Origin: Calditrichales bacterium MX18-03
GTDB lineage: Bacteria; Bacillota; Clostridia; Lutisporales; Lutisporaceae
NCBI GenBank assembly: GCA_021083345.1
Contig: JAJGRE010000002.1
Coordinates: 310,001 to 374,000 of the forward strand
DNA length: 64,000 nt
Direction of reading: 5' to 3'
A program made the position numbers and the translations under genes. The stretch's first letter is position 1, and the number at the start of each line of letters is the position of its first letter. Below the pieces are notes generated by a model. The model made no database searches. It had not been told where the DNA came from and saw only the letters and a list, made by a program, of their open reading frames with translations. Positions 1 through 64,000 of this stretch are shown here, piece after piece.

Positions 1-671
1 GTAGAAGCTGGAATTTCTATTTTAGAAAATTCAGTGCCCTCTATATTATTGATATCTTCTATGCCTATCATGTAAGACATTTGATCCATATCTTCTTGAC
101 AATCCATGCTCACACTAAGCATGGTCTGAGTATTCCCTAAGGAGGAAAGTTTCTCACATGTCCCATTAGCTAAACACTCACCCCAAAACTCTGAAATTCT
201 CTGGTGATGTTGTTCGCCACATGTAGATATTTTGATAACCTCTCCTATTACCTTGAATGCATTTTTATTAATTATTCTGTAATCCATATCTTTATCTCCT
301 CTCAACGATAAATGGAAAGAAATACGTGGAAATGCTTTAAGGTTTACACCAGGTTCACGTGCTGCAGTAGGAGTAATTCCATGTGCCCTTCGAAATGCCT
401 TTGTAAAGGACTCAGGAGAATCATAACCATATTTTAATGCTACATCAATAACCCTGATTTTCGATAGGATTGCTAATTCCTGTGCTGCTAGAGTTAATCT
501 TCTGTTACGAATATATTCTGAAACTGTAAAACCTGTTAGCATGTGAAACATACGTTGAAAATGAAAGGTAGAAGAACATGCCACTCTCGCCACATCCTCA
601 ATATCAATCTTTTTCTCCACATTCATTTCCATGTAATCAATAGCATCCATCATTTTGTTAAGCCATCCCAT
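1..671 (-). CDS. AraC-family transcriptional regulator with GyrI-like effector domain (3' end outside window)
   Basis: The first 223 codons are visible; the C-terminus lies beyond the left edge. Residues 1-105 form a double helix-turn-helix AraC domain: VACSSTFHFQRMFHMLTGFT in the first half and VALKYGYDSPESFTKAFRRA in the second. From about residue 124 (MDYRIINKNAFKVIGE) a GyrI-like/AraC effector-binding domain begins. Proteins with this N-terminal AraC and C-terminal GyrI-like layout are usually about 290 residues, so 60-70 residues are probably missing. The ATG at 671 follows AGGAGG by nine bases. Codon use is visibly more A+T-rich than in the rest of the window, which suggests different ancestry. 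The ligand and targets cannot be read from the sequence. Confidence 0.85.
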   Translation of the reverse strand, partial: MGWLNKMMDAIDYMEMNVEKKIDIEDVARVACSSTFHFQRMFHMLTGFTVSEYIRNRRLTLAAQELAILSKIRVIDVALKYGYDSPESFTKAFRRAHGITPTAAREPGVNLKAFPRISFHLSLRGDKDMDYRIINKNAFKVIGEVIKISTCGEQHHQRISEFWGECLANGTCEKLSSLGNTQTMLSVSMDCQEDMDQMSYMIGIEDINNIEGTEFSKIEIPAS

Positions 672-718
672 TTTATTTGCCTCCTATGCCTGTATATTAA
701 CATAAGTAAATTTTAATG

Positions 719-749
719 TCCTGTCATATTATGCTTTTACATGACAGGA
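719..749. promoter_or_regulatory. Inverted repeat upstream of the AraC-type gene, candidate operator
   Basis: TCCTGTCAT (719-727) and ATGACAGGA (741-749) form perfect 9-bp arms around a 13-base spacer, 48 bases upstream of the AraC-family start. No T-tract follows on either strand, so a terminator is unlikely. Autoregulation of the AraC gene is an inference from position only. Confidence 0.35.
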
Positions 750-811
750 TAATTGTATATTAATAAAGATTTCTAGTAAATATTCCAAGGGATGCATATC
801 GGTACGTCTTC

Positions 812-848
812 AAAAAACAAAATCCCCCAAACAGCTTAGTCTGAGGGA
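812..848 (-). terminator. Rho-independent terminator after rlmD
   Basis: On the minus strand TCCCTCAGA pairs, with G-U wobbles, with TTTGGGGGA, and ATTTTGTTTTTTG follows. It lies about 50 bases past the rlmD stop codon. Confidence 0.7.
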
Positions 849-901
849 AAAAACACACTTAAAAACTTTCACTTAAAGATTTCAGAGCCATTGAAATCAT
901 C

Positions 902-2275
902 CTACTCCCGCACCAACAATGCAACTGCCTCACAATGCACCGTATGCGGAAACATATCCACGGGCTGCACCTCTTGCACCTTGAATCCACGCTCTGCCAA
1001 ATACTTCAAATCCCTTGCCAGCGTGGCAGGGTTGCAGGATACATACACCACCCGCTCCGGCTTCATCTCAGCGATAACCTCCAGCAGCTCCTCCCCGCAG
1101 CCTTTTCGTGGCGGGTCTACGACGATGACGTCTGCCTTCACGCCTTTCCGGTATAGCTCCGGGATGACCTTCTCGGACTCGCCTAGAATAAACTCTGTAT
1201 TTGTCACGCTGTTCAGCTTTGCGTTTTCCTTTGCGTTTTCAATAGCCTGCTCAACAATTTCAACGCCATATACCATTTTTGCTCGCTTGCTTAAGAACAA
1301 GGATATTGTTCCGATACCGCAGTAAGCATCAAAGACTGTTTCATTCCCTGTCAGGCCTGCAAATTCAAGAGCTTTGCCGTACAGCACCTCGGTTTGCACC
1401 GGATTGACCTGAAAAAAGGAAAGTGGTGATATTTTGAATTTGAATTCCCCGATATAGTCATAAATGGCATCACTGCCGAAGAGTACGATATTACGGTCTC
1501 CCATTATGACATTGGTCCTTTGAACGTTAACATTCAAGATAACGCTCTTCAGACCCGCTATCTTGTCTTTGAGTTTCTCTACCAATACTTCTTTGTTGGG
1601 TAATGTGCCCCCATTGCATACGATGCACACCATGACCTCCCCAGTGACAAAGCCCTTCCGCGTCATCACATGGCGAACCAGCCCTTTCCCTGTTTTCTCA
1701 TCATACACGCTGATGCCGTATTTACCGATATACTCCCGGACAACAGCCACTGCATTCTCGCTCGCCTCGTCCTGAATCATGCACTGATTTGCATCAATGA
1801 TGTCGTGGGTCCGGTTGGCATAAAAACCGATCTTGAGCGTCCCGTCGGCTGCAAAGCCAACAGGGTACTGCGCCTTGTTCCTGTAGCGCCACGGCTCCTT
1901 CATGCCGATGGCATCGTGAATGGCAACGTCATCCAGCCCACCCAGGCGGTGAATCGCATCCCGCACCTGCTGCGTCTTGTATCGGAGCTGGGCCTCATAT
2001 GAGGCATGCTGCAGCTGGCAGCCTCCGCAGCGCTTGACTATGCCGCAGCCCGGCTCGATACGGTCCTTGGACGGCGTCATAATCCGCAGCAGCTTTCCAA
2101 AGCCATACGACTTCAGTGTCTTGACGATTTTGATTTCTGCGCGCTCACCATGAAGTGCACCATCCACAAATACCGTATAGCCCTCAATCCTTGCTACACC
2201 CGTGCCTTCGCTTGTCATTCCCGTTATGTCAACTATATAGTCCCGGTTCTTTTCTACCGGTATCCCCTTTTCCAT
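902..2275 (-). CDS. rlmD: 23S rRNA (uracil-5-)-methyltransferase RlmD/RumA family
   Basis: This is a SAM-dependent 5-methyluridine methyltransferase of 457 residues, the usual length for the RlmD/RlmCD group. A TRAM domain covers about residues 8-66. Cysteines at about 77, 83, 86 and 165 (CGIVKRCGGC and NQCMIQ) match the 4Fe-4S site of the family. The methyltransferase domain shows VFDAYCGIGTISLFLS for SAM binding, VVDPPRKGCG, and the nucleophile motif VYVSCNPATL near the C-terminus. The ATG at 2275 has AAGGAG seven bases upstream, so the 47-base overlap with the preceding DUF1003 gene is probably real and implies coupled translation. Whether it methylates U1939, U747 or both cannot be told here, because Gram-positive members vary. 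Confidence 0.93.
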   Translation of the reverse strand: MEKGIPVEKNRDYIVDITGMTSEGTGVARIEGYTVFVDGALHGERAEIKIVKTLKSYGFGKLLRIMTPSKDRIEPGCGIVKRCGGCQLQHASYEAQLRYKTQQVRDAIHRLGGLDDVAIHDAIGMKEPWRYRNKAQYPVGFAADGTLKIGFYANRTHDIIDANQCMIQDEASENAVAVVREYIGKYGISVYDEKTGKGLVRHVMTRKGFVTGEVMVCIVCNGGTLPNKEVLVEKLKDKIAGLKSVILNVNVQRTNVIMGDRNIVLFGSDAIYDYIGEFKFKISPLSFFQVNPVQTEVLYGKALEFAGLTGNETVFDAYCGIGTISLFLSKRAKMVYGVEIVEQAIENAKENAKLNSVTNTEFILGESEKVIPELYRKGVKADVIVVDPPRKGCGEELLEVIAEMKPERVVYVSCNPATLARDLKYLAERGFKVQEVQPVDMFPHTVHCEAVALLVRE

Positions 2276-2807
2276 CCAAACCGCTCCTTAAGTGCTCTTC
2301 CGCGTTATATTTGTCCATATCCATCTTAATCTCTCTCAGCGTCTTTTTCAATACCTTCTGCTCATGAATAATGTCATCAATTTTCATATGCAGGTCCTCC
2401 AATATGATTTCGGACTTTAGGTTGATCAGATAATCGTTTTCCGACCGAAGCCGGTCTTTCTGGGACTCCCTGTTCTGACTCATCATGATGATGGGTGCCT
2501 GCACAGAAGCGATACAGCCCAAAATCAGGTTCAAGAACACATAGGGGTATGGATCGAAGGGTCTGCTAAGAATCAGCCTGGTGTTGGTTATCATCCATGC
2601 CAGGATGATCATCCCAAAAAAGCTCAAGAAGGACCAGCTTCCAGCAAAGGATGCGATCCTGTCAGCCAGCTTCTCTCCAAATGTAGAGCTCTTGCATAGC
2701 TCTATATTCATATTAAGCGACCGTTTGCCTCTGATCAGCTCATGGATCTGCTGCTCCCGCTCTTCTTCGTCCGATAAGATGGTATCTGTCAGATTGTTCT
2801 TACTCAT
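2229..2807 (-). CDS. DUF1003 family membrane protein
   Basis: A 192-residue protein with the DUF1003 hallmarks: ADRIASFAGSWSFLSFFG leading into a first membrane helix at about residues 55-72, then DPYPYVFLNLILGCIASVQA forming a second, then the polar stretch MMSQNRESQKDRLRSEND. The C-terminal third is hydrophilic and helical with many charged residues. The function of the family is not established. AGGAG precedes the ATG by about ten bases. Its 3' end overlaps rlmD by 47 bases. It lies about 70 bases downstream of the short ORF that follows the HTH-TPR regulator, so the four genes may be co-transcribed. Confidence 0.88.
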   Translation of the reverse strand: MSKNNLTDTILSDEEEREQQIHELIRGKRSLNMNIELCKSSTFGEKLADRIASFAGSWSFLSFFGMIILAWMITNTRLILSRPFDPYPYVFLNLILGCIASVQAPIIMMSQNRESQKDRLRSENDYLINLKSEIILEDLHMKIDDIIHEQKVLKKTLREIKMDMDKYNAEEHLRSGLDGKGDTGRKEPGLYS

Positions 2808-2858
2808 CGCAACACGCTCCTGAGTCTTTTGGAATTATTTTGTGTTGCGGTGCATATA

Positions 2859-2897
2859 AAATATGCATTGCACGCCTCACGCATGCAATGCATATTT
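2859..2897 (-). repeat. Perfect 14-bp inverted repeat at the 3' end of the short ORF
   Basis: AAATATGCATTGCA (2859-2872) and TGCAATGCATATTT (2884-2897) are exact reverse complements around an 11-base loop. The hairpin covers the last codons and stop of the 39-codon ORF and lies about 50 bases before the DUF1003 start. It lacks a clean T-run, though TTTTATATG follows on the minus strand. It could be a weak terminator, an attenuator between peptide and downstream genes, or an operator. Confidence 0.5.
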
Positions 2898-2996
2898 CAA
2901 AACATCATAGGGCTCAATATCTTCAATCATTTTCCCCATTGCTTTCCCCAACCATGGAATCATTTTTTGCAGAATTACAGCAGCTCTTTTTATCAT
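2877..2996 (-). CDS. 39-residue ORF after the HTH-TPR regulator, candidate signalling propeptide
   Basis: This small frame begins with ATG at 2996, seven bases after AAGGGTGG, and ends with TGA at 2877. The product starts with the basic stretch MIKR, followed by a hydrophobic part (AAVILQKMIPWLG) and then GKAMGKM, and ends with the acidic-to-mixed segment IEDIEPYDVLKYALHA. It begins 53 bases after the stop codon of the HTH-TPR gene on the same strand. A short secretable propeptide just downstream of a TPR receptor is the standard arrangement of RRNPP quorum-sensing cassettes (for example NprR-NprX, and the Qsr/Qsp pairs in solventogenic clostridia). The role as a signal is inferred from architecture; the peptide itself is not recognised. 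A chance ORF remains possible. Confidence 0.55.
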   Translation of the reverse strand: MIKRAAVILQKMIPWLGKAMGKMIEDIEPYDVLKYALHA

Positions 2997-3049
2997 TTGA
3001 TTACCACCCTTCGTTATCTGTTATTATTTTTGGAACGACGATTAAAAAA

Positions 3050-4321
3050 TTATCCACGGATTGCTTTTTTTCTGAGGCAAATGCTGCCTAGGCAAGTTGT
3101 CAGCTTCAGCCGATACTCTTCGTTTTCCTTGGCTGTCTCATGAATCAGCTTGATGACCACATCTTTAAGACCGTCTAGAATGCTTTGATCCAGATTTTCT
3201 ATGCGGATGATGCTATTGACAGCATTAATGATGAAGGTCTTGTGCAACTGCAAGTCATGCACCTTGGACAGAAGCTCCAGGAATTTATCGAATGCGGCTT
3301 CCGGCTCCCCCATCAGCAGCTTGATTTCTGTATAGGTTCCGAAGACGATGAAGCTGCGGGAGTCATCCATACGGTCAAAGTTGGCAAGTGCCCAGTTGAT
3401 ATAGGAAAGCGCCCTTTCGAATTGACCCAGCAGCTTGTATACATCCGCCATATTATTGTAAATGGCGTTCATGCCCATATAATCATTCTTATCCAGTGTT
3501 GTCAGTGCCTGACGATAGTGCTTCAAGGCTTCCTTCAGGTTATTCTGCCTTCTGTGAAGGATGCCGATGTTCATGACAGCCATCGCCAGGTCATGCTTTT
3601 CATCGGCGCAGGACACAGCTCTGAGCAGCAATGGCTTGGCCAGTTCATACTCACCCCTGCTGCTGAACAGCAGTCCGTATCTGTAATAGTGCAGGAACTG
3701 GGTTTTACGGTCAATACCGGTTGAAGTCATCATCATTCTTTGTACTTCTTCATAATTGCTCTTAGCTTCTGCATAGTCGCAGTTGTAGAAGCAGATCAGT
3801 CCCAGCTCCGAGCAATATGCTGCAAGCAGGGTTTCAGCCTTCTCCGTCCTGACCATATCGATGGCAACCTGCAGCAGGTTTCTGGCTGTATTGATATCGT
3901 TCCTGTGAAAATAATACATGCCGATGGCCCGATGCATTTTTGCCTTATCCAGGTTCAGGTTCAGCTCGGAGCACAGTTTCCTTAATGCCTCCAGCACCTG
4001 CAGATCTTCATCGTCCTTGTAGTCCCGAATATTCCTGGCAACCTGGTCGACCAACCGGATGATCTGCTGCTGCTTCGACAGTACGATCTCAAAGTAACTG
4101 ATCTGCAGCTCCTGTATCAGAAGCTGCTTGAAATCCCCCGAGCCGCCGTTGGCCTGCCTGAGATACTTCCTGACAGTTTCATACCGCATGCCTATGATTT
4201 CTGCAAACTCCCTCATTGTCTTGTACTTGCGCAATATAGCCTTTTCTATTTGCTGCCCTTCGGATAAAAACCGGATATCTTCCTGCTTCAACTTCAATCC
4301 CAACACCGCCATTTTCATCAT
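3050..4321 (-). CDS. HTH-TPR transcriptional regulator, RRNPP-like
   Basis: A 423-residue protein. Residues about 35-62 (TMREFAEIIGMRYETVRKYL) form an XRE-like helix-turn-helix. Residues about 120-400 are almost entirely helical with tandem TPR-like units, such as MHRAIGMYYFHRNDINTARN, AAYCSELGLICFYNCDYAEA, MAVMNIGILHRRQNNLKEAL and AIYNNMADVYKLLGQFERAL. HTH plus a C-terminal TPR array at this length matches the NprR-type RRNPP receptors, which bind short re-imported peptides. The short ORF at 2877-2996 is the obvious candidate ligand gene. The first ATG pair at 4318-4321 lacks a clear Shine-Dalgarno sequence, so the start is less certain than the frame. A peptide-independent stress regulator with TPRs cannot be excluded. 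Confidence 0.8.
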   Translation of the reverse strand: MMKMAVLGLKLKQEDIRFLSEGQQIEKAILRKYKTMREFAEIIGMRYETVRKYLRQANGGSGDFKQLLIQELQISYFEIVLSKQQQIIRLVDQVARNIRDYKDDEDLQVLEALRKLCSELNLNLDKAKMHRAIGMYYFHRNDINTARNLLQVAIDMVRTEKAETLLAAYCSELGLICFYNCDYAEAKSNYEEVQRMMMTSTGIDRKTQFLHYYRYGLLFSSRGEYELAKPLLLRAVSCADEKHDLAMAVMNIGILHRRQNNLKEALKHYRQALTTLDKNDYMGMNAIYNNMADVYKLLGQFERALSYINWALANFDRMDDSRSFIVFGTYTEIKLLMGEPEAAFDKFLELLSKVHDLQLHKTFIINAVNSIIRIENLDQSILDGLKDVVIKLIHETAKENEEYRLKLTTCLGSICLRKKAIRG

Positions 4322-4475
4322 AATCAGTTAATTCCATTTTGGCACATTCTTCGCCTGATTTGTATATTTTTCGACAAACGGTCACTTTTATCATATAAAC
4401 GGTAGCATTTGGCGGTTGAATGCAGTTTTGTACAGTTAATTCAGCCATTCACATTCACTCTGATTTATAAAATAT

Positions 4476-4509
4476 GAAGGCTGACCGTTATGAGATCCGG
4501 TCAGCCTTC
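4476..4509 (-). terminator. Terminator after the M29 aminopeptidase
   Basis: GAAGGCTGACCG (4476-4487) and CGGTCAGCCTTC (4498-4509) are perfect 12-bp arms with a 10-base loop. ATATTTTATAAAT follows on the minus strand. The hairpin starts three bases after the stop codon. Confidence 0.75.
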
Positions 4510-4512
4510 TGT

Positions 4513-5586
4513 TTACTCAAATAGGAATACGCCGTTTTTCTGTACCAGTATATCGTCAAGATAGATTTCTCCGCAGTCCCTCAATTCCTTGATCATATCC
4601 CAATGGATGCTTGAGCGGTTATCCCCGCCGGAGCCTTCATAGGCATTGCCTACAGCCAGATGGATGGTTCCCCCGATCTTTTCATCAAAAAGGATATTCT
4701 TAATAAACCGTGTGATGCCATAGTTCATTCCAATGCCGAACTCTCCCAGATACCTTGCACCCGCATCGGTATCCAGTATTTTATTCAGGAAGGTTTCATT
4801 CTTGTCAGCCTTTGCGCTGACCACTCTGCCCTCTTTGAATTCCAGCCTCGCAGCATCCACCTGGTTCCCGTAACGAATTACCGGGAACTCGTAATAAATA
4901 TGTCCGTTTACCGAATTGGTAATCGGCGCGTAATAGACTTCTCCGTCCGGTATGTTGTTCTGCCCGCTGCATTTTGTTCCGCTTCTGCCTTGAATGTCGA
5001 AGGTCAGGTCGGTATCACGGCCGATGATCCGGACCTTGGATGCCGAGTCGAACCGTTCCAGGACACGGTTCATCTCCATGTCCATCTTTTTATAGTCTAC
5101 CAGTGCAGCGTCGAATAGAAAATCCTCATATTCTTCCAGTGACATATCGGCTTCCTGTGCAAACGCGTGTGTGGGATAATTGGTAAGCACCCACCTTTTG
5201 TCGGTGATGGTGCGCAGTACCGGCGCCAAGGCTTTGTTATACGCTACAATTCTTTCCGGCGACACGCCTGCCAGGTATTTGACGTTTTCCGGCGCCTCAA
5301 TGCAAAGGACGGCATCCGCTCTATCGTAAATACTGCCATAGCTGTCGTTCATGCTTTCCAACTGCGCTTCTGATGCATTTTCCATGTAATGCTTCTTATG
5401 ATCGTCCATTATGACATGAACAAATGCATTGGCACCCACATGGGTGACCTTCGTGTAAAACGCGTCGATCAAAGGCTTTGCCTGATAATGCGACCGGATG
5501 ATCACATTTTCCCCCGGTTTGATTTCCAGTGAATGGTCCGCCAAGACATCTGCCAGCTTTGACAGTCTTTCATCTCTCATTTCCAC
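4513..5586 (-). CDS. Aminopeptidase, M29 family (AmpS/PepS/AmpT-like)
   Basis: A cytoplasmic metallo-aminopeptidase that removes N-terminal residues from peptides. It is 357 residues long, slightly shorter than the typical 370-410. The N-terminal Rossmann-like part ends near residue 170. The C-terminal catalytic part shows the family's metal-site motifs: PDGEVYYAPITNSVNG, YLGEFGIGMN, GGTIHLAVGNAY and SSIHWDMIKELR. Translation can start at GTG (5584-5586), six bases after AGAGGGGCGG, or at the ATG two codons later; the GTG spacing is better. It stands alone between two terminators. Confidence 0.88.
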   Translation of the reverse strand: MEMRDERLSKLADVLADHSLEIKPGENVIIRSHYQAKPLIDAFYTKVTHVGANAFVHVIMDDHKKHYMENASEAQLESMNDSYGSIYDRADAVLCIEAPENVKYLAGVSPERIVAYNKALAPVLRTITDKRWVLTNYPTHAFAQEADMSLEEYEDFLFDAALVDYKKMDMEMNRVLERFDSASKVRIIGRDTDLTFDIQGRSGTKCSGQNNIPDGEVYYAPITNSVNGHIYYEFPVIRYGNQVDAARLEFKEGRVVSAKADKNETFLNKILDTDAGARYLGEFGIGMNYGITRFIKNILFDEKIGGTIHLAVGNAYEGSGGDNRSSIHWDMIKELRDCGEIYLDDILVQKNGVFLFE

Positions 5587-5685
5587 TTACCGCCCCTCTA
5601 TTGACAATATATTTCACAGCAATGAAATTTCATATCCACCTCATATATTATATCTTTATTATAGTCCTTTTCGAGCAAAATGCCA

Positions 5686-5712
5686 ACAAAAAAAACGCAC
5701 CCTTGCGGGTGC
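5686..5712 (-). terminator. Terminator after the pyk-thioesterase operon
   Basis: On the minus strand GCACCC-GCAA-GGGTGC is followed by GTTTTTTTTG, a compact intrinsic terminator about 80 bases past the thioesterase stop. Confidence 0.85.
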
Positions 5713-5791
5713 TTCGATAAAAGTTTTGAATCAGTTCCCTTTTTATGAATTATTGCCTGTAATTTCTATTTTATACCTGCCTGTCATTTTT

Positions 5792-6220
5792 TCATCCTTC
5801 TGCTTTCTCCATGCAGCTTTTCAGCTTGTCAAACAGCTCCGGTGCAAGCTTTCTGATATTCACCGGCCTGTTGGAGGTATTGGTAAATGCATGGGCTGTT
5901 TCTCCTTCAGCCAATAAGACTCCATCTTCTTCCAGCTTGTACAGCTGATAAGAAAAAACCACCCGAGCAACGGTCAGTTCCTTGACTGTCGTCCTAACAA
6001 AAATCTCATCGTCATAAACGGCAGGAATGCGGTACTTGCAGTGGTTCTCAATCAAAGGCAGAAGGATTCCCTGCTCTTCCATTGCTTTATAGGTCAGTCC
6101 CAGGTCCCGCAGGTATTCCGTCCTTCCTATTTCAAACCAAGGGTAGTAATTGCCGTGGTAAACGATGCCCATCTTGTCGGTTTCACAGTATCTGACTCTG
6201 AAAGGCTTGCAAATATGCAA
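5792..6220 (-). CDS. Acyl-CoA thioesterase, YbgC/4-hydroxybenzoyl-CoA thioesterase (hotdog) family
   Basis: A 142-residue single hotdog domain. The catalytic signature is FRVRYCETDKMGIVYHGNYY at the N-terminus, with the conserved Asp and Tyr-His of the YbgC family, followed by WFEIGRTEYLRDLG. It would hydrolyse short-chain or aromatic acyl-CoA thioesters in the cytoplasm. The start must be TTG (6218-6220): GGAGGG lies about seven bases upstream, and the next methionine falls inside the active-site motif. It follows pyruvate kinase by 27 bases and is probably the last gene of the glycolytic operon. The physiological substrate is unknown. Confidence 0.88.
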   Translation of the reverse strand: MHICKPFRVRYCETDKMGIVYHGNYYPWFEIGRTEYLRDLGLTYKAMEEQGILLPLIENHCKYRIPAVYDDEIFVRTTVKELTVARVVFSYQLYKLEEDGVLLAEGETAHAFTNTSNRPVNIRKLAPELFDKLKSCMEKAEG

Positions 6221-6247
6221 CTTGATCCCTCCACATCTGCGTGATTT

Positions 6248-7999
6248 CTATAAAACTCTAGCCGTACCGCTGTAAATCAGCCCTCTGGCTGTATCCAACG
6301 TAACCGTCTGACCATCTCTGAAAAGATCTGTTGCGTGCTTTACTCCCACTATGACAGGCTTCCCAAGTACAATACCCACAACGGCTGCATGAGAGGTCAA
6401 CCCGCCTTCCTCAATGATGAAGGCAGCCGCTTTTTCCATCAGAGGCACCATCTCCTTGTCCGTTGCCTTACAGACCAGGATGTCATTTTCCTGCAGCTTG
6501 TAACCGTCCCGCTCCAGATCCTCCACAATGCAGATCTTGCCGGTTACGGACCGGTCTCCGATGCCGATACCTTTGGCAAGGATTTTTCCCACGATATGAA
6601 CCTTGATCAGATTGGTTGTTCCTGCGACACCGGCTGGAATGCCTGCTGTGATGACCACAAGGTCCCCGCTGCTCACCAACTCGGCAGCCGCAGCTGCATT
6701 TACGGAGCATTCAAAGAGATCATCGGTATTGTCTGAAGCCGGAACCAGGACAGGATAAACGCCATTGCTCAGAATGAGCCTTCTCATGACACGCTCATCC
6801 GAAGTAGCAGCGATGATCGGCGCCTTGGGCCTGAATTTGGAGACCATCCGGGCAGTGGAGCCCGACTGTGTCGGTGTAATGATGGCCGCTGCCTGCAGCT
6901 CATAGGCTGTTGTACAGGAAGCATGGCTGATGGCATTGGCCACTGTAATTTTGCTGCTGCCGAAGCTTCCGAGGTTTTTTCCGAAGTCCAACGCACTTTC
7001 CGTTCTTTCTGCGATTGCCGCCATTGTCTTTACCGCATCTACAGGGTATTTGCCTGCTGCTGTCTCACCGGACAGCATGATGGCATCGGTGCCGTCAAAA
7101 ATCGAGTTGGCAATATCGGTCACTTCAGCACGGGTTGGTCTTGGGTTGCGGATCATGGAGTCCAGCATCTGGGTGGCTGTGATGACCGGCTTGCCGGCAT
7201 CATTGGCTTTCCGTATCAGGAGTTTCTGTATAATCGGTATCTCTTCTGTAGGAATCTCCACCCCCAGATCACCCCGGGCAACCATTAGGCCGTCGGAAAC
7301 CCTCAGGATGTCGTCGCAATTGTCCACGCCTTCCTGATTCTCTATTTTAGATATGATCTGTATATACTTTCCGTTATTTTCCTCAAGCACCTTCCGTATT
7401 TCTAGCACATCTGTCGCTTTCCGGATAAAGGATGCCGCCACAAAGTCCACGCCGTTCTCTATGCCGAACTTCAAATCCGCAATGTCTTTTTCCGTCAGAG
7501 CCGGAAGTTTGGAGGTTGCACCGGGTATATTGACATTTTTCCGGTCTCCCAAAGCTCCTCCGTTTATGACCTCGCAAATGACATCGGTCTCGTTCTTTTC
7601 GACTACACGAAGCTCGATAAGCCCGTCGGCAATCAGGATCCTGGTTCCTATCGATGCTTCCCGGGGAAGCTCTTTATAAGTGATGCTTGACTGAGTATCA
7701 TCACCCTGTATGTCCCTTACGGTCAGCGTAAAACGCTGCCCTGCAGCAACCTCTCCCTTACCCTCTTTGAAATAACCCAGCCTGACCTCCGGTCCCTTTG
7801 TGTCCAGCATGATGGCAACCGGCTTGTTCAGCTTTTCTCTCACCTTTCTTACCAGCTCTATCCGGTTCTTATGCTCTTCATAACTGCCGTGGGAAAAATT
7901 GAGCCGGGCAACATTCATGCCCGCAATTACCAGCTTTTCTACCATTTCTTCATTCTCGGTAACCGGTCCGATGGTACAGACAATTTTGGTTTTTCGCAT
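6248..7999 (-). CDS. pyk: Pyruvate kinase with C-terminal PEP-utiliser-like extension
   Basis: It converts phosphoenolpyruvate and ADP to pyruvate and ATP in the last step of glycolysis. The protein opens with MRKTKIVCTIGPVTEN and carries the substrate motifs VARLNFSHGSYEEH, MLDTKGPEVR, ISKIENQEGVDN, VARGDLGVEIP and TATQMLDSMIRNPRPTRAE. After the usual approximately 470-residue core comes an extension of about 110 residues with EEGGLTSHAAVVGIVLGKP, the PEP-utilising mobile domain found in many Bacillus and clostridial enzymes. Total length is 583 residues. ATG at 7999 is preceded by AGGAGG six bases away; the longer frame to 8014 would place the ribosome site inside the coding sequence and is rejected. 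It is downstream of two phosphofructokinase genes in the same orientation. Confidence 0.95.
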   Translation of the reverse strand: MRKTKIVCTIGPVTENEEMVEKLVIAGMNVARLNFSHGSYEEHKNRIELVRKVREKLNKPVAIMLDTKGPEVRLGYFKEGKGEVAAGQRFTLTVRDIQGDDTQSSITYKELPREASIGTRILIADGLIELRVVEKNETDVICEVINGGALGDRKNVNIPGATSKLPALTEKDIADLKFGIENGVDFVAASFIRKATDVLEIRKVLEENNGKYIQIISKIENQEGVDNCDDILRVSDGLMVARGDLGVEIPTEEIPIIQKLLIRKANDAGKPVITATQMLDSMIRNPRPTRAEVTDIANSIFDGTDAIMLSGETAAGKYPVDAVKTMAAIAERTESALDFGKNLGSFGSSKITVANAISHASCTTAYELQAAAIITPTQSGSTARMVSKFRPKAPIIAATSDERVMRRLILSNGVYPVLVPASDNTDDLFECSVNAAAAAELVSSGDLVVITAGIPAGVAGTTNLIKVHIVGKILAKGIGIGDRSVTGKICIVEDLERDGYKLQENDILVCKATDKEMVPLMEKAAAFIIEEGGLTSHAAVVGIVLGKPVIVGVKHATDLFRDGQTVTLDTARGLIYSGTARVL

Positions 8000-8039
8000 A
8001 TATTTCCTCCTCATCAGAGTCCTTTATCCAGCTTGCAGA

Positions 8040-9311
8040 CTATTTCACGTTCCAGCTTTCCAGCTTCTTCTCCACCAGCTTTTTTTCCAGCCTGGAATAT
8101 CTCGGAACGCCGTTTACCATTTGCAGTTTGACTTCACCGGCAATCAGCGGCTTGATATAGTCTATGACTTCCTGTGTGACAAAGTTGCCGGCTTCATTTA
8201 CCCATTCTCTCGGGATCTTCTTCTCAATATTGGCAACATCATTCAGATCGATCAGCTGTGTTGTGCATTTATATTCCGGGCCCGCTTCACGGATCAGGCC
8301 TACCATCTTTCCTGTATTTCCCTCCAATGCATAACGTACTGCCATCTGGCCGGCCATATATGCTTCTTCATTGTCCGTCAGAGATGCGCAATGCGCGGCA
8401 CAGCGCTGGATGCTGCTGTAGTTGACGGTTCTGACTTTCTTGCAGATATTCTTCTGAACATAAGATTGCAGGACATCACATACGCCGCCTAATTGCGCAT
8501 GGCCGAAGGCATCTCTGGTCAGGTTCTCAGCGCCAAGCTCTGCAATGTACTTTCCTTCGGCATTCTTGATGCCTTCAGACACTGCCACAACAGCATAATT
8601 ATATTTTTGCAATGCTGACTTCACATCCGCTTCAAATTGTTCAAAGGAGAAGGGAATCTCCGGCAGATAGATGAAATGAGGTGCATCATCCTCTTTATCT
8701 TTGGCAAGTGCGGCGGATGCCGTTATCCAGCCTGCATTTCTGCCCATCAGCTCGCAGATTGTCACTGTTTGGTAATCATAGACTCTTGCATCCAGGCCGA
8801 CTTCCTTCAGTGAAGTCGCGATAAACTTGGCCGTACTTCCAAAGCCCGGTGTATGATCCGTTATCGGCAGATCATCGTCGATGGTCTTGGGAACACCCAT
8901 GGCTTTCAGTTCATAGCCCACTCTCTGCGCATATTGGCTTACCTTGTTGGCCGTATCCATGGAGTCATTGCCGCCGATGTAAAAAAAGTACCGGATGTTG
9001 TGGGCTTCAAAAACTTCAAGGATCCGCTTATAGTCGCCCTCAGAGGCTTCTATGGACTTCAGCTTGTAGCGGCAGGAACCCAGAGCAGAAGCAGGTGTTA
9101 CCTTTAAAAGCTCGACTTCTTCCGGCTTTTCCTCGTTCAAAAGGAAAAGGTCCTCGTTTAAAATACCGGCAACGCCATGAAGCGCGGCATATACCTTATC
9201 GATTTCCTGAGCTTTCAGTGCTTCCTGAATAACGCCGCAAGCGCTGGCGTTTATGACGGATGTTGGTCCTCCAGACTGTGCCACCAGGCAGTTTCCTTTT
9301 AAAGTTGACAT
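8040..9311 (-). CDS. 6-phosphofructokinase, PPi-dependent type (clade X-like)
   Basis: It phosphorylates fructose 6-phosphate to fructose 1,6-bisphosphate, most likely with pyrophosphate as donor. Three features point that way: the phosphate-binding segment reads YIGGNDSMDTA rather than the GGDGS of ATP enzymes; the next motif is PKTIDDDLP, with Lys where ATP enzymes have Gly; and MGRNAGW occurs where ATP enzymes have MGRHCGD. The length of 423 residues also fits the longer PPi clade. The start ATG follows AAGGAGAG by nine bases. It lies 92 bases downstream of the ATP-type pfkA and 40 bases upstream of pyk. Donor specificity is inferred from these residues, not shown. Confidence 0.88.
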   Translation of the reverse strand: MSTLKGNCLVAQSGGPTSVINASACGVIQEALKAQEIDKVYAALHGVAGILNEDLFLLNEEKPEEVELLKVTPASALGSCRYKLKSIEASEGDYKRILEVFEAHNIRYFFYIGGNDSMDTANKVSQYAQRVGYELKAMGVPKTIDDDLPITDHTPGFGSTAKFIATSLKEVGLDARVYDYQTVTICELMGRNAGWITASAALAKDKEDDAPHFIYLPEIPFSFEQFEADVKSALQKYNYAVVAVSEGIKNAEGKYIAELGAENLTRDAFGHAQLGGVCDVLQSYVQKNICKKVRTVNYSSIQRCAAHCASLTDNEEAYMAGQMAVRYALEGNTGKMVGLIREAGPEYKCTTQLIDLNDVANIEKKIPREWVNEAGNFVTQEVIDYIKPLIAGEVKLQMVNGVPRYSRLEKKLVEKKLESWNVK

Positions 9312-9403
9312 GATGAATCTCTCCTTCTTCGTTGTTGAAATTTATTTATATTAATAAATAGCAGGATAAACCAGCAAACCTGATTCTATTATATACAAAA
9401 AAG

Positions 9404-10372
9404 CTATTTCATATTGCTTGCCAAAATTTCAGCTGCTTCATACAGCTCCTTCTGGAATTTTCTTTCCATGTTCAGTGCCTCTGTGATATCCATATCGATA
9501 ATGCGGTTATCCCGGATACCCACAACCCGGCCCGCATTTCCTTCCTTCAGAAGGTCCACCGCCCTGGCTCCCAGCCGGCTGGCCAGGATCCTGTCCGCAG
9601 CGGTGGTGTTGCCGCCCCGCTGTATGTATCCCAGGATGGTGCCTCTTACCTCAATGTCCACCTTCTCGGCAATCTGCTTTTCCAGATCCTTCGCATTTCC
9701 CACGCCTTCCGCAAGTATGATGATGCTGTGAAGTTTGCCCATATTCCTTCTCTGAATCAAGGTCCTGCAGATACAGTCCAAGGAGCATTCCATTTCGGGA
9801 ACCAGGATGATCTCTGCGCCTCCGGCCATCCCGGCATACAGGGCGATATCCCCGCAGTGCCTGCCCATTACCTCTATGATGCTCACCCGCTCATGGGAGG
9901 TGGATGTATCTCTAATCTTGTTTATGGCATCCAGAACGTTATTGACAGCGGTATCAAACCCTACTGTATAGTCGGTATAGGCCAGGTCATTGTCAATGGT
10001 TCCAGGAATTCCGATGCAGGCAATACCCTGCTCCGTCAGTTTTTTTGCTCCCATGAAGGAACCGTCTCCGCCGATAATCACAATCCCATCTATATTAAAT
10101 ATCCTCGCCATGTTAACAGCTTTCTTCAATCCCTCAGGTGTCTTGAATTCCTCGCTTCTCGCCGTCTGCAGTATGGTGCCGCCGCGATGGATGATATCTG
10201 AAACCGAGGACATGTCCATCTCAAAAAAGTCACCGTTTATGAGACCCTTATAGCCTTTTCGGATACCGTAGATCCTGATCCCGTTGTGAATAGCAGTCCT
10301 CACCACTGCCCGAATGGCGGCGTTCATGCCCGGCGCATCGCCTCCGCTGGTCAATACAGCAATATTTTTCAT
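9404..10372 (-). CDS. pfkA: ATP-dependent 6-phosphofructokinase
   Basis: The classical 322-residue bacterial PfkA that commits fructose 6-phosphate to glycolysis. It begins [19 protein letters not shown] and has the ATP-site motif GGDGSFMGA, the catalytic loop [29 protein letters not shown] and [14 protein letters not shown]. These contrast with the PPi-type residues of its downstream neighbour, so the cell appears to have both donors available. AGGAGG lies seven bases before the ATG. A 9-bp inverted repeat flanks its upstream region. Confidence 0.95.
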
Positions 10373-10427
10373 GACTCAACCTCCTTTTGTCCTGCATGGT
10401 CAAAATCCGTCCCGATTCTTTGAAATA

Positions 10428-10491
10428 AAACACACAATTATTGTATCACGCAACCGGTTTTGCCAATTTATTGTGTCAAAACTGTGTGTTT
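10428..10491. promoter_or_regulatory. Inverted repeat upstream of pfkA, candidate operator
   Basis: AAACACACA (10428-10436) and TGTGTGTTT (10483-10491) are exact reverse complements 46 bases apart. Between and across them the minus strand holds TTGACA, TTGGCA and TACAAT, promoter-like hexamers with non-ideal spacing. It lies 56-119 bases before pfkA, so glycolytic regulation is plausible but unproven. Confidence 0.3.
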
Positions 10492-10521
10492 GATTTACAC
10501 ATGACTCTGATCCGCTTTTTA

Positions 10522-10719
10522 TCAATAACCCAGCTCGTAAAGGATATTATGCGCCTCTTCCACTTCGGACTCCAGCACAAGTATCTCGTAATAGCTGTCT
10601 TCATCTCCGGTATTCTTACTGACGGGCTGCACCTTTACAAGAACGCCCTCCTGTGACATAAGGCTGCTGATCTTATCCGCCATCCTCTTGTTCTTTGCCA
10701 AATAGACCACAGTCCACAT
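10522..10719 (-). CDS. Small DUF2007-like protein upstream of pfkA
   Basis: A 65-residue protein beginning MWTVVYLAKNKRMADKISSL and ending ESEVEEAHNILYELGY. It has the look of the DUF2007 'putative signal-transducing' family, a small alpha-beta fold often found beside phosphofructokinase or pol III genes in clostridia. AAGGAGG lies nine bases before the ATG. It sits 147 bases after dnaE and 149 bases before pfkA. No biochemical function is known to me. Confidence 0.8.
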   Translation of the reverse strand: MWTVVYLAKNKRMADKISSLMSQEGVLVKVQPVSKNTGDEDSYYEILVLESEVEEAHNILYELGY

Positions 10720-10866
10720 TCTTGCTGCCTCCTTCAGTCGGTCTAAGCGTCTTCAGTTCGTAAGAGAGTCCTATTTATAGATAATTTTAATTGAAATAAT
10801 TTCTAATATCAAGCCTTAAATAAAATTTCGACTATTTTATTATGGCATTTGTCCTCGAAATCTATT

Positions 10867-13800
10867 CTACTTCACTGCTACACAATCCTCGCCGACGATC
10901 TTCTTCAGCTTCCCGAGCAACTCATCGCTGATGGTAACCCAAAGGCTGCTGTCCGCCTTCATGACATTCCGCTTGTCCTTTTCCTGCTGCCCCTCATTGA
11001 TGACATAAACCGGCTGGCTGCCTTTGTGCTCCGCCAATACCTTCTTTACCTGCTCCAGCATATCCGGCCTGGTATTGGAATGGATCTTGACATACAGCCT
11101 ATGGTTGTTTACTTTCGCAAGTGGCTTGATGGACTCCGCAATCAGCTTTGTTTCCTCATCCTCCCTCTGGCTGATCCTGCCTTCTATCAGGACGATGCTG
11201 TCCTGCACCAGCATAGAAGAATACTTATCCAGGGTTTTGGGGAAGACAATGACCTCCACAGTCCCAAAAAGGTCTTCCAGTTCGACAAATGCCATCATAT
11301 TGTTGGTCTTGGTGCTCTTCTGCTTGATTGAGGCGACGATGCCGCCCATAATCACCCTTTTACCATCCATCGACAGATCCTCTTCCACCTGCTGTCCGCT
11401 GTCCGGATCAGCTTCCCGGTTGAGTTCCGCTGTGGTAATGGAGATACTGGCCTCCAGGTCCTGCTTAAGCTCGCCCAGCGGATGCCCGCTGATGTAGAGC
11501 CCCAGCATCTCCTTCTCCATCGCCAGCAGCACCTTCTTCGGGTACTCGTTGATTTCGGGAAATACGCAGGTTACCATGCTCTCCGCGCATTCAAACGTGT
11601 CAAAGAGTGAAATCTGCCCGTCAATGTTGTTTCTTTTCTGTTCCTGTATGCTGTCCATAAGCTTTTCAAAGACCGACATCAGCCTGCTCCGGTATATGCC
11701 GAAGCTGTCGAAGGCACCGCACTTGATCAGGCTTTCCACCGTTCGCTTGTTGACATAGCCGATATCGATTTTTTGCAGAAAATCATAGAGTCCTTCAAAT
11801 CTGCCTTTCTCCTGTCTGGCCCGTATAATGGCGCCGATTGCGTTGACCCCGACGTTTTTGACCGCCGCCAGCCCGAAGCGGATTTTGTTTTCCTTTACGG
11901 TAAAGTCAATGCTGCTTTCGTTGATATCCGGGGGAAGAAACTCGATCCCTCTGTTTTTGCCGTGGAGAATGTACTCTGCAACCTTTTTACTGCTGTCCAT
12001 CACACTGGTGATTAATGCCGCAGTGAATTCTACAGGATGGTAATATTTGAGCCATGCTGTCTGATAACCGATGATGGCATAAGCCGCAGCATGTGACTTG
12101 TTAAAGCCATAGCCTGCAAATTTGGCCACCTCATCAAATATATCGGCGGCAGTCTCCTTGGGAATGCCATTCCTGACACAGCCGGCCACGACGATATTGC
12201 CTGCTTCATCTACGATGCCGTTGATAAAGTTCTCCCGTTCCTTCGCCATGACATCGGCTTTCTTTTTGCCCATTGCCCGCCTGACCAGGTCGGACCGACC
12301 CATGGAGTATCCGCCCAGGTCCCGGACGATCTGCATGACCTGCTCCTGGTAGATGATACAGCCGTAGGTCACCTTCAGGATGGGCTCCAATGCAGGATGC
12401 ATGTACTGCACCTTATCCGGGTTGTGCTTGTTCCGGATATATTTGGGGATCTGGTCCATGGCTCCGGGCCTGTAGAGCGAGATGCCGGCTATAATATCTT
12501 CAAGGCAGTTGGGCTTAAGCTCCTTCATGCACTGTGTCATGCCCCCGCTTTCCAGCTGAAAAATACCGTAAGTCTCCCCCTGCGAAATCAGTTTGTAGGG
12601 ATTGGGATCGTCAAAGTCTATAAGATCAATATCGGGAATCTCGACACCTTTTTTCCTCAGAAGCGCAAGTGCATCCCGGATAACGGTCAGGGTGCGGAGT
12701 CCCAGAAAATCCATTTTCAGAAGTCCCAGATCCTCCAGCGTCCCCATGGTGAACTGCGTCGTGATGACATCCTCGTTCATCTGAAGCGGAACATATTCTG
12801 TCACCGCTTCCTTGGATATAACGACACCTGCCGCATGGGTGGAAGCATGTCGGGGCATGCCTTCCACAGCTTTTGACATGTCGATCAGGTATTTGGCGCT
12901 TTCATCATCCTCATAAAGTCTGCGCAGCTCCGGATTAACTTCCAATGCCCGTTCAATGGTCATCCCGATTTCAAAAGGAATTTTCTTTGCAATCAGGTCT
13001 ACCTGCGCATAGGGAATATTGATGGCCCTTCCTACATCGCGGATAGCCGCCCTGGCTGCCATAGTTCCGAAGGTGATGATCTGCGCAACCCGCTCCTTGC
13101 CGTATTTACGGACAACATAATCAATGACCTCCTGCCGCCGGACATAGCAGAAATCCACGTCGAAATCCGGCATACTGATCCTTTCGGGATTCAGGAACCG
13201 TTCAAAAATCAGGTTGTAGCGGATAGGATCGATATTGGTGATGCCCAGGCAATAGGCCACAAGACTCCCTGCACCGGAGCCCCTGCCGGGCCCTACCATG
13301 ATGCCGTTCTGCTTTGCAAAGCTGACGTAATCCCATACGATCAGGTAGTAATCCGCATAACCCATCCGGGTAATGACAGAAAGCTCATATTCCGCCCTTT
13401 CCCTCAATTCATCGGTTATACTGCCGTAGCGGCTGCTCAGCCCTTCAAAGCACAGCTTCCGGATATAGGTATCGGAGGTATAGCCTTCAGGCACATCAAA
13501 GGCAGGCAGATGCACCTTCCCGAACTCAAAGTCCATTCCGCATTGTTCCGCAATGCGAAGTGTATTTGATACGGCTTCCGGTGCATATTTGAAAAGTTCG
13601 TACATTTCTTCCGGTGACTTCAGATAGAACGCCTGACCCTCGAATTTGAGCCGGCCTTCGTCTTCCACATTCTTTCCGGTCTGTATGCAAAGCAGGATAT
13701 CCTGTACACGGGCATCAGCACTGTCTACATAGTGGACATCGTTGGTGGCCACCATCGGTATGCCGGTCTCCTTGGACAGCCGGATGATTTCCTGGTTGAC

Positions 13801-14355
13801 CAGTGCCTGCTCGCGGATCCCATGGTCCTGAAGCTCAAGATAAAAATTTTCTTCACCGAAAATCTCCCGGTACCGGATGGCGGCGTTTTTTGCACCTTCA
13901 TAATTGCCGGCTGTGAGACAGGTGGGGATTTCACCGGCAAGGCAGGCACTCAACGCAATCAGCCCTTTTGAATGCTTTTTCAACACATCCAGGTCCACTC
14001 TGGGTTTATAATAAAAACCTTCTGTAAAGCCCATAGACACCAGCTTGATCAGGTTTCTGTAGCCCTCTTCATTCTTAGCCAGCAGCACCAGGTGATTCTG
14101 GCTGTTGTCCAGCCTCGGGTCCCTGTCCCGCATGGTCCGGGCTGCAACATATACCTCACAGCCGATGATGGGCTTGACCCCATGCTTCTTCGCCAGCTTG
14201 TAAAAATCCACGACGCCGTACATGACCCCATGGTCTGTAATGGCAACCGAATCCATTCCAAGCTCTTTAACCCGCAGGATCAGCTTTTCGACTCTTGATG
14301 CCCCGTCCAGCAGACTGTATTCGGTATGAACATGCAGGTGCACAAAGCTTCTCAT
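10867..14355 (-). CDS. dnaE: DNA polymerase III subunit alpha (DnaE)
   Basis: Replicative DNA polymerase of the DnaE type, 1162 residues. The N-terminal PHP domain has the metal motifs FVHLHVHTEYSLLDGA and AITDHGVMYGVVDFY, so it looks intact. The polymerase centre contains GPGRGSGAGSLVAYCLGI and the acidic motif MPDFDVDFCYVRRQE. Helix-hairpin-helix elements and an OB fold (MGGIVASIKQKSTKTNNMMA) follow. The frame allows ATG at 14361, but AGGAG would then touch the start; ATG at 14355 gives a seven-base spacing and is preferred. In clostridia DnaE usually works beside PolC; PolC is not in this window. Confidence 0.96.
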   Translation of the reverse strand: MRSFVHLHVHTEYSLLDGASRVEKLILRVKELGMDSVAITDHGVMYGVVDFYKLAKKHGVKPIIGCEVYVAARTMRDRDPRLDNSQNHLVLLAKNEEGYRNLIKLVSMGFTEGFYYKPRVDLDVLKKHSKGLIALSACLAGEIPTCLTAGNYEGAKNAAIRYREIFGEENFYLELQDHGIREQALVNQEIIRLSKETGIPMVATNDVHYVDSADARVQDILLCIQTGKNVEDEGRLKFEGQAFYLKSPEEMYELFKYAPEAVSNTLRIAEQCGMDFEFGKVHLPAFDVPEGYTSDTYIRKLCFEGLSSRYGSITDELRERAEYELSVITRMGYADYYLIVWDYVSFAKQNGIMVGPGRGSGAGSLVAYCLGITNIDPIRYNLIFERFLNPERISMPDFDVDFCYVRRQEVIDYVVRKYGKERVAQIITFGTMAARAAIRDVGRAINIPYAQVDLIAKKIPFEIGMTIERALEVNPELRRLYEDDESAKYLIDMSKAVEGMPRHASTHAAGVVISKEAVTEYVPLQMNEDVITTQFTMGTLEDLGLLKMDFLGLRTLTVIRDALALLRKKGVEIPDIDLIDFDDPNPYKLISQGETYGIFQLESGGMTQCMKELKPNCLEDIIAGISLYRPGAMDQIPKYIRNKHNPDKVQYMHPALEPILKVTYGCIIYQEQVMQIVRDLGGYSMGRSDLVRRAMGKKKADVMAKERENFINGIVDEAGNIVVAGCVRNGIPKETAADIFDEVAKFAGYGFNKSHAAAYAIIGYQTAWLKYYHPVEFTAALITSVMDSSKKVAEYILHGKNRGIEFLPPDINESSIDFTVKENKIRFGLAAVKNVGVNAIGAIIRARQEKGRFEGLYDFLQKIDIGYVNKRTVESLIKCGAFDSFGIYRSRLMSVFEKLMDSIQEQKRNNIDGQISLFDTFECAESMVTCVFPEINEYPKKVLLAMEKEMLGLYISGHPLGELKQDLEASISITTAELNREADPDSGQQVEEDLSMDGKRVIMGGIVASIKQKSTKTNNMMAFVELEDLFGTVEVIVFPKTLDKYSSMLVQDSIVLIEGRISQREDEETKLIAESIKPLAKVNNHRLYVKIHSNTRPDMLEQVKKVLAEHKGSQPVYVINEGQQEKDKRNVMKADSSLWVTISDELLGKLKKIVGEDCVAVK

Positions 14356-14381
14356 TTTCATTCTCCTGTATCATACAAAAT

Positions 14382-14407
14382 AGCACATATGAAAATCCAT
14401 ATGTGCT
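14382..14407 (-). terminator. Terminator between pgi and dnaE
   Basis: AGCACATATG and CATATGTGCT form a perfect 10-bp stem with a six-base loop. ATTTTGTATG follows on the minus strand, and CTTTTTGTGTTT on the plus strand. Confidence 0.7.
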
Positions 14408-14467
14408 TTTTGTGTTTCTCATAACCTTATCATATTATAAATCGCCGCCGACTTCAATGCCTACTTC

Positions 14468-15811
14468 CTACTTCAGGCGTTTGTTCAATTCCTCTCCCAG
14501 GCTTTCGAAGCCGGGCTTGCCCAACAAGGCAAACATATTTTTCTTGTATTCCTCCACGCCGGGCTGGTCGAAGGGGTTGACGCCCAGCAGATAACCGCTG
14601 ATGCCGCAGGCTTTTTCGAAGAAATAGACCAGTTTGCCAAAATAATACGGGCTGATCTCAGGGATGCTCAGGACAGAGATCGGCACTCCGCCGTCCTGGT
14701 GCGCCAGCATGGTGCCCAGAAACGCCTTCTTGTTTATGTAATCCATCGTTTTGCCGCTGACAAAGTTCAAGCCGTCCAGGTTTTCCTTGTCATCCACCAC
14801 CACAATGTCTTCCTTTGGCTTCTCGACGTTCAGGATGGTCTCAAACATATTGCGTGTGCCATCCTGCAGAAATTGTCCCAAAGAATGGAGGTCGGTGGAG
14901 AACTCCATGGACGCCGGGAAAATACCTTTGCCATCCTTGCCTTCGCTTTCGCCATACAGCTGTTTCCACCATTCGGATACAAAATGCAGTGCCGGCTCGT
15001 AGCTGATCATGACTTCGATGGCTTTGCCTTTCCTGTAAAGCAGGTTTCTTACGGCTGCATACTGATAGCACGGATTTTTGAGGACATCCGGCTCATTATA
15101 CTCTTCCCATGCATCTGCCGCTCCCCGCAGCATTTCGGCCACATCTATTCCGGCTGCGGCAATGGGCAGCGTCCCAACCGGCGTAAGCACAGAGTATCTG
15201 CCTCCGATATCATCGGCAATGACAAAGCTTTCGTAGCCTTCGGCTGAAGCCAGCGTCTTCAGTGCACCCCGTTTGGCATCTGTTATGGCATATATCCGCT
15301 TGGCCGCTTCCGTTCTGCCGTATTTTTCTTCCAAAAAAGCCTTGATGAACCGGAAAGCAATGGCCGGCTCAGTTGTGGTTCCTGACTTGGAAATCACACA
15401 TGCGCTGACATCCTTGCCCTCTAAGACTTCCATCAGTTGCTTGAAGTAGGTGCCGCTGATGCTATTTCCCAAGAAATAAACCTCCGGCGCCTTTCTTTTG
15501 TCCTTGGGCAGCAGATTGTGAAAGCCGTGGCCTAAAAACTCGACAGCCGCTCTGGCTCCCAGGTATGAACCGCCGATTCCGATAACCAGCAGCACATCGG
15601 AATCACCCTTGATTTTTTCAGCTGCCGCCAGAACCCTAGTGAGCTCTTCCTGATCGAAGTTCCTGGGATAATCCACCCAACCCAGAAAGTCATTGCCTGC
15701 ACCTGCTTTGCTGTGAAGCATCCGGTGAGCTGTTGCGACCTGTTCTTTCATATAGCTTATTTCATACTCACGGAGCATGGCATTGGAATAATCAAAACCT
15801 ATCCTGGTCAT
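14468..15811 (-). CDS. pgi: Glucose-6-phosphate isomerase
   Basis: It interconverts glucose 6-phosphate and fructose 6-phosphate. The 447-residue length matches the short Firmicutes Pgi type. Visible motifs are [20 protein letters not shown], the phosphate loop [33 protein letters not shown] and [28 protein letters not shown] precedes the ATG. It is downstream of glucokinase and bounded by terminators on both sides, so it is probably a single-gene unit. Within this window it connects glucokinase to the two phosphofructokinases. Confidence 0.95.
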
Positions 15812-15946
15812 ATTTCGTCCTCCCCTGTTTCATTCTATTACCTATAATTTATTGTATCCCTTTCCATTTAGCAATAGTCCACATCCCGTTTTATCAAAAA
15901 TTCATGAGGAATCACAAATTACCGTCGGCTTTTTTATGAATAACAT

Positions 15947-15982
15947 AAAAAAACCACGATCATTTTGCGATCGCGGTTTTTT
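15947..15982. terminator. Bidirectional terminator after glucokinase
   Basis: CCACGATC (15954-15961) pairs with GATCGCGG (15969-15976) with one G-U pair. A-runs on the left and T-runs on the right give a T-tract on both strands. It abuts the glucokinase stop codon. Confidence 0.8.
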
Positions 15983-15983
15983 A

Positions 15984-16925
15984 TCATCCCAGAAATGCCG
16001 CGCCAATGATCCCGGCTTCATTGCCCAGCTCAGCAAGTACAATATCTCCATACTTCACATTGCAGGTGAACTGCATTTTCTGCACCTGCTCCTTCAATAA
16101 CCCGGTCAAATAGTCCCCAGCCTTGGAGACGCCTCCGCCAATGGCGATGATGTCCGGATCCAGGATGTTCATGATGTTGATGATGCCGATGGCCAGATAC
16201 TTCACCATCCGGTTAACCGTCTCAAGTCCCAGGCTGTCCCCTTCCTTGGCTGCATCGAATATGGCCTTGGCATTGATGTTTTCTGTCTTGCCTGCGGCTT
16301 TGTCCAGAATGCTGCTCCGAATGCCGTCTTTCTCGATCCGGTGAACTGCATATTTGATTATGGCCGTTGCAGAGGCAAAGGTCTCCAGACAGCCGTTGTT
16401 GCCGCAGTTGCATGTATAAAAGTTCTCACCGACAATCATATGACCAAGTTCAGAACCGGCGCTGTGGCTTCCGCTGTAAGGCCTGCCGCCGATGATGATG
16501 CCGCTTCCTATTCCCGTTCCAAGGGTCAGGAAGACAGAGTTTTCAAAGCCCTTGGTAGAGCCCCTGACACTTTCTGCAAGGCCGGCTACCGTTGCGTCAT
16601 TTTCTAGAAAGACCGGCATGTTGAAATGTGCCTGCAATGTGCTGCCCAACGGAATATCTGTCCATAACAGATTGGTGCAGTAGATGACATTTCCCGTCTT
16701 ATAGTCTGCCAGACCAGGGATGCCAATCCCGATGGACTTCAGCGCCTCACGCTTGCAGCCGCCGACTACCAGCAAATCCTCTATCTGTGCCACCATATCC
16801 GCAATAATCAACCGGTAATCCCTGCCGACTTTGGTTTCAATGGCGCTTTGACGGAGGATCATGCCTTCTTCATTGACCAACCCCGCCTTTATGGTGGTAC
16901 CGCCTACATCGATTCCCACTCTCAT
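15984..16925 (-). CDS. glcK: ROK-family glucokinase
   Basis: It phosphorylates glucose to glucose 6-phosphate in the cytoplasm. The N-terminal ATP motif is MRVGIDVGGTTIKAG. The sugar-binding region has FLENDATVAGLAE and LTLGTGIGSGIIIGG. A zinc-binding CNCGNNGCLETFAS motif, typical of ROK kinases, follows. Length (313 residues) is normal. There is no N-terminal helix-turn-helix, so this is the kinase rather than a ROK repressor. Cellobiose phosphorolysis releases one free glucose per cleavage, and this enzyme would be its consumer. Confidence 0.92.
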   Translation of the reverse strand: MRVGIDVGGTTIKAGLVNEEGMILRQSAIETKVGRDYRLIIADMVAQIEDLLVVGGCKREALKSIGIGIPGLADYKTGNVIYCTNLLWTDIPLGSTLQAHFNMPVFLENDATVAGLAESVRGSTKGFENSVFLTLGTGIGSGIIIGGRPYSGSHSAGSELGHMIVGENFYTCNCGNNGCLETFASATAIIKYAVHRIEKDGIRSSILDKAAGKTENINAKAIFDAAKEGDSLGLETVNRMVKYLAIGIINIMNILDPDIIAIGGGVSKAGDYLTGLLKEQVQKMQFTCNVKYGDIVLAELGNEAGIIGAAFLG

Positions 16926-16949
16926 ACTTCGTAACCCCCAAGCTATATA

Positions 16950-18017
16950 TTAAATATCATCCAGAATCTCATTGATCAGGATATTGTTGTTCCTGGTCAG
17001 ATCTACTTCCGCCGGCTGCTTTACGGGCTGCCCGTCCCTATCCGCCACGATCCTGACAATGGGCCGGTTGGGATATTTCTTGTTCACATCCACCACAATG
17101 GCTTTCTCGCCGGTATTGAGGTTAACGCAAGTACCCGGCGGATAGATGGTGACATGCTCGATAAACCGCCTTACCATATCGTAGTCAAACTGATGGTATC
17201 CCATCCCTACAAGATATTCCACCGCTTCGCTTATATGACAACGTTTCTTGTATACCCGATCCGAGGTCATGGCATCATAGACATCCGCAATGGTGACGAT
17301 TTTAGTGAAATCATGTATGTCATTTCCTTTAAGCCCCAAGGGATAGCCTGTCCCGTCAACCCTTTCATGATGGGTCAAAGCAATATAGCTGGTATAGGTA
17401 CTGAGCATCCTGCTTTTCTTCAGGGTCTCGTAGCCTGCCTTTGCGTGCTCCTTGATGACGCTGTATTCCTCGTTGGTCAGCGGACCGGGTTTGTTCAGCA
17501 CATGTCGCGGTGTACTCACCTTCCCTATATCATGAAGCATGGCACCCATGGCCAGTTCTTTCAGCTTCTCCTGGTCATAATTCATCGATATCCCGGTAAT
17601 CACGGACAGAACACATACATTGACACTGTGAAAAAAAGTATATTGATCTTTGCTCTTGATGTCCTGCAAGCACACGACAGCGTCCTTGACCTGCAGCAGC
17701 TCGTCAATCATCTTGCCCACACTATTCCGTATGGGCTTCAGATCCAGCGTGTTCCCAAAACGAATGCTTTCCATTGCGTTCTTTATGCTGAGCCGGGCTT
17801 CGAATCGCGTTTCGTCCGATATCACATCGGTGATGATAATGTCCCGGCTGATTTCATCATCTATATAGAGCTCAAAAATGTCCAATTCCTTCAATTTATT
17901 GATATAGGACATTTTCATCATCATGCCGGTATTCAGGAGGACATTGCCGTCATATCCATAAACCGGCCTTGCCAGCGTCATACCCTCTCTGACCTTGTCT
18001 ACAGGTATCTTTCTCAT
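16950..18017 (-). CDS. HD-GYP domain protein, putative cyclic-di-GMP phosphodiesterase
   Basis: A 355-residue cytoplasmic protein. The HD-GYP core at about residues 125-275 has HSVNVCVLS, the HD motif MLHDIGKVSTP, and HHERVDGTGYPLGLKG, with the complete HHExxDGTGYP signature. This suggests an active c-di-GMP-cleaving enzyme. The N-terminal 110 residues start MRKIPVDKVREGMTLARPVYG, the DUF3391-like lead-in seen in many clostridial HD-GYP proteins. No receiver or PAS sensor is visible. It is 25 bases upstream of glucokinase and may be co-transcribed with it. Confidence 0.9.
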   Translation of the reverse strand: MRKIPVDKVREGMTLARPVYGYDGNVLLNTGMMMKMSYINKLKELDIFELYIDDEISRDIIITDVISDETRFEARLSIKNAMESIRFGNTLDLKPIRNSVGKMIDELLQVKDAVVCLQDIKSKDQYTFFHSVNVCVLSVITGISMNYDQEKLKELAMGAMLHDIGKVSTPRHVLNKPGPLTNEEYSVIKEHAKAGYETLKKSRMLSTYTSYIALTHHERVDGTGYPLGLKGNDIHDFTKIVTIADVYDAMTSDRVYKKRCHISEAVEYLVGMGYHQFDYDMVRRFIEHVTIYPPGTCVNLNTGEKAIVVDVNKKYPNRPIVRIVADRDGQPVKQPAEVDLTRNNNILINEILDDI

Positions 18018-18093
18018 ATGCTACCCCGTATATTTGCGTATAGATTATTTATTCCTAAGTATACAAAATTTATCGAGATTTGCAAATATGCTA

Positions 18094-19056
18094 TTAGTCC
18101 CGTTCCTTATTTTTCTTTCTGACCGATTCTGCAATTTGCCCCAGCTTTCTCAAGCGGTGGTTGATGCCGGATTTTCCGATGGGGGGCGACATCATTTCCC
18201 CCAGCTCCTTAAGGCTGGCGTCCTTGAACCGGAGCCGAAGCTCCGCTATTTCCGCAAGGCCCTCCGGCAAGCGTTCCAATCCGATTTTGCTCTTGATGTA
18301 TTTGATGTTCTCAATCTGGCGCATGGCGGCGTTCAGCGTCTTATCCAGATTTGCCGTCTCGCAGTTGACGATCCTGTTGACGTTATTTCTCATTTCCTTG
18401 TATATTCTGACGTTCTCCAGGCTGAGAAGCGCATTATGGGCACCGATGATATTGAGGAAGTCTACGATATGCTCCCCCTCCTTGATATAGACCACATAGT
18501 TGCCCTTTCTGACCACTACTTTGGCACCTAACCCATACTCGTTCAGCAGGTTTTTGATATCCTCTGCAAAATCTTCGTTATTGATAACCAACTCCAGATG
18601 GTAGGTCTTTTCCGGATCGCTGACCGAACCGCCTCCCAGGAATACACCCCTCAGATACGACTTCCTGCAGCAGCTTTTTTTAACCAGCTGGTGCGGCAGC
18701 TTATAATTCAGCTTGATGCCCTTCTCCCCTTCACTGAGGATACCGGTGGCCTTCAATATTTCTCTGGCACCGGACTCGGGATCAATGTACAAAGCGTAAT
18801 TGTTGTTCTTCTTCAATTGTTTGTTTTTTCTCACCGTCACCTTGGTATGAATGTCAAAGCAGCTCTTGATCAAGGAAAAGAGTGCTCTGGCGATGGCTGC
18901 ATTTTCAGTGGACAAACGGATGCCGACACTATTGATGCCGTGGATCTGTATGGTCCCTGTCATTTTGATCAATGCTGAAAGCTCAGCCAGCTGGCAGCAT
19001 TTACTGGTAACGGGAATTTTAGATATTTCGCTTTTGGCTATGGATGAAAAAGTCAT
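18094..19056 (-). CDS. whiA: DNA-binding protein WhiA
   Basis: Conserved Gram-positive WhiA, 320 residues, begins MTFSSIAKSEISKIPV. The N-terminal LAGLIDADG-like fold includes SYLRGVFLGGGSVSDPEKTY, and the C-terminal helix-turn-helix includes LGEMMSPPIGKSGINHRLRK. It influences cell division and chromosome segregation in Bacillus and sporulation in Streptomyces; its targets here are unknown. GAGGTG precedes the ATG. The usual order is rapZ-yvcK-whiA, but here a signal peptidase gene separates yvcK and whiA. Confidence 0.95.
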   Translation of the reverse strand: MTFSSIAKSEISKIPVTSKCCQLAELSALIKMTGTIQIHGINSVGIRLSTENAAIARALFSLIKSCFDIHTKVTVRKNKQLKKNNNYALYIDPESGAREILKATGILSEGEKGIKLNYKLPHQLVKKSCCRKSYLRGVFLGGGSVSDPEKTYHLELVINNEDFAEDIKNLLNEYGLGAKVVVRKGNYVVYIKEGEHIVDFLNIIGAHNALLSLENVRIYKEMRNNVNRIVNCETANLDKTLNAAMRQIENIKYIKSKIGLERLPEGLAEIAELRLRFKDASLKELGEMMSPPIGKSGINHRLRKLGQIAESVRKKNKERD

Positions 19057-19069
19057 ATCCGCACCTCAT

Positions 19070-19603
19070 TTACTTTGTTGCACCTATCATGCCGAGTTTA
19101 TTGAGAGGCCATATCCTGAACACCGCTTTCCCGACGATGTTCTTCCGGTCTACCAGTCCTACCGTGTCGGAACGGCTGTCCCTGCTGTGCATGCGGTTGT
19201 CGCCCAATACAAAATACTTGCCGGCCGGTATATCATAGACCGATGTCCCGGCTGCTTCTGTAGGTGCTTCGGTATAATCCGGTTCAAGGGCCTCCCCGTT
19301 GATATGGACTTGCTGATCCTTAACCTCCACATGCTCTCCGGGCAGACCTATGGCTCTTTTTATCAGGTACTTGCGCTCCAGTTCATCCCTCAGAATGACG
19401 ATATCGCCGCGCTTCGGATTGCCTAGGAGGTAGCTTGCCTTATCGATGATCAGGACCTGCCCCTCAACCAGCGTGGGCTCCATGGAAATCTGGTTAACCA
19501 ACGCAATCTGAAAAATATAGGACTTAAGCACAAAAGCAATAATAAAAGCTGAAGCAATCAGCTTTATCCATGATATAATTTCCTTCTTGATATTTTCGTC
19601 CAA
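19070..19603 (-). CDS. lepB: Signal peptidase I
   Basis: It cleaves signal peptides from exported proteins at the outer face of the membrane. The 177-residue Gram-positive type has one N-terminal membrane helix (residues about 9-30), the catalytic serine in QISMEPTLVEGQ, KRGDIVILRD, the catalytic lysine in KYLIKRAIGLPGE, and FVLGDNRMHSRDSR. The start is likely TTG at 19603, six bases after AGGAG; the ATG at 19609 touches that site. It is 11 bases after yvcK and 13 bases before whiA, clearly within the operon, and this placement is unusual. Confidence 0.92.
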   Translation of the reverse strand: MDENIKKEIISWIKLIASAFIIAFVLKSYIFQIALVNQISMEPTLVEGQVLIIDKASYLLGNPKRGDIVILRDELERKYLIKRAIGLPGEHVEVKDQQVHINGEALEPDYTEAPTEAAGTSVYDIPAGKYFVLGDNRMHSRDSRSDTVGLVDRKNIVGKAVFRIWPLNKLGMIGATK

Positions 19604-19614
19604 TCCCATCTCTC

Positions 19615-20700
19615 CTAGCTGTTCTCATATTTTTTAAGCTTGCCTGCCACGTAATAATAGTCCAGCAAGCGCCTTTTATCCTTTTGAAGTTTCTCTTCCT
19701 GGATCAATTGAAAGATACATTCTGCCAGTTCATTGAAGTTGTGTCTCAAAAATCCGTTTTCGATATTGACGAAATTGCCTTCCACTGTCCTGATATCAAG
19801 CGCCCGGATAGCATGATAGTCAATCACCACCGGAGCAGCGCCTTCTGTCTCATATTTATTGATCAACGACTCAGGTATTTGCCCTGTATTGACCACAGCA
19901 TAGTCGATCACCAATTTTTCGGCATGCCCGTTTATAGCGCTGAGGTGTTCGGATAGGCTGTACCCGATGGTCTCCCCCTGTTGGGTCATGATATTGCTGA
20001 CATAGATTTTGACTGCCTCCGATTTATTAACCGCATTGGCAATATGCTTGACCAGCAGATTCGGAATGATGCTGGTGTAGAGGCTTCCCGGACCTAGAAT
20101 GACGGCATCCGCTTCTTTGATAGCCCTAATGGCTTCTGGCAGCGGTCTGCAACTGGACGGCCGCAGAAAAACCCGCTTGATCCGCTTGTTGATGGCTTGC
20201 TGCTTGATGGGAATCTGAGATTCTCCTTTTACCACCGTCCCATCCTCCAGCTCCGCATATAAAATGACATTTTCCAAAGTGACGGGCAGTACCTTTCCGG
20301 TCACGGCCAAAACGTTGGCTACTTCCCTGACTGCCGCATCAAAGCTGCCGCATATGTCATTCATGGCTGCAATGAACAGGTTGCCGAAGCTCTGTCCCTT
20401 CAGGCTGCCTTCCGTGAAGCGGTATTGCATCAACTGCTCCATAATGGGCTCTGTATTGGCAAGGGCCACGATGCAATTCCGAATATCTCCCGGCGGAAGG
20501 ATGCCCATGTCTTCCCGCAGCATGCCGGAACTGCCGCCATCATCCGATACGGTGACGATGGCTGTAATATTGGATGTATATTTCTTGAGACCTCTCAGCA
20601 GGACCGACAGTCCTGTTCCACCCCCGATTGCAACGACCTTGGGTCCACCGGAGAAGATGCTCTTGCCGTTCAATGTATCCTTGATCCTGTGCGCACTCAA
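19615..20700 (-). CDS. yvcK: YvcK/MgfK family protein (gluconeogenesis factor, CofD-like)
   Basis: A UDP-sugar-binding protein needed for cell shape on gluconeogenic carbon in Bacillus; the fold is that of CofD. It shows VVAIGGGTGLSVLLRGLK, VTVSDDGGSSGMLREDMGIL, PPGDIRNCIVALA and VILGPGSLYTSIIPNLLV. A purine-rich ribosome site (GGGGGAGGGGGG) lies before TTG at 20700, giving a 361-residue product. The open frame reaches back to another TTG at 20724, but that would include the ribosome site. It sits between rapZ and lepB with short gaps. Confidence 0.93.
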   Translation of the reverse strand: MSAHRIKDTLNGKSIFSGGPKVVAIGGGTGLSVLLRGLKKYTSNITAIVTVSDDGGSSGMLREDMGILPPGDIRNCIVALANTEPIMEQLMQYRFTEGSLKGQSFGNLFIAAMNDICGSFDAAVREVANVLAVTGKVLPVTLENVILYAELEDGTVVKGESQIPIKQQAINKRIKRVFLRPSSCRPLPEAIRAIKEADAVILGPGSLYTSIIPNLLVKHIANAVNKSEAVKIYVSNIMTQQGETIGYSLSEHLSAINGHAEKLVIDYAVVNTGQIPESLINKYETEGAAPVVIDYHAIRALDIRTVEGNFVNIENGFLRHNFNELAECIFQLIQEEKLQKDKRRLLDYYYVAGKLKKYENS

Positions 20701-20736
20701 GTAAACCCCCCTCCCCCTATTCAATTATAAAAAAAG

Positions 20737-21603
20737 TTATCTATAGTTCTCCTCTTCAATATCCCTGTGCTCCGTCAGGACACGGTGCCCGGTCTCCTTC
20801 AGCTTTTGGCTCAACAGGTTAACCATGGTTACCGAGCGGTGGCGTCCGCCGGTACAACCGATAGCGATGACCAATTGGGATTTGCCTTCCTTGATGAAAT
20901 GGGGAATCAGGAATTCCACCATATCAATCAGTTTATTCATGAATTCCGGGGCCGCCGGCCACTGCATAACATAATTTCTGACGCCCTCATCCGCACCGCT
21001 GTATTTTTTCAGACTCTCTACATAATACGGATTGGGCAGGAACCGGACGTCGAAAACCATATCTGCATCCAGGGGAATACCATACTTGAAACCGAAGGAC
21101 AGGACATTGATGATCAGCCCTTCAGACTTGCCGCCTTCAACAAACAAATGGACCATTTCTTCCTTTAGTTCGGTGGTGCTCATATTGGTCGTATCAATGA
21201 TATTGTTGGCTCTTGATTTGATCTCCTGGAGTCTTTTTCTCTCTGCCTTAATGCCCTTGATGATACGGCCTTCCGCCGCAAGGGGATGCTTCCTCCTGCT
21301 GGCCTTGAACCGCTTGATCAGCGTTTCATCCGATGCCTCCAGAAAAAGGATATCATACTTGAATCCGGCTGTTTCAAGCTCATCCAGACTGGTTATCAAC
21401 TGATCGAAGAACTTACCGCCTCGTATATCGATGACGACGGCCACCTTCCCAATGGTGCCCTTGCTTTGAGCACACATTTCAGCAAATTTCAAGAGCAGCG
21501 CGGGTGGCAGGTTGTCAACGCAGAAGTATCCCAAATCTTCCAGAAACTTGACGGATTGGCTTCTCCCCGCACCGGACAAGCCGGTAACAATAATAAATTT
21601 CAT
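20737..21603 (-). CDS. rapZ: RapZ/YvcJ family P-loop nucleotide-binding protein
   Basis: A 288-residue protein with an N-terminal Walker [21 protein letters not shown], and a C-terminal domain containing [17 protein letters not shown]. In enterobacteria RapZ controls GlmS mRNA decay; in Bacillus YvcJ affects competence. The role in clostridia is not defined. AAGGAGGG lies eight bases before the ATG. It is upstream of yvcK and downstream of the PHP gene in the conserved murB-php-rapZ-yvcK-whiA series. Confidence 0.95.
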
Positions 21604-21628
21604 AGAGCACCCTCCTTAGTAAACATGG

Positions 21629-22363
21629 CTACTTTACCGCATTGATGATCTGGCTGCTTTCCAGCCCAGCTTCCAATGCAATTTGCAGCCCCCTATCCAA
21701 ATTGCCCACATCGGACGGCGTATGGGCATCACTGTTGATGACGAACCGCGCCCCTTCCCTGGCTGCTGCCCTGACATGCTCTGCCGTCATAAAGCTGCTG
21801 TGTGAATTGATTTCCAGCGCAGTCCCTTGCTTGGCGGCTTCTCTTGCAATGGCAGTGGTATCCAGTGGTATCCTGGTGCCCGGATGGGTGATGATATCGA
21901 TTTTGTGCTTCTTTAGCGCCTTAATCATTGATTCGGTATTGATTGCCCTAATTCCTTCCGCAAGACCCGGAAATATTCTGGCGCAATAGTTTTTTCCGTA
22001 GATATTGATAAAATCCTTGACTGACTTTGGCAGTACCATCATGTGATACCCCACCAGAAGGATGTCCAGGTGCTTCCGGATGTCATCCGTAATATCCACG
22101 TCCCCTTCTGTGCTGATGATATTGCACTCCATTCCCAGAAGCACCTTGATGCCATCGACATTTTCATTGATCCTGTCAATTTCGCACCGCATTTTCTGCA
22201 CGTCCCTGGCTTTGGTCCCGAAAGTAAAATGGCGGATGCCGTGGTCGGTAATGGCAAGCTCCGTCAAACCCTTCTTCCTTGCAGCCATGACATTGTCCAT
22301 GATGGTACCCTTCCCGTGGCTGTACAGGGTATGTGTGTGATAATCCGCAAATAATGTGATCAA
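21629..22363 (-). CDS. PHP-domain phosphoesterase (YcdX-like)
   Basis: A small metal-dependent phosphoesterase of the PHP superfamily, about 244 residues. Metal ligands are visible in FADYHTHTLYSHGKGT, ELAITDHG, VLLGMECNI, VGYHMM, ITHPGTR, EINSHSSF and VINSDAHTPSDVG. A TTG at 22363 follows AAGGAG by eight bases and is the better start; the open frame reaches a GTG at 22372 that overlaps that site. A PHP gene at this position in the murB-rapZ cluster is common in clostridia. The substrate is unknown. A paralogue lies at 25637. Confidence 0.88.
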   Translation of the reverse strand: MITLFADYHTHTLYSHGKGTIMDNVMAARKKGLTELAITDHGIRHFTFGTKARDVQKMRCEIDRINENVDGIKVLLGMECNIISTEGDVDITDDIRKHLDILLVGYHMMVLPKSVKDFINIYGKNYCARIFPGLAEGIRAINTESMIKALKKHKIDIITHPGTRIPLDTTAIAREAAKQGTALEINSHSSFMTAEHVRAAAREGARFVINSDAHTPSDVGNLDRGLQIALEAGLESSQIINAVK

Positions 22364-22455
22364 GCGATTCACTCCTTAGCTAAATGCGTCGTATCGTACG
22401 TTATGTCATAAATGCACTCTATCATTATTATGAGCCAAACCCTGCGGGTCATACC

Positions 22456-22482
22456 AAAAGACAACCGGCTGTTCCGGTTGTC
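22456..22482 (-). terminator. Terminator after murB
   Basis: GACAACCGG (22460-22468) and CCGGTTGTC (22474-22482) are perfect arms; TTTTGG follows on the minus strand. It separates murB from the PHP-rapZ-yvcK genes, so those may have their own promoter in 22373-22455. Confidence 0.7.
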
Positions 22483-22509
22483 TCCTTATCAGTACCTATT
22501 CCGCTAGCT

Positions 22510-23421
22510 CTAGAACTCTCCCAATAACTTGACTTCGGTCTCCAACCGGACATTGAATTTTTCGTGGACGGTCTTTTGTACATGCCGGATCAAATCATAC
22601 ACGTCCCTTGCCGTAGCCTCCCCATTGTTGACCACAAAGCCGCTGTGCAAAGGCGAAACCTGAGCGCCGCCTATCGTAAAGCCCTTCAAGCCTGCATCTT
22701 CAACCAGCTTGGCGGCAAAATAGCCCTCCGGCCGCTTGAAGGTGCTGCCTGCACTGGGTAAATGCAAGGGCTGCTTGGTTCTCCGCTTTTCTGCCAGCTC
22801 CGCCATTAAGGCGTTGATTTCCTCCGCCCTTCCCTTTCTTAGCTTGAAGCAGCAGCGGATGACAATCAGATGGTGCGGTTCCACCACACTTTTGCGGTAG
22901 CCGAATTCCATATCTTCATTTTTCAGCCGGATCATCTGCAGATTTTTATCCAAGAGATCCACCCATTCCACAATATCTTTCATTTCGCCGTTATAGGCAC
23001 CGGCATTCATGGCAACAGCGCCGCCTACAGCACCGGGAATGCCGCTGGCAAACTCCATACCGGCAAGCTCCAGCTTCGCAGCCTGTCTGGAAAGCGTTGA
23101 CAAGAGCACACCGCATTCTGCAATCAGTCTTTCAGGCAGTACTTCAACCTTGCCGAATTTTTCTCCGATCCGGACCACCGCCCCCCTGATCCCCTGATCC
23201 GAAACCAATAGGTTGGTGCCGTTGCCGATGACATGATACGTTATTCCTTTGGCCTTCAGCGTCTTTATGGCAAAAACCAGATCCTCTACGTTATCCGGCT
23301 CAATAAAGATGTCTGCCGGCCCTCCCAGCTTGAAGGAGGTGTAGTTCTTCATCGGCTCGCTGTATCTGATATTTTTGATGTCTGAATCCCAGCTGTCTGT
23401 ACGGCTTCCTGGCTGTGTCAT
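22510..23421 (-). CDS. murB: UDP-N-acetylenolpyruvoylglucosamine reductase MurB
   Basis: An FAD-dependent reductase that makes UDP-N-acetylmuramate for peptidoglycan. FAD-binding motifs are NYTSFKLGGPADIF, VIGNGTNLLVSD and FASGIPGAVGGAVAMNAGAY. Catalytic segments are FGYRKSVV and PSAGSTFKRPEGYFAAKL, with the serine of the type II Gram-positive enzymes. AAGGAGG ends 11 bases before ATG at 23421, giving about 303 residues. An upstream ATG at 23448 sits two bases after the previous stop but lacks a ribosome site; the frame extends still further into the preceding gene. The start is therefore moderately certain. Confidence 0.93.
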   Translation of the reverse strand: MTQPGSRTDSWDSDIKNIRYSEPMKNYTSFKLGGPADIFIEPDNVEDLVFAIKTLKAKGITYHVIGNGTNLLVSDQGIRGAVVRIGEKFGKVEVLPERLIAECGVLLSTLSRQAAKLELAGMEFASGIPGAVGGAVAMNAGAYNGEMKDIVEWVDLLDKNLQMIRLKNEDMEFGYRKSVVEPHHLIVIRCCFKLRKGRAEEINALMAELAEKRRTKQPLHLPSAGSTFKRPEGYFAAKLVEDAGLKGFTIGGAQVSPLHSGFVVNNGEATARDVYDLIRHVQKTVHEKFNVRLETEVKLLGEF

Positions 23422-23450
23422 CGCACTGATGTCCTCCTTTAACTCCATTG

Positions 23451-24155
23451 TTATTCTGCATAATCCCTGATAATGCCTATTGGCGTCTGCTCGGTGCACT
23501 GCCCCAGAGGATTGTCTCTCAGGATCCCTGCCAGAGCAGTTCTATCCATAGCGGCATGAGAGGCACCCAATATGTTTCCTCCCAGATCATTGATGTCCAC
23601 AATGGCTACTTCCGCCCCGATGGCTTCACTGATGCGCTTTGCCACCTGGTCGGGTTTGTCGGGGCCCAGCACAACATACTTGTTGTATGGCGGCAAGGTA
23701 TTTGGGGTGGGACCGTCAATAGAGGAGGCTTTATAGCCTGCTATCCGGTAGAAATCGCCCTTTCTTCCAAAGAGTTTGGTCACGAAGCTGACACAGGCAG
23801 CAAACAGGATCCGAAGTACACCGCACTCCCTCAAGGCCATTTCCATCGTCTCCGGTATGCCCAGGCCGATACCGGCGGAGGTCTTGGTCACATATTTCGA
23901 TAAAAAGCGTGCAAGCGGCCTGGGCTTGATCTCACTCATGGGGTATGCCCTGCCTTGTGTTATAGCTACAGCTTTTTCGCTGATAAACACGATATCCTTA
24001 TCCTGGACGACTTCCTGAACATACTTCTTCACCACATCGCTGATGGCATCTTCCTTGGTGATGACATGGGTCTTTACCGGAATCCTCAGATATTTCCTGC
24101 CATTATATTCAATCACCGGCTGTTTTTCTTTCTTCGTTCGAACTGCTTCCGACAT
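23451..24155 (-). CDS. CofE-like protein (coenzyme F420-0:gamma-glutamyl ligase domain)
   Basis: A 234-residue protein with a CofE-type fold: RIPVKTHVITKED near the N-terminus, VVQDKDIVFISEKAVAITQG, YVTKTSAGIGLGIPETMEMA, and the C-terminal VAIVDINDLGGNILG. CofE adds glutamates to coenzyme F420. Clostridia of this kind are not known to make F420, and no other F420 gene is visible here, so the real substrate may differ. GGAGG lies nine bases before the ATG. The gene ends two bases before an in-frame murB ATG, which suggests co-expression with cell-wall synthesis. Confidence 0.8.
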   Translation of the reverse strand: MSEAVRTKKEKQPVIEYNGRKYLRIPVKTHVITKEDAISDVVKKYVQEVVQDKDIVFISEKAVAITQGRAYPMSEIKPRPLARFLSKYVTKTSAGIGLGIPETMEMALRECGVLRILFAACVSFVTKLFGRKGDFYRIAGYKASSIDGPTPNTLPPYNKYVVLGPDKPDQVAKRISEAIGAEVAIVDINDLGGNILGASHAAMDRTALAGILRDNPLGQCTEQTPIGIIRDYAE

Positions 24156-24242
24156 GATCTTTACCTCCGCTTATCTCTCGTTCTTATGTATCTTTCCAGT
24201 TTCTTCTACTATTATACACCATTTTCTGCATGCTTACACCTC

Positions 24243-25580
24243 TTAGGGCTGCGTTCCTCCCCTGATCTGCCTTGCCGCCTCCACCAATGCCTGCTCCGGC
24301 GATTTGGCGCCGTTGACGGCTTCACTGACCCTGGCCTGCAGGACCATATCGATTTCCTGCCAGTTGGCCGTTTGGGGCAAAGGCTCTGCAAAATACAGAC
24401 TCTGCTGTATAGTATACATCTCTTTATCGTTTTCGTACAGATGCTTTCCTGACTTTCTGACTGGAAAATATCCAAAATTAGTCAATTCATCCTGGAAGGC
24501 TTCAGAGGTAAGGAAGGCGATAAAGTCAATGCAAGCCCGCCGCTTTCCCTCGTCTTTTTGCCTGAAAACGGCGTAGGAACAAGTTGCACCGCTTAGCATA
24601 AGCGGGACATCGGATTTCCCGGTTGGAAACTTCGCGACGGTGAAATTGACACCGCCCGTGCCCTGAAGGCTCCTCAGGTAAGGCACCGTCCATGAACCTG
24701 CCGTATAAACGGCAGTCTGTCCCTTCAGAAAGCTGCTCCAGGCCTCGCTTTCACTCATTGTTCCAAAGCCGGGATGGGTGACCTTGTACTTATGCTTCAA
24801 GTCGCAGAGCTTCTGAAGTCCCGATACTGCCTCAGGATTGTCGAAGGTATACAAGCCTGTACTCCGATCCATGACTTGAGCCCCGTCGGACAAAAGCAGC
24901 CCGAATATATTGTAATAGCCCGGCTCTATAAAGGAGTTGAAGCCGAATACATCCGGCCCCCCCTTGCCGTTTGTATCGTAAGTCAGCTGCTTCAGAGCTT
25001 CTACAAACTGCTCATAGGTCCATTCCCCGTTTTCCGGAGGGCTGATCCCCCTTTCACTGAACAGGTCGCTGTTCAAAAGAAGCGTATAGCCCGTTGTCAT
25101 CCATGGAAAGCCGTAAAGCTTGCCGTTGCAGGTAGCTGTATCCAGTGCGCTTCTCAGATAATCCATTTTGTCTGCCGGATCCAAATATGCATCCAGAGCC
25201 TCCAGATACCCTCCGGAGGCAAAGAAGAACTCGCTCCCTACCGGCGCAATATCCGGATTGGCACCGGTCTTGGCTGCGGCCTTGAGCAGATTGGGCCCCT
25301 CCTTCCAGTCCAGCTCACGAAACTCAATGTATACGCCGGGATTCTGCTTCTCAAATTGCCTGATCTTGCTTCTGATCCATCTGAACCGGCTGCCGTTGCG
25401 GGTATCCAGTCTTGGATAATCCCACAACGTAATCACACCGGTCCATTTTGCCGTTTTCCTTTCGATTTCCTGACTCTTCTCATACTGATGCTTCATATGT
25501 TCCAGAAGCTGCGGTCCGGCCAGTATATATAAAATGATAAGTGCACATAAAAAAAGAGTAACGGCTCTTTTCAGGGTCAT
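24243..25580 (-). CDS. Membrane-anchored extracellular solute-binding protein, family 1
   Basis: A 445-residue sugar-type binding protein. Residues about 6-22 (AVTLFLCALIILYILAG) form a signal or anchor helix with no lipobox cysteine, so the protein may stay tethered by an uncleaved helix. The body is family-1-like: FEKQNPGVYIEFRELDWKEG, DIAPVGSEFF, YGFPWMTTGYTLLLNSDLF, WSSFLKGQTAVYTAGSW and ACIDFIAFLTSEAF. GGAGGG precedes the ATG. There are no permease or ATPase genes nearby. It might serve a distant transporter or a sensor kinase, as the similar anchored protein at 42773 appears to. Confidence 0.85.
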   Translation of the reverse strand: MTLKRAVTLFLCALIILYILAGPQLLEHMKHQYEKSQEIERKTAKWTGVITLWDYPRLDTRNGSRFRWIRSKIRQFEKQNPGVYIEFRELDWKEGPNLLKAAAKTGANPDIAPVGSEFFFASGGYLEALDAYLDPADKMDYLRSALDTATCNGKLYGFPWMTTGYTLLLNSDLFSERGISPPENGEWTYEQFVEALKQLTYDTNGKGGPDVFGFNSFIEPGYYNIFGLLLSDGAQVMDRSTGLYTFDNPEAVSGLQKLCDLKHKYKVTHPGFGTMSESEAWSSFLKGQTAVYTAGSWTVPYLRSLQGTGGVNFTVAKFPTGKSDVPLMLSGATCSYAVFRQKDEGKRRACIDFIAFLTSEAFQDELTNFGYFPVRKSGKHLYENDKEMYTIQQSLYFAEPLPQTANWQEIDMVLQARVSEAVNGAKSPEQALVEAARQIRGGTQP

Positions 25581-25636
25581 TTGTATCCCTCCAGCAAAGC
25601 TTTTACTCTATATATATTCTGATGTGAAGCAATATA

Positions 25637-26359
25637 TTAGCGTATGTTCCGCCCTTTCCCCCGCAGATATGCCAGCAACTTATCCGGGCTTGTGCTGATT
25701 ACCAGCGATTCCGGCATATCCACTTCTTCAAACAGCGCTTCAATTTTATCCACACGCCCTACATCGAAGCTGATATGGCAATCACTGCCTACTGCCAGCA
25801 TGACTCCCTTTTCCTTTGCCATGGCAGCAATCCGCCTGCAATTCTCAGAGCTGCCCGCACGGCTTCCGGCAAAAGAGCTGTTGTTGATCTCAATCAAGGT
25901 GCCGGTATCACGGGCACATAACACAAACCGTTCAATATCAATGGGGAAGCAGGGGTTTCCCGGATGTGCGATAATATCGACATATGGATTTATCATGGCA
26001 TTGATCAATGCCCGGGTATTCTCTTCCACGCTGCCGGGTGCAATGCACACATCGTGAAAGGAAGCGATGACGATCTCAAGGTTCTTCAGGTAGGCTTCCG
26101 GCAGGTCCAGCCCACCCTCAAAATCCATAATATTTGCTTCCACACCCTTTAGTACGCGTACACCCCTTATATAATCGGGTATCACCCGCTGGTTGCCGAA
26201 ATGAAACAGATGGGGCGCCCCTACCATGGCAGGCCCATGGTCGGTCATCGCGATGATTTCCAGTCCTTTTTCTTTGGCTGCCTCGGCTATTTCGGATATG
26301 GTGCTGTAGGCGTGCCCGCTGGATATGGTATGACAATGTGTATCAACCAGGAACTTCAA
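25637..26359 (-). CDS. PHP-domain phosphoesterase (YcdX-like), second copy
   Basis: Same family as the gene at 21629, with metal ligands in VDTHCHTISSGHAYST, IAMTDHGPAM, VLKGVEANIMDFEG, VIASFHDV, IAHPGNPC, EINNSSF and AVGSDCHISFDVG. It has about 240 residues. The frame opens at an ATG (26380) without a ribosome site; TTG at 26359 is preceded by AGAAGGTG at a reasonable distance and starts closer to the conserved core. It lies between PspC and the anchored binding protein. The substrate is unknown. Confidence 0.85.
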   Translation of the reverse strand: MKFLVDTHCHTISSGHAYSTISEIAEAAKEKGLEIIAMTDHGPAMVGAPHLFHFGNQRVIPDYIRGVRVLKGVEANIMDFEGGLDLPEAYLKNLEIVIASFHDVCIAPGSVEENTRALINAMINPYVDIIAHPGNPCFPIDIERFVLCARDTGTLIEINNSSFAGSRAGSSENCRRIAAMAKEKGVMLAVGSDCHISFDVGRVDKIEALFEEVDMPESLVISTSPDKLLAYLRGKGRNIR

Positions 26360-26462
26360 ATAAACACCTTCTTCGCTCATTCTGCTAGTACACTTAAATT
26401 TATCTGTAAATTGTAGCAGACTTAAGCTGTTTTTTCAATAGCTATACGCTGTTTTCCCAACT

Positions 26463-26489
26463 TAAAAAGGATTGCCCCCGCGGCAATCC
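26463..26489 (-). terminator. Terminator after the pspC-like gene
   Basis: GGATTGCC (26469-26476) and GGCAATCC (26482-26489) form the stem; TTTTTAAG follows on the minus strand, seven bases past the stop codon. Confidence 0.85.
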
Positions 26490-26496
26490 CTCTTGA

Positions 26497-26754
26497 CTAA
26501 TTATTCTCTTCGTCTTTTTCGATTTTGTAGTCTGCTTCGTTGACATGGCTGGGATCATAGCCTACCGGCGCTTCAGGAATAATCAAAGCAGCAGCAACAT
26601 AAGCAATAACACCGGGGAAGATGCCGGTAGCGATGGTAATGGCTACCCAAATCAACCGGATGATGGTGACATCAATATTGAAATAATCTTCCAATCCGCC
26701 GCAAATACCTGCAACCGATTTCTTTGTTCTGGATCTGTATAACTTTTTGTACAT
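26497..26754 (-). CDS. PspC-domain membrane protein
   Basis: An 85-residue protein that begins KKLYRSRTKKSVAGICGGLE after the initial MY and continues DYFNIDVTIIRLIWVAITIA, the PspC domain. One membrane segment or re-entrant pair covers about residues 32-60 and a short acidic tail follows. In other bacteria PspC proteins take part in membrane-stress responses; no other psp gene is nearby. It is a single-gene unit between a structured intergenic stretch and a terminator. Confidence 0.92.
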   Translation of the reverse strand: MYKKLYRSRTKKSVAGICGGLEDYFNIDVTIIRLIWVAITIATGIFPGVIAYVAAALIIPEAPVGYDPSHVNEADYKIEKDEENN

Positions 26755-26880
26755 TTTTAATTACCTCCGTTTATTTTTAAAACTGTTTTCTTAATGAACC
26801 TATGGCCATTGGTTTCATATTTGCTTTTTCATTTAATAATACGGAGGGATATGAAAAAAGTTTTCAATTTCTTAAAAAAT

Positions 26881-27058
26881 TTTGCTCACGCAAATTTCTT
26901 TCGCTATGGCACCCTATGGGCATCACGCCTCTTGCTCCATCTTCCTCGCAAGCGTGATGAACCTTCGACGGATGCAAGCATCCTGAGCACCCTCCTTCAA
27001 CGGCAGGGGTACCCCCTTGCATCCCCCAATGTATAGAATGCTTAATGTTCTATACATT
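26881..27058 (-). other. Structured non-coding stretch between uvrC and pspC
   Basis: About 180 bases with dense inverted repeats and G+C content clearly above the flanks. From the uvrC side: an 11-bp repeat AATGTATAGAA / TTCTATACATT (27028-27058) overlapping the uvrC stop; GGATGCAAG / CTTGCATCC (26970-26978 and 27016-27024) enclosing GGGGTACCCC; a bulged hairpin CATCACG..CTTGC / GCAAG..CGTGATG (26921-26959); and TTTGC-GTGA-GCAAA followed by ATTTTTT on the minus strand (26881-26894). This looks like a folded RNA ended by an intrinsic terminator, or a dispersed repeat unit. A 25-codon ORF with an AAGGAGG site is also present but looks fortuitous. Confidence 0.45.
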
Positions 27059-28915
27059 TAAAAAATTATATACTTCTTCAGCGATTTTTTTGTTCATGCC
27101 TACCACCTGGGCAAGTTCCTCGACGGTGGCGTTCTTGATGTTCTTCAGGCTCCCGAAATGCTTGAGGAGCGCTTTCCTTCTGGCCGGTCCCACACCCGGG
27201 ATGTCATCCAAAGCGGATTTGACGGTGGATTTGCTCCTCAGGCTCTTATGATATTCGATGGCAAAACGGTGCGCCTCGTCCTGCATGTGGGTGATCATCC
27301 TGAAAACATTGGTATTGACCGGAATTTGAAGCTCCTGCCCTTTATAATAAAGGCCTCTGGTTCGGTGCCTGCTGTCCTTGACCATGCCGCATACCGGTAT
27401 ATTGAGTCCCAACTGCACCAAAACTGCTTCCGCTGCATTCACCTGCCCAACCCCACCGTCGATCATCACCACATCGGGAAACACCGAGAACTTGCCCATT
27501 TCCGGCTCCCGGCCCTGGGTCTCCAGCTCTTCCCGTTCCTTCATCCCGTGCTGGAATCTTCTTTCAACGATTTCCCGCATGCTGTCATAATCATTAGCGC
27601 CTTCAACGGTTTTGATTTTGAACCGGCGATAATGCTTGGCGTTTGCCTTGCCCCTTTCAAAAACGATCATGGAGCCTACATTCATCACACCCTGCAAGTT
27701 GGAAATATCAAAGGCCTCCAGCCGGTAAGGCGTTTTGGGAAGCGCAAGCACTTCCTGCAGCTCATTACACGCACCCAAGGTCTTTTCCATATCTGTTTTC
27801 TGCTTTTCAATAAAAAGCTTCAGCGTATCTTCTGCATTTTTGCTGACCATCTCTACCAGCTTCTGCTTTTCGCCGCGCTGCGGAACGGTTAGCTTCACCT
27901 TGCCGCCCCGCTTGCCGCTGAGCCACTGTTGGAGTATATCAAGCTCATCCACCGATTCCTGCAGGACAATTTCCCGAGGAATCAGAACATCATTCTCGCT
28001 GTAGAACTGCTTGACGAAGCTGCATAGGATCTCATTGGAATCGCTGTACGCCATCCCCTCGATCAGGAAATGCTCCCGGCCGATAAGCTTGCCGCCACGG
28101 ATGAAAAAGACTTGGACACAAGCCTCCCCCTGATCCGTGGCATAGGCAATGACATCCTGATCCACCGCAGCTGAGGTGATGATCTTTTGCTTCTCTCCGA
28201 TTTTCACAAGGGAATTGATATTGTCCCGCAATTGGGCAGCCCTTTCAAAATCCAGGTTTTCTGCTGCCTCGTGCATTTTTCCTTCCAATTCTTTCACCAG
28301 TTCATCCTGTTTTCCATCCAACACCAGGAGGATGGATTTGATCTGTTCCCGGTATGCCGCCTGTCCGACGCTGCCCTGGCAAGGTGCCGAGCATTTTCCT
28401 ATATGATGGTTCAGGCAGGCCCGCTCCTTGCCCATTATTTTTTCGATGTTTTTGCTGCAGCTTCGGATGGGAAAGAGCTTTTTCAGAAGCTCAATGGTTC
28501 TATATACAGCCGACACATCGGTATAAGGTCCGAAATACCTGGCGTCATCTTTCTTGATTTCCCGGACCACCATCAGCCGCGGATAAGCTTCGTTGACCGT
28601 CACCTTAATATATGGATAGGACTTGTCATCCTTCATCATGACATTGTACTTGGGCCGGTGCTTTTTGATCAGGTTGCATTCCAGGATCAACGCTTCCAGT
28701 TCCGAGTCCGTTATGATGTATTCCAGATCTTCAATCCTTTCCACCATGGCCGCTACCTTGGGCAGCTGATTCTTGGAGGATTGGAAATAAGACCGCACCC
28801 TGTTTTTCAGGTTGATGGCTTTCCCCACATAGATGATTTCTTTGGCGGAATCCTTCATTATATAGACACCGGGTTTTTCCGGCAGGTTTCTCAGTTTATC
28901 TTCAAGGGTCAACAC
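27050..28915 (-). CDS. uvrC: Excinuclease ABC subunit C
   Basis: The nuclease subunit of nucleotide excision repair, cutting 3' and 5' of the lesion after UvrB loading. The N-terminal GIY-YIG domain reads PGVYIMKDSAKEIIYVGKAI. A UVR domain (residues about 200-235) contacts UvrB. The RNase H-like nuclease contains DISNLQGVMNVGSMIVFE and VVMIDGGVGQVNAAE. The C-terminal helix-hairpin-helix is LDDIPGVGPARRKALLKHFG. The open frame starts with a GTG at 28930 that precedes GGAGGG; GTG at 28915 or TTG at 28912, six to nine bases after that site, is the real start. It is separate from uvrBA and has no visible LexA box. Confidence 0.95.
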   Translation of the reverse strand: MLTLEDKLRNLPEKPGVYIMKDSAKEIIYVGKAINLKNRVRSYFQSSKNQLPKVAAMVERIEDLEYIITDSELEALILECNLIKKHRPKYNVMMKDDKSYPYIKVTVNEAYPRLMVVREIKKDDARYFGPYTDVSAVYRTIELLKKLFPIRSCSKNIEKIMGKERACLNHHIGKCSAPCQGSVGQAAYREQIKSILLVLDGKQDELVKELEGKMHEAAENLDFERAAQLRDNINSLVKIGEKQKIITSAAVDQDVIAYATDQGEACVQVFFIRGGKLIGREHFLIEGMAYSDSNEILCSFVKQFYSENDVLIPREIVLQESVDELDILQQWLSGKRGGKVKLTVPQRGEKQKLVEMVSKNAEDTLKLFIEKQKTDMEKTLGACNELQEVLALPKTPYRLEAFDISNLQGVMNVGSMIVFERGKANAKHYRRFKIKTVEGANDYDSMREIVERRFQHGMKEREELETQGREPEMGKFSVFPDVVMIDGGVGQVNAAEAVLVQLGLNIPVCGMVKDSRHRTRGLYYKGQELQIPVNTNVFRMITHMQDEAHRFAIEYHKSLRSKSTVKSALDDIPGVGPARRKALLKHFGSLKNIKNATVEELAQVVGMNKKIAEEVYNFLNV

Positions 28916-28997
28916 AGGCAGCCCTCCCACTATCGTCTTATTATAAGTGTCCCTTTACCCTGATCAAAAAGGTTATTCCCTTACATTATATCATAGT

Positions 28998-29026
28998 TTG
29001 ATTTTAATCTGGTATTTGGTTATAAT
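28998..29026 (+). promoter_or_regulatory. Sigma-A-type promoter for the plus-strand membrane protein
   Basis: TTGATT (28998-29003), a 17-base spacer and TATAAT (29021-29026) point toward the gene at 29075. A TATAAT also reads on the minus strand at 28985-28990 toward uvrC, so the two promoters are back to back. Confidence 0.65.
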
Positions 29027-29074
29027 CTATACGAATACCCAATAAAAACAAGTGCATCGAAAAGAGGTTTGGAT

Positions 29075-29749
29075 ATGACCAATACAATGAAAACCGTCCT
29101 GTTTATTATCTCCATGTTTGTCTTCATCTTATTTTTTATGGCAAGCAGCGCCTTGAACCTATCCGCCGCCATAGTCAACAGCCCCTATGCGGCTATTCTG
29201 ACCAGCAGCCTGTATATTGCCGGTTATATTGCCGCCTTGCTCTCTCAGGCTTTGGGCAAGCATCTTTATACCGGAAACCGGCTGAAAAGCACCAATGTCT
29301 ATCTGACAGTGAAAGCATCCTTCTTTGCCTGGCGTGACCGGATCGTTCTGCTGCTGCTGCCTGTTCTAGCCGTCATGCTTCCCATGGTGCGGCAAAGAAC
29401 CGTTACAAAATCTGCATTGGCGGGATTATTGGCTATTGCAGTGCTTATGGCTGTCATAGAACTGTTGTTGTATGTCGGCAGTAAGTCGCTGCGGGTTCAT
29501 TTTACCGACAAAGGTATTGCAGTGACCGGCTTCGATATCCGTTTGGAGCTGTCCGTCCCCTTTAATTATCACAATGCCGTAGGCTACTATCCCTATGAGC
29601 GCATCGAAAGCTTTCTGGCTTTCAACGATAAGGTTATGATCTACCAAACCTTCGATTTCGGGGTCATTCAAATGACCTGCGATCCGGAAGAAGTGAAGCA
29701 GATTAAAGGATTACTGGTTTCAAAAAGAATCCCTGAAAAGAGATATTAA
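29075..29749 (+). CDS. Membrane protein of unknown function with PH-like C-terminus
   Basis: A 224-residue protein, the only sizeable plus-strand gene in the window. Four hydrophobic segments are visible: VLFIISMFVFILFFMASSAL, ILTSSLYIAGYIAALLS, IVLLLLPVLAVMLPMV and LAGLLAIAVLMAVIELLLYV. The last 75 residues are soluble and beta-rich (LRVHFTDKGIAVTGFDIRLE, VMIYQTFDFGVIQMTCD), resembling the PH-like domains that follow membrane helices in several DUF families. ATG at 29075 lies seven bases after AAGAGG. It has its own promoter and a bidirectional terminator. I do not recognise a named family. Confidence 0.75.
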   Translation: MTNTMKTVLFIISMFVFILFFMASSALNLSAAIVNSPYAAILTSSLYIAGYIAALLSQALGKHLYTGNRLKSTNVYLTVKASFFAWRDRIVLLLLPVLAVMLPMVRQRTVTKSALAGLLAIAVLMAVIELLLYVGSKSLRVHFTDKGIAVTGFDIRLELSVPFNYHNAVGYYPYERIESFLAFNDKVMIYQTFDFGVIQMTCDPEEVKQIKGLLVSKRIPEKRY

Positions 29750-29783
29750 AAAATAGAAAGCAGCTAAGCTGCTTTCTATTTTT
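29747..29783. terminator. Bidirectional terminator between the plus-strand gene and cbpA
   Basis: AAAAAATAGAAAGCAG pairs with CTGCTTTCTATTTTTT around CTAAG, giving a 16-bp stem with A/T tracts on both sides. It serves the two convergent genes. Confidence 0.85.
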
Positions 29784-29827
29784 TAGGGAGGAGGAAAAAT
29801 AATTGAGATGGGCTTCCTGCATTGTAT

Positions 29828-32263
29828 TTAACCCATGATGATATCAATTGTGTGTATTCCCCTGTCTTCAAATACCGGTATCAAATTACTTTCAACGGCT
29901 TCTCCGTCTACTTTGACCTGAGCGATACCCTTGCACACATGACTCGGGTTCTTTATGTTGATTTCATATACAGCACCTCTGAACTTCTTCTTGACGCTGA
30001 AACCGTCCCATTCTGCCGGGATGCAGGGATCTACCAGCAAGCCGTCGAAGTCCGGCTTGACCCCCAGTATCCACCGGGTGATGGCATCATAGTTCCAGGC
30101 AGCCGTTCCGGTGAGCCATGAATTCTTTGCTTCACCGTGATTGGGTGCATCTTTTCCAGCGATCATCTGTGCATAGACATAGGGTTCCATTTTGTGAATC
30201 TCGCTTATCTCTTCCAGGTAAGCGGGCGCAATCTTGCTGTAATACTCAAAGGCTTTATCCCCTCTGCCAAGCAGCGTTTCCGCAATGGCAATCCATGGGT
30301 TGTTGTGGCAGAATATGCCTGCATTCTCCTTCAATCCCGGCGGGTAAGAGGTGATTTCACCCAGATTCAGTTTGTATTCGCTATAGGCCGGGTTCTGCAG
30401 AACCAGACCGTATTTGGTATTCAGCCGTTCGTTGACGGCATCCAGCGCACGCTGGGCCTTTCCATTCTCGAGACCGATTCCTGCCATAACGCAGAAGCCT
30501 TGCGGTTCGATAAACAGCTGTCCCTCTTCGTTTTCTGCACTGCCTACCTTGTTCCCGTTGAAGTCATAGGCTCTCAGGAACCAATCCTGATCATAGCCGC
30601 TGCACTCAACGTTCTCAGTCATCATTTTCACGGCCTCAGCCACCCTTGCCGCCTGTTCCTCCAGCCCCAGCTTACCGCACAAACGAACATATTCCTTGCC
30701 GATGAAAACGAACATGCCGGCAATAAACACCGATTCGGCGGTCCGCCCCTTTTTGTTCTCGCAGGTCTGGAAGGATTCATCGGGGCTTTCCGAGAAACAG
30801 TTCAGGTTCAGGCAGTCGTTCCAGTCCGCACGGCCGATCAGCGGCAGGCCATGGGGTCCCAGATTGTTCAATGTATAGTTGATGGATCGCTCCAAATGCT
30901 CAAATAAGGTTCCCACGTTACCGGGATCGCAATTGTATGGCACTGTTTCATCCAGGATGCTGTAGTCGCCCGTTTCTTTGATGTAGGTCACCGTGGACAA
31001 TACCAGCCACAGCGGATCGTCGTTGAAGCCGCCGCCGATTTCGTTGTTGCCCTTTTTTGTAAGGGGTTGATACTGGTGATACGCACCGCCGTCTTCCAGC
31101 TGTGTGGAAGCCAGGTCCAGTATTCTTTCCCTGGCCTTGTCAGGGATCATATGGGCAAAGCCCAGGATATCCTGGTTGGAGTCCCTGAAGCCCATACCCC
31201 TGCCGATTCCGGTCTCAAAGTAAGAGGCGCTTCTGGACATATTGAAGGTAACCATGCACTGATAGGGATTCCAGATGTTCACCATCCGGTTCAGTTTCTC
31301 TTCTCCGCTCTTCAGTTCAAAGCGGGAAAGCATCTCTTCCCAATGCATTTTAAGCTGGCTGAAAGCTGATTCAACAGCTGCATCGCTGTTGTACTTCTCT
31401 AGCATTGCGTACGCTTTTTCCTTGTTAATTGTTCCTTTTTCAGTCCATTTCTGTTCCTGTGCATTTTCAACATAGCCCAGTACAAAAACCATGGATGTCT
31501 CTTCTCCTGGCTTCAATGTAATGTCCATATAGTGGGATGCGATGGGATTCCAGCCCCTGGCCAGCGAGTTGCGGGGTGTCCCCTGGAAAACCGCTTCAGG
31601 TTCATGCAAACCGTTATACATGCCGACAAAGCTGTCACGTTCGGTATCATAACCGTCAATATCTCGGTTGACACCATAAAATGCAAAGTGGTTCCTTCTC
31701 TCACGGTAATCGGTTTTATGATAGATTGTGCTGCCTTCCACTTCCACAGCACCGGTATTCAGCGTCCTCTGGTAATTGGTCATGTCGTCATAAGCGTTCC
31801 ATAAGCAGAACTCGATGAAAGAAAACAGCTTTACCTGCTTCTCCTGCTGCGATGTGTTTTTCAGCTTAACCTGGTGCAGTTCCAGCATGTCGCCCAATGG
31901 AACCATAAATAACAGCTCGCTCTGGAGGCCGTTTTTCATACTCTTGATTTTGGTATAGCCCAGACCGTGCCGGCATTCATAGCTGTCCAAAGCAGTCTTG
32001 ACAGGCTTCCAAGCCGGAGAATAGACAGTACCGCCGTCATTGATGTAGAAGTACCTTCCTCCATTATCCCACGGTATGCTGTTGTACCGGTACCGGGTCA
32101 GCCGTCTGAGCCTTGCATCCTTGTAAAAGCAGTAGCCCCCCGCGGTGTTGGAAATCAAGGAAAAGAAGTTTTCCTGCCCCAGATAATTTATCCAGGGAAA
32201 CGGCGTCTGCGGTGTGGTAATGACATATTCCCTGCTGCCGTCGTCAAAATACCCGTATTTCAT
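29828..32263 (-). CDS. cbpA: Cellobiose phosphorylase (GH94)
   Basis: It splits cellobiose with phosphate into alpha-glucose 1-phosphate and glucose in the cytoplasm (EC 2.4.1.20). The 811 residues match the Clostridium/Acetivibrio thermocellum enzyme in length and, from memory, closely in sequence. Landmarks are [74 protein letters not shown] with the general acid Asp483, and [15 protein letters not shown] in the phosphate site. It is the last gene of the transport operon. Its ATG overlaps the stop of the upstream GH94 gene (ATGA), so translation is coupled. Confidence 0.93.
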
Positions 32264-34686
32264 ATTGATCCACCCTCTCCCATCATCACTTCTATTACAT
32301 GTACCTTGTTGTCGTTAAAAACCGGCAGTTTGTTCTCCCTGCTCTTGACACCGTCGATGATGACAGCCTTGACACCCTTTGATATGTTCTCCGGGTTTTT
32401 GATACTGATATCATACACGGCGCCCCTGAAATGCTTTCTCGCCTTAAAGCCCTTCCATTCCATGGGGATGCAGGGATCCACCAGCAACCCGTCATAGGTG
32501 GGACGGATACCCAGCATATGCTTTACTGCTGCCTGGTAAACCCAGGAGGCCGTTCCCGACAGCCAGCTGTTTCTTGCCAGCCCGAACTGCGGATGTTCAT
32601 TTCCCAGAATGTTCTGCGGGTAGCAGTAAGGCTCGCACTCATATTCGTCGATTTTACCGTTTTTGCCTGCCGGGTTGATCTGGTTGTAGTATTCATAGGC
32701 ACGGTCGCCATTGCCGATTATCGTTTCCGCTATCATGACCCAAGGATTGCAGTGTAGGAATATGCCGCCGTTTTCCTTGGCCCCCGGCGGATAGGTGGTT
32801 ATACCGCCCTTCTCCGGGTCATAGCCGTTGTATCCGGGCCAGCTCAGCTTGATACCGTTTGAGGTATTCAACAGCTTGTTTACCGAATCCAGCGCAGTTG
32901 CAGCGCGGTCATCGGGTGCAAAACCTGAGATCACAGGCCAGGATTGCGCATTGACATAGATTTTTCCTGCGTCGTTATGCTTTGATCCCATTGGGTTTCC
33001 ATGATGGTCCAGGTATCTCAGATACCATTTCCCATCCCAGCCCTGCCTGTTGACAACGGCTTTCATTTCCTCATAATAGGCAGTATAATGCTCTTCGGCA
33101 GCAGCGTCCTCCAGATATGCGGAAAGCTCGATCATCTCACGCAATGCCTTACCGTACAGATTGGCAGTAAAGAAGGATTCAGCACCGGCCGGGAGGTTGA
33201 CGGTATCGTTCCAGTCCGCAAAACCCAGAAGCGGCAGCCCATGGGCACCTGTATCTCTTTTTGTAAACTCTATGGCCCTTTCCAAGTGATCCTTTACCGT
33301 TCCCAACGCAATGGGATTCTCTGATTTATCCTTTTCATAATATGGAAGCGCCTTCTGCAGGAAAGCCATGTTGCCGGTCTCCTTCAAATAGCTGCATACA
33401 GCCAGAACGATCCACAAATGATCGTCGCTGTAGTATTTCGGGCGGTCCTCCATTTCCCGGGAATCCCCTTCATTGGCAATCATGGTCACCGGATTGAACT
33501 GATGCATTGCCGAGCCGTTCTGTTTCTGAACACTGAGCAGCATTTCCAGAAGTGCTCTTCCTTCCTCCGGTGCGTTGCCCATGATGCCCATCACATCCTG
33601 TGCGCTGTCCCTGAAGCCAATGCCTCTGGCACCAAAACCCAGCTGATAAAGCGAAAGGTACCTGGACCAGTTTTTTGTCATGTAGCACTGCCTTGGATTG
33701 TGTATATTCAACATGGCATTCATGCCTTTATCTGGGGTATCCACTTGAAGTTTTGACAGGTAATCATCCCAGAAGGCCTTTAGTCTGGCAAATTCGGCAT
33801 CCACTGCTTCTTCACTGCGGAAGCGCCGGATTGCTGACATTGCCTTATCAATGGATGTGCACTGGCCTAGCTGGGTAATCAGTCTTTTGGTCTCACCGGG
33901 ATTGACGCGGCCCAGATGGTGCATCAATGCGGCAATATTGTCTCCCCGATTTGCTTCACTGCTGCTTAATTCACAGCCGTTCAAAGCCAGGGGGCTTTCC
34001 CAGGTTCCGTACTCATTGTCTCCCAGAAACCTGCGGCGTTCTGTCTCGAAGGAAGACACCTGATGGTTGGAGGTGAAATAATTCACACGGGTATCCCGGT
34101 TCATAAACGCATACTGCGTTATGACCTTCATGTCATTCCCTTCATCATGGCAGCGGGACTGCATGGTTTGGGGAACCCAATCGCCGTTTACCAGCTGTTT
34201 CAATGCATCGAAGTGTGTATATTCCACCACCGGAATGACATCCAATTCCACCGGTACCGTTCTCAGGTTTGTGATACGGATATCCCGCAAAAGCTGCTCA
34301 CCCTCCATGGGGATGAATATGGTTACATCCGTACGGATGCCGTAAAACTCCGATATAATGCGGCTATAACCCAGGCCTACATGGCATTCGTACACCTGAT
34401 ACTGGTCCAGGGTCGGTACGAAATAGGGAGAAAACAAAGTATAGGCTTCTTTTCCCTTGATCCGGACGTACATGGTTTCTCCCTTGAACTCCGATGCCGG
34501 AAGCTGAGGAATATATTTCACAATCCGGTTGATAGCCGGGTCGCCTTTGCAAAGCAGCGATCCGCCTGTATGGTCCACAAACCCGCCGAAGCTCAGGCCG
34601 CCGACGTAGTTGACCCATTTGACCGGTGTTTTGGGATTGGTAATGACATATTCCCTGTTGATGTCGCTGAAATATCCGTATTGCAT
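32260..34686 (-). CDS. GH94 glycoside phosphorylase of undetermined specificity
   Basis: An 808-residue inverting disaccharide or oligosaccharide phosphorylase. The fold and catalytic residue are conserved: [58 protein letters not shown] with the likely general acid Asp494, and [15 protein letters not shown]. It clearly differs from the downstream cellobiose phosphorylase in the acceptor-site surroundings ([10 protein letters not shown] versus [23 protein letters not shown] versus [13 protein letters not shown]). At this length it is not a typical cellodextrin phosphorylase (about 980 residues). Candidates are a laminaribiose, sophorose or other beta-glucobiose phosphorylase, or a second cellobiose-type enzyme. 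The ATG overlap with cbpA suggests near-equimolar synthesis. Confidence 0.88.
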
Positions 34687-34793
34687 GTTGATACTCCTTA
34701 TTAGCCAGAATCTATATTAAGCGTCGCATTATTGTCATTTTTAGCGTCCTTGCCTGCAGCCCTGACAAGCTTGTGTCCGTTCACTAGCAGGGA

Positions 34794-35396
34794 CTAGCAT
34801 AAAGAACGGTATTTCTCCAAGACGTTGTTGAAAACAAAGTATATGCTCATAGCCGTCAAGCTGATCAAGCATAACAGCACTGCTGCCGGAACGGCTTTTA
34901 CCAGTAGGAAGATCACCGCAACAGCCGCCGTACAGAGCAAACATGAGAAAATATGTCTGATGCCGACCAGCCATGCAATCTTAATGGCATTCAAAACAGT
35001 CAGATCATAGCGTGACAACATGGGAAATACAACCAGGGAGACGATAGCCACCTGCAGCAATACCGGAATCTGAACCAGAAACAGTAAGGTGCTGAGGCCG
35101 GGTGTGTACTTTAAAAAGTTCAGGTTGGTATAAATAACCAGATAAGCTGCACAGAGTATGAAAAAAATACCGGTTGCATGCTTGAAGTTCTGTCTGAAGC
35201 TTCTATAAAAGTCCTTGAATTCGTTGACCTCTTCCCTTCTGATGATTTTCCCCAATACATAATATAATGCAGTGGTAGAAGCACCTATCGTAAATACCGG
35301 AATACTGAATAAGCACCACAAGATGTTCAACATCAATAGCTGGTAAATAAGCTGCATGGCCTTATAAAGAATTCCATCCGTTTTAAAAAACTTCAT
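34794..35396 (-). CDS. DUF624 family membrane protein (YesL-like)
   Basis: A 200-residue protein with about five membrane helices, including AMQLIYQLLMLNILWCLFSI, TGIFFILCAAYLVIYTNL, LLFLVQIPVLLQVAIVSLVV and IFSCLLCTAAVAVIFLLV. The conserved DUF624 start KFFKTDGILYKAMQLIY and the segment PVFTIGASTTALYYVLGK are present. Such proteins accompany YtcP/YteP-type oligosaccharide transporters in Firmicutes, but the role is unclear. The frame opens at TTG 35405, which touches AAGGAGG; ATG at 35396, nine bases beyond it, is preferred. It lies between the binding protein and the GH94 pair. Confidence 0.88.
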   Translation of the reverse strand: MKFFKTDGILYKAMQLIYQLLMLNILWCLFSIPVFTIGASTTALYYVLGKIIRREEVNEFKDFYRSFRQNFKHATGIFFILCAAYLVIYTNLNFLKYTPGLSTLLFLVQIPVLLQVAIVSLVVFPMLSRYDLTVLNAIKIAWLVGIRHIFSCLLCTAAVAVIFLLVKAVPAAVLLCLISLTAMSIYFVFNNVLEKYRSLC

Positions 35397-35442
35397 TTCA
35401 AACAACCTCCTTGATGTTGACGAATCTTTCTCGATTTATTCA

Positions 35443-35481
35443 GAGAACGGACCGCACCCCACTCCGGTACAGCCCGTTCTC
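35443..35481 (-). terminator. Stem-loop between the binding-protein gene and the DUF624 gene
   Basis: GAGAACGG (35443-35450) and CCGTTCTC (35474-35481) pair, with an inner ACCG/CGGT. No T-run follows on the minus strand. It more likely stabilises or attenuates the operon mRNA, keeping the binding protein above the downstream enzymes, than acts as a full stop. Confidence 0.4.
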
Positions 35482-35538
35482 CTGTTTCAGAGCTTACACA
35501 CAAACCCCATAACTTGTCGTATAACCATTGTTTTTATT

Positions 35539-37047
35539 TTATTTGCCGGTCTTTTTGCGCCATTCATCCAACTGTTTCTGCTTTTCAGCAATAACCTTGT
35601 CGATGCCGGCTGCTTTCAATTCTCCCAGGAACTTCGGCAAATTCTGTTCCGGATCGATAGAGCCTGTTTCAAGCGCTGGAACATATTTGTCCCAAGCATT
35701 TTGTACAGCGGCGATTTCATTCTTAACCGGTGTTGAGTCAAAGACAAAGCCCAAGGATTTTGTACCTTTAGCATCTGCGTTGAATTTTTCGAACAGTTCC
35801 CATTTCTTCGGGTCTTCGCTTTCGTCCAGGAAGTTCAGGAACTGATTTCCAAACATCCAGCCTGTGCCAGGGTTGTATTTTGCTACATCCGGGCCTGCCT
35901 TCTTAACATTGTCGCTAACTTTTACATAGTGCTTGCCTTCAATACCGTAATTGATCAGGTTATTGAGGTAAGGATCGGTGTTGAAGAGCTCCAGGAACAT
36001 CATTGCTCTTTCCGGATTCGGTGATGTGCTGGAAATTGCCTGCATTGAACCTGTTGTTTCTCTGTTGGAGATTACAGGAGGCGTAATATAAACCTGTGTC
36101 CATTTGAAGCCGTGTGTCAGGGACATTTCTGCGTCCTTGCCGGGCTTCAGGGATTTTGTTGCTGCAAAGATCTTACCTGCCGCTTCATCCGCGTTATAGT
36201 CTGTTACAGTTGCTGCATCCTGTCTGATGTAGCCGGCCTGATAGAACTTTCTGATGGTCTTGAACATAGCCATTGCTTCCGGTGTTTCAAACTCGTTGAT
36301 AACTTTGAAGTCTGTCGTATCGTTGTAGAGAACGCCGGGGCATTTGTCGTCGCCGATAGTATCCCAGTCCATCAGCTTGTATGGAGATTCTCCATCCAAT
36401 GCTTCCAGACCATAAACACCTGTTTCTTTTTCCTTGATGACCTTCAGCATGGGCTCCAGATCTTCCAATTTCTTGACTGTAGAAAGATCAAAACCGTATT
36501 TGTCAACCAAATCCTGTTTGATGATGAAGCCCCATGAATGTGCTTTTTCCTTGTTGGCCGGAATAGCGTAGTTGATACCGTCAATCTGTGAGCCGGACAG
36601 GAAGTCTGCACCAAGCAATGCCTTTGTCTTGGGTGCGTATTTATCCATCAGCTCGTTCAACGGAAGGAATGCACCTTTTACAGCATTCTGCTGGTAGTTG
36701 TTCGCCCAGTTGGATGTGAAGCATATATCAAAAGGTTGTCTGGATGCAATCATCTGCTTCAGCTTGTCGTCGTACTCGGCGCCCCACGCATAGCACTGCA
36801 GCTTCAGTGTTGCGTTGATCTTATCCTTCAAGTACTTGTTTGCTTCTTCTTCGATCAGTTTAACGTCTTCCTGCTGTCCATTGCCAATGAAGTACCAGGT
36901 CAGCTCTACCGGTTTCAACTCTTCTGCAGCTGATGCTGTTCCTTCTGCAGGTGCTGCTGCCGGTGTCGGCTTGGAGCAGCCTACAACGGCTGATAATGCA
37001 AAGACGAGAACCAATGCGAGACAAAGAAGTTTTTTTGCTTTTTTCAT
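35539..37047 (-). CDS. ABC-transporter oligosaccharide-binding lipoprotein (DUF3502-type)
   Basis: The extracellular receptor of the transporter, 502 residues. The signal peptide MKKAKKLLCLALVLVFALSA ends in the lipobox VVGC, followed by a Pro/Ala-rich linker. The body begins LTWYFIGNGQQEDVKLIEEE and shows DICFTSNWANNYQQNAVKGA and the tail DKVIAEKQKQLDEWRKKTGK typical of the LipO/YtcQ group with a C-terminal DUF3502 domain. GGGGAG precedes the ATG. It lies downstream of the two permeases, with a small GGAGCT/AGCTCC hairpin in the gap. The probable ligands are cellodextrins, inferred from the operon. It corresponds to CuaA of the R. cellulolyticum cluster, if my recollection of that system is right. 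Confidence 0.9.
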   Translation of the reverse strand: MKKAKKLLCLALVLVFALSAVVGCSKPTPAAAPAEGTASAAEELKPVELTWYFIGNGQQEDVKLIEEEANKYLKDKINATLKLQCYAWGAEYDDKLKQMIASRQPFDICFTSNWANNYQQNAVKGAFLPLNELMDKYAPKTKALLGADFLSGSQIDGINYAIPANKEKAHSWGFIIKQDLVDKYGFDLSTVKKLEDLEPMLKVIKEKETGVYGLEALDGESPYKLMDWDTIGDDKCPGVLYNDTTDFKVINEFETPEAMAMFKTIRKFYQAGYIRQDAATVTDYNADEAAGKIFAATKSLKPGKDAEMSLTHGFKWTQVYITPPVISNRETTGSMQAISSTSPNPERAMMFLELFNTDPYLNNLINYGIEGKHYVKVSDNVKKAGPDVAKYNPGTGWMFGNQFLNFLDESEDPKKWELFEKFNADAKGTKSLGFVFDSTPVKNEIAAVQNAWDKYVPALETGSIDPEQNLPKFLGELKAAGIDKVIAEKQKQLDEWRKKTGK

Positions 37048-37107
37048 ACTCTTCTCCCCTTATTATTATTATTAATGGAGCTATGTAAGCTCCAAAATGA
37101 GCTATTG

Positions 37108-38034
37108 TTAACCTTTGATGGAACCGATTGTCAAACCTTCAACAAAATATTTCTGGAAGAACGGGTACGCAAAGACAATAGGTCCGATTGCAATCATCGC
37201 CATAGCCATGCGTGCCGTTTGCGAGGGCAGGTTTGCCATGATCTGCGTCGCGTTGTTGATGGAGCTTGCATTATTGGAAAGGTACAATATCGCTTTATCC
37301 ACCCGAAACATGATGTACTGCAAGTTAAACAGCTTTTCGTCAGTAATGAACAGCAAGGGTGCATACCAATCATTCCAATAAGTCAATACGTTAAACAATC
37401 CGATGGTGGCAAGAACCGGTTTGGCAAGCGGCAGCACGATCCGGATAAAGGTCTGAAACTCGCCGGCTCCGTCAATTCGAGCTGCTTCGATGATGGAATC
37501 CGGTATAGAGGTTATGAAGAAGGTCCTCATAATCAGTACATACAGCGGAGTCATCAGATAGGGCAGTATTAATGCGAAGATCGTATCCTGAATGTGGAGC
37601 ACATTGACATAAACCATGTACCACGGTACCAGACCGCCATTGAAGAGCATTGTCAGGAACACCATGAAGGTAAATATATTGCGGTATTTGAAGTCTTTTC
37701 TGGATATCGGATAAGCGTACATTGCGATAATACTGATGCTCATGAGACTTCCCACTATGGTTACAAACAGCGTTACGCCATAGGCCCTTAAGACAACCAT
37801 GATATCCTTGAAAATGTACTTGTAAGCCTCAAAGCTGATTTTCCTGGGAAGCAGGCTGTAGCCATACAAAGTGACGGTTTTCTCGTCCGTAATGGATGTT
37901 GAAAATACGATAAGCAGAGGAAGTACGCAGGCAATGGTGCATAGGATCATGATAATATTGAGCATGAAATCCGCTTTCTTGGATATTTTAGTATAATCTT
38001 TGAAGATCGGTTTTTTGTTGAATACTTTCTCCAT
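37108..38034 (-). CDS. ABC-transporter permease, LplC/YtcP-like
   Basis: The inner-membrane subunit of the oligosaccharide importer, 308 residues with six predicted helices. The EAA loop that docks the ATPase reads IIEAARIDGAGEFQTFIRIV, followed by LPLAKPVLATIGLFNVLTYW. The C-terminus ends FFQKYFVEGLTIGSIKG, the characteristic end of this family. GGGGGGAG precedes the ATG. It is 15 bases after the partner permease. No ATP-binding subunit is encoded in the operon; the MsmX-type gene at 50363 is a candidate. Confidence 0.93.
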   Translation of the reverse strand: MEKVFNKKPIFKDYTKISKKADFMLNIIMILCTIACVLPLLIVFSTSITDEKTVTLYGYSLLPRKISFEAYKYIFKDIMVVLRAYGVTLFVTIVGSLMSISIIAMYAYPISRKDFKYRNIFTFMVFLTMLFNGGLVPWYMVYVNVLHIQDTIFALILPYLMTPLYVLIMRTFFITSIPDSIIEAARIDGAGEFQTFIRIVLPLAKPVLATIGLFNVLTYWNDWYAPLLFITDEKLFNLQYIMFRVDKAILYLSNNASSINNATQIMANLPSQTARMAMAMIAIGPIVFAYPFFQKYFVEGLTIGSIKG

Positions 38035-38048
38035 GTCCGCTCCCCCCC

Positions 38049-39017
38049 TTAGAATAATGAGTTTTCTTTGTCAATTTTACTAACGATATAGTTTGCCGTC
38101 AGCACGACGATAAGCCCGATTACCGCTTGATAGAAGCCTGCTGCAGAAGCCATTCCGACATCACCTGTCTGCCTGAGTGCTCTGAAAACATAAGTCTCTA
38201 TAACGTTTGTCACATCATAAATAGGTCCGCTGTTTCTTGTCACATTGTAGAATAATCCAAAGTCCGTAAAGAAGATCCTTCCTACCTTGATCAGTGTCAA
38301 AACCGTAATGACCGGCATCAGCATGGGAAATGTGATCATTTTGATCTGCTGGAACCTGGTCGCGCCATCAACCGCTGCTGCTTCATAATAGGACTTGTCA
38401 AAACCGATAATGGCGGCTAGGTAGATGATGCTGTCGTATCCGGTCCACTTCCATGTATTGACGAGGACGATAATGAGAGGCCAGAATGCCGGTTCAACAT
38501 ACCAATTGATTCGCTCCTTGCCCAGTTTGACCAGTATTCCGTTGATGAAACCCATATCCGAGCTTAAGAGTGCAAAGACCAAGTAGCTGATAACAACCCA
38601 CGAAAGGAAGTATGGCAGGAACATGATGCCCTGATAAAACTTTGATAGTTTTCTGTTTAAAAGCTCATTGAAGATGATGGCGAGTGCCACTGCAACGGTG
38701 GCAGCGATAATGATGAATGCCACGTTGTATAAGATTGTGTTTCTGGTGATGGTAAATGCTGCATTTGAATTGAACAGGTATCTGAAATTCTCAAAGCCGA
38801 CCCAGTCGCTTTTCCAAAAGCCTTTAGCGTAGTTGTAATCCTTGAAAGCAATGACAATTCCGAGCATCGGCAGATAGTTATTGACGAGAAGGACAAGCAA
38901 ACCTGGGAGCATCATTAAGAACAAAACCTTGTTTTTTATAAGTTCTCTAATAAATGCCGGCCTGGTCCTTCTACCTGTAACAGCCTTGCCGACAGTAACC
39001 TTTTGTATTTCAGCCAT
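38049..39017 (-). CDS. ABC-transporter permease, LplB/YteP-like
   Basis: Partner permease, 322 residues. After a short basic N-terminus come the first helix KVLFLMMLPGLLVLLVNNYL, then PMLGIVIAFKDYNYAKGFWK, and the EAA loop YYEAAAVDGATRFQQIKMIT. The ATG at 39017 follows AAAGGGGGTG. The open frame runs back to 39206 through a terminator and promoter region and that extension is not credible. It is the first gene of the transport-phosphorylase operon. Confidence 0.93.
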   Translation of the reverse strand: MAEIQKVTVGKAVTGRRTRPAFIRELIKNKVLFLMMLPGLLVLLVNNYLPMLGIVIAFKDYNYAKGFWKSDWVGFENFRYLFNSNAAFTITRNTILYNVAFIIIAATVAVALAIIFNELLNRKLSKFYQGIMFLPYFLSWVVISYLVFALLSSDMGFINGILVKLGKERINWYVEPAFWPLIIVLVNTWKWTGYDSIIYLAAIIGFDKSYYEAAAVDGATRFQQIKMITFPMLMPVITVLTLIKVGRIFFTDFGLFYNVTRNSGPIYDVTNVIETYVFRALRQTGDVGMASAAGFYQAVIGLIVVLTANYIVSKIDKENSLF

Positions 39018-39058
39018 AAAGACACCCCCTTTCCCAACTTGATCTGACCTACACTCTA

Positions 39059-39087
39059 ATGATACTTTTTTCCAGCACGGGCTTAAA
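39059..39087 (-). promoter_or_regulatory. Candidate promoter of the permease operon
   Basis: On the minus strand TTTAAG (39082-39087), a 17-base spacer and TATCAT (39059-39064) lie 42 bases upstream of the permease start. The weak -35 box fits an activator-dependent promoter. One copy of the 16-bp direct repeat lies about 43 bases further upstream. Confidence 0.4.
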
Positions 39088-39129
39088 TGGAGCATCTTGC
39101 CTTTTGGTTTACGGAATTGCCCTCTTGGC

Positions 39130-39298
39130 CAGTGCAAGATTTTACACATGATGCCGGCAAAAAAAGAAAAAGCCCCGGCTTCCCGGGACAGGCTTTTGGC
39201 TTGCAATGCGCATGGTTTAACGCATTTTGCGGAATATTTGCATTATAACTTCGTCATGCATTATTTTGATTGATCTAAAAGGCAGTGCAAGATTTTAC
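39130..39298. repeat. Pair of exact 16-bp direct repeats, candidate response-regulator sites
   Basis: CAGTGCAAGATTTTAC occurs at 39130-39145 and at 39283-39298. Identity is exact over 16 bases in the same orientation, start points 153 bases apart. One copy precedes the permease promoter, and the other lies just past the stop of the AraC-type response regulator. A binding site for that regulator is the natural guess. Confidence 0.5.
39158..39198 (-). terminator. Terminator between the response-regulator gene and the permease operon
   Basis: On the minus strand AAAAGCC-TGT-CCCGG pairs with CCGGGGCTTTT around GAAG, and TTCTTTTTTTG follows. It implies that sensing and transport genes are separate transcription units. 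Confidence 0.8.
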
Positions 39299-39314
39299 CC
39301 CTCGGCCATCCCTA

Positions 39315-40955
39315 CTACACCGGAGTACTGGTTTTATATTCCGATGGGGTAATGCCGGTATACTTTTTGAACAGCTTGGAGAAATAGTGGGCATCCTTTA
39401 TTCCCACAAGCTCTGCAATTTCATAGGTCTTGTAATTGGAGTCCTTCAAGTATCCCTTAGCTTTCTCAATTCTGACTTCATTGAGATAATCGACGAAGTT
39501 TTTGCCCAACTCCTTTGTGAACATCCTGCTCAGGTAATAGGTGCTTACATAGGTATGCTCCGCTACTTCATTCAGCGTCACTGCTTCATGGTACTTCCGG
39601 CTGATGTATTCCATTGCCTTCTGGAGGGTGCCGTTGATGGTTTTCTGGTTGTATTGGTTGATGGTTGCTGCAATCCCTACCGCCAATTCCTCCAGTATCC
39701 TGTTCAGCTCCATCAGGCTGTCACACTGCTCCACCATTCCGAATATGTCGGTAATGCTTTTTCCGCAAGATCTGTCCTCGCTTCCCAAGTGCATGGCGGC
39801 CGGGATGCTGTAGATCAGGTTGATGCTGTTCCAATACAGCTTCTTGATGCTGTCTTTATCCAGTTTGCTGTTGTTGATGCACTTCAATATATCGGACAAA
39901 ACGCTTTTCGTGTTGGCTTCATTGCCTGCTTTTATGCTTTGAACCAGCTGCTTCTCATAGCTTTCCATCACCGAGAAGTCCGTGGCCTTGTAGAAGGATT
40001 TCAGGTCCTCGTATAGGATAATGGAGCTTTTTCCCATATAGAATTTGTAGTCCAGCGCTTCCAGACCCTCCCTGGTTTTCTCGGCCAGCTGGAAAGGACC
40101 ATGGCCTACAGTACTCATGGAAATGGTTACAGTAAAATTGAAGCAATTCTTGACCAATTCCTGCAGGTTGCTGGCATCCTTATAAAGGCTGCTGACCAGA
40201 TCTTCGGAAAACCTGCTTCCGCTGGGGTCTTCCGAAGGCTGTACGATAAACACCACCATTTTGCTGTTTAATGGAACGCTGGTAACCTTGAACATATCCG
40301 ACATCATTTCTTCCAGGGTATTGATGATGCCAAACTGGTACAAATGCCGCTCGTATTGGCTCTTAATGCCGCTGTCGGGCTCCTCCTCATCTGTCTCTAC
40401 CACCATGACGAGAAAGGTATCGATCTTCATGCCGTAGAGCTTCAGCTCTTCCAGAACCTCATCCCTTTTCAGGCTGGCAGTAAACATGATGTCATAAAGC
40501 AGCTTTTGCCGTAAGATGGGTACTTTGCTCTGAAAGTGCTTTTTCAGGCTGCTGAGCTCATCCTCCAGCTTGGAATGGAGCTGCAGCTCCGATATGGCTT
40601 TTTTGATGATGGCGGTCAGATCCTCTATTTTTGACGGTTTCAGCACATAGTCGAAAGCCCCCAGACGGATAGCCTCCTGAATGTACTCAAAATCCCGGTA
40701 ACCGGTCAGAATGATAATCTTGCCGCAGCAGGGAATGGCTTTTCTGATCTCCTTGATCATGCTGAGTCCATCCACTTCCGGCATATGGATATCGGTAATC
40801 ACGATATCCGGACACAGCTCCCGGATCAGCCGCATGCCTTCAATACCGTCGCTGGCTTCGCCGCAGACCTCACAATCCAGGCTCCTCCAGTCGATGATGT
40901 TTTTTAATCCTTTTCGGATGATGGCTTCGTCGTCAACCAACAATACCTTGAACAT
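39315..40955 (-). CDS. AraC-type response regulator (YesN-like)
   Basis: A 546-residue regulator. The receiver domain (1-120) has LLVDDEAIIRKGLKNIIDW, the phosphoacceptor Asp55 in VITDIHMPEVDG, and the conserved lysine in FDYVLKPSK. The middle 300 residues are poorly conserved. The C-terminal AraC domain reads VTLNEVAEHTYVSTYYLSRM and YEIAELVGIKDAHYFSKLFK, ending KYTGITPSEY. The gene overlaps the kinase gene by 23 bases. It probably activates the adjacent permease-phosphorylase operon in response to cellodextrins, as CuaR does in R. cellulolyticum; this is inferred from gene order. Confidence 0.93.
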   Translation of the reverse strand: MFKVLLVDDEAIIRKGLKNIIDWRSLDCEVCGEASDGIEGMRLIRELCPDIVITDIHMPEVDGLSMIKEIRKAIPCCGKIIILTGYRDFEYIQEAIRLGAFDYVLKPSKIEDLTAIIKKAISELQLHSKLEDELSSLKKHFQSKVPILRQKLLYDIMFTASLKRDEVLEELKLYGMKIDTFLVMVVETDEEEPDSGIKSQYERHLYQFGIINTLEEMMSDMFKVTSVPLNSKMVVFIVQPSEDPSGSRFSEDLVSSLYKDASNLQELVKNCFNFTVTISMSTVGHGPFQLAEKTREGLEALDYKFYMGKSSIILYEDLKSFYKATDFSVMESYEKQLVQSIKAGNEANTKSVLSDILKCINNSKLDKDSIKKLYWNSINLIYSIPAAMHLGSEDRSCGKSITDIFGMVEQCDSLMELNRILEELAVGIAATINQYNQKTINGTLQKAMEYISRKYHEAVTLNEVAEHTYVSTYYLSRMFTKELGKNFVDYLNEVRIEKAKGYLKDSNYKTYEIAELVGIKDAHYFSKLFKKYTGITPSEYKTSTPV

Positions 40956-42762
40956 GATTGATGTCTCCCTCGTTTATGAATTGGCCGGGCAGCCTGACAA
41001 TAACCCGGGTATAGTCTCCGTAGCTGCTTTCAATACTGATGCCGTAGCTATCCCCATACAACAGCTTGATTCTTCTGTTGACATTCTCCATTCCCACGCT
41101 CTTGCTGCCGGAAAGCTGTCCTTTTTCATAATCAAAACCGGCTTCACTCAGCTTGTCGTTAATGGACTTCAGGTCTTCTTCCGTCATGCCGATGCCGTTA
41201 TCGGTAATCTCGATCACCACATCCGCTTCTTTGCGGCAAGCATTCAGAGAAATGATCCCAACCCGCCTGCTTTTCTCGATGCCGTGCTTCACTGCATTTT
41301 CTATCAGAGGCTGTATCAGAAGCCGGGGAATCTTCATACCCAGAAGGTCTTCTTCAACTTGCTTGACCACCTGCAAACGGTCTTCATACCTGCTTTTCAG
41401 GATAGTCATATAGTTATCGATATAATGCAGCTCCTCCTTCAGGGATATCAGGCGATCCCCCCTCCCGATGCCGGCATCAATCAGGCTGGCCAACGCCGAA
41501 ACCGTCTCGCTGATTTCCGGTACACCGTTAAGCTGTGCCATCCAGTTGATGTTCTCCAGTGTGTTGTAGAGAAAATGCGGATTGATCTGCGCCTGTAAGG
41601 CTTTGATCTCCGCTTCTTTCAGAGCAAGCTCCTCCTTATAAATACAATTGACAAGGTAGTCTATTTTCTGGGACATCCGGTTGAAACTGTCACTGAGGTA
41701 TCCCAGTTCGTCATCCCGGTCCAGCTTGATATCCTTGTGCACTGCGCCTTTCTCCAGGTTTTTCATGCCCTCAACCAGCCGCTTGATGGGATTGACAATG
41801 TCCACTGCCGTCAGGACACTGAGAACAGAAAGGATGATCAATGCGTACAGGATCATGAGAAGCACCCAATACCGCAAGGTATTGATTTCTCTATACAGCT
41901 TTTTCAAAGGTATATGGTAAATGATCTTCCACTGCGGATCCTCCAGCAGGATATAGGATACCAGTGTGTCATTCTGCTTGTCTATGTAATATCCGTTATC
42001 ACTTTCAATCTGCCTTTTCAAAAACCCTTGCAACAAATTGCCTGTGTCGGTATTCTGGTTGAGAATATCCTCATTCTGTTGGGATAGGATGGAAATATTA
42101 TTGATGGTTTCACTGGATAAGTCCTTGTATATGGACTCCAGGTATTCTTTTTTAATGAGAATAGCCAGCAATCCCACTTCTTCATAGGTATCCCTGTCAT
42201 ATATCATCCTAGTTATATAGATGTTGCGGATCTTCCCATCGGACCTGTCCAAGGACCAGATCAGCCTTCCGCTTCCTTTTCTGGCCTGAGCGATGATCCT
42301 ATCATAAGGCAGCATCACTTCGATCATCGCTGCAGCATTATCGGAATCAAATCCATAATACTCCTTATTCTTTGTAACAATGCAGATGGATTGTATTTCA
42401 TTTCTGGATAAGGTCGCCTGCCTGAGTATCCCTTTTATTTCCGTTGTCTGGTTGAATATGCTGACGTTATCTCGGACACCATCCGTATTCAACGCTTCAT
42501 AAATCCTGTTGTCATAAAGCAGCTCCAGGGTCAGTGACCGCATGTTTGTGGACAGGTCATTGAACCGGAGTTGGATCATCTTCAGGATATCCTGTGAATA
42601 GTTGATGGATTTGTACTCGATGATCTCTGCCGATTTCTGGTATGAAGTGTAGCCGATAAACAGCAGCGGAATAATGATTTGTATGTAAAAAAGCAGCAGC
42701 AGCTTATGCTTGATGGATATGTTCTTGTAAAAATGGGTCAGCCTGCCGGCTAAATATCGCAT
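40933..42762 (-). CDS. Sensor histidine kinase, YesM family
   Basis: A 609-residue membrane kinase. A first helix at about residues 19-39 (HKLLLLFYIQIIIPLLFIGY) and a second near 290 (YWVLLMILYALIILSVLSVL) enclose an extracellular sensor of about 250 residues. Then come a HAMP segment (VDIVNPIKRLVEGMKNLEKG), the His_kinase motif INPHFLYNTLENINWMA with the phosphorylated histidine, and a HATPase with LIENAVKHGIEKS and ITDNGIGMTEEDL. Start chosen at ATG 42762, six bases after AGGGGG; earlier ATGs lie inside the upstream gene. It is preceded by a binding-protein gene that may supply the ligand-sensing part. Confidence 0.92.
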   Translation of the reverse strand: MRYLAGRLTHFYKNISIKHKLLLLFYIQIIIPLLFIGYTSYQKSAEIIEYKSINYSQDILKMIQLRFNDLSTNMRSLTLELLYDNRIYEALNTDGVRDNVSIFNQTTEIKGILRQATLSRNEIQSICIVTKNKEYYGFDSDNAAAMIEVMLPYDRIIAQARKGSGRLIWSLDRSDGKIRNIYITRMIYDRDTYEEVGLLAILIKKEYLESIYKDLSSETINNISILSQQNEDILNQNTDTGNLLQGFLKRQIESDNGYYIDKQNDTLVSYILLEDPQWKIIYHIPLKKLYREINTLRYWVLLMILYALIILSVLSVLTAVDIVNPIKRLVEGMKNLEKGAVHKDIKLDRDDELGYLSDSFNRMSQKIDYLVNCIYKEELALKEAEIKALQAQINPHFLYNTLENINWMAQLNGVPEISETVSALASLIDAGIGRGDRLISLKEELHYIDNYMTILKSRYEDRLQVVKQVEEDLLGMKIPRLLIQPLIENAVKHGIEKSRRVGIISLNACRKEADVVIEITDNGIGMTEEDLKSINDKLSEAGFDYEKGQLSGSKSVGMENVNRRIKLLYGDSYGISIESSYGDYTRVIVRLPGQFINEGDINHVQGIVG

Positions 42763-42772
42763 CATACTCCCC

Positions 42773-44095
42773 CTATATGCCTCTGCTGATTTCATCAAAG
42801 ACTTCCTCTGGACTCAGCTTTCCTTCCAGGACTTGCGGGAAACGCGGTACAAGGACTTCCTCCCACAGGTTGCGGTCAAGAAAACTATCCGTAGGGCCAA
42901 TCAGTTCCTGTGAATTCGCAATCAGTTCCATCCCTCTGCTATAAAGCCTTCCAGGCTTGCTGTCGTTGGTGGGTATGTGAATCGCGCTGATAAAACCTGT
43001 CCCCTGAGAAAACAGCTTGGCGGTTTCCACTGATGTCAGATGTTTCAAGAGCTTGATGCATGCTTCTCTTTTTTGGGGATCCTGCCAGGCCTGGCTGCTC
43101 ATTGAAAAGTTCCCGTTGCCCAAACCGTATATGATGGACGTAGGATGGGCTTTCCCTTCCGGAAAAGAAGGAAACGGAATGATATCAACCGTATCATCTT
43201 CTGCTTCTAGGGAACCCTGTCCGATAAACCAGGACCCCTGTATGATCATGGCGGCCTTTTTGTTTAAAAAAAGATTGTCCCTTGTCTTGTTGTCGATGGT
43301 AAAGACGTTGCGTGGAAAGGCTCCTAACGCATAAAGCTCCTTGACATATTTCATACCCTCGATGTAGCAGCTGTTGATCTTGCCGTCCCGGTACGGGTTC
43401 TCGGTATCTTGTTTCCCCCCTAGTTTGGCCACGATGTTTTGATAGATAAAGGTCCCTTCAGCCGTTGCATTGCAAGCAATAGGGATTATCCCATTCTCCT
43501 TGAATACCACAACGGCGTTTTTCAGTTCTTCATAGGTTTTCGGTATGCGCACATTATATTTCTTGAATAGGTCTTTGTTAATGAATAAGCCTTCGTAAAT
43601 AATCTCGCTGGGCAGCCCGTATATTCTACCATTAAATTCATCATATGCCCATGTGTCTTCTGCAAAGAGAGCAGCCCAATCCCTGTTGCTGTTCAAAAGC
43701 TCCGTCAGGTCCGCTACCTTGCCGGCCTTGATGAGAATTTTGATATCCGACCCCGGCCACAGCCCGAATACATCGGGGTCATTGCCCTGGGCGAAATTTG
43801 TCTTCAATTTAAACAGAAACTCCGCACCCGCCATGGACTCATTGATGATTTTGACATTGGGGTTCTGCTGCTCGAATTGCTCCAGTATATTGCGAAGATG
43901 CATGGCTTTAGTATCCGTCCCGCCCCAGCTGCTCAAAAAACGAATTTCTATCTTTTCCGCCGCAGCTGACTTCCCGACAACCGCTTCCGGAGCAGGCTTA
44001 TAATCGTTAAACAGCTTGTAGGACGCAATAATCGGGAAAAAGCCCAGTATCATCAGGACTGCAAGATAGAAAACCCCTAACCGCTTCAGCTTCAT
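42773..44095 (-). CDS. Membrane-anchored solute-binding protein, likely sensor accessory (CuaD-like)
   Basis: A 440-residue family-1 binding protein. The N-terminal helix GVFYLAVLMILGFFPIIASY has no lipobox cysteine, unlike the transporter's binding protein at 35539. The body shows IRFLSSWGGTDTKAMHLRNI, FEQQNPNVKIINESM, DVFGLWPGSDIKILIKAGK, YGLPSEIIYEGLFINKDLF and AAMIIQGSWFIGQG. ATG at 44095 follows AGGGGGT; the longer frame to 44200 lacks a site. It is 10 bases upstream of the kinase start and there is no permease beside it. A sensing role with the kinase, making a three-component system, is more likely than transport. Confidence 0.87.
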   Translation of the reverse strand: MKLKRLGVFYLAVLMILGFFPIIASYKLFNDYKPAPEAVVGKSAAAEKIEIRFLSSWGGTDTKAMHLRNILEQFEQQNPNVKIINESMAGAEFLFKLKTNFAQGNDPDVFGLWPGSDIKILIKAGKVADLTELLNSNRDWAALFAEDTWAYDEFNGRIYGLPSEIIYEGLFINKDLFKKYNVRIPKTYEELKNAVVVFKENGIIPIACNATAEGTFIYQNIVAKLGGKQDTENPYRDGKINSCYIEGMKYVKELYALGAFPRNVFTIDNKTRDNLFLNKKAAMIIQGSWFIGQGSLEAEDDTVDIIPFPSFPEGKAHPTSIIYGLGNGNFSMSSQAWQDPQKREACIKLLKHLTSVETAKLFSQGTGFISAIHIPTNDSKPGRLYSRGMELIANSQELIGPTDSFLDRNLWEEVLVPRFPQVLEGKLSPEEVFDEISRGI

Positions 44096-44184
44096 GTCTA
44101 CCCCCTGAAAATTAGTAAAAATGGAGATTAGTATAATATTCTCCATATGCACGGTGTTTTCCTGCAAGCTGTTGATTTGTGCGC

Positions 44185-44228
44185 AACGAGAAAAAGGCAA
44201 ACCTTAAATGGTCTGCCTTTTTCTCGTT
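44185..44228 (-). terminator. Terminator after uvrA
   Basis: AACGAGAAAAAGGCA (44185-44199) and TGCCTTTTTCTCGTT (44214-44228) are perfect 15-bp arms, five bases past the uvrA stop codon. Confidence 0.75.
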
Positions 44229-44232
44229 TTCC

Positions 44233-47070
44233 TTATCCGCGGTTTCGATCCCGCTCCAATATTTTGCCCAGAAATTGGCCTGTATAAGACTTCTCTACGG
44301 CGCAAATCTCCTCCGGCGTCCCTTGTGCGATGATGGTGCCGCCCCGGTCTCCCCCCTCAGGGCCCAGGTCGATGATATGGTCCGCCCGTTTGATGACATC
44401 CAGGTTATGCTCAATAACGATGATGGAATTGCCGGTATCCACCAGCCGGTCCAGGATGCCCAGCAGCTTGTGGATATCTGCGATATGAAGGCCTGTCGTG
44501 GGTTCATCCAGGATATAAACCGTTTTGCCGGTACTCCTTTTGGACAGCTCGTATGCCAGCTTGATACGCTGGGCTTCGCCTCCGGAAAGCTCCGTAGAGG
44601 GCTGCCCCAGCTTGATATAGCTAAGTCCTACATCATAAAGTGTCTCCAGCTTTCTGTGTACACGGGGAATATTCTCAAAGAATTCCAAGGCATCTTCCAC
44701 GGTCATGTTCAAAACATCAGAAATATTCTTACCCTTATATCTGACCTCCAGCGTCTCCCGGTTATACCGCTTGCCCTTGCAAACCTCACATGGCACATAG
44801 ACATCGGGAAGAAACTGCATCTCAATCTTTATGATGCCGTCACCTTTGCAGGCTTCGCAGCGACCGCCCCTGACATTGAAGCTGAACCGACCGTTCTTGT
44901 AGCCCTTCATTTTGGCTTCCGGGGTGGCCGCATAAACTTCCCGGATCAAGTCAAACACGCCGGTATAGGTAGCCGGATTGGATCTGGGTGTTCTTCCGAT
45001 AGGAGACTGGTCAATATCAATCACTTTATCGATGTATTCGATGCCTGTAAATTCCTCATGGGCTCCTGGCCGCTGCCTGGAACCATAAAGGTTATGCGCC
45101 AGCCCTTTGTATAGGATCTCGTTTACCAGAGTACTTTTACCTGACCCGGATACGCCGGTTACACAGGTGAATACCCCCAATGGGATCCTGACATCGATAT
45201 TTTTCAGGTTGTTCTCGCTGGCTCCCTTGATCTGAATCCATTTCCCATTGGGCTTACGGCGCTCCTCCGGTATAGGGATAAACTTCTTGCCGCTGAGGTA
45301 TTGTCCGGTAATGGATTCCCCACAGGCCATAATATCGTCCAGAGATCCCTCGGCCACAATCTGTCCGCCGTGGATGCCGGCACCGGGACCAATATCGATA
45401 ATATGATCGGCAGTATGCATGGTATCCTCATCATGCTCCACTACAATAAGCGTATTACCCAGGTTTGTCAGGTTGCGAAGCGTCCTGAGGAGCTTGTCGT
45501 TATCCCGCTGGTGCAGCCCGATGCTGGGTTCATCCAGGATATATAGTACGCCTACCAGGCTGGAGCCGATCTGGGTTGCCAGTCTGATCCGCTGTGCTTC
45601 ACCGCCGGAAAGCGTTCCGGCTGCGCGAGACAGTGTCAGATACTCCAAACCTACATTGATGAGGAAGTCCAGCCGCTCCCTGACTTCCTTCAGAATCAGC
45701 TTGGCGATCATCTGCTGCTTCTCTGTTAGAACCAACCCGTCAAAGAAATCCTTAATCTTGTAGACCGACATCTCGCAGACCTCGGTGATGGACAGTCCTC
45801 CGATCTTGACGGCCAGGCTCTCTTTCTTCAGTCTTGCACCCTTGCACTCCGGGCAGGATACGGATGACATGTACTTCTCTATCTCACTGCGCATATATTC
45901 CGACTTGGTTTCCCTGTAGCGTCTTTCCAGGTTATTGATGACCCCTTCAATGGCCACATTGATCTCACCGCGGCCATAGTCCCGCTGATAGTTGACCTTT
46001 ACCTTTTCACCCTTGCTGCCGTACAGGATCAAATCCTGAATCTCCGGCTTAAGGTCCTTGATGGGTGTATCCATACTGAAGCCGTAATGCTTCGACGCGC
46101 CATCCAATATGTTGTAATACCAGGACTCTTCATCAATATTCTTCCACGGATCTATAGCGCCCTCTGAAATGGACATTGTGCGGTCAGGGATAACCAGCTC
46201 GGGATCGATGCGCCGCAGTTCGCCAAGTCCGTCACAGGTAGGGCACTTGCCAAAGGGGCTGTTGAAGGAAAACATTCTGGGAGCGGGGTCATCAATACTG
46301 ATGCCGCATTCGGTGCAGGCAAAATTCTGACTGAACAGCATTTCATGCTGATCGATGATGTCTATCAGCGCTGTACCGCCAGAAAGCTTCAGTACCGTTT
46401 CAAGAGAGTCGGCCAGCCGCTTTTCGATGCCTTCCCTGACCACCAGACGGTCAACTACCACCTCAATGGTATGCTTCTTGTTCTTCTCCAGCTTGATTTC
46501 ATCGTTGATATCCATCATTTCCCCGTCCACCCGGACTCGGACGTAACCGCCTTTTTTGATATCCTCGAATATCTTCTGGTGCTCGCCTTTTTTGCCCCTT
46601 ATGAGCGGTGCAAGCAGCTGAAGCTTGGTTCCCTGCTCCAGGCCCTTTATATAATCCACCATCTGATCCACCGTCTGCTGGGAAATCACCTTGCCGCAGA
46701 TGTGGCAGTGTGGAACCCCGATGCGGGCAAACAGCAGCCTCAGATAGTCATAAATCTCTGTTACCGTACCCACTGTGGAACGGGGGTTGCGGTTGGTGGT
46801 CTTCTGATCGATGGATATGGCCGGGGACAACCCTTCGATATAATCCAGATCCGGCTTCTCCATCTGACCCAGAAACTGTCTTGCATATGCCGACAGTGAC
46901 TCCACATACCGCCGCTGCCCTTCGGCATAGATGGTATCAAAGGCCAGCGAGGATTTGCCCGATCCGGAGAGTCCGGTCAGCACCACAAACTGGTCTCTCG
47001 GAATCTCCACGTCTATATTTTTAAGGTTGTGCTCCCTTGCACCCTTTATCACGATTTTGTTCTTCGCCAT
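44233..47070 (-). CDS. uvrA: Excinuclease ABC subunit A
   Basis: The damage-recognition ATPase of nucleotide excision repair, 945 residues. Two ABC modules are visible: Walker [21 protein letters not shown] near the start and [17 protein letters not shown] near residue 640. Signatures are [15 protein letters not shown] and [16 protein letters not shown]. Zinc fingers use CTECGIS..CPTCDG and [25 protein letters not shown] precedes the ATG. It follows uvrB by 24 bases in one operon. Confidence 0.97.
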
Positions 47071-47094
47071 CTTACTCTCCTTAGTATAGAACTC

Positions 47095-49080
47095 CTACTT
47101 GGTTTTCAATTTTTGCCTGAATTCGATAATCTTATCGCGCAGCTCAGCGGCCCGCTCATACTGTAGGGCCCTTGCACAGTCCTTCATTTCCTCTTCTAGT
47201 GCCGCGATAAGTCTGACGATGTCTTCCTTGCGCATTCTGTCAATATCGCTTCTGGCTCCGTACTTGACTTCCTCTTCTGCTGCCTTGGTGGCTTCTATGA
47301 TATCACGGATTGCCTTGCGGATGGTCTGCGGTTTGATATCATGCTTTTCATTGTATTCCATCTGGATCCGCCGCCGCCGGTTGGTCTCGCTGATGGCCCG
47401 CTTCATGGAATCCGTCAGCTTGTCGGCATACATGACCACTTTGCCCTCAACATTACGGGCAGCTCTCCCGATGGTCTGGATCAAAGAGGTCTCCGATCTC
47501 AGGAAGCCTTCCTTATCCGCATCCAGGATGGCAACCAGGGACACCTCCGGCAGGTCCAATCCTTCCCGCAGCAGATTGATGCCCACCAGCACGTCAAACT
47601 CACCCAATCGGAGATCCCGGAGGATCTTCATCCGCTCCATGGTCTCCACCTCGGAGTGCAGGTAGCGCACCCGTATATCCAATTCCTTCATATAATCCGT
47701 CAGGTCTTCAGCCATCTTTTTAGTCAAGGTGGTCACCAGCACGCGCTGCTCCTTAGCCACACGCTCCCGGACTTCGCCGATCAAATGGTCAATCTGCCCT
47801 TTGACCGGTTTGACCTCGATCTCCGGGTCAACCAGACCGGTGGGACGGATGATCTGCTCTACGATATGCGTGCTGCGGTCCATCTCATATTTGGCCGGTG
47901 TAGCACTGACATAGATAACCTGATTCAATCGTTCTTCAAATTCCTCAAAGTTCAACGGCCGGTTGTCAAATGCGGAGGGAAGGCGGAAACCGTACTCCAC
48001 CAGTGCTTCCTTCCTGGACCGGTCTCCAAAATACATGCCGCGTACCTGGGGCACGGTAACATGGGATTCATCCACAACCAGCAGAAAATCCTTCGGAAAG
48101 AAGTCAATCAGCGTATAGGGCGGGCTGCCCGGCTCTCTGCCGCTGATATGCCTGGAATAGTTTTCAATTCCGGAGCAGTAGCCTACCTCCCGCATCATTT
48201 CGATATCGTAATTGGTCCTTTGCAGCAGCCGCTGGGCTTCCAGCAGCTTATCCTGCTCCTTAAGCGCCTTCACCCGCTGTGCCAGCTCCGCTTCAATCGT
48301 GCCGATGGCCCGCTCCAGCTTAGCCTGTGTGGTGGCAAAGTGAGATGCGGGATAGATGTAGGTGTGCTGCATTTCTCCGATAATGTTGCCTGTCAAAGCA
48401 TCGAATTCCAGGATCCGTTCAATCTCATCCCCGAAAAACTCCACCCGCACAGCCTTCTCCGAGGAAGCCGCGGGGAATATGTCCAATATATCGCCGCGTA
48501 CCCGGAAGGTCCCGCGCACAAAATTCAGGTCATTCCGGTCATATTGTATGTCAATCAGCTTTCGGAGCACCTCGTCGCGGTCCTTTGCCATACCCTTTCG
48601 CAGGGACAGTACCAGGCTCTTGTAATCCTCCGGATCTCCCAAACCGTAAATACAGGAAACGCTGGCAACCACAATAACGTCTCTCCGTTCGAACAGCGCT
48701 GCGGTAGCCGAGTGCCGCAGCTTATCGATTTCATCGTTGATATCGGCTTCCTTTTCTATGTAGGTATCAGAGTGGGCAACGTAAGCCTCAGGCTGGTAAA
48801 AGTCATAGTAGCTGACGAAATATTCCACGGCATTATCAGGAAAGAATTCCTTAAACTCCCCTGCCAGCTGTGCAGCAAGGGTTTTGTTGTGCGCCAATAC
48901 CAAGGTGGGACGCTGCACCTTCTCAATTACATTTGCCACTGTAAAAGTCTTGCCCGATCCGGTTACGCCCAGCAGCGTCTGATACCGATCGCCCTGGTTG
49001 ATGCCGTCAGTCAGAATCCTGATGGCTTCCGGCTGATCCCCTGTGGGCTTATATTCCGACACCAGTTTGAACTTCTCCAT
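47095..49080 (-). CDS. uvrB: Excinuclease ABC subunit B
   Basis: The helicase-like subunit that receives damage from UvrA and recruits UvrC, 661 residues. Motifs include [19 protein letters not shown], the beta-hairpin region [48 protein letters not shown], and a C-terminal UVR domain ([17 protein letters not shown]). GGGGTGATGGA precedes the ATG. The upstream region has a strong promoter with a LexA box. Confidence 0.97.
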
Positions 49081-49164
49081 TCCATCACCCCATTCTGTTT
49101 ACATAAAATATTATATCATAAAACCACCCGTTTGACTTTATCAATCATAACGCTTCTTAACTAC

Positions 49165-49178
49165 AGAACGCGTGTTCG
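49165..49178 (-). promoter_or_regulatory. LexA/DinR (SOS) box upstream of uvrBA
   Basis: The minus strand reads CGAACACGCGTTCT, matching the Gram-positive LexA consensus CGAACN4GTTCG except for the last base. It lies just downstream of the -10 box, over the presumed transcription start, where bound LexA would block initiation. Confidence 0.8.
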
Positions 49179-49183
49179 TAATC

Positions 49184-49212
49184 ATTGTATAATTTTAGTG
49201 CCGCCCTGTCAA
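49184..49212 (-). promoter_or_regulatory. Sigma-A-type promoter of uvrBA
   Basis: TTGACA (minus strand, 49207-49212), a 17-base spacer and TACAAT (49184-49189). The -35 is perfect and the -10 has one mismatch. The transcript would carry a leader of about 95 bases before the uvrB ATG. Confidence 0.75.
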
Positions 49213-49249
49213 CAAGCCATCACTATTTTTCTTATTTTTCCCATAGACA

Positions 49250-49284
49250 AAGGAGAAGAACGATCTGCATCATTACTTCTCCTT
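49250..49284 (-). terminator. Possible terminator after the PucR-type gene
   Basis: AAGGAGAAG and CTTCTCCTT are 9-bp arms across the stop codon region; TTGTCTATGGGAAAAATAAG follows on the minus strand, so the T-tract is poor. The loop of 17 bases is long. Confidence 0.35.
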
Positions 49285-50265
49285 ATTGATCAGCCAGGCC
49301 AGCCGGAACAGCCAGCTGTCCTCGAATTTTTTCAGATCGAAGCCGGTGCATTTGAATATCTTGTCTAAACGATAGAGCAGCGTATTCCTGTGGATATACA
49401 GTTTGCCTGCCGCATCCGTCAGGTTCAGGTTGTTCTTGAAAAGCTCTTCTATAGTAATGCTCAACTCACTGTTGAGCATCTCTTTAAACTCTCGTGTAAA
49501 CACCTTTGCCAGAATGTCTGCTTTTGTTCCGGGGCTTAAGCAGCTCACGGCACGGTATGCATACAGCTTGTCATAATTCATTACTGTGTCGGACAACCCA
49601 TATGTGCGCCTGATAAAGAGCGCCTCCAGGCAGCAGTCCAGCATCCGCCTCAAATCCTGTATCCCTCCGCTTCTCCCACCGATAGCAACAGTGCACTCCA
49701 GCAAAAGCTCAGACAAGATATTTTTACTCAGGCTTTCACAGGCTTCCTCTATGTTTCCTTCAGGAGATACTGCCAGGATCCTGCCCTCATATTCAAACCG
49801 CAGCGTCGTTTCAATCGTATTGTCCATGATCTGAAGCACTTCATTCAGGCAGTCTTCATAGCCTGATACAAGCAGGACATAGCCGCACAGCCGTTGGCCG
49901 TATGCTTCTTCCAGCCGCATGCCCACCGCGGTGTCGAAATCTTCTTTCAATGCAGCTGCCAGCCGTTCATCTTCCGAGCAACGGTTGAACACAGCTGATT
50001 TTATCGCCAGCAGAATCAGCTGATCCTCAGCTTCTGACCTGCAGCCTTCAGCCCGGATGCAGACATAATAGGTCTTTCCGACGGCTTCAAAAGGATAAAT
50101 GATATAGCCCTTCCAGCTGCTGCCGGAATTTTGACGGGCTTCTTCATAGCTTAAGCCGGGTATCCCTTGTTCCGAAATCCGGCAGCAGCCCTTGTCCCAA
50201 ATAACGGCTATATCCCTGTTTGAGATCTCTGACGCTTTGGACAGCACCTCTCTCAATTCATCCAT
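49273..50265 (-). CDS. PucR/CdaR-type transcriptional regulator
   Basis: A 330-residue protein. The C-terminal 60 residues form the PucR-type helix-turn-helix: SITIEELFKNNLNLTDAAGK, LYIHRNTLLYRLDKIF and CTGFDLKKFEDSWLFRLA. The N-terminal 200 residues resemble a sensory and GGDEF-like region without catalytic motifs. ATG at 50265 follows AAGGGGAAGGA; the frame runs back to 50316 without a better site. It is 98 bases downstream of the MsmX-type ATPase gene. Regulation of that ATPase or of sugar-acid use is a guess. Confidence 0.85.
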   Translation of the reverse strand: MDELREVLSKASEISNRDIAVIWDKGCCRISEQGIPGLSYEEARQNSGSSWKGYIIYPFEAVGKTYYVCIRAEGCRSEAEDQLILLAIKSAVFNRCSEDERLAAALKEDFDTAVGMRLEEAYGQRLCGYVLLVSGYEDCLNEVLQIMDNTIETTLRFEYEGRILAVSPEGNIEEACESLSKNILSELLLECTVAIGGRSGGIQDLRRMLDCCLEALFIRRTYGLSDTVMNYDKLYAYRAVSCLSPGTKADILAKVFTREFKEMLNSELSITIEELFKNNLNLTDAAGKLYIHRNTLLYRLDKIFKCTGFDLKKFEDSWLFRLAWLINKEK

Positions 50266-50362
50266 ATGTCCTTCCCCTTTAGCAGAAAATAGCGGACTGT
50301 ACAGTATGCCATACAATCCGCCTTTTTGTACCTTTACTTTATATTAACACAATTCCTGTCAA

Positions 50363-51475
50363 TTAATAAATAGCCTTCTCTGTTTCTGCATCGAAAACAT
50401 GGACCTTATCCCAGTGAAAATGCAGTTCCACAGCGTCTCCTGACTTCTTGGCGGCTTTGGAATCCACTCTGGCAGTTATCTGCTTGCCGCACAGGTCGAA
50501 ATACAGGTATATCTCTGCTCCCATCAGTTCTGCCAGCTCAATCTGTCCCTTGAATACGGAGTATCCACTGGACAGAGGCTCAATGTCCGCATCATGCAGG
50601 TGCTCCGGTCTGATTCCCATATAAACCTCTTTACTGATATATCCTCTTTCCTTCAAAGCAGCAGCCTTTTCATCCGATATACCGACCATGGTGCCGTCCT
50701 GCAGCTTCAGGCAGACGCGCTGACCTTCCAGAACCACTGTTCCTTTCAGGAAATTCATCTGAGGGCTGCCGATGAAGCCGGCAACAAATAGATTGGCCGG
50801 ATTGTCGTAAGCACGCTGCGGGGTATCCACCTGTTGGATATCGCCGTCCTTCATAATGACGATCCGGGTACCCATCGTCATGGCTTCCGTTTGGTCGTGG
50901 GTGACGTACACAAAGGTCGTTTCAAGCTGTTTATGCAGCTTTGAAATCACGGTTCTCATCTGGACCCTGAGCTTGGCATCCAGATTGGATAAGGGTTCAT
51001 CCATCAGAAATACCTTGGGCTCTCTGACAATGGCGCGCCCCAGTGCCACCCTCTGCCTTTGTCCGCCTGAAAGCGCCTTTGGCTTGCGGTCCAGAAGGTG
51101 CTCGATTTCCAACATTTTCGCTGCATGCTTCACCTTGCTGTCAATTTCGGCCTTGGGAACCTTTTTCAGCTTAAGCCCGAATGCCATATTCTCATAGACC
51201 GTCATATGGGGATATAAAGCGTAGTTCTGGAATACCATGGCAATGTCCCTGTCTTTGGGGGCAACATCGTTGACAAAACGTTCACCGATGTAAAGTTCGC
51301 CGTCGGATATGTCTTCAAGACCGGCGATCATTCTAAGGGTTGTTGTCTTTCCGCAGCCGGAGGGTCCGACCAGCACGATGAACTCCTTGTCTTCTACTTC
51401 CATGTTGAAATCCTTAACTGCCGTTACATTGCCCGGATAAACCTTTTTAATGTGCCTTAAAGACAGATTTGCCAT
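50363..51475 (-). CDS. msmX: Multitask sugar ABC-transporter ATP-binding protein (MsmX/UgpC family)
   Basis: The cytoplasmic ATPase of CUT1 sugar importers, 370 residues. Walker A is [19 protein letters not shown], the signature is [16 protein letters not shown], Walker B is [17 protein letters not shown], and the H-loop is [15 protein letters not shown] MalK-like C-terminal TOBE region follows ([14 protein letters not shown]). In Bacillus, MsmX energises several importers that lack their own ATPase. The permease pair at 37108-39017 lacks one, so this gene is the natural partner in this window. GAGG lies nine bases before the ATG. Confidence 0.93.
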
Positions 51476-51795
51476 AATCTTCTACCTCACTTTTTTTATT
51501 TCTGATTTAAGTATAAATCCATGCTTTCTTCGATTCCATTATGAGTTATCCCGAACATGGCGACCTGTTTTTGTAATTATTTATATATGGCGCATAAATC
51601 TCCGTTTCAATTTGCTCCAACCCCATTGACATTTGGTGCAAGTTATGTAAAAATATACATAGGCATTAATTTTTTATCCATATTGTTTTGTTTGACAATT
51701 AGGAATAAAACTAGCTGTTTGCGCCATAATATTAAGTATTACTGTTGTTATGGTTGCTTATTTTTTTAAAAAAATGATGAAAAGGGTGTATATTT
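51476..51795. other. A+T-rich intergenic region between msmX and the small plus-strand ORF
   Basis: About 320 bases with no convincing gene. It holds upstream signals for both flanking genes, including TTGACA on the plus strand at 51692 without a well-spaced -10. TATGGCGCA (51586-51594) and TGCGCCATA (51720-51728) are exact reverse complements 125 bases apart and could be paired regulator sites. Confidence 0.4.
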
Positions 51796-51966
51796 ATGAA
51801 CAATAACTCGTCTAAAGCGCCACAAAAGCATGGCACCTGCCCGGCAGATAAGAACGACCATTTCGAAATCTTTAAACGCCTGGAGGAAATCAGCGACAGG
51901 AACCGCAATTCCTTCTGCGAGCTTTTGGAATATACGTATAAGACCAGAAAAGAACGAAAATTTTAG
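51796..51966 (+). CDS. 56-residue small protein of unknown function
   Basis: This short plus-strand frame starts with ATG nine bases after AAAAGGGTG and ends at TAG 51966. The product opens MNNNSSKAPQKHGTCPADKN, contains a helical, charged middle (HFEIFKRLEEISDRN) and ends TYKTRKERKF. Two cysteines are present. A strong hairpin terminator follows within 11 bases. Ribosome site, terminator and isolated position support a real gene. I do not recognise the family; its basic, helical nature would fit a small regulatory or DNA-associated protein, or a spore-related one, without proof. Confidence 0.55.
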   Translation: MNNNSSKAPQKHGTCPADKNDHFEIFKRLEEISDRNRNSFCELLEYTYKTRKERKF

Positions 51967-51976
51967 ATAAAAAATA

Positions 51977-52017
51977 AAAATGCATGTTTGCTGTCTGAAA
52001 CAGCAAACATGCATTTT
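51977..52017. terminator. Bidirectional terminator between the small ORF and the PDZ gene
   Basis: AAAATGCATGTTTGCTGT (51977-51994) and ACAGCAAACATGCATTTT (52000-52017) form a perfect 18-bp stem around CTGAA, between convergent genes. Confidence 0.85.
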
Positions 52018-52021
52018 GACT

Positions 52022-53317
52022 TTATATGCTGGTGTCCTTGTTGTTGTTTTTTGTGAAACGGTTCAGCAGCTTGCCGAAAACCGAGGTGCCGCTGCCCATT
52101 TCAAAATAGATGTCGCTGACCTCCGGAACCAGCAATGCACCGAGGCTGCCGATTCCACTCTTGTAATCCCGGTACTCCACCGTTTTTCTCTCACCGCCGG
52201 TCTTCAAGATTTCCATCCAAATAAAGGAAGGATATTCTGCCAGGAATTCCGACAGCTGCTTGTCATTTTGAAGCGTCCGGTTGTTGACGCTCAAAATGAT
52301 ATCCCCAGGTTCCAGCTTCATGGCACCGGCTGGAGAATCCGGTTTCGCATACAGTACGGTAATGCCTGCAGCATTTTTTCCAAACAAGGGCTTGCCTGAT
52401 TCTTCCTCTTTTGAGCCGTATAGGATGAGGGCTTCATGGGCCAGAGGAGCAAAAATGGCTGCGGAAAAGGCGAAGAAACTGGAGAAATTCGCCAGAACCG
52501 CAAGGATGATCAGCACGATGCTGTATCCCGCCAGCCTGAAAGCTGAGCTGCCGCACCTTTTTTCAGCCGTTGTGGTAACTGCCATGTCGCCGTATCCCAA
52601 TATCACCGGAATCATCAAGGGCTGGAATAGCAGGCTTCCGATCCCTTCAGCCGCAGGCTTGATGGGAGGCCACCACGCCGGCATGCCCGAGACACCCGCT
52701 AGGCTGTATGCCGAACCTTCGGCGCCGCCTGCCGTGATCCCCAGGATCACCAATGGAATAGGCCATATCTTATTCATGAAAAATCCCCCTGTAACTTCTC
52801 CGTTTTTTCGCTTCAAAAACAAGGGGACTGCATTGGTATAACCGTCAAACCAAATCAGAAAACTCTCCAACAGATGCAGAATTCCAATAAGCGCCATCAA
52901 ACCGGGTACATTGATCTGTGGAAAGCCGAAGGTCAGATTCAATAGGGCCACTGCTCCGCCTGCATAGGAGAAACACAGGTATCTGGGGTTAAACAATGCC
53001 AGGAAAATAGCCATGACCCAGATATACCCGATACCCTCCGAGACTGTTCCGGAGGCACCGGCGGTATAATTCTCTATGCAGATTCCCAGCAAAACAACAA
53101 GCAAGCTGCCCATAAGTCCTGCCGCGCAGCCTACCAGAACCGAGTTTGCCACCTTTCCGGCAAGGGAAAAGGGCTTTCCCAGCATGGTCTGCTCCATAGA
53201 GGTATTCCTTTTGTATAACGTAATCAGGATAATCAGAATGATCCAGAAGAACTCGTCGGTGATCAGATAACCGAATTCCTTGAGAATCATCCCTGCAATC
53301 TTTAGTAACGCAAACAT
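52022..53317 (-). CDS. PDZ-domain polytopic membrane protein (MinJ-like)
   Basis: A 431-residue protein with about seven or eight membrane helices in the first 310 residues (for example FFWIILIILITLY, VLVGCAAGLMGSLLVVLLGI, LAGYSIVLIILAVLANFSSF) and a C-terminal PDZ domain (ITVLYAKPDSPAGAMKLEPG, DIILSVNNRTLQ). The topology and the position next to a CtpB-like protease and near ftsEX match Bacillus MinJ, the division-site bridge between DivIVA and MinD. This homology is suggested by architecture and synteny. ATG at 53317 lies eight bases after AGAGG; the GTG at 53326 overlaps that site. It is 12 bases after ctp. Confidence 0.8.
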   Translation of the reverse strand: MFALLKIAGMILKEFGYLITDEFFWIILIILITLYKRNTSMEQTMLGKPFSLAGKVANSVLVGCAAGLMGSLLVVLLGICIENYTAGASGTVSEGIGYIWVMAIFLALFNPRYLCFSYAGGAVALLNLTFGFPQINVPGLMALIGILHLLESFLIWFDGYTNAVPLFLKRKNGEVTGGFFMNKIWPIPLVILGITAGGAEGSAYSLAGVSGMPAWWPPIKPAAEGIGSLLFQPLMIPVILGYGDMAVTTTAEKRCGSSAFRLAGYSIVLIILAVLANFSSFFAFSAAIFAPLAHEALILYGSKEEESGKPLFGKNAAGITVLYAKPDSPAGAMKLEPGDIILSVNNRTLQNDKQLSEFLAEYPSFIWMEILKTGGERKTVEYRDYKSGIGSLGALLVPEVSDIYFEMGSGTSVFGKLLNRFTKNNNKDTSI

Positions 53318-53329
53318 AAGGCACACCTC

Positions 53330-54532
53330 TTACTTTATTTGCTTCAGAACCTCTTGCACCGCCCTGTCAAGCTGTATGTCCGGCACTTCCTCCGGCTTCT
53401 GTCCGTCCCGCATCTCTTCAGGCTTAACCTCGATATCCGGCTGGATGCCGATCTTGTTGATACTGGTGCCGTTGGGCGTATAATACTTTTGGGTGGTGAG
53501 CTTGATGCCCGAGCCGTCTTTCAGCTGGTCGATGGACTGGACCAGGCCTTTGCCGAAGGTTTTTGTTCCGATCAGCAAGCCTGTTTTGCGGTCCTTGACA
53601 GCACCTGAAAGTATCTCGGAAGCGCTGGCACTGCCCTCATCCACCAACAGCACATAGGGAACATTGACCTTTCCGTCCTTGGACTGATAGTCTTCCCTGA
53701 GCTTATTCTTGTCTTCGGTATAGACCACCAAGCCTTTATCCATCAGCTCATCCGCTACTTCAATGCATTGGGTTATAAAGCCGCCGGGGTTTTGCCGCAA
53801 ATCGATGATCAGACCCTTCATGTTCTGAGCCTTCAATGCTTCCAATGATTTTTTAAACTCTTTGCCGGTATCCTCGTCAAACATCGTGATGCGTATGTAG
53901 CCGATCTGGTCTTCCAGCAGCTTTGACTTGATGGTCTTCAGTATGATCTCTTCTCTTTTTATATCGAACATCAAGGGTTCTTTAACCGTCTCTCGCAGGA
54001 TGGTCAAAGTAACCTTGGTCCCTTTTTTACCCTTCATAAGTGACACGGCTTTTTCCAAATCTGCTCCGATAACGTCTTCGTCATCCACCTTGATGATCTT
54101 GTCATTGGTTTTGATGCCAGCCCGTTCTCCGGGGGTGTCCTCGATTGGGGCTACAACCGTGACATAACCCTCGTCACTCAGTGTTACAATGATACCGATG
54201 CCACCGTAGGTGCCTTTGGTTGACTCATTGAAATTCTTGAATTCGTCTTTGGTCATATAAACGGAATAGGGATCCTCCAGGGACTGGAACATGCCTTTTA
54301 TTGCACCCTCTATCAGCTTGCCGTCCTCTGCTCCCTCCACGTAATTGCTCTTGATATGTTCTTTCAGTCCAATCAGTTTCTCCAGGCTTTTCAAGGTATC
54401 CAAATCTTTTTTGGAAATGACCACCTTTTCGCCTACGCTTACGGCGAAGATGTTGGTGGCCGCAAAAGTAACGAAGGATGTCAGGATAACCAGCAATACC
54501 GCCCAGAACAATGCTGTCTTTTTACTTATCAT
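53330..54532 (-). CDS. C-terminal processing peptidase, S41 family (CtpA/CtpB-like)
   Basis: A secreted or membrane-anchored serine protease of 400 residues. An N-terminal helix (ALFWAVLLVILTSFVTFAAT) exports it. A PDZ domain covers about residues 110-190 (GGIGIIVTLSDEGYVTVVAP). The catalytic core has LRQNPGGFITQCIEVADE, the nucleophile serine in DEGSASASEILSGA, and the lysine in GTKTFGKGLVQSI. In Bacillus, CtpB cleaves SpoIVFA during sporulation and is encoded beside minJ and ftsEX, as here. TATAAT (minus, 54611-54616) may be its -10 box. Confidence 0.92.
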   Translation of the reverse strand: MISKKTALFWAVLLVILTSFVTFAATNIFAVSVGEKVVISKKDLDTLKSLEKLIGLKEHIKSNYVEGAEDGKLIEGAIKGMFQSLEDPYSVYMTKDEFKNFNESTKGTYGGIGIIVTLSDEGYVTVVAPIEDTPGERAGIKTNDKIIKVDDEDVIGADLEKAVSLMKGKKGTKVTLTILRETVKEPLMFDIKREEIILKTIKSKLLEDQIGYIRITMFDEDTGKEFKKSLEALKAQNMKGLIIDLRQNPGGFITQCIEVADELMDKGLVVYTEDKNKLREDYQSKDGKVNVPYVLLVDEGSASASEILSGAVKDRKTGLLIGTKTFGKGLVQSIDQLKDGSGIKLTTQKYYTPNGTSINKIGIQPDIEVKPEEMRDGQKPEEVPDIQLDRAVQEVLKQIK

Positions 54533-54689
54533 TCATTTCACCCCAATAACATTAATAGGCAGGATCACGATTTGCGCTTCTGCATGGTATATTGTCCGGC
54601 GCATGAAACCATTATAGCATATTAGCATTATTTCCAACACTATTTGTTGAAATGCATCCGGCTCCCGGGTTTCCATGCTACGATTCAAG

Positions 54690-54722
54690 AAAACAAAAGG
54701 TAATAAGTTATGCTTATTACCT
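54690..54722 (-). terminator. Terminator after the Fur-family gene
   Basis: AGGTAATAAG (54698-54707) and CTTATTACCT (54713-54722) pair around five bases; TTTTGTTTTC follows on the minus strand. Confidence 0.7.
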
Positions 54723-54782
54723 TACCTGAATGTTCTATTCTGATTATATTATGGTTGCTGTCATATTATTATTGATTTGAAC

Positions 54783-55208
54783 CTATTTTTTTGAACAGTT
54801 TCTACAGTAGCCGTATATTTCGAACTTGTGCTCAGTGGCTTGGAAGCCCATGGCTTTCAGTTCTTTGTTCGCGATGGTTTCGCAAGGGCAGATGTCGATT
54901 TCCTTCATGTCTCCGCAGCCCTTGCAGACCACATGATGGTGGTGTCCGGGCTTGTTCAGCTCATAGTGACTGATGCCGCTTTCAATGTCCAGTTTTTTGA
55001 TGATGCCCATATTGCAAAGCAGCTCCAGGTTTCTGTAGATGGTGGAAAAATTGATTTTGCTGCAGATGCCTTTTACCTTTTCAAACACCTCCTGAGCGGT
55101 ATAGTGTCCCGGCTCTGCCTCAAAAAACTTGATGATCAGCCTGCGCTGCTCGGTAAGCTTGCAGCCGTTCTCCTTCAGCTTGTTCTCAATCCAGCTTGTG
55201 TTACTCAT
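54783..55208 (-). CDS. Fur-family metalloregulator, probably Zur
   Basis: A 141-residue repressor. The winged helix covers CKLTEQRRLIIKFFEAEPGH and KINFSTIYRNLELLCNMGII. The metal-binding region has HYELNKPGHHHHVVCKGCGD and a C-terminal CRNC pair, giving the structural CxxC...CxxC zinc site. As the last gene of the zinc-uptake operon (18 bases after znuB) it most likely represses that operon when zinc is sufficient. Fur or PerR identity cannot be excluded from sequence alone. AGAGGAAGTG precedes the ATG. Confidence 0.88.
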   Translation of the reverse strand: MSNTSWIENKLKENGCKLTEQRRLIIKFFEAEPGHYTAQEVFEKVKGICSKINFSTIYRNLELLCNMGIIKKLDIESGISHYELNKPGHHHHVVCKGCGDMKEIDICPCETIANKELKAMGFQATEHKFEIYGYCRNCSKK

Positions 55209-55226
55209 AAAAGCACTTCCTCTTTC

Positions 55227-56033
55227 TCAACGCCTTCCAAACAGATTCCTTATAAGCACCAGTACCAGGATAGCCACTGAAGTCAAAACGATGGTGCCGC
55301 CCGGCGCCAGGTCAAAATAATAGGAAGTAAAAAGTCCCGATATAACAGAAACAAGGGCTATCATAACGGAAAAAAGCATGGTCTGCCTGAAGCTTTTGGC
55401 AAGCTGCAGGCTGGCTGCCACCGGAACCACCATCAGGGAGGATATCATGAGGATACCCACAATGCGCATGCCTACGACAATGGCCATGGCAGTCAGCACC
55501 GTGAAGTAAATATTGAGCGCCGCCACAGGAATACCAGCCAGTTCCGCACCATCCTCATCAAAGGCGATGTAGAAGAATTCCTTGTAAAAAAGCCAAACCG
55601 ACAGAATGATCACGATGCCCAGTGCCAGCATCAGATAGATGTCCTGCATGGTAACGGCTATGATGCTGCCGAAAAGATAGCTCATCAGGTCGGCATTGAA
55701 GGACTTTGCCAGGCTGATCAATACCACAGCCAAACCGATACTGGCGGACAATACGATGGAAATAGACAATTCGGCATATTGGGAAAAACGCTTTCTCAGC
55801 CGCTCGATCCCGATGGCCGCTGCCAGGGAAAAAGCCAGCGCACCCCACAAGGGGTAAAAGTTGCCCAGCATGCCTGCCGCAATTCCCGCCAAGGAAGCGT
55901 GGGAAAGCGTATCGCCGATCATGGAAAGCCTTCTCAGGACGATGAAAGTCCCGATCAACGGGCTGATAACCGCTACCAGGATACCGGCAGCAAAGGCACG
56001 CTGCATGAATTCGTAGTTAAGAAGCTCCAACAT
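55227..56033 (-). CDS. znuB: Zinc ABC-transporter permease (ZnuB/AdcB family)
   Basis: A membrane subunit of 268 residues with about eight helices. It starts MLELLNYEFMQRAFAAGILV and has the family motifs PLIGTFIVLRRLSMIGDTLS, HASLAGIAAG and IVGMRIVGILMISSLMVVPV. ATG at 56033 follows GGAGGGGCGGCA; the long open frame up to 56192 is antisense-like extension into znuC and is not used. It overlaps znuC by 17 bases. Confidence 0.93.
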   Translation of the reverse strand: MLELLNYEFMQRAFAAGILVAVISPLIGTFIVLRRLSMIGDTLSHASLAGIAAGMLGNFYPLWGALAFSLAAAIGIERLRKRFSQYAELSISIVLSASIGLAVVLISLAKSFNADLMSYLFGSIIAVTMQDIYLMLALGIVIILSVWLFYKEFFYIAFDEDGAELAGIPVAALNIYFTVLTAMAIVVGMRIVGILMISSLMVVPVAASLQLAKSFRQTMLFSVMIALVSVISGLFTSYYFDLAPGGTIVLTSVAILVLVLIRNLFGRR

Positions 56034-56799
56034 TGCCGCCCCTCCTTCCATGGTTGTGACGGATAGGGTTGACCGCGTGGCTGCCGTAAGCCTGGCCATA
56101 CAGGTCACAACTAGTATCCAGGCCGCACTGGTGCTCCAGCACCTTGCCGTCAGAAAGGCATAGTATCCTGTTGATCCTTTTATCGATTGCACCGATATCG
56201 TGTGTTACCATAACCAGCGTGATATTCTTCTGCTTATTCAGCTTCAGCATCAGTTCATAGAAGCTCTCCTCAGCCTTGCTGTCGATGCCTACAGTGGGCT
56301 CATCCATGAAAATGATCCGCGGCGCACTGACCAATGCCTTGGCGATGAACACCCTTTGCTGCTGACCGCCGGAAAGCCTGCCTACCAGCCTTTGCTTGAA
56401 GTCTTTCATCCCTACCGTATCCAAAGCCTCGTCCACTTGCGCCTTGTGGCACTTGCGTACCCTTCCTGCCAAGCCGATGACGGGGTACAGATTGGCGGTC
56501 ACCACCTCTTCCACAGTGGCCGGAAAGCCCTGGTTGAAAGCCGTTGCCTTCTGAGGGATATAACCGATTTTACCCCAATCCTTGAAACGGCTGATGGGCG
56601 TATCAAAGATTTCAATACTCCCCTTCTGGGGTTTTATGATACCCAGGCATATTTTCAGCAAGGTACTTTTCCCTGAGCCATTAGGGCCTACAATGCCCAT
56701 AAAATCCCCCTCCTGGATGGAAGCATCTACGTCCTCCAGGATGATACTGTTCCCATATGAAAATGTGATGTTTTTCAGCTTTAGCATGGTCTTGTTCAT
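56017..56799 (-). CDS. znuC: Zinc ABC-transporter ATP-binding protein
   Basis: A 260-residue ATPase: Walker A GIVGPNGSGKSTLLKICLGI, signature GRLSGGQQQRVFIAKALVSA, Walker B RIIFMDEPTVGIDSKAEESF, H-loop VMVTHDIGAIDKR. The C-terminal tail carries Cys and His residues (HQCGLDTSCD, HAVNPIRHNHG), perhaps metal-contacting. Its ATG overlaps the znuA stop by one base (TAATG), so it is translationally coupled. Confidence 0.93.
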   Translation of the reverse strand: MNKTMLKLKNITFSYGNSIILEDVDASIQEGDFMGIVGPNGSGKSTLLKICLGIIKPQKGSIEIFDTPISRFKDWGKIGYIPQKATAFNQGFPATVEEVVTANLYPVIGLAGRVRKCHKAQVDEALDTVGMKDFKQRLVGRLSGGQQQRVFIAKALVSAPRIIFMDEPTVGIDSKAEESFYELMLKLNKQKNITLVMVTHDIGAIDKRINRILCLSDGKVLEHQCGLDTSCDLYGQAYGSHAVNPIRHNHGRRGGNVGAS

Positions 56800-57791
56800 T
56801 ATTCACCCAGCGCCTTTTTCAGATTTTCCAGATTGTCGTACATGACAGTGATATAGCTTTTCCCCGATTTTATATCCTCTTCACTCAAGCCTGCAGCATC
56901 ATGAAGCACAAGTGTCTGTGCGCCCACTTCCCGTGCCAGGGCCTCCGAAAGCTTGGGACTCACAAGCTTCTCAAAGAATATGTATTTCACTCCATGCTCC
57001 CTGCATTCCTCTACAAGCTCCGCCATTTTTGCCGGACTAGGCTCCGCTTCAGGGTTGACACCCCGGATGGCGATCTGCTCAAGGTTGTAATCATGCGTCA
57101 GATAGCCGAAAGCTTCATGGGATACCACTAACACATTGCTTTTAAACGACTTGGAGGCTTCCCGTATATCCATATCCAGCTTCTCCAGCTTCGCAGTCAA
57201 AACTTGATAGTTCTCCTGATAGTGGGACTTATTTGAGGGGTCTGCTTCTACCAATGCCCTGAAGATATTCTCCGCTTGTGCCTTGGCTCTCAAGGGGCTC
57301 ACCCATACATGGGGATCGAACTCACCATGCTCATGCTCTTCTTCCTCCCCCTCGTCGTGAGTCTCCTTTTCATCCTCATGGCGGTGCTCATGTTCTTCGG
57401 GCTTGATCAACTCTATCCCTTCACTGGCCATGACTACTTTCGTTTTATTCTTTTGCAGCGTACCGATGATCGTATCGGTCCATGTTTCCATTCCAGCACC
57501 GTTATATATGAAAAGATCAGCATTCTGGAGCTGTACAATGGTCTTTGGCGAGGGTTCCCAGTCATGGGGCTCCGCTCCCGCCGGGACCATGCATACCACT
57601 TCCGCCTGCTCTCCCGCTATCTCCTTCGTCAGGAAATATATCGGATAAAAGCTTGTATAAGCCTTGAGTATTTTGCTGCCTTCCAGTGCCTTCATTTCCT
57701 CCGGTTCCAGAGAGGCTTGTTTCGCAGCGCAGCCTCCCAGCAGCACACTCAGCAGCATAATCATTGTTATCGCTATTGCAGTTTTTTTCAT
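56799..57791 (-). CDS. znuA: Zinc-binding lipoprotein of the ABC importer
   Basis: The extracellular receptor, about 330 residues. The signal peptide MKKTAIAITMIMLLSVLLGG ends at the lipobox cysteine (LLGGC). The metal site includes PAGAEPHDWEPSP, a His/Glu-rich loop at about 130-165 (HEHRHEDEKETHDEG, EHEHGEFDPHVW), VVSHEAFGYLTHDY and a C-terminal Asp. The His-rich loop is characteristic of zinc rather than manganese receptors. ATG 57791 or TTG 57794 both fit GGAGG upstream. A consensus promoter precedes it. Confidence 0.92.
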   Translation of the reverse strand: MKKTAIAITMIMLLSVLLGGCAAKQASLEPEEMKALEGSKILKAYTSFYPIYFLTKEIAGEQAEVVCMVPAGAEPHDWEPSPKTIVQLQNADLFIYNGAGMETWTDTIIGTLQKNKTKVVMASEGIELIKPEEHEHRHEDEKETHDEGEEEEHEHGEFDPHVWVSPLRAKAQAENIFRALVEADPSNKSHYQENYQVLTAKLEKLDMDIREASKSFKSNVLVVSHEAFGYLTHDYNLEQIAIRGVNPEAEPSPAKMAELVEECREHGVKYIFFEKLVSPKLSEALAREVGAQTLVLHDAAGLSEEDIKSGKSYITVMYDNLENLKKALGE

Positions 57792-57823
57792 CAAGTTCGT
57801 ACCTCCGGCAATCCTATTCATTT

Positions 57824-57838
57824 TGCAAGTCATTTGCA
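57824..57838. promoter_or_regulatory. Palindrome downstream of the znu promoter, candidate Zur operator
   Basis: TGCAAGTCATTTGCA has 5-bp inverted arms (TGCAA/TTGCA) and lies between the -10 box and the znuA ribosome site. Position fits a repressor site; the sequence does not match the Bacillus Zur box closely. Confidence 0.4.
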
Positions 57839-57843
57839 TTTAC

Positions 57844-57872
57844 ATTATACAGTATTGCCATTTAGCTGTCAA
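57844..57872 (-). promoter_or_regulatory. Sigma-A-type promoter of the znuACB-zur operon
   Basis: Perfect hexamers on the minus strand: TTGACA (57867-57872), 17-base spacer, TATAAT (57844-57849). Confidence 0.85.
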
Positions 57873-57914
57873 ATATACAAAAAAATACACCCTTAGGTGT
57901 ATTTTTTTGTATAT
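57873..57914. terminator. Terminator between the M23 peptidase and znuA
   Basis: ATATACAAAAAAATACAC (57873-57890) and GTGTATTTTTTTGTATAT (57897-57914) form a perfect 18-bp stem with a T-rich 3' arm on both strands. It abuts the -35 box of the znu promoter. Confidence 0.85.
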
Positions 57915-57926
57915 ATATCCACTGTT

Positions 57927-59060
57927 CTATTTTGCCGTCAGGTATTTCATAGGATCGACGTGCTGGCCGTTTTCTCTGACTTCAAAATGCAGATGGGGTC
58001 CCGTCGACAGGCCGGTGCTGCCGGACTTGGCGATGACCTGCCCTTTTTCCACCTGCGCGCCCTCTTTGACCAACAGCTTATCGTTATGAGCATATAAGGT
58101 AGAAATCTTTCCCCCGTGATCGATGATGACCGCATAACCGTAACCGCCGTAATAACCGGAGTAAATCACCTTTCCTGAATTGCCGGCCACAATATCCTTG
58201 CCTCTGGGGATTGAAATATCGATGCCGGTATGAAGCTTTTTCTTCTTTAATATGGGATGGATCCGATATCCGTATGGTGAGGTTATCTTATAATAGCCGG
58301 GAGCGGGCCAGCCGATCTTGCCGCCGACGTATTTTTCCTTGGATTGCAGCGAAACGATTTTCTTCCCAATCTCATTGGCTTGCTCCAACAGTTTGTCCTC
58401 TTGCTTTTCTAGCTCTTTCAGATCTTTGATCAGTTCTTTCAGGTTTTCCTGCTTGTCGGACTTTGCCGTCTCAACCTTTTCCTTTTTCTCGCTGAGGTTT
58501 TGCTTCAGCTTTTCCTTTTGATCCTGCTCCGACTGCAGCTGCTGCTTTTTCTCATCGACGGCATTCCGGTAGCTTTTCATCTTTGTCAACAGTTCCGAGT
58601 CAAACTTGACGATCTTCCTTAGAAAATCCAGCCGGGTGACAAAATCAGCAAAGCTGCTGGCATCCAGTATAACAGAAAGATAGCCGATGTTTCCGTTCTC
58701 ATGCATGACCCTGACACGCTTTTTCAGAAGCTCTTTCTGGCTATCTGCATCACCGGCTGCCCTTTCAAGCTCTCTTTCGGTGATAATGATCTGATTTTCC
58801 AAAACCGACAACTGTCCTTCCACCTGTTCCAGCTCATCCTCAGCCGCATGAAGCTTCTTGTCCAGATCTTCAATCTGCCTGGACACGCTTTTCTTCTCTT
58901 TGCTGATCTGTGTGATGCTCTGCTGTGTGGCTTTCAATTGCTGGTTGATTTTTTTCTGCTCTTCCAGAAGTTTATTGTAATCATCGGGCGCTTTTGCCTG
59001 TACCGGAATTGCAGACAACAAAAATGCCAGAGCCAGCAAAACACAAAGTATTCTCTTCAT
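57927..59060 (-). CDS. Coiled-coil M23 (LytM) peptidase, EnvC/PcsB-like cell-wall hydrolase or activator
   Basis: A secreted protein of 377 residues. Signal peptide MKRILCVLLALAFLLSAIPV with cleavage after VQA. Residues about 30-240 are a long heptad coiled coil, such as LEEQKKINQQLKATQQSITQ. The LytM domain follows with the zinc ligands HTGIDIS and HLHFEV and the segment TSPYGYRIHPILKKK. It lies 13 bases downstream of ftsX. FtsEX controls EnvC-type proteins in many bacteria through their coiled coils, so a functional FtsEX-hydrolase unit is likely here. Zinc ligands look intact, so direct hydrolase activity is possible. Confidence 0.9.
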   Translation of the reverse strand: MKRILCVLLALAFLLSAIPVQAKAPDDYNKLLEEQKKINQQLKATQQSITQISKEKKSVSRQIEDLDKKLHAAEDELEQVEGQLSVLENQIIITERELERAAGDADSQKELLKKRVRVMHENGNIGYLSVILDASSFADFVTRLDFLRKIVKFDSELLTKMKSYRNAVDEKKQQLQSEQDQKEKLKQNLSEKKEKVETAKSDKQENLKELIKDLKELEKQEDKLLEQANEIGKKIVSLQSKEKYVGGKIGWPAPGYYKITSPYGYRIHPILKKKKLHTGIDISIPRGKDIVAGNSGKVIYSGYYGGYGYAVIIDHGGKISTLYAHNDKLLVKEGAQVEKGQVIAKSGSTGLSTGPHLHFEVRENGQHVDPMKYLTAK

Positions 59061-59073
59061 TCTGCAATCCCTC

Positions 59074-59970
59074 CTATACCTTAATAAACCGCCTGACGGA
59101 TATCAGGCTTCCCACCGCGCCTATGACGATGCCTACCAAAGTAAGCAGTCCCAACAGGCTGACAATGATCTCCCCAAAAGGCATCAGCGCTATTGACATG
59201 AAACCCACCATCTGCTGCCTGATCAAACCGGCGCAATAATGATAACCAAAGCCCAGAATCGTTGTGGCTATCAGCCCGCCCAGAAGCCCAAGCAGTATGC
59301 CTTCGATGACGAAGGGTCCCCTTACAAACCAGTCGGTTGCACCCACAAACTTCATAATGCCGATTTCCCGCCTCCTGGCATAAACAGTCAGCTTTATGGT
59401 ATTGGCTATGATAAAAACCGAAATGAACAAGAGGATCAAAATGATCACCAGGCTGCTCATCCGGATGATGTAGGTAGCCTTCAAGAGCTTTGCCAGTTCA
59501 TCCTTGCCATACAGTACCTTGTCAATATTGGAAATGGAGGATACAGCCAATGCCACACCGGATGCCTTGTTGGGATCCTCCAGCGTGATCACCAGCGTAT
59601 CCGGCAGCGGATTTTCACCATCCAGCCCCTCAAGCAGGTACGCATTGTCGCCCCAATCCTTTTCAAGCTGTTTCAGTGCTTCCGCCTTTGAAACAAATAA
59701 CACATCCTTGACACCGGATATTGCGTCAACTTCCTGGGATATCGACTTAATGATATTATCACTGAGTCCCTCCGTCAGGTAAGCACGCATCTCTATCTGC
59801 GATTCCAGTACAGTAGCTGCATAATCAATATTCAGCATAATCAGGTAGAAAATTCCTATGACCAGCAGTGAGGCAATAACAGATGTAATGGAGGCTGCGC
59901 TCATGGTCTTATTCCGCCTAAGGCTGCGAAAGCCTTCCCTGAAAAAAAACTTGCTCGTTCTAAGTTTCAC
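59074..59970 (-). CDS. ftsX: Cell division ABC-transporter-like permease FtsX
   Basis: About 298 residues with four membrane helices and a large extracellular loop between the first two. Typical segments are KFFFREGFRSLRRNKTMSAA, VDAISGVKDVLFVSKAEALK, VYARRREIGIMKFVGATDWF and VRGPFVIEGILLGLLGGLIA. GTG at 59970 lies seven bases after GAGGTGGG and is preferred over the ATG at 59994 upstream of that site. It overlaps the ftsE stop by 11 bases. Confidence 0.94.
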   Translation of the reverse strand: MKLRTSKFFFREGFRSLRRNKTMSAASITSVIASLLVIGIFYLIMLNIDYAATVLESQIEMRAYLTEGLSDNIIKSISQEVDAISGVKDVLFVSKAEALKQLEKDWGDNAYLLEGLDGENPLPDTLVITLEDPNKASGVALAVSSISNIDKVLYGKDELAKLLKATYIIRMSSLVIILILLFISVFIIANTIKLTVYARRREIGIMKFVGATDWFVRGPFVIEGILLGLLGGLIATTILGFGYHYCAGLIRQQMVGFMSIALMPFGEIIVSLLGLLTLVGIVIGAVGSLISVRRFIKV

Positions 59971-60646
59971 AGCAATACCCACCTCGCTTTTCATCTCGGC
60001 TGATAGTGCCGTTCTCTATAGCTACAACGCGCTTTTTCATCTTATTGACAATCTCGCTGTCATGAGTCGCCATCAGGATGGTTGTCCCCCGCTGATTGAT
60101 TTCAGTCAATATTTTCATAATATCCCAGGACATGTCGGGGTCCAGGTTCCCTGTGGGCTCGTCGGCAATCAGAATCGAGGGTCCGTTTACCATTGCTCTT
60201 GCCAGTGATACGCGCTGCTGTTCACCACCCGAAAGCTGCTGGGGATATAAGCTGGCTTTTTTGCTCAGCCCCACCATGCTCAGCACCATCGGCACCTGCC
60301 TCCGGATTTCTTTGGGTGGTGCCTCAATAACTTCCATTGCGAAAGCGATGTTTTCATACACTGTTTTTTCATGCAGCAGCCTGAAGTCCTGGAACACGAC
60401 ACCTATGCTTCTCCTTAAATAAGGAATGTCTCTCCTTCTGTACTTCGTTATATCTTTATTGTCTATGATGATTTTGCCTGCGGAAGGCTCCGTTTCTTTC
60501 AGGATCAGCTTGATCATCGTGGACTTGCCGGCGCCGCTGGAACCCACCAGAAAAACGAACTCGCCTCTTTCTATATATAAGTTGATATTATTCAACACCT
60601 GCTGTCCATCGGGAAACGTCTTGCCTACATTTACAAACTCTATCAA
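59960..60646 (-). CDS. ftsE: Cell division ATP-binding protein FtsE
   Basis: A 228-residue ATPase that drives FtsX. Walker A is LVGSSGAGKSTMIKLILKE, signature QLSGGEQQRVSLARAMVNG, Walker B ILIADEPTGNLDPDMS. TTG at 60646 starts the protein as (M)IEFVNVGKTFPDGQQVL, with AAGGAAGTGAG upstream; no ATG is available near the conserved N-terminus. It is first in the ftsE-ftsX-M23 operon. Confidence 0.94.
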   Translation of the reverse strand: MIEFVNVGKTFPDGQQVLNNINLYIERGEFVFLVGSSGAGKSTMIKLILKETEPSAGKIIIDNKDITKYRRRDIPYLRRSIGVVFQDFRLLHEKTVYENIAFAMEVIEAPPKEIRRQVPMVLSMVGLSKKASLYPQQLSGGEQQRVSLARAMVNGPSILIADEPTGNLDPDMSWDIMKILTEINQRGTTILMATHDSEIVNKMKKRVVAIENGTISRDEKRGGYCCET

Positions 60647-60771
60647 CCGCTCACTTCCTTTCCATGTGATAGACCTGTGGTATGTGGATCAAGAATCAAC
60701 TTTACCTTTTCTACAAAAACACACAAAAACCCTTCTATTTATACGATTTTTGCAAAAAAATAGCGCGGCAT

Positions 60772-61815
60772 TTATTGGAAAAGCATGTCGCGCTTCATTT
60801 TCTCAAAAATCCATGTTACTTTGATCCACCATTCAGGGTCTTCAGCATATTTTTTATTGATCCAGCGTATGGCATCTTCTCCGGCAGGCATGTCCTCAAT
60901 GGACCTGACAATCAGTCCAGCGGCCAATTCTGCTGAATCCTGAATATCGGTATTGTATTTCTGCCAGCTTCCGTATACATTGAATGGATTATTCGCCATT
61001 TTCCTGGCATTTTTGTCGTTTTTAGGAACAAAGGCTTGCTCCTGCCCAGCAATGGCAAACATCAGCAGCGGATGGACATCATACTGCCTGCAGACTTTCA
61101 AGATGGACGAAAAATACGGCTCTTCTGCCAGAAGAGAATTCTTTGTACTCAACCACGACCTCAACGATGTCGCTTCAACCTCTACATAACCCAACCCGTG
61201 GCCTGTGCTCTCCTGCTGCTCCAGCACTGCGTCAACCGTCTGCACGCCTGCTGATGGCTGGGGCGGCAAAAACTTGACGGCTGTAAAAATGATACAAGCG
61301 GCCGCCGCCGTTAAAAGACTGAAGAGCAAGGCATTCGGGAATCCCTTTCTCCTTTTCCAGAAAAGTCTCTTGATATCTTCGCTTGGAACCGGAACGATTG
61401 TCGACTGCGGCCGCGGATCTCCATCCGGTTTTCCCGGGAAATATGTCGAAATGAAATCCCTGTCCACTTCAAGAGCCTGATTGCTGCTTATCCATTTGAC
61501 CAGGCTCTCTCGAAACGCTTCCCCGGTATGCTTCATTGAAATGCAGACATGGAAGACCTCGGCCGCGTTGACTGAAAAGCAGTTCTTTTCCGCCGCCCCC
61601 TCGAAGACCTTTTTCCTGATCCTGCTCCGGTCTTCCTGGCCGAAATAACTCAGATTGGCATCCATCACTTTATGCAAAGCGTCTGCAAGGATGGATGCCA
61701 ACATGGATCCGGGGGTATCGGGGTTTTTCTCCCGGATATACCACCTCAGATCCGCCACGTTCCGCTGGCTGATGATTTCTTTTGCCTCCAAGTTTTGCAG
61801 TACCTGTTTCTGCAT
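60772..61815 (-). CDS. Membrane-anchored protein with lysozyme/glucosaminidase-like C-terminal domain
   Basis: A 347-residue protein I do not recognise as a named family. Residues 1-165 are cytoplasmic and helical. One membrane helix (ALLFSLLTAAAACIIFTAV) lies near residues 165-185. The extracellular 160 residues include LLMFAIAGQEQAFVP, NNPFNVYGSWQKY, SAELAAGLIVRSI and AIRWINKKYAEDPEWW, a pattern like glucosaminidase or transglycosylase domains with a possible catalytic Glu in GQEQAF. ATG 61815 follows GAGG by eight bases; GTG 61824 overlaps it. Position just upstream of ftsEX and the M23 protein suggests a cell-wall role. Confidence 0.7.
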   Translation of the reverse strand: MQKQVLQNLEAKEIISQRNVADLRWYIREKNPDTPGSMLASILADALHKVMDANLSYFGQEDRSRIRKKVFEGAAEKNCFSVNAAEVFHVCISMKHTGEAFRESLVKWISSNQALEVDRDFISTYFPGKPDGDPRPQSTIVPVPSEDIKRLFWKRRKGFPNALLFSLLTAAAACIIFTAVKFLPPQPSAGVQTVDAVLEQQESTGHGLGYVEVEATSLRSWLSTKNSLLAEEPYFSSILKVCRQYDVHPLLMFAIAGQEQAFVPKNDKNARKMANNPFNVYGSWQKYNTDIQDSAELAAGLIVRSIEDMPAGEDAIRWINKKYAEDPEWWIKVTWIFEKMKRDMLFQ

Positions 61816-61835
61816 CCATTTCACCTCAGCAAGAG

Positions 61836-61867
61836 AAAAGGATAGGGCTTCACCGCTCTATCCTTTT
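61836..61867 (-). terminator. Terminator after pepP
   Basis: AAAAGGATAG and CTATCCTTTT arms with a short inner GC pair; the 3' arm supplies TTTTC on the minus strand. It begins eight bases past the pepP stop. Confidence 0.7.
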
Positions 61868-61874
61868 GATAGCT

Positions 61875-63116
61875 CTATTTTAACATAAGCGCTTCTATTT
61901 CCTCAACTGTTTTTGGTATGCCGCAGGACAACACTTCACAGCCTTCCTCCGTTACCAATACGTCGTCTTCTATCCTGATCCCTATCGCTTCCTCTTCAAC
62001 ATAAATGCCGGGCTCCACTGTCAGCACCATTCCCGGCTTCAGAACCGTTTCGCGGCCTCCGACGTCATGGGTGTCCAAGCCAAGGAAATGACTGACGCCG
62101 TGCATATAGTACTTGGAAATATCGGCTTCATCCTGAATCAGGCCGATTTTTTTGCATGCTTCGCAGTAGATCTGCTTCACGATTCCATTCAGGTCCATCA
62201 ACGGCACACCGGGCTTGACAGCACGAATGACCGCTTCCTGGGCTTCCAGGACGATATTGTATAGCTGCTTCTGCCTGTCGGTAAATCTGCCTGAAGCAGG
62301 AAAGGTTCTGGTAATATCAGCACTGTAATGATTATATTTTGCTCCCACATCCACAAGCACCAGCGCATCCTCTTCCACTTTGCAGTTGTTGGCTTCATAA
62401 TGCAAGATGGTGCCATTTTGCCCCGAAGCGACGATGGAGAAAAAACCGAGATCCCTGACGCCTGCCGTTTTTAAAGCAAAATCGAAATGAGCTTCAAGGA
62501 CATACTCCATCATCCCCGGACGGCAGTTTATCATCATGCTTCTGATTCCTTCTCCGGTAATACCGATTGCTCTGCATAGCGCCTCCACTTCTTCCTCACA
62601 CTTGATCAGTCTGAGCTGGGCAATGGGATATCGCGCATTTTTAATGCGGAGGAAAGGATATTTTCGAGATGTCTCTCCAGCAAAAGCCTGGGCAGGTGTA
62701 TGCGGCATTTCCCAGTCCAGACGCTCCAGATCAAGGTAAAGCATATCGAATTCATCATCCTCAAACAACCGGTTGAACTTCCTTGTGAAATCGCAAAGGT
62801 ATTCAATCTTTTCAATTCCCGAAGCGTTTGCTGCCTCATCCTTCCTGAGCCTTTTGCCATTCCATTTTTCATAATCAGGATCCGGCGTTTCTATGTACAG
62901 TGTTTCCTTTAAACGTTCACCCAGCTTTTCCATCACCAGCACCGCAGACTGGCTTTCAATCCCTGTCATGTAGTAGAAGTTGGTGTTGGGTGTGAACCGG
63001 TACCGCTCATCTGCGGATTTCTGCGGCGGCTCACCGGCGAATAAAACCACCAGTGCCTTGTCCTCAATGGCTTCAAACAGCTTCGTTCTGTTCCTTTTAA
63101 AAAAATGTTGATCCAT
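61875..63116 (-). CDS. pepP: Xaa-Pro aminopeptidase (M24B)
   Basis: A cytoplasmic metallopeptidase that removes residues before proline, 413 residues. The N-terminal AMP_N domain contains VVLFAGEPPQKSADERYRFT and NFYYMTGIES. The pita-bread catalytic domain supplies metal ligands in LVDVGAKYNHYSADITRTFP, HGVSHFLGLDTHDVG, MVLTVEPGIYVE and GIRIEDDVLV. ATG at 63116 follows GGAGAGTGGGG; the frame continues to 63209 in A+T-rich sequence without a site. Confidence 0.94.
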   Translation of the reverse strand: MDQHFFKRNRTKLFEAIEDKALVVLFAGEPPQKSADERYRFTPNTNFYYMTGIESQSAVLVMEKLGERLKETLYIETPDPDYEKWNGKRLRKDEAANASGIEKIEYLCDFTRKFNRLFEDDEFDMLYLDLERLDWEMPHTPAQAFAGETSRKYPFLRIKNARYPIAQLRLIKCEEEVEALCRAIGITGEGIRSMMINCRPGMMEYVLEAHFDFALKTAGVRDLGFFSIVASGQNGTILHYEANNCKVEEDALVLVDVGAKYNHYSADITRTFPASGRFTDRQKQLYNIVLEAQEAVIRAVKPGVPLMDLNGIVKQIYCEACKKIGLIQDEADISKYYMHGVSHFLGLDTHDVGGRETVLKPGMVLTVEPGIYVEEEAIGIRIEDDVLVTEEGCEVLSCGIPKTVEEIEALMLK

Positions 63117-63215
63117 GCAACCCCACTCTCCATTCAATGTTTTATATTTATATAATTTCATAATAATATTATATACCTGGAATTCAAGTCTGACAACGCA
63201 AACAAGCAATATATA

Positions 63216-63249
63216 AGAATGGCACTATCATGAAAGATAGTGCCATTCT
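63216..63249 (-). terminator. Terminator after the chemoreceptor gene
   Basis: AGAATGGCACTATC (63216-63229) and GATAGTGCCATTCT (63236-63249) are perfect 14-bp arms with a six-base loop; TTATATATTG follows on the minus strand. Confidence 0.75.
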
Positions 63250-63272
63250 CCTGTGTAATCTTCAGCCAAACC

Positions 63273-64000
63273 CTAGACCTTGAACTCTTTTACAATATTC
63301 TCCAGCTTGCTGGCCTCTTTGTTCAGATTGTCTGCAGAGCTTACGATCTCCTGCAGCGATGCTGCCTGTTCCTCCGAGGAGGCACTGACAGCCTGGGATA
63401 ATGCTGCAGTTTGCTCGGACACTGCCGCGACATCATTGATGGTCCCTACCACTCTTTCTTTGTTTCGGTTGATGTCATCCAATGAGGTATTGAAGCTGCT
63501 GATGCTGTTCTGCAGCTCATCCAGCGCAGTTACGATCTTGATAAAGCTGGTCTTGGTGAATTCCACATTATCTTCTGTCTTTTCATTGATTTCTATTGAG
63601 TATTTTATCTTTTTCTGAACGGAATCAATGCTGCTTTTGATTTCATTGATAACATTGTAGATTTCGGAAGCGGAACCCGTGGACTGCTCGGCCAGCTTTC
63701 TGACCTCTTCAGCAACCACTGCAAAGCCTCTTCCGGCCTCACCTGCCCTGGCAGCTTCGATGCTGGCATTCAACGCAAGGAGGTTGGTCTGCTCGGTTAT
63801 GGTCTTAATGGTGTCTGTTATAGCGGATATCCTATTGGAGCTGAGGGCGAGCCTTTCAATGTCTGCCGCCACCTGCTCGTTGGCTACGAAGGTTTCCTTG
63901 AAGCTGCTGCTCAGGTTGTCTATGACCACGGTTCCTTGCTCGGCTGCTTTCTTGACCTCATTTGAGGTACCCAGCATTTTACCTGCATCCTTTATGGAAC
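63273..64000 (-). CDS. Methyl-accepting chemotaxis protein, signalling domain (5' end outside window)
   Basis: The last 242 codons are visible; the frame is open to the right edge. The kinase-control hairpin tip is clear: [20 protein letters not shown] followed by [20 protein letters not shown]. Flanking helices contain the heptads of the methylation region and end [12 protein letters not shown]. It would signal through CheA/CheW to the flagellar motor. No sensor or membrane domain is within the window, so the ligand type is unknown. Confidence 0.95.

Follow-up and report, generated by a model that had tools for sequence, protein, structure and literature searches.

Organization of the locus

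The window (the whole stretch of DNA analysed, 64,000 nt) carries on its minus strand the gene of a helix-turn-helix (HTH) TPR receptor at 3050..4321 (-), 423 aa from the first ATG. After a gap of 53 nt it is followed by a 39-codon open reading frame (ORF) at 2877..2996 (-) (MIKRAAVILQKMIPWLGKAMGKMIEDIEPYDVLKYALHA), with the ribosome-site-like AAGGGTGG at 3004..3011 (-), seven bases ahead of the ATG. The original prediction had read the two ORFs as a peptide quorum-sensing pair of the RRNPP type, and its placement of both ORFs and of the ribosome site was confirmed. Judged from the sequence, translation of the receptor probably begins with the TTG at 4297, for a product of about 415 aa; this codon lies just 3′ of GGCGGTG and in line with the starts of the relatives.

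The receptor module is flanked on the left by an M29 aminopeptidase gene at 4513..5586 (-) (Pfam PF02073, E 7.6e-67) and on the right by the gene of a DUF1003 protein at 2229..2807 (-) (Pfam PF06210, E 8.4e-34), both also placed by synteny. The M29 gene directly adjoins the DUF1003 gene in 5 of the 15 DUF1003 loci of the family (L122, L123, L125, L127, and L130), with gaps of 115–195 nt, and a receptor precedes the DUF1003 gene in the window's genome, G002 and G008. No M29 gene was seen in another seven of the 15 loci within the DNA available around each. In G002 a Sec-type propeptide fills the slot 3′ of the receptor, with a strong hairpin (-46.5 kcal/mol) behind it, and in G008 the receptor stop lies about 60 nt from the DUF1003 gene with no peptide gene between them. 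In the window (902-2807) the DUF1003 gene overlaps an RlmCD-like gene, and the two stand side by side in all 15 DUF1003 loci. Inspection by eye of the ORF lists of 26 receptor loci revealed no shared neighbours.

A 17-nt-arm inverted repeat at 2859..2897 (-) (-28 kcal/mol, z -4.8) contains the stop codon of the 39-codon ORF and is a possible terminator of the receptor-ORF unit. A second hairpin, at 4476..4509 (-) (-26.5 kcal/mol, z -5.0), lies 3′ of the upstream M29 gene as its possible terminator, and the tail AUAUUUUAUA is common to both. Neither hairpin was called by a consensus terminator scan, which was negative throughout 2700-4600. We also considered the inverted repeat as a repeated operator and rejected this, as the genome contains it only once when up to three mismatches are allowed.

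Fold of the receptor and its conserved asparagines

The AlphaFold2 model of the receptor, made with 32 aligned family members as input, has a mean pLDDT of 94.2. Whole-length structural alignment placed seven Rap chains at the top of the PDB (Z 24.8–26.0 over 309–324 residues), all of which carry a pheromone or an inhibitory peptide; among Rap chains, 4gyo reached Z 26.0 (rmsd 4.1, 318 residues), 8rst 26.0 and 4i9c 25.2. NprR (5dbk, Z 23.3; 4gpk, 21.8) and AimR (5zw5, 19.6) were aligned as well, and the Rap, NprR, and AimR folds were all among the 50 best structural alignments. Sequence identity is 9–14% in the Rap and NprR rows. TPR proteins from outside the RRNPP group came close behind Rap in the same alignment (TONSOKU, Z 24.7; APPBP2, 23.5; LGN, 22.2), and with Foldseek alone consensus TPR, SPINDLY and LGN chains stood above Rap, with RapF at rank 39.

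The codon at 3569..3571 (-) encodes Asn247 (model numbering), the equivalent of RapF Asn227, which is described as the invariant RNPP asparagine that holds the peptide backbone (PMC3601957). Asn247 is kept in 31 of the 32 family members, and Asn285 in the next TPR (codon at 3455..3457, (-)) in all 32. The peptide-contact asparagines, whose lack would have spoken against the original prediction, are thus present. When the receptor profile was compared with the eight Rap proteins of one genome, hhalign gave a probability of 98.8 (E 6.5e-17) and put Asn247 on an asparagine common to all eight. This comparison used all eight Rap loci unfiltered; a subset of three of the eight, chosen with a motif filter biased towards the asparagine, agrees with it.

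These results bear on whether the protein might simply be an ordinary HTH-TPR regulator without peptide control. TPR folds are common scaffolds and unrelated TPR proteins align well too, but the invariant RNPP asparagine, the Sec-type ORF beside 25 of the 32 members (see below) and the top place of the Rap chains in whole-length alignment make this explanation highly improbable. The same three lines, fold, asparagine and pairing, back the receptor half of the original prediction, and the large gene is convincingly predicted to encode an RRNPP-type receptor.

The N-terminal domain at 4076..4270 (-) was modeled alone (pLDDT 88.4), and the computation shows an XRE-type HTH fold in this model. XRE-type domains matched in the structural alignment were those of ImmR (Z 9.2), SinR (8.6), P22 c2 (7.8), ComR (7.2), and PrgX (7.1), although Z values of 7–9 are modest and enzymes such as HEPD also occur among the rows. 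At the sequence level the domain gave a weak, sub-cut-off match to the NCBIfam family PezA (residues 31-83, E 0.0079), and no XRE-type family was found among 25 of the 44 Pfam families matched by the 32 members. The receptor is probably also a DNA-binding regulator.

Distribution of the receptor subfamily

At E 1e-15 the receptor has matches in six of 22 genomes searched from the window's family, a single family of Clostridia; these 22 are also the genomes searched from its order. The window's genome (G000) has three matches, G002 and G009 two each, G008 one and G020 one fragment. The 33 matches of G004, a single metagenome bin, include fragments; the same bin has 31 short-frame hits to the propeptide profile. 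When the search was extended to 391 genomes of the class, the same six matched at E 1e-20, with at most four candidates per genome scored. Among 398 genomes of the phylum, scored with the same maximum of four candidates per genome, partial TPR matches at E 1e-15 appeared in six outside the window's genome, the best at 1e-22. Five contigs with relatives were found in GTDB, four of them metagenome bins of uncultured Clostridia or Bacillota and the fifth a weak match in Lokiarchaeota; the isolate names of the metagenome-bin relatives hint at digesters as their source.

A phage or plasmid system was considered and set aside. Among 50,697 phage records none matched the receptor at E 1e-3, six plasmid records gave generic TPR matches, and one IMG/VR contig carries a near relative. 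A scan of viral sequences with the multi-copy subgroup returned nine pattern stretches, none of them a relative. The near relative from the viral collection (L075, IMGVR_UViG_3300027719_000026) lacks the HTH and has no sense-strand propeptide ORF.

We regard these receptors as a new subfamily of a known kind, RRNPP, and in a literature search of open PMC papers no description of this receptor lineage was found. A survey of RRNPP systems describes itself as covering complete genomes only and names contigs and metagenome bins as still to be searched (PMC10075063). The relatives in metagenome bins of uncultured Clostridia or Bacillota would lie outside the reach of such a survey. The 33 copies in G004 are not claimed as a record; one Rap-bearing genome gave 13 Rap matches.

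Propeptide partners of the receptors

Partners were counted from the 42 matches at E 1e-15, of which 36 were read and 32 kept, the window included. L044, L046, and L057 were dropped because they run off the contig and L039 because of its short downstream DNA, and the count leaves out five G004 matches (C40, C61, C165, C11:6630, and C151:29991) and the G020 fragment. By a home-made signal-peptide rule, a Sec-signal-like ORF lies directly 3′ of the receptor in 25 of the 32 members. In all 25 the first Sec-type ORF starts between -20 and +20 nt from the receptor stop, within a searched range of -70 to +200. The same pairing arose in 2.4% of mononucleotide shuffles, in 3.5% of first-order random sequences and on the antisense strand of 5 of 32 members, the last being above random sequence. 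L049 fails the rule but is of Sec type by eye, which gives 26 members with its inclusion. No Sec-type partner ORF was seen for the window receptor, L011, L012, L025, L035, and L050.

Taken as a whole, the subfamily thus has an adjacent propeptide gene. The computation shows a lineage-specific subfamily, most members of which are followed by a Sec-signal-like propeptide ORF.

Of the 31 aligned propeptides, 26 contain DP and 19 contain DPxG, near the presumed signal-peptide cleavage site. Left out of this alignment (A4) were the L052 propeptide and one further motif-less, rule-passing ORF each in L047 and L051. Six receptors (L042, L040, L045, L058, L059, and L060) are followed by two propeptides in tandem, and the second propeptide of L042 has no DP. 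A motif region occurs twice within three single propeptides: as VDDVGL in L063 (6335-6481), VHDTxPD in L064 (4636-4839), and DPYN in L052 (1327-1545). Because it is repeated inside these three propeptides, the sequence suggests that this segment is the mature signal. Pheromone duplication has been reported for Rap systems (PMC11343458) and for several RRNPPA subfamilies (PMC9765709).

Short frames matching the propeptide profile at E 1e-6 or better were found in 4 of the 22 genomes (G004, 31; G009, 3; G000, 2; G002, 2). All four also have receptors; G008 and G020 have receptor matches and no profile hit. The alignment itself accounts for 25 of the 31 G004 hits and for all hits in G000 and G002 as its rows, and only seven hits are new (six in G004 and one in G009). 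Single propeptides gave weak matches to two PHROGs families and three NCBIfam families, including NheA for two members (0.0014), which we take as signal-peptide or chance likeness.

The 39-codon ORF in the propeptide slot

The 39-codon ORF occupies the slot that holds the propeptide gene in most other members, and its product is amphipathic. The hydrophobic first half ascribed to it by the original prediction could not be recovered: its best 12-residue stretch scores 1.37 on the Kyte-Doolittle scale compared with 2.32–3.68 for the 32 propeptides of the receptor subfamily, and the hydrophobic stretch is broken by K11, P14, K18, and K22. Its amphipathic moment is 0.57, against 0.15–0.40 in the same 32 propeptides, and it has six lysine or arginine residues. 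The ORF fails the signal-peptide rule, and no Sec-secreted propeptide was found at the window locus.

Chance was estimated with random sequence matched in first-order composition: 23.5% of trials gave an ATG ORF that begins within 90 nt and has 39 codons or more, and 1.3% gave one that also has a ribosome-site match (2.2% when any start codon is accepted). In codon usage the ORF is intermediate: its 0.037 bits per codon are attained by 0.94% of random ORFs, and a score this low is found for only 5.4% of genuine coding stretches. All these tests were picked after the ORF had been seen. The ORF may be translated, given its ribosome site, its codon bias and the hairpin at its stop, and it is possibly a gene.

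Likeness to the subfamily propeptides was sought in several ways. The propeptide profile scored the ORF at -1.2 bits, which 95 of 300 spurious ORFs equalled, as did 995 of 2000 shuffles. Comparison with the family propeptides gave a best pairwise z of 1.58 (p 0.093 among the 31 tried), and the DNA of the ORF region compared with L063 gave p 0.36. With no signal in profile, pairwise or DNA comparisons, a diverged family propeptide was rejected. An EDIEPYD segment is loosely like the family motif (shuffle p 0.061; equalled by 24 of 300 spurious ORFs); with position also required, a criterion decided after looking, the values are p 0.015 and 5 of 300. In 21 related genomes, all from outside the window's genus, no homologue was found below E 0.04, and the next-best match, at E 0.04, lies inside a 308-aa frame. 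Conservation of the short ORF and of its C-terminus, by which the original prediction was to be judged, is in effect lacking in this search.

Two further candidates for a partner were rejected. A propeptide elsewhere in the module would have to be encoded by a rule-passing ORF of 20–90 aa, and there is none on either strand of 2801-4520. As for an unpaired propeptide elsewhere in the window's genome, short-frame profile hits at E 1e-6 occur only at its two paralogue loci.

What the ORF encodes can be read in more than one way. The pair may be real, since the ORF has a good ribosome site, a codon usage that 0.94% of random ORFs reach, the right slot and a hairpin at its end. The 39-aa product would then be the precursor of the cognate signal, leave the cell by a non-Sec route and be sensed through its C-terminal part. 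The slot it occupies, its ribosome site, its codon bias and the place of the hairpin are all consistent with this, as is L063, which has a propeptide in exactly the same place between the same flanking genes. SHP and ComS are examples of non-Sec peptides. Leaderless peptides and export by PptAB are reported for other RRNPP receptors (PMC12700828; PMC10518010), but the non-Sec peptides are there assigned to the five-TPR clade of PrgX, TraA, ComR and Rgg (PMC12700828). The ORF moreover has neither a homologue in the 21 relatives nor a profile match, and the consensus terminator scan did not call the hairpin. We therefore consider a cognate precursor possible but doubtful.

Alternatively, the ORF could be translated but have no signalling role, its product being an amphipathic peptide, co-produced with the receptor, that acts on membranes or in regulation. 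The moment of 0.57, the missing Sec-type core, the six basic residues and the codon bias would fit such a peptide, whereas the product matched nothing in Pfam or NCBIfam up to E 1 and shows no conservation, and this reading appears improbable.

As a propeptide of the kind originally proposed, the ORF is left unsupported: it has no Sec core, no profile match, no homologue, and no counterpart beside the nearest receptors.

Near relatives of the window receptor and loss of the HTH domain

In the receptor tree the window receptor groups with L075 (98/90), and next with L063 and L012 (98/96). Only L063 among these four has a rule-passing propeptide on the sense strand. This propeptide is of Sec type, is unrelated to the 39-aa ORF and fills the corresponding slot, with the same genes on either side. 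The ORFs of L012 and L075 that pass the rule (one and two, respectively) all lie on the antisense strand and lack a ribosome site.

A complete HTH is absent in 5 of 33 relatives: L063 (5253-6311), L012 (1471-2568), L075 (2938-4050), L064, and L062. The alignment gap of L063 and L012 corresponds to window residues 18-79, which is just the HTH. In L062 a remnant of the domain is possible in the sequence, because the profile match begins at position 41. On the tree the HTH states take two changes if regain is allowed and, by our own count, three losses if it is not. Loss of the HTH within one small subfamily is Rap-like.

Comparison with known peptide-receptor systems

The nine-TPR systems Rap-Phr and NprR-NprX share the fold of the window receptor (Z 26 and 23) and its invariant asparagine, and like most of the subfamily they have a small Sec-type ORF directly downstream. 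Some members of the subfamily have the HTH, like NprR, and others lack it, like Rap. The subfamily differs from both in its low sequence identity (9–14%) and in the DP or DPxG of most of its propeptides, and the window locus differs in having no Sec-type propeptide. AimR of the AimR-AimP system has a related fold (Z 19.6), but the subfamily is without a match in phage records.

The Qsr-Qsp and QssR systems of solventogenic Clostridium are described as an HTH-TPR receptor followed by a gene for a 39–50 aa peptide (PMC7376267; PMC7206700), with eight Qsr-Qsp copies reported in C. acetobutylicum and Leu, Pro, and Trp common to the C-terminal end of the Qsp peptides (PMC7376267). By this description the subfamily resembles Qsr-Qsp in its HTH-TPR receptor with a short peptide gene, its host class and its several copies per genome. 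It differs in that most of its propeptides carry a DP or DPxG immediately behind the presumed cleavage site. The 39-aa product of the window does not show the C-terminal Leu, Pro, and Trp of Qsp: it ends in EPYDVLKYALHA, with no Trp there.

The AloR-AloP system of Paenibacillus polymyxa is reported to have downstream ORFs of 32–50 aa at all but three homologues, with loci numbered alo1 to alo16 in one strain (PMC7425212). As described, it is like the subfamily in being multi-copy, in its short downstream ORFs and in its few partnerless receptors, but its host is Paenibacillus and not one of the Clostridia. A DPG motif has been reported for the peptides of Paenibacillaceae subfamily 08 (PMC12700828), compared with DP-x-G near the presumed cleavage site here, and the likeness may be convergent.

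Proposed function of the window receptor

By analogy with the known systems, the propeptide of a usual subfamily member would be exported by Sec and cut to a short, mostly DP-containing peptide. An Opp-type transporter would then re-import this peptide, and its binding in the TPR groove would change DNA binding. Members without the HTH would presumably act on proteins, like Rap. The window's genome encodes five Opp-type binding proteins, a common class that proves nothing specific.

For the window receptor itself, the best explanation, which we hold with moderate confidence, is an RRNPP-type receptor that has lost, or never had, a standard pheromone gene of its own and senses peptides made elsewhere. 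These peptides could come from the two paralogue loci or from neighbours. Orphan "eavesdropper" receptors have been described (PMC9765709). An orphan, eavesdropping receptor is likelier than one for which the 39-aa product is the cognate signal.

A more far-reaching idea is that one nine-TPR clade swapped its Sec-exported pheromone for an unrelated, leaderless, amphipathic 39-aa peptide in the same operon slot. We consider such a swap unlikely; if true, a leaderless signal would here be paired with an RRNPP receptor of the nine-TPR type.

The window copy offers a test of whether a receptor remains in use after its own signal has been lost or replaced. The genome with 33 receptor matches is material for studying how peptide-receptor specificity diverges, and the subfamily adds to this its tandem and internally repeated propeptides, several lines that have lost the DNA-binding domain, and its partnerless members.

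One paralogue of the window receptor, L061 (G000:C7:786000-798000), is accompanied by a Sec-type propeptide of its own, MKKVGFAILLAVVLMFSASTAVFAGDHTDPHVIIVTPGTGVETSK. By eye only, ORFs resembling transposases and repressors were seen near it.
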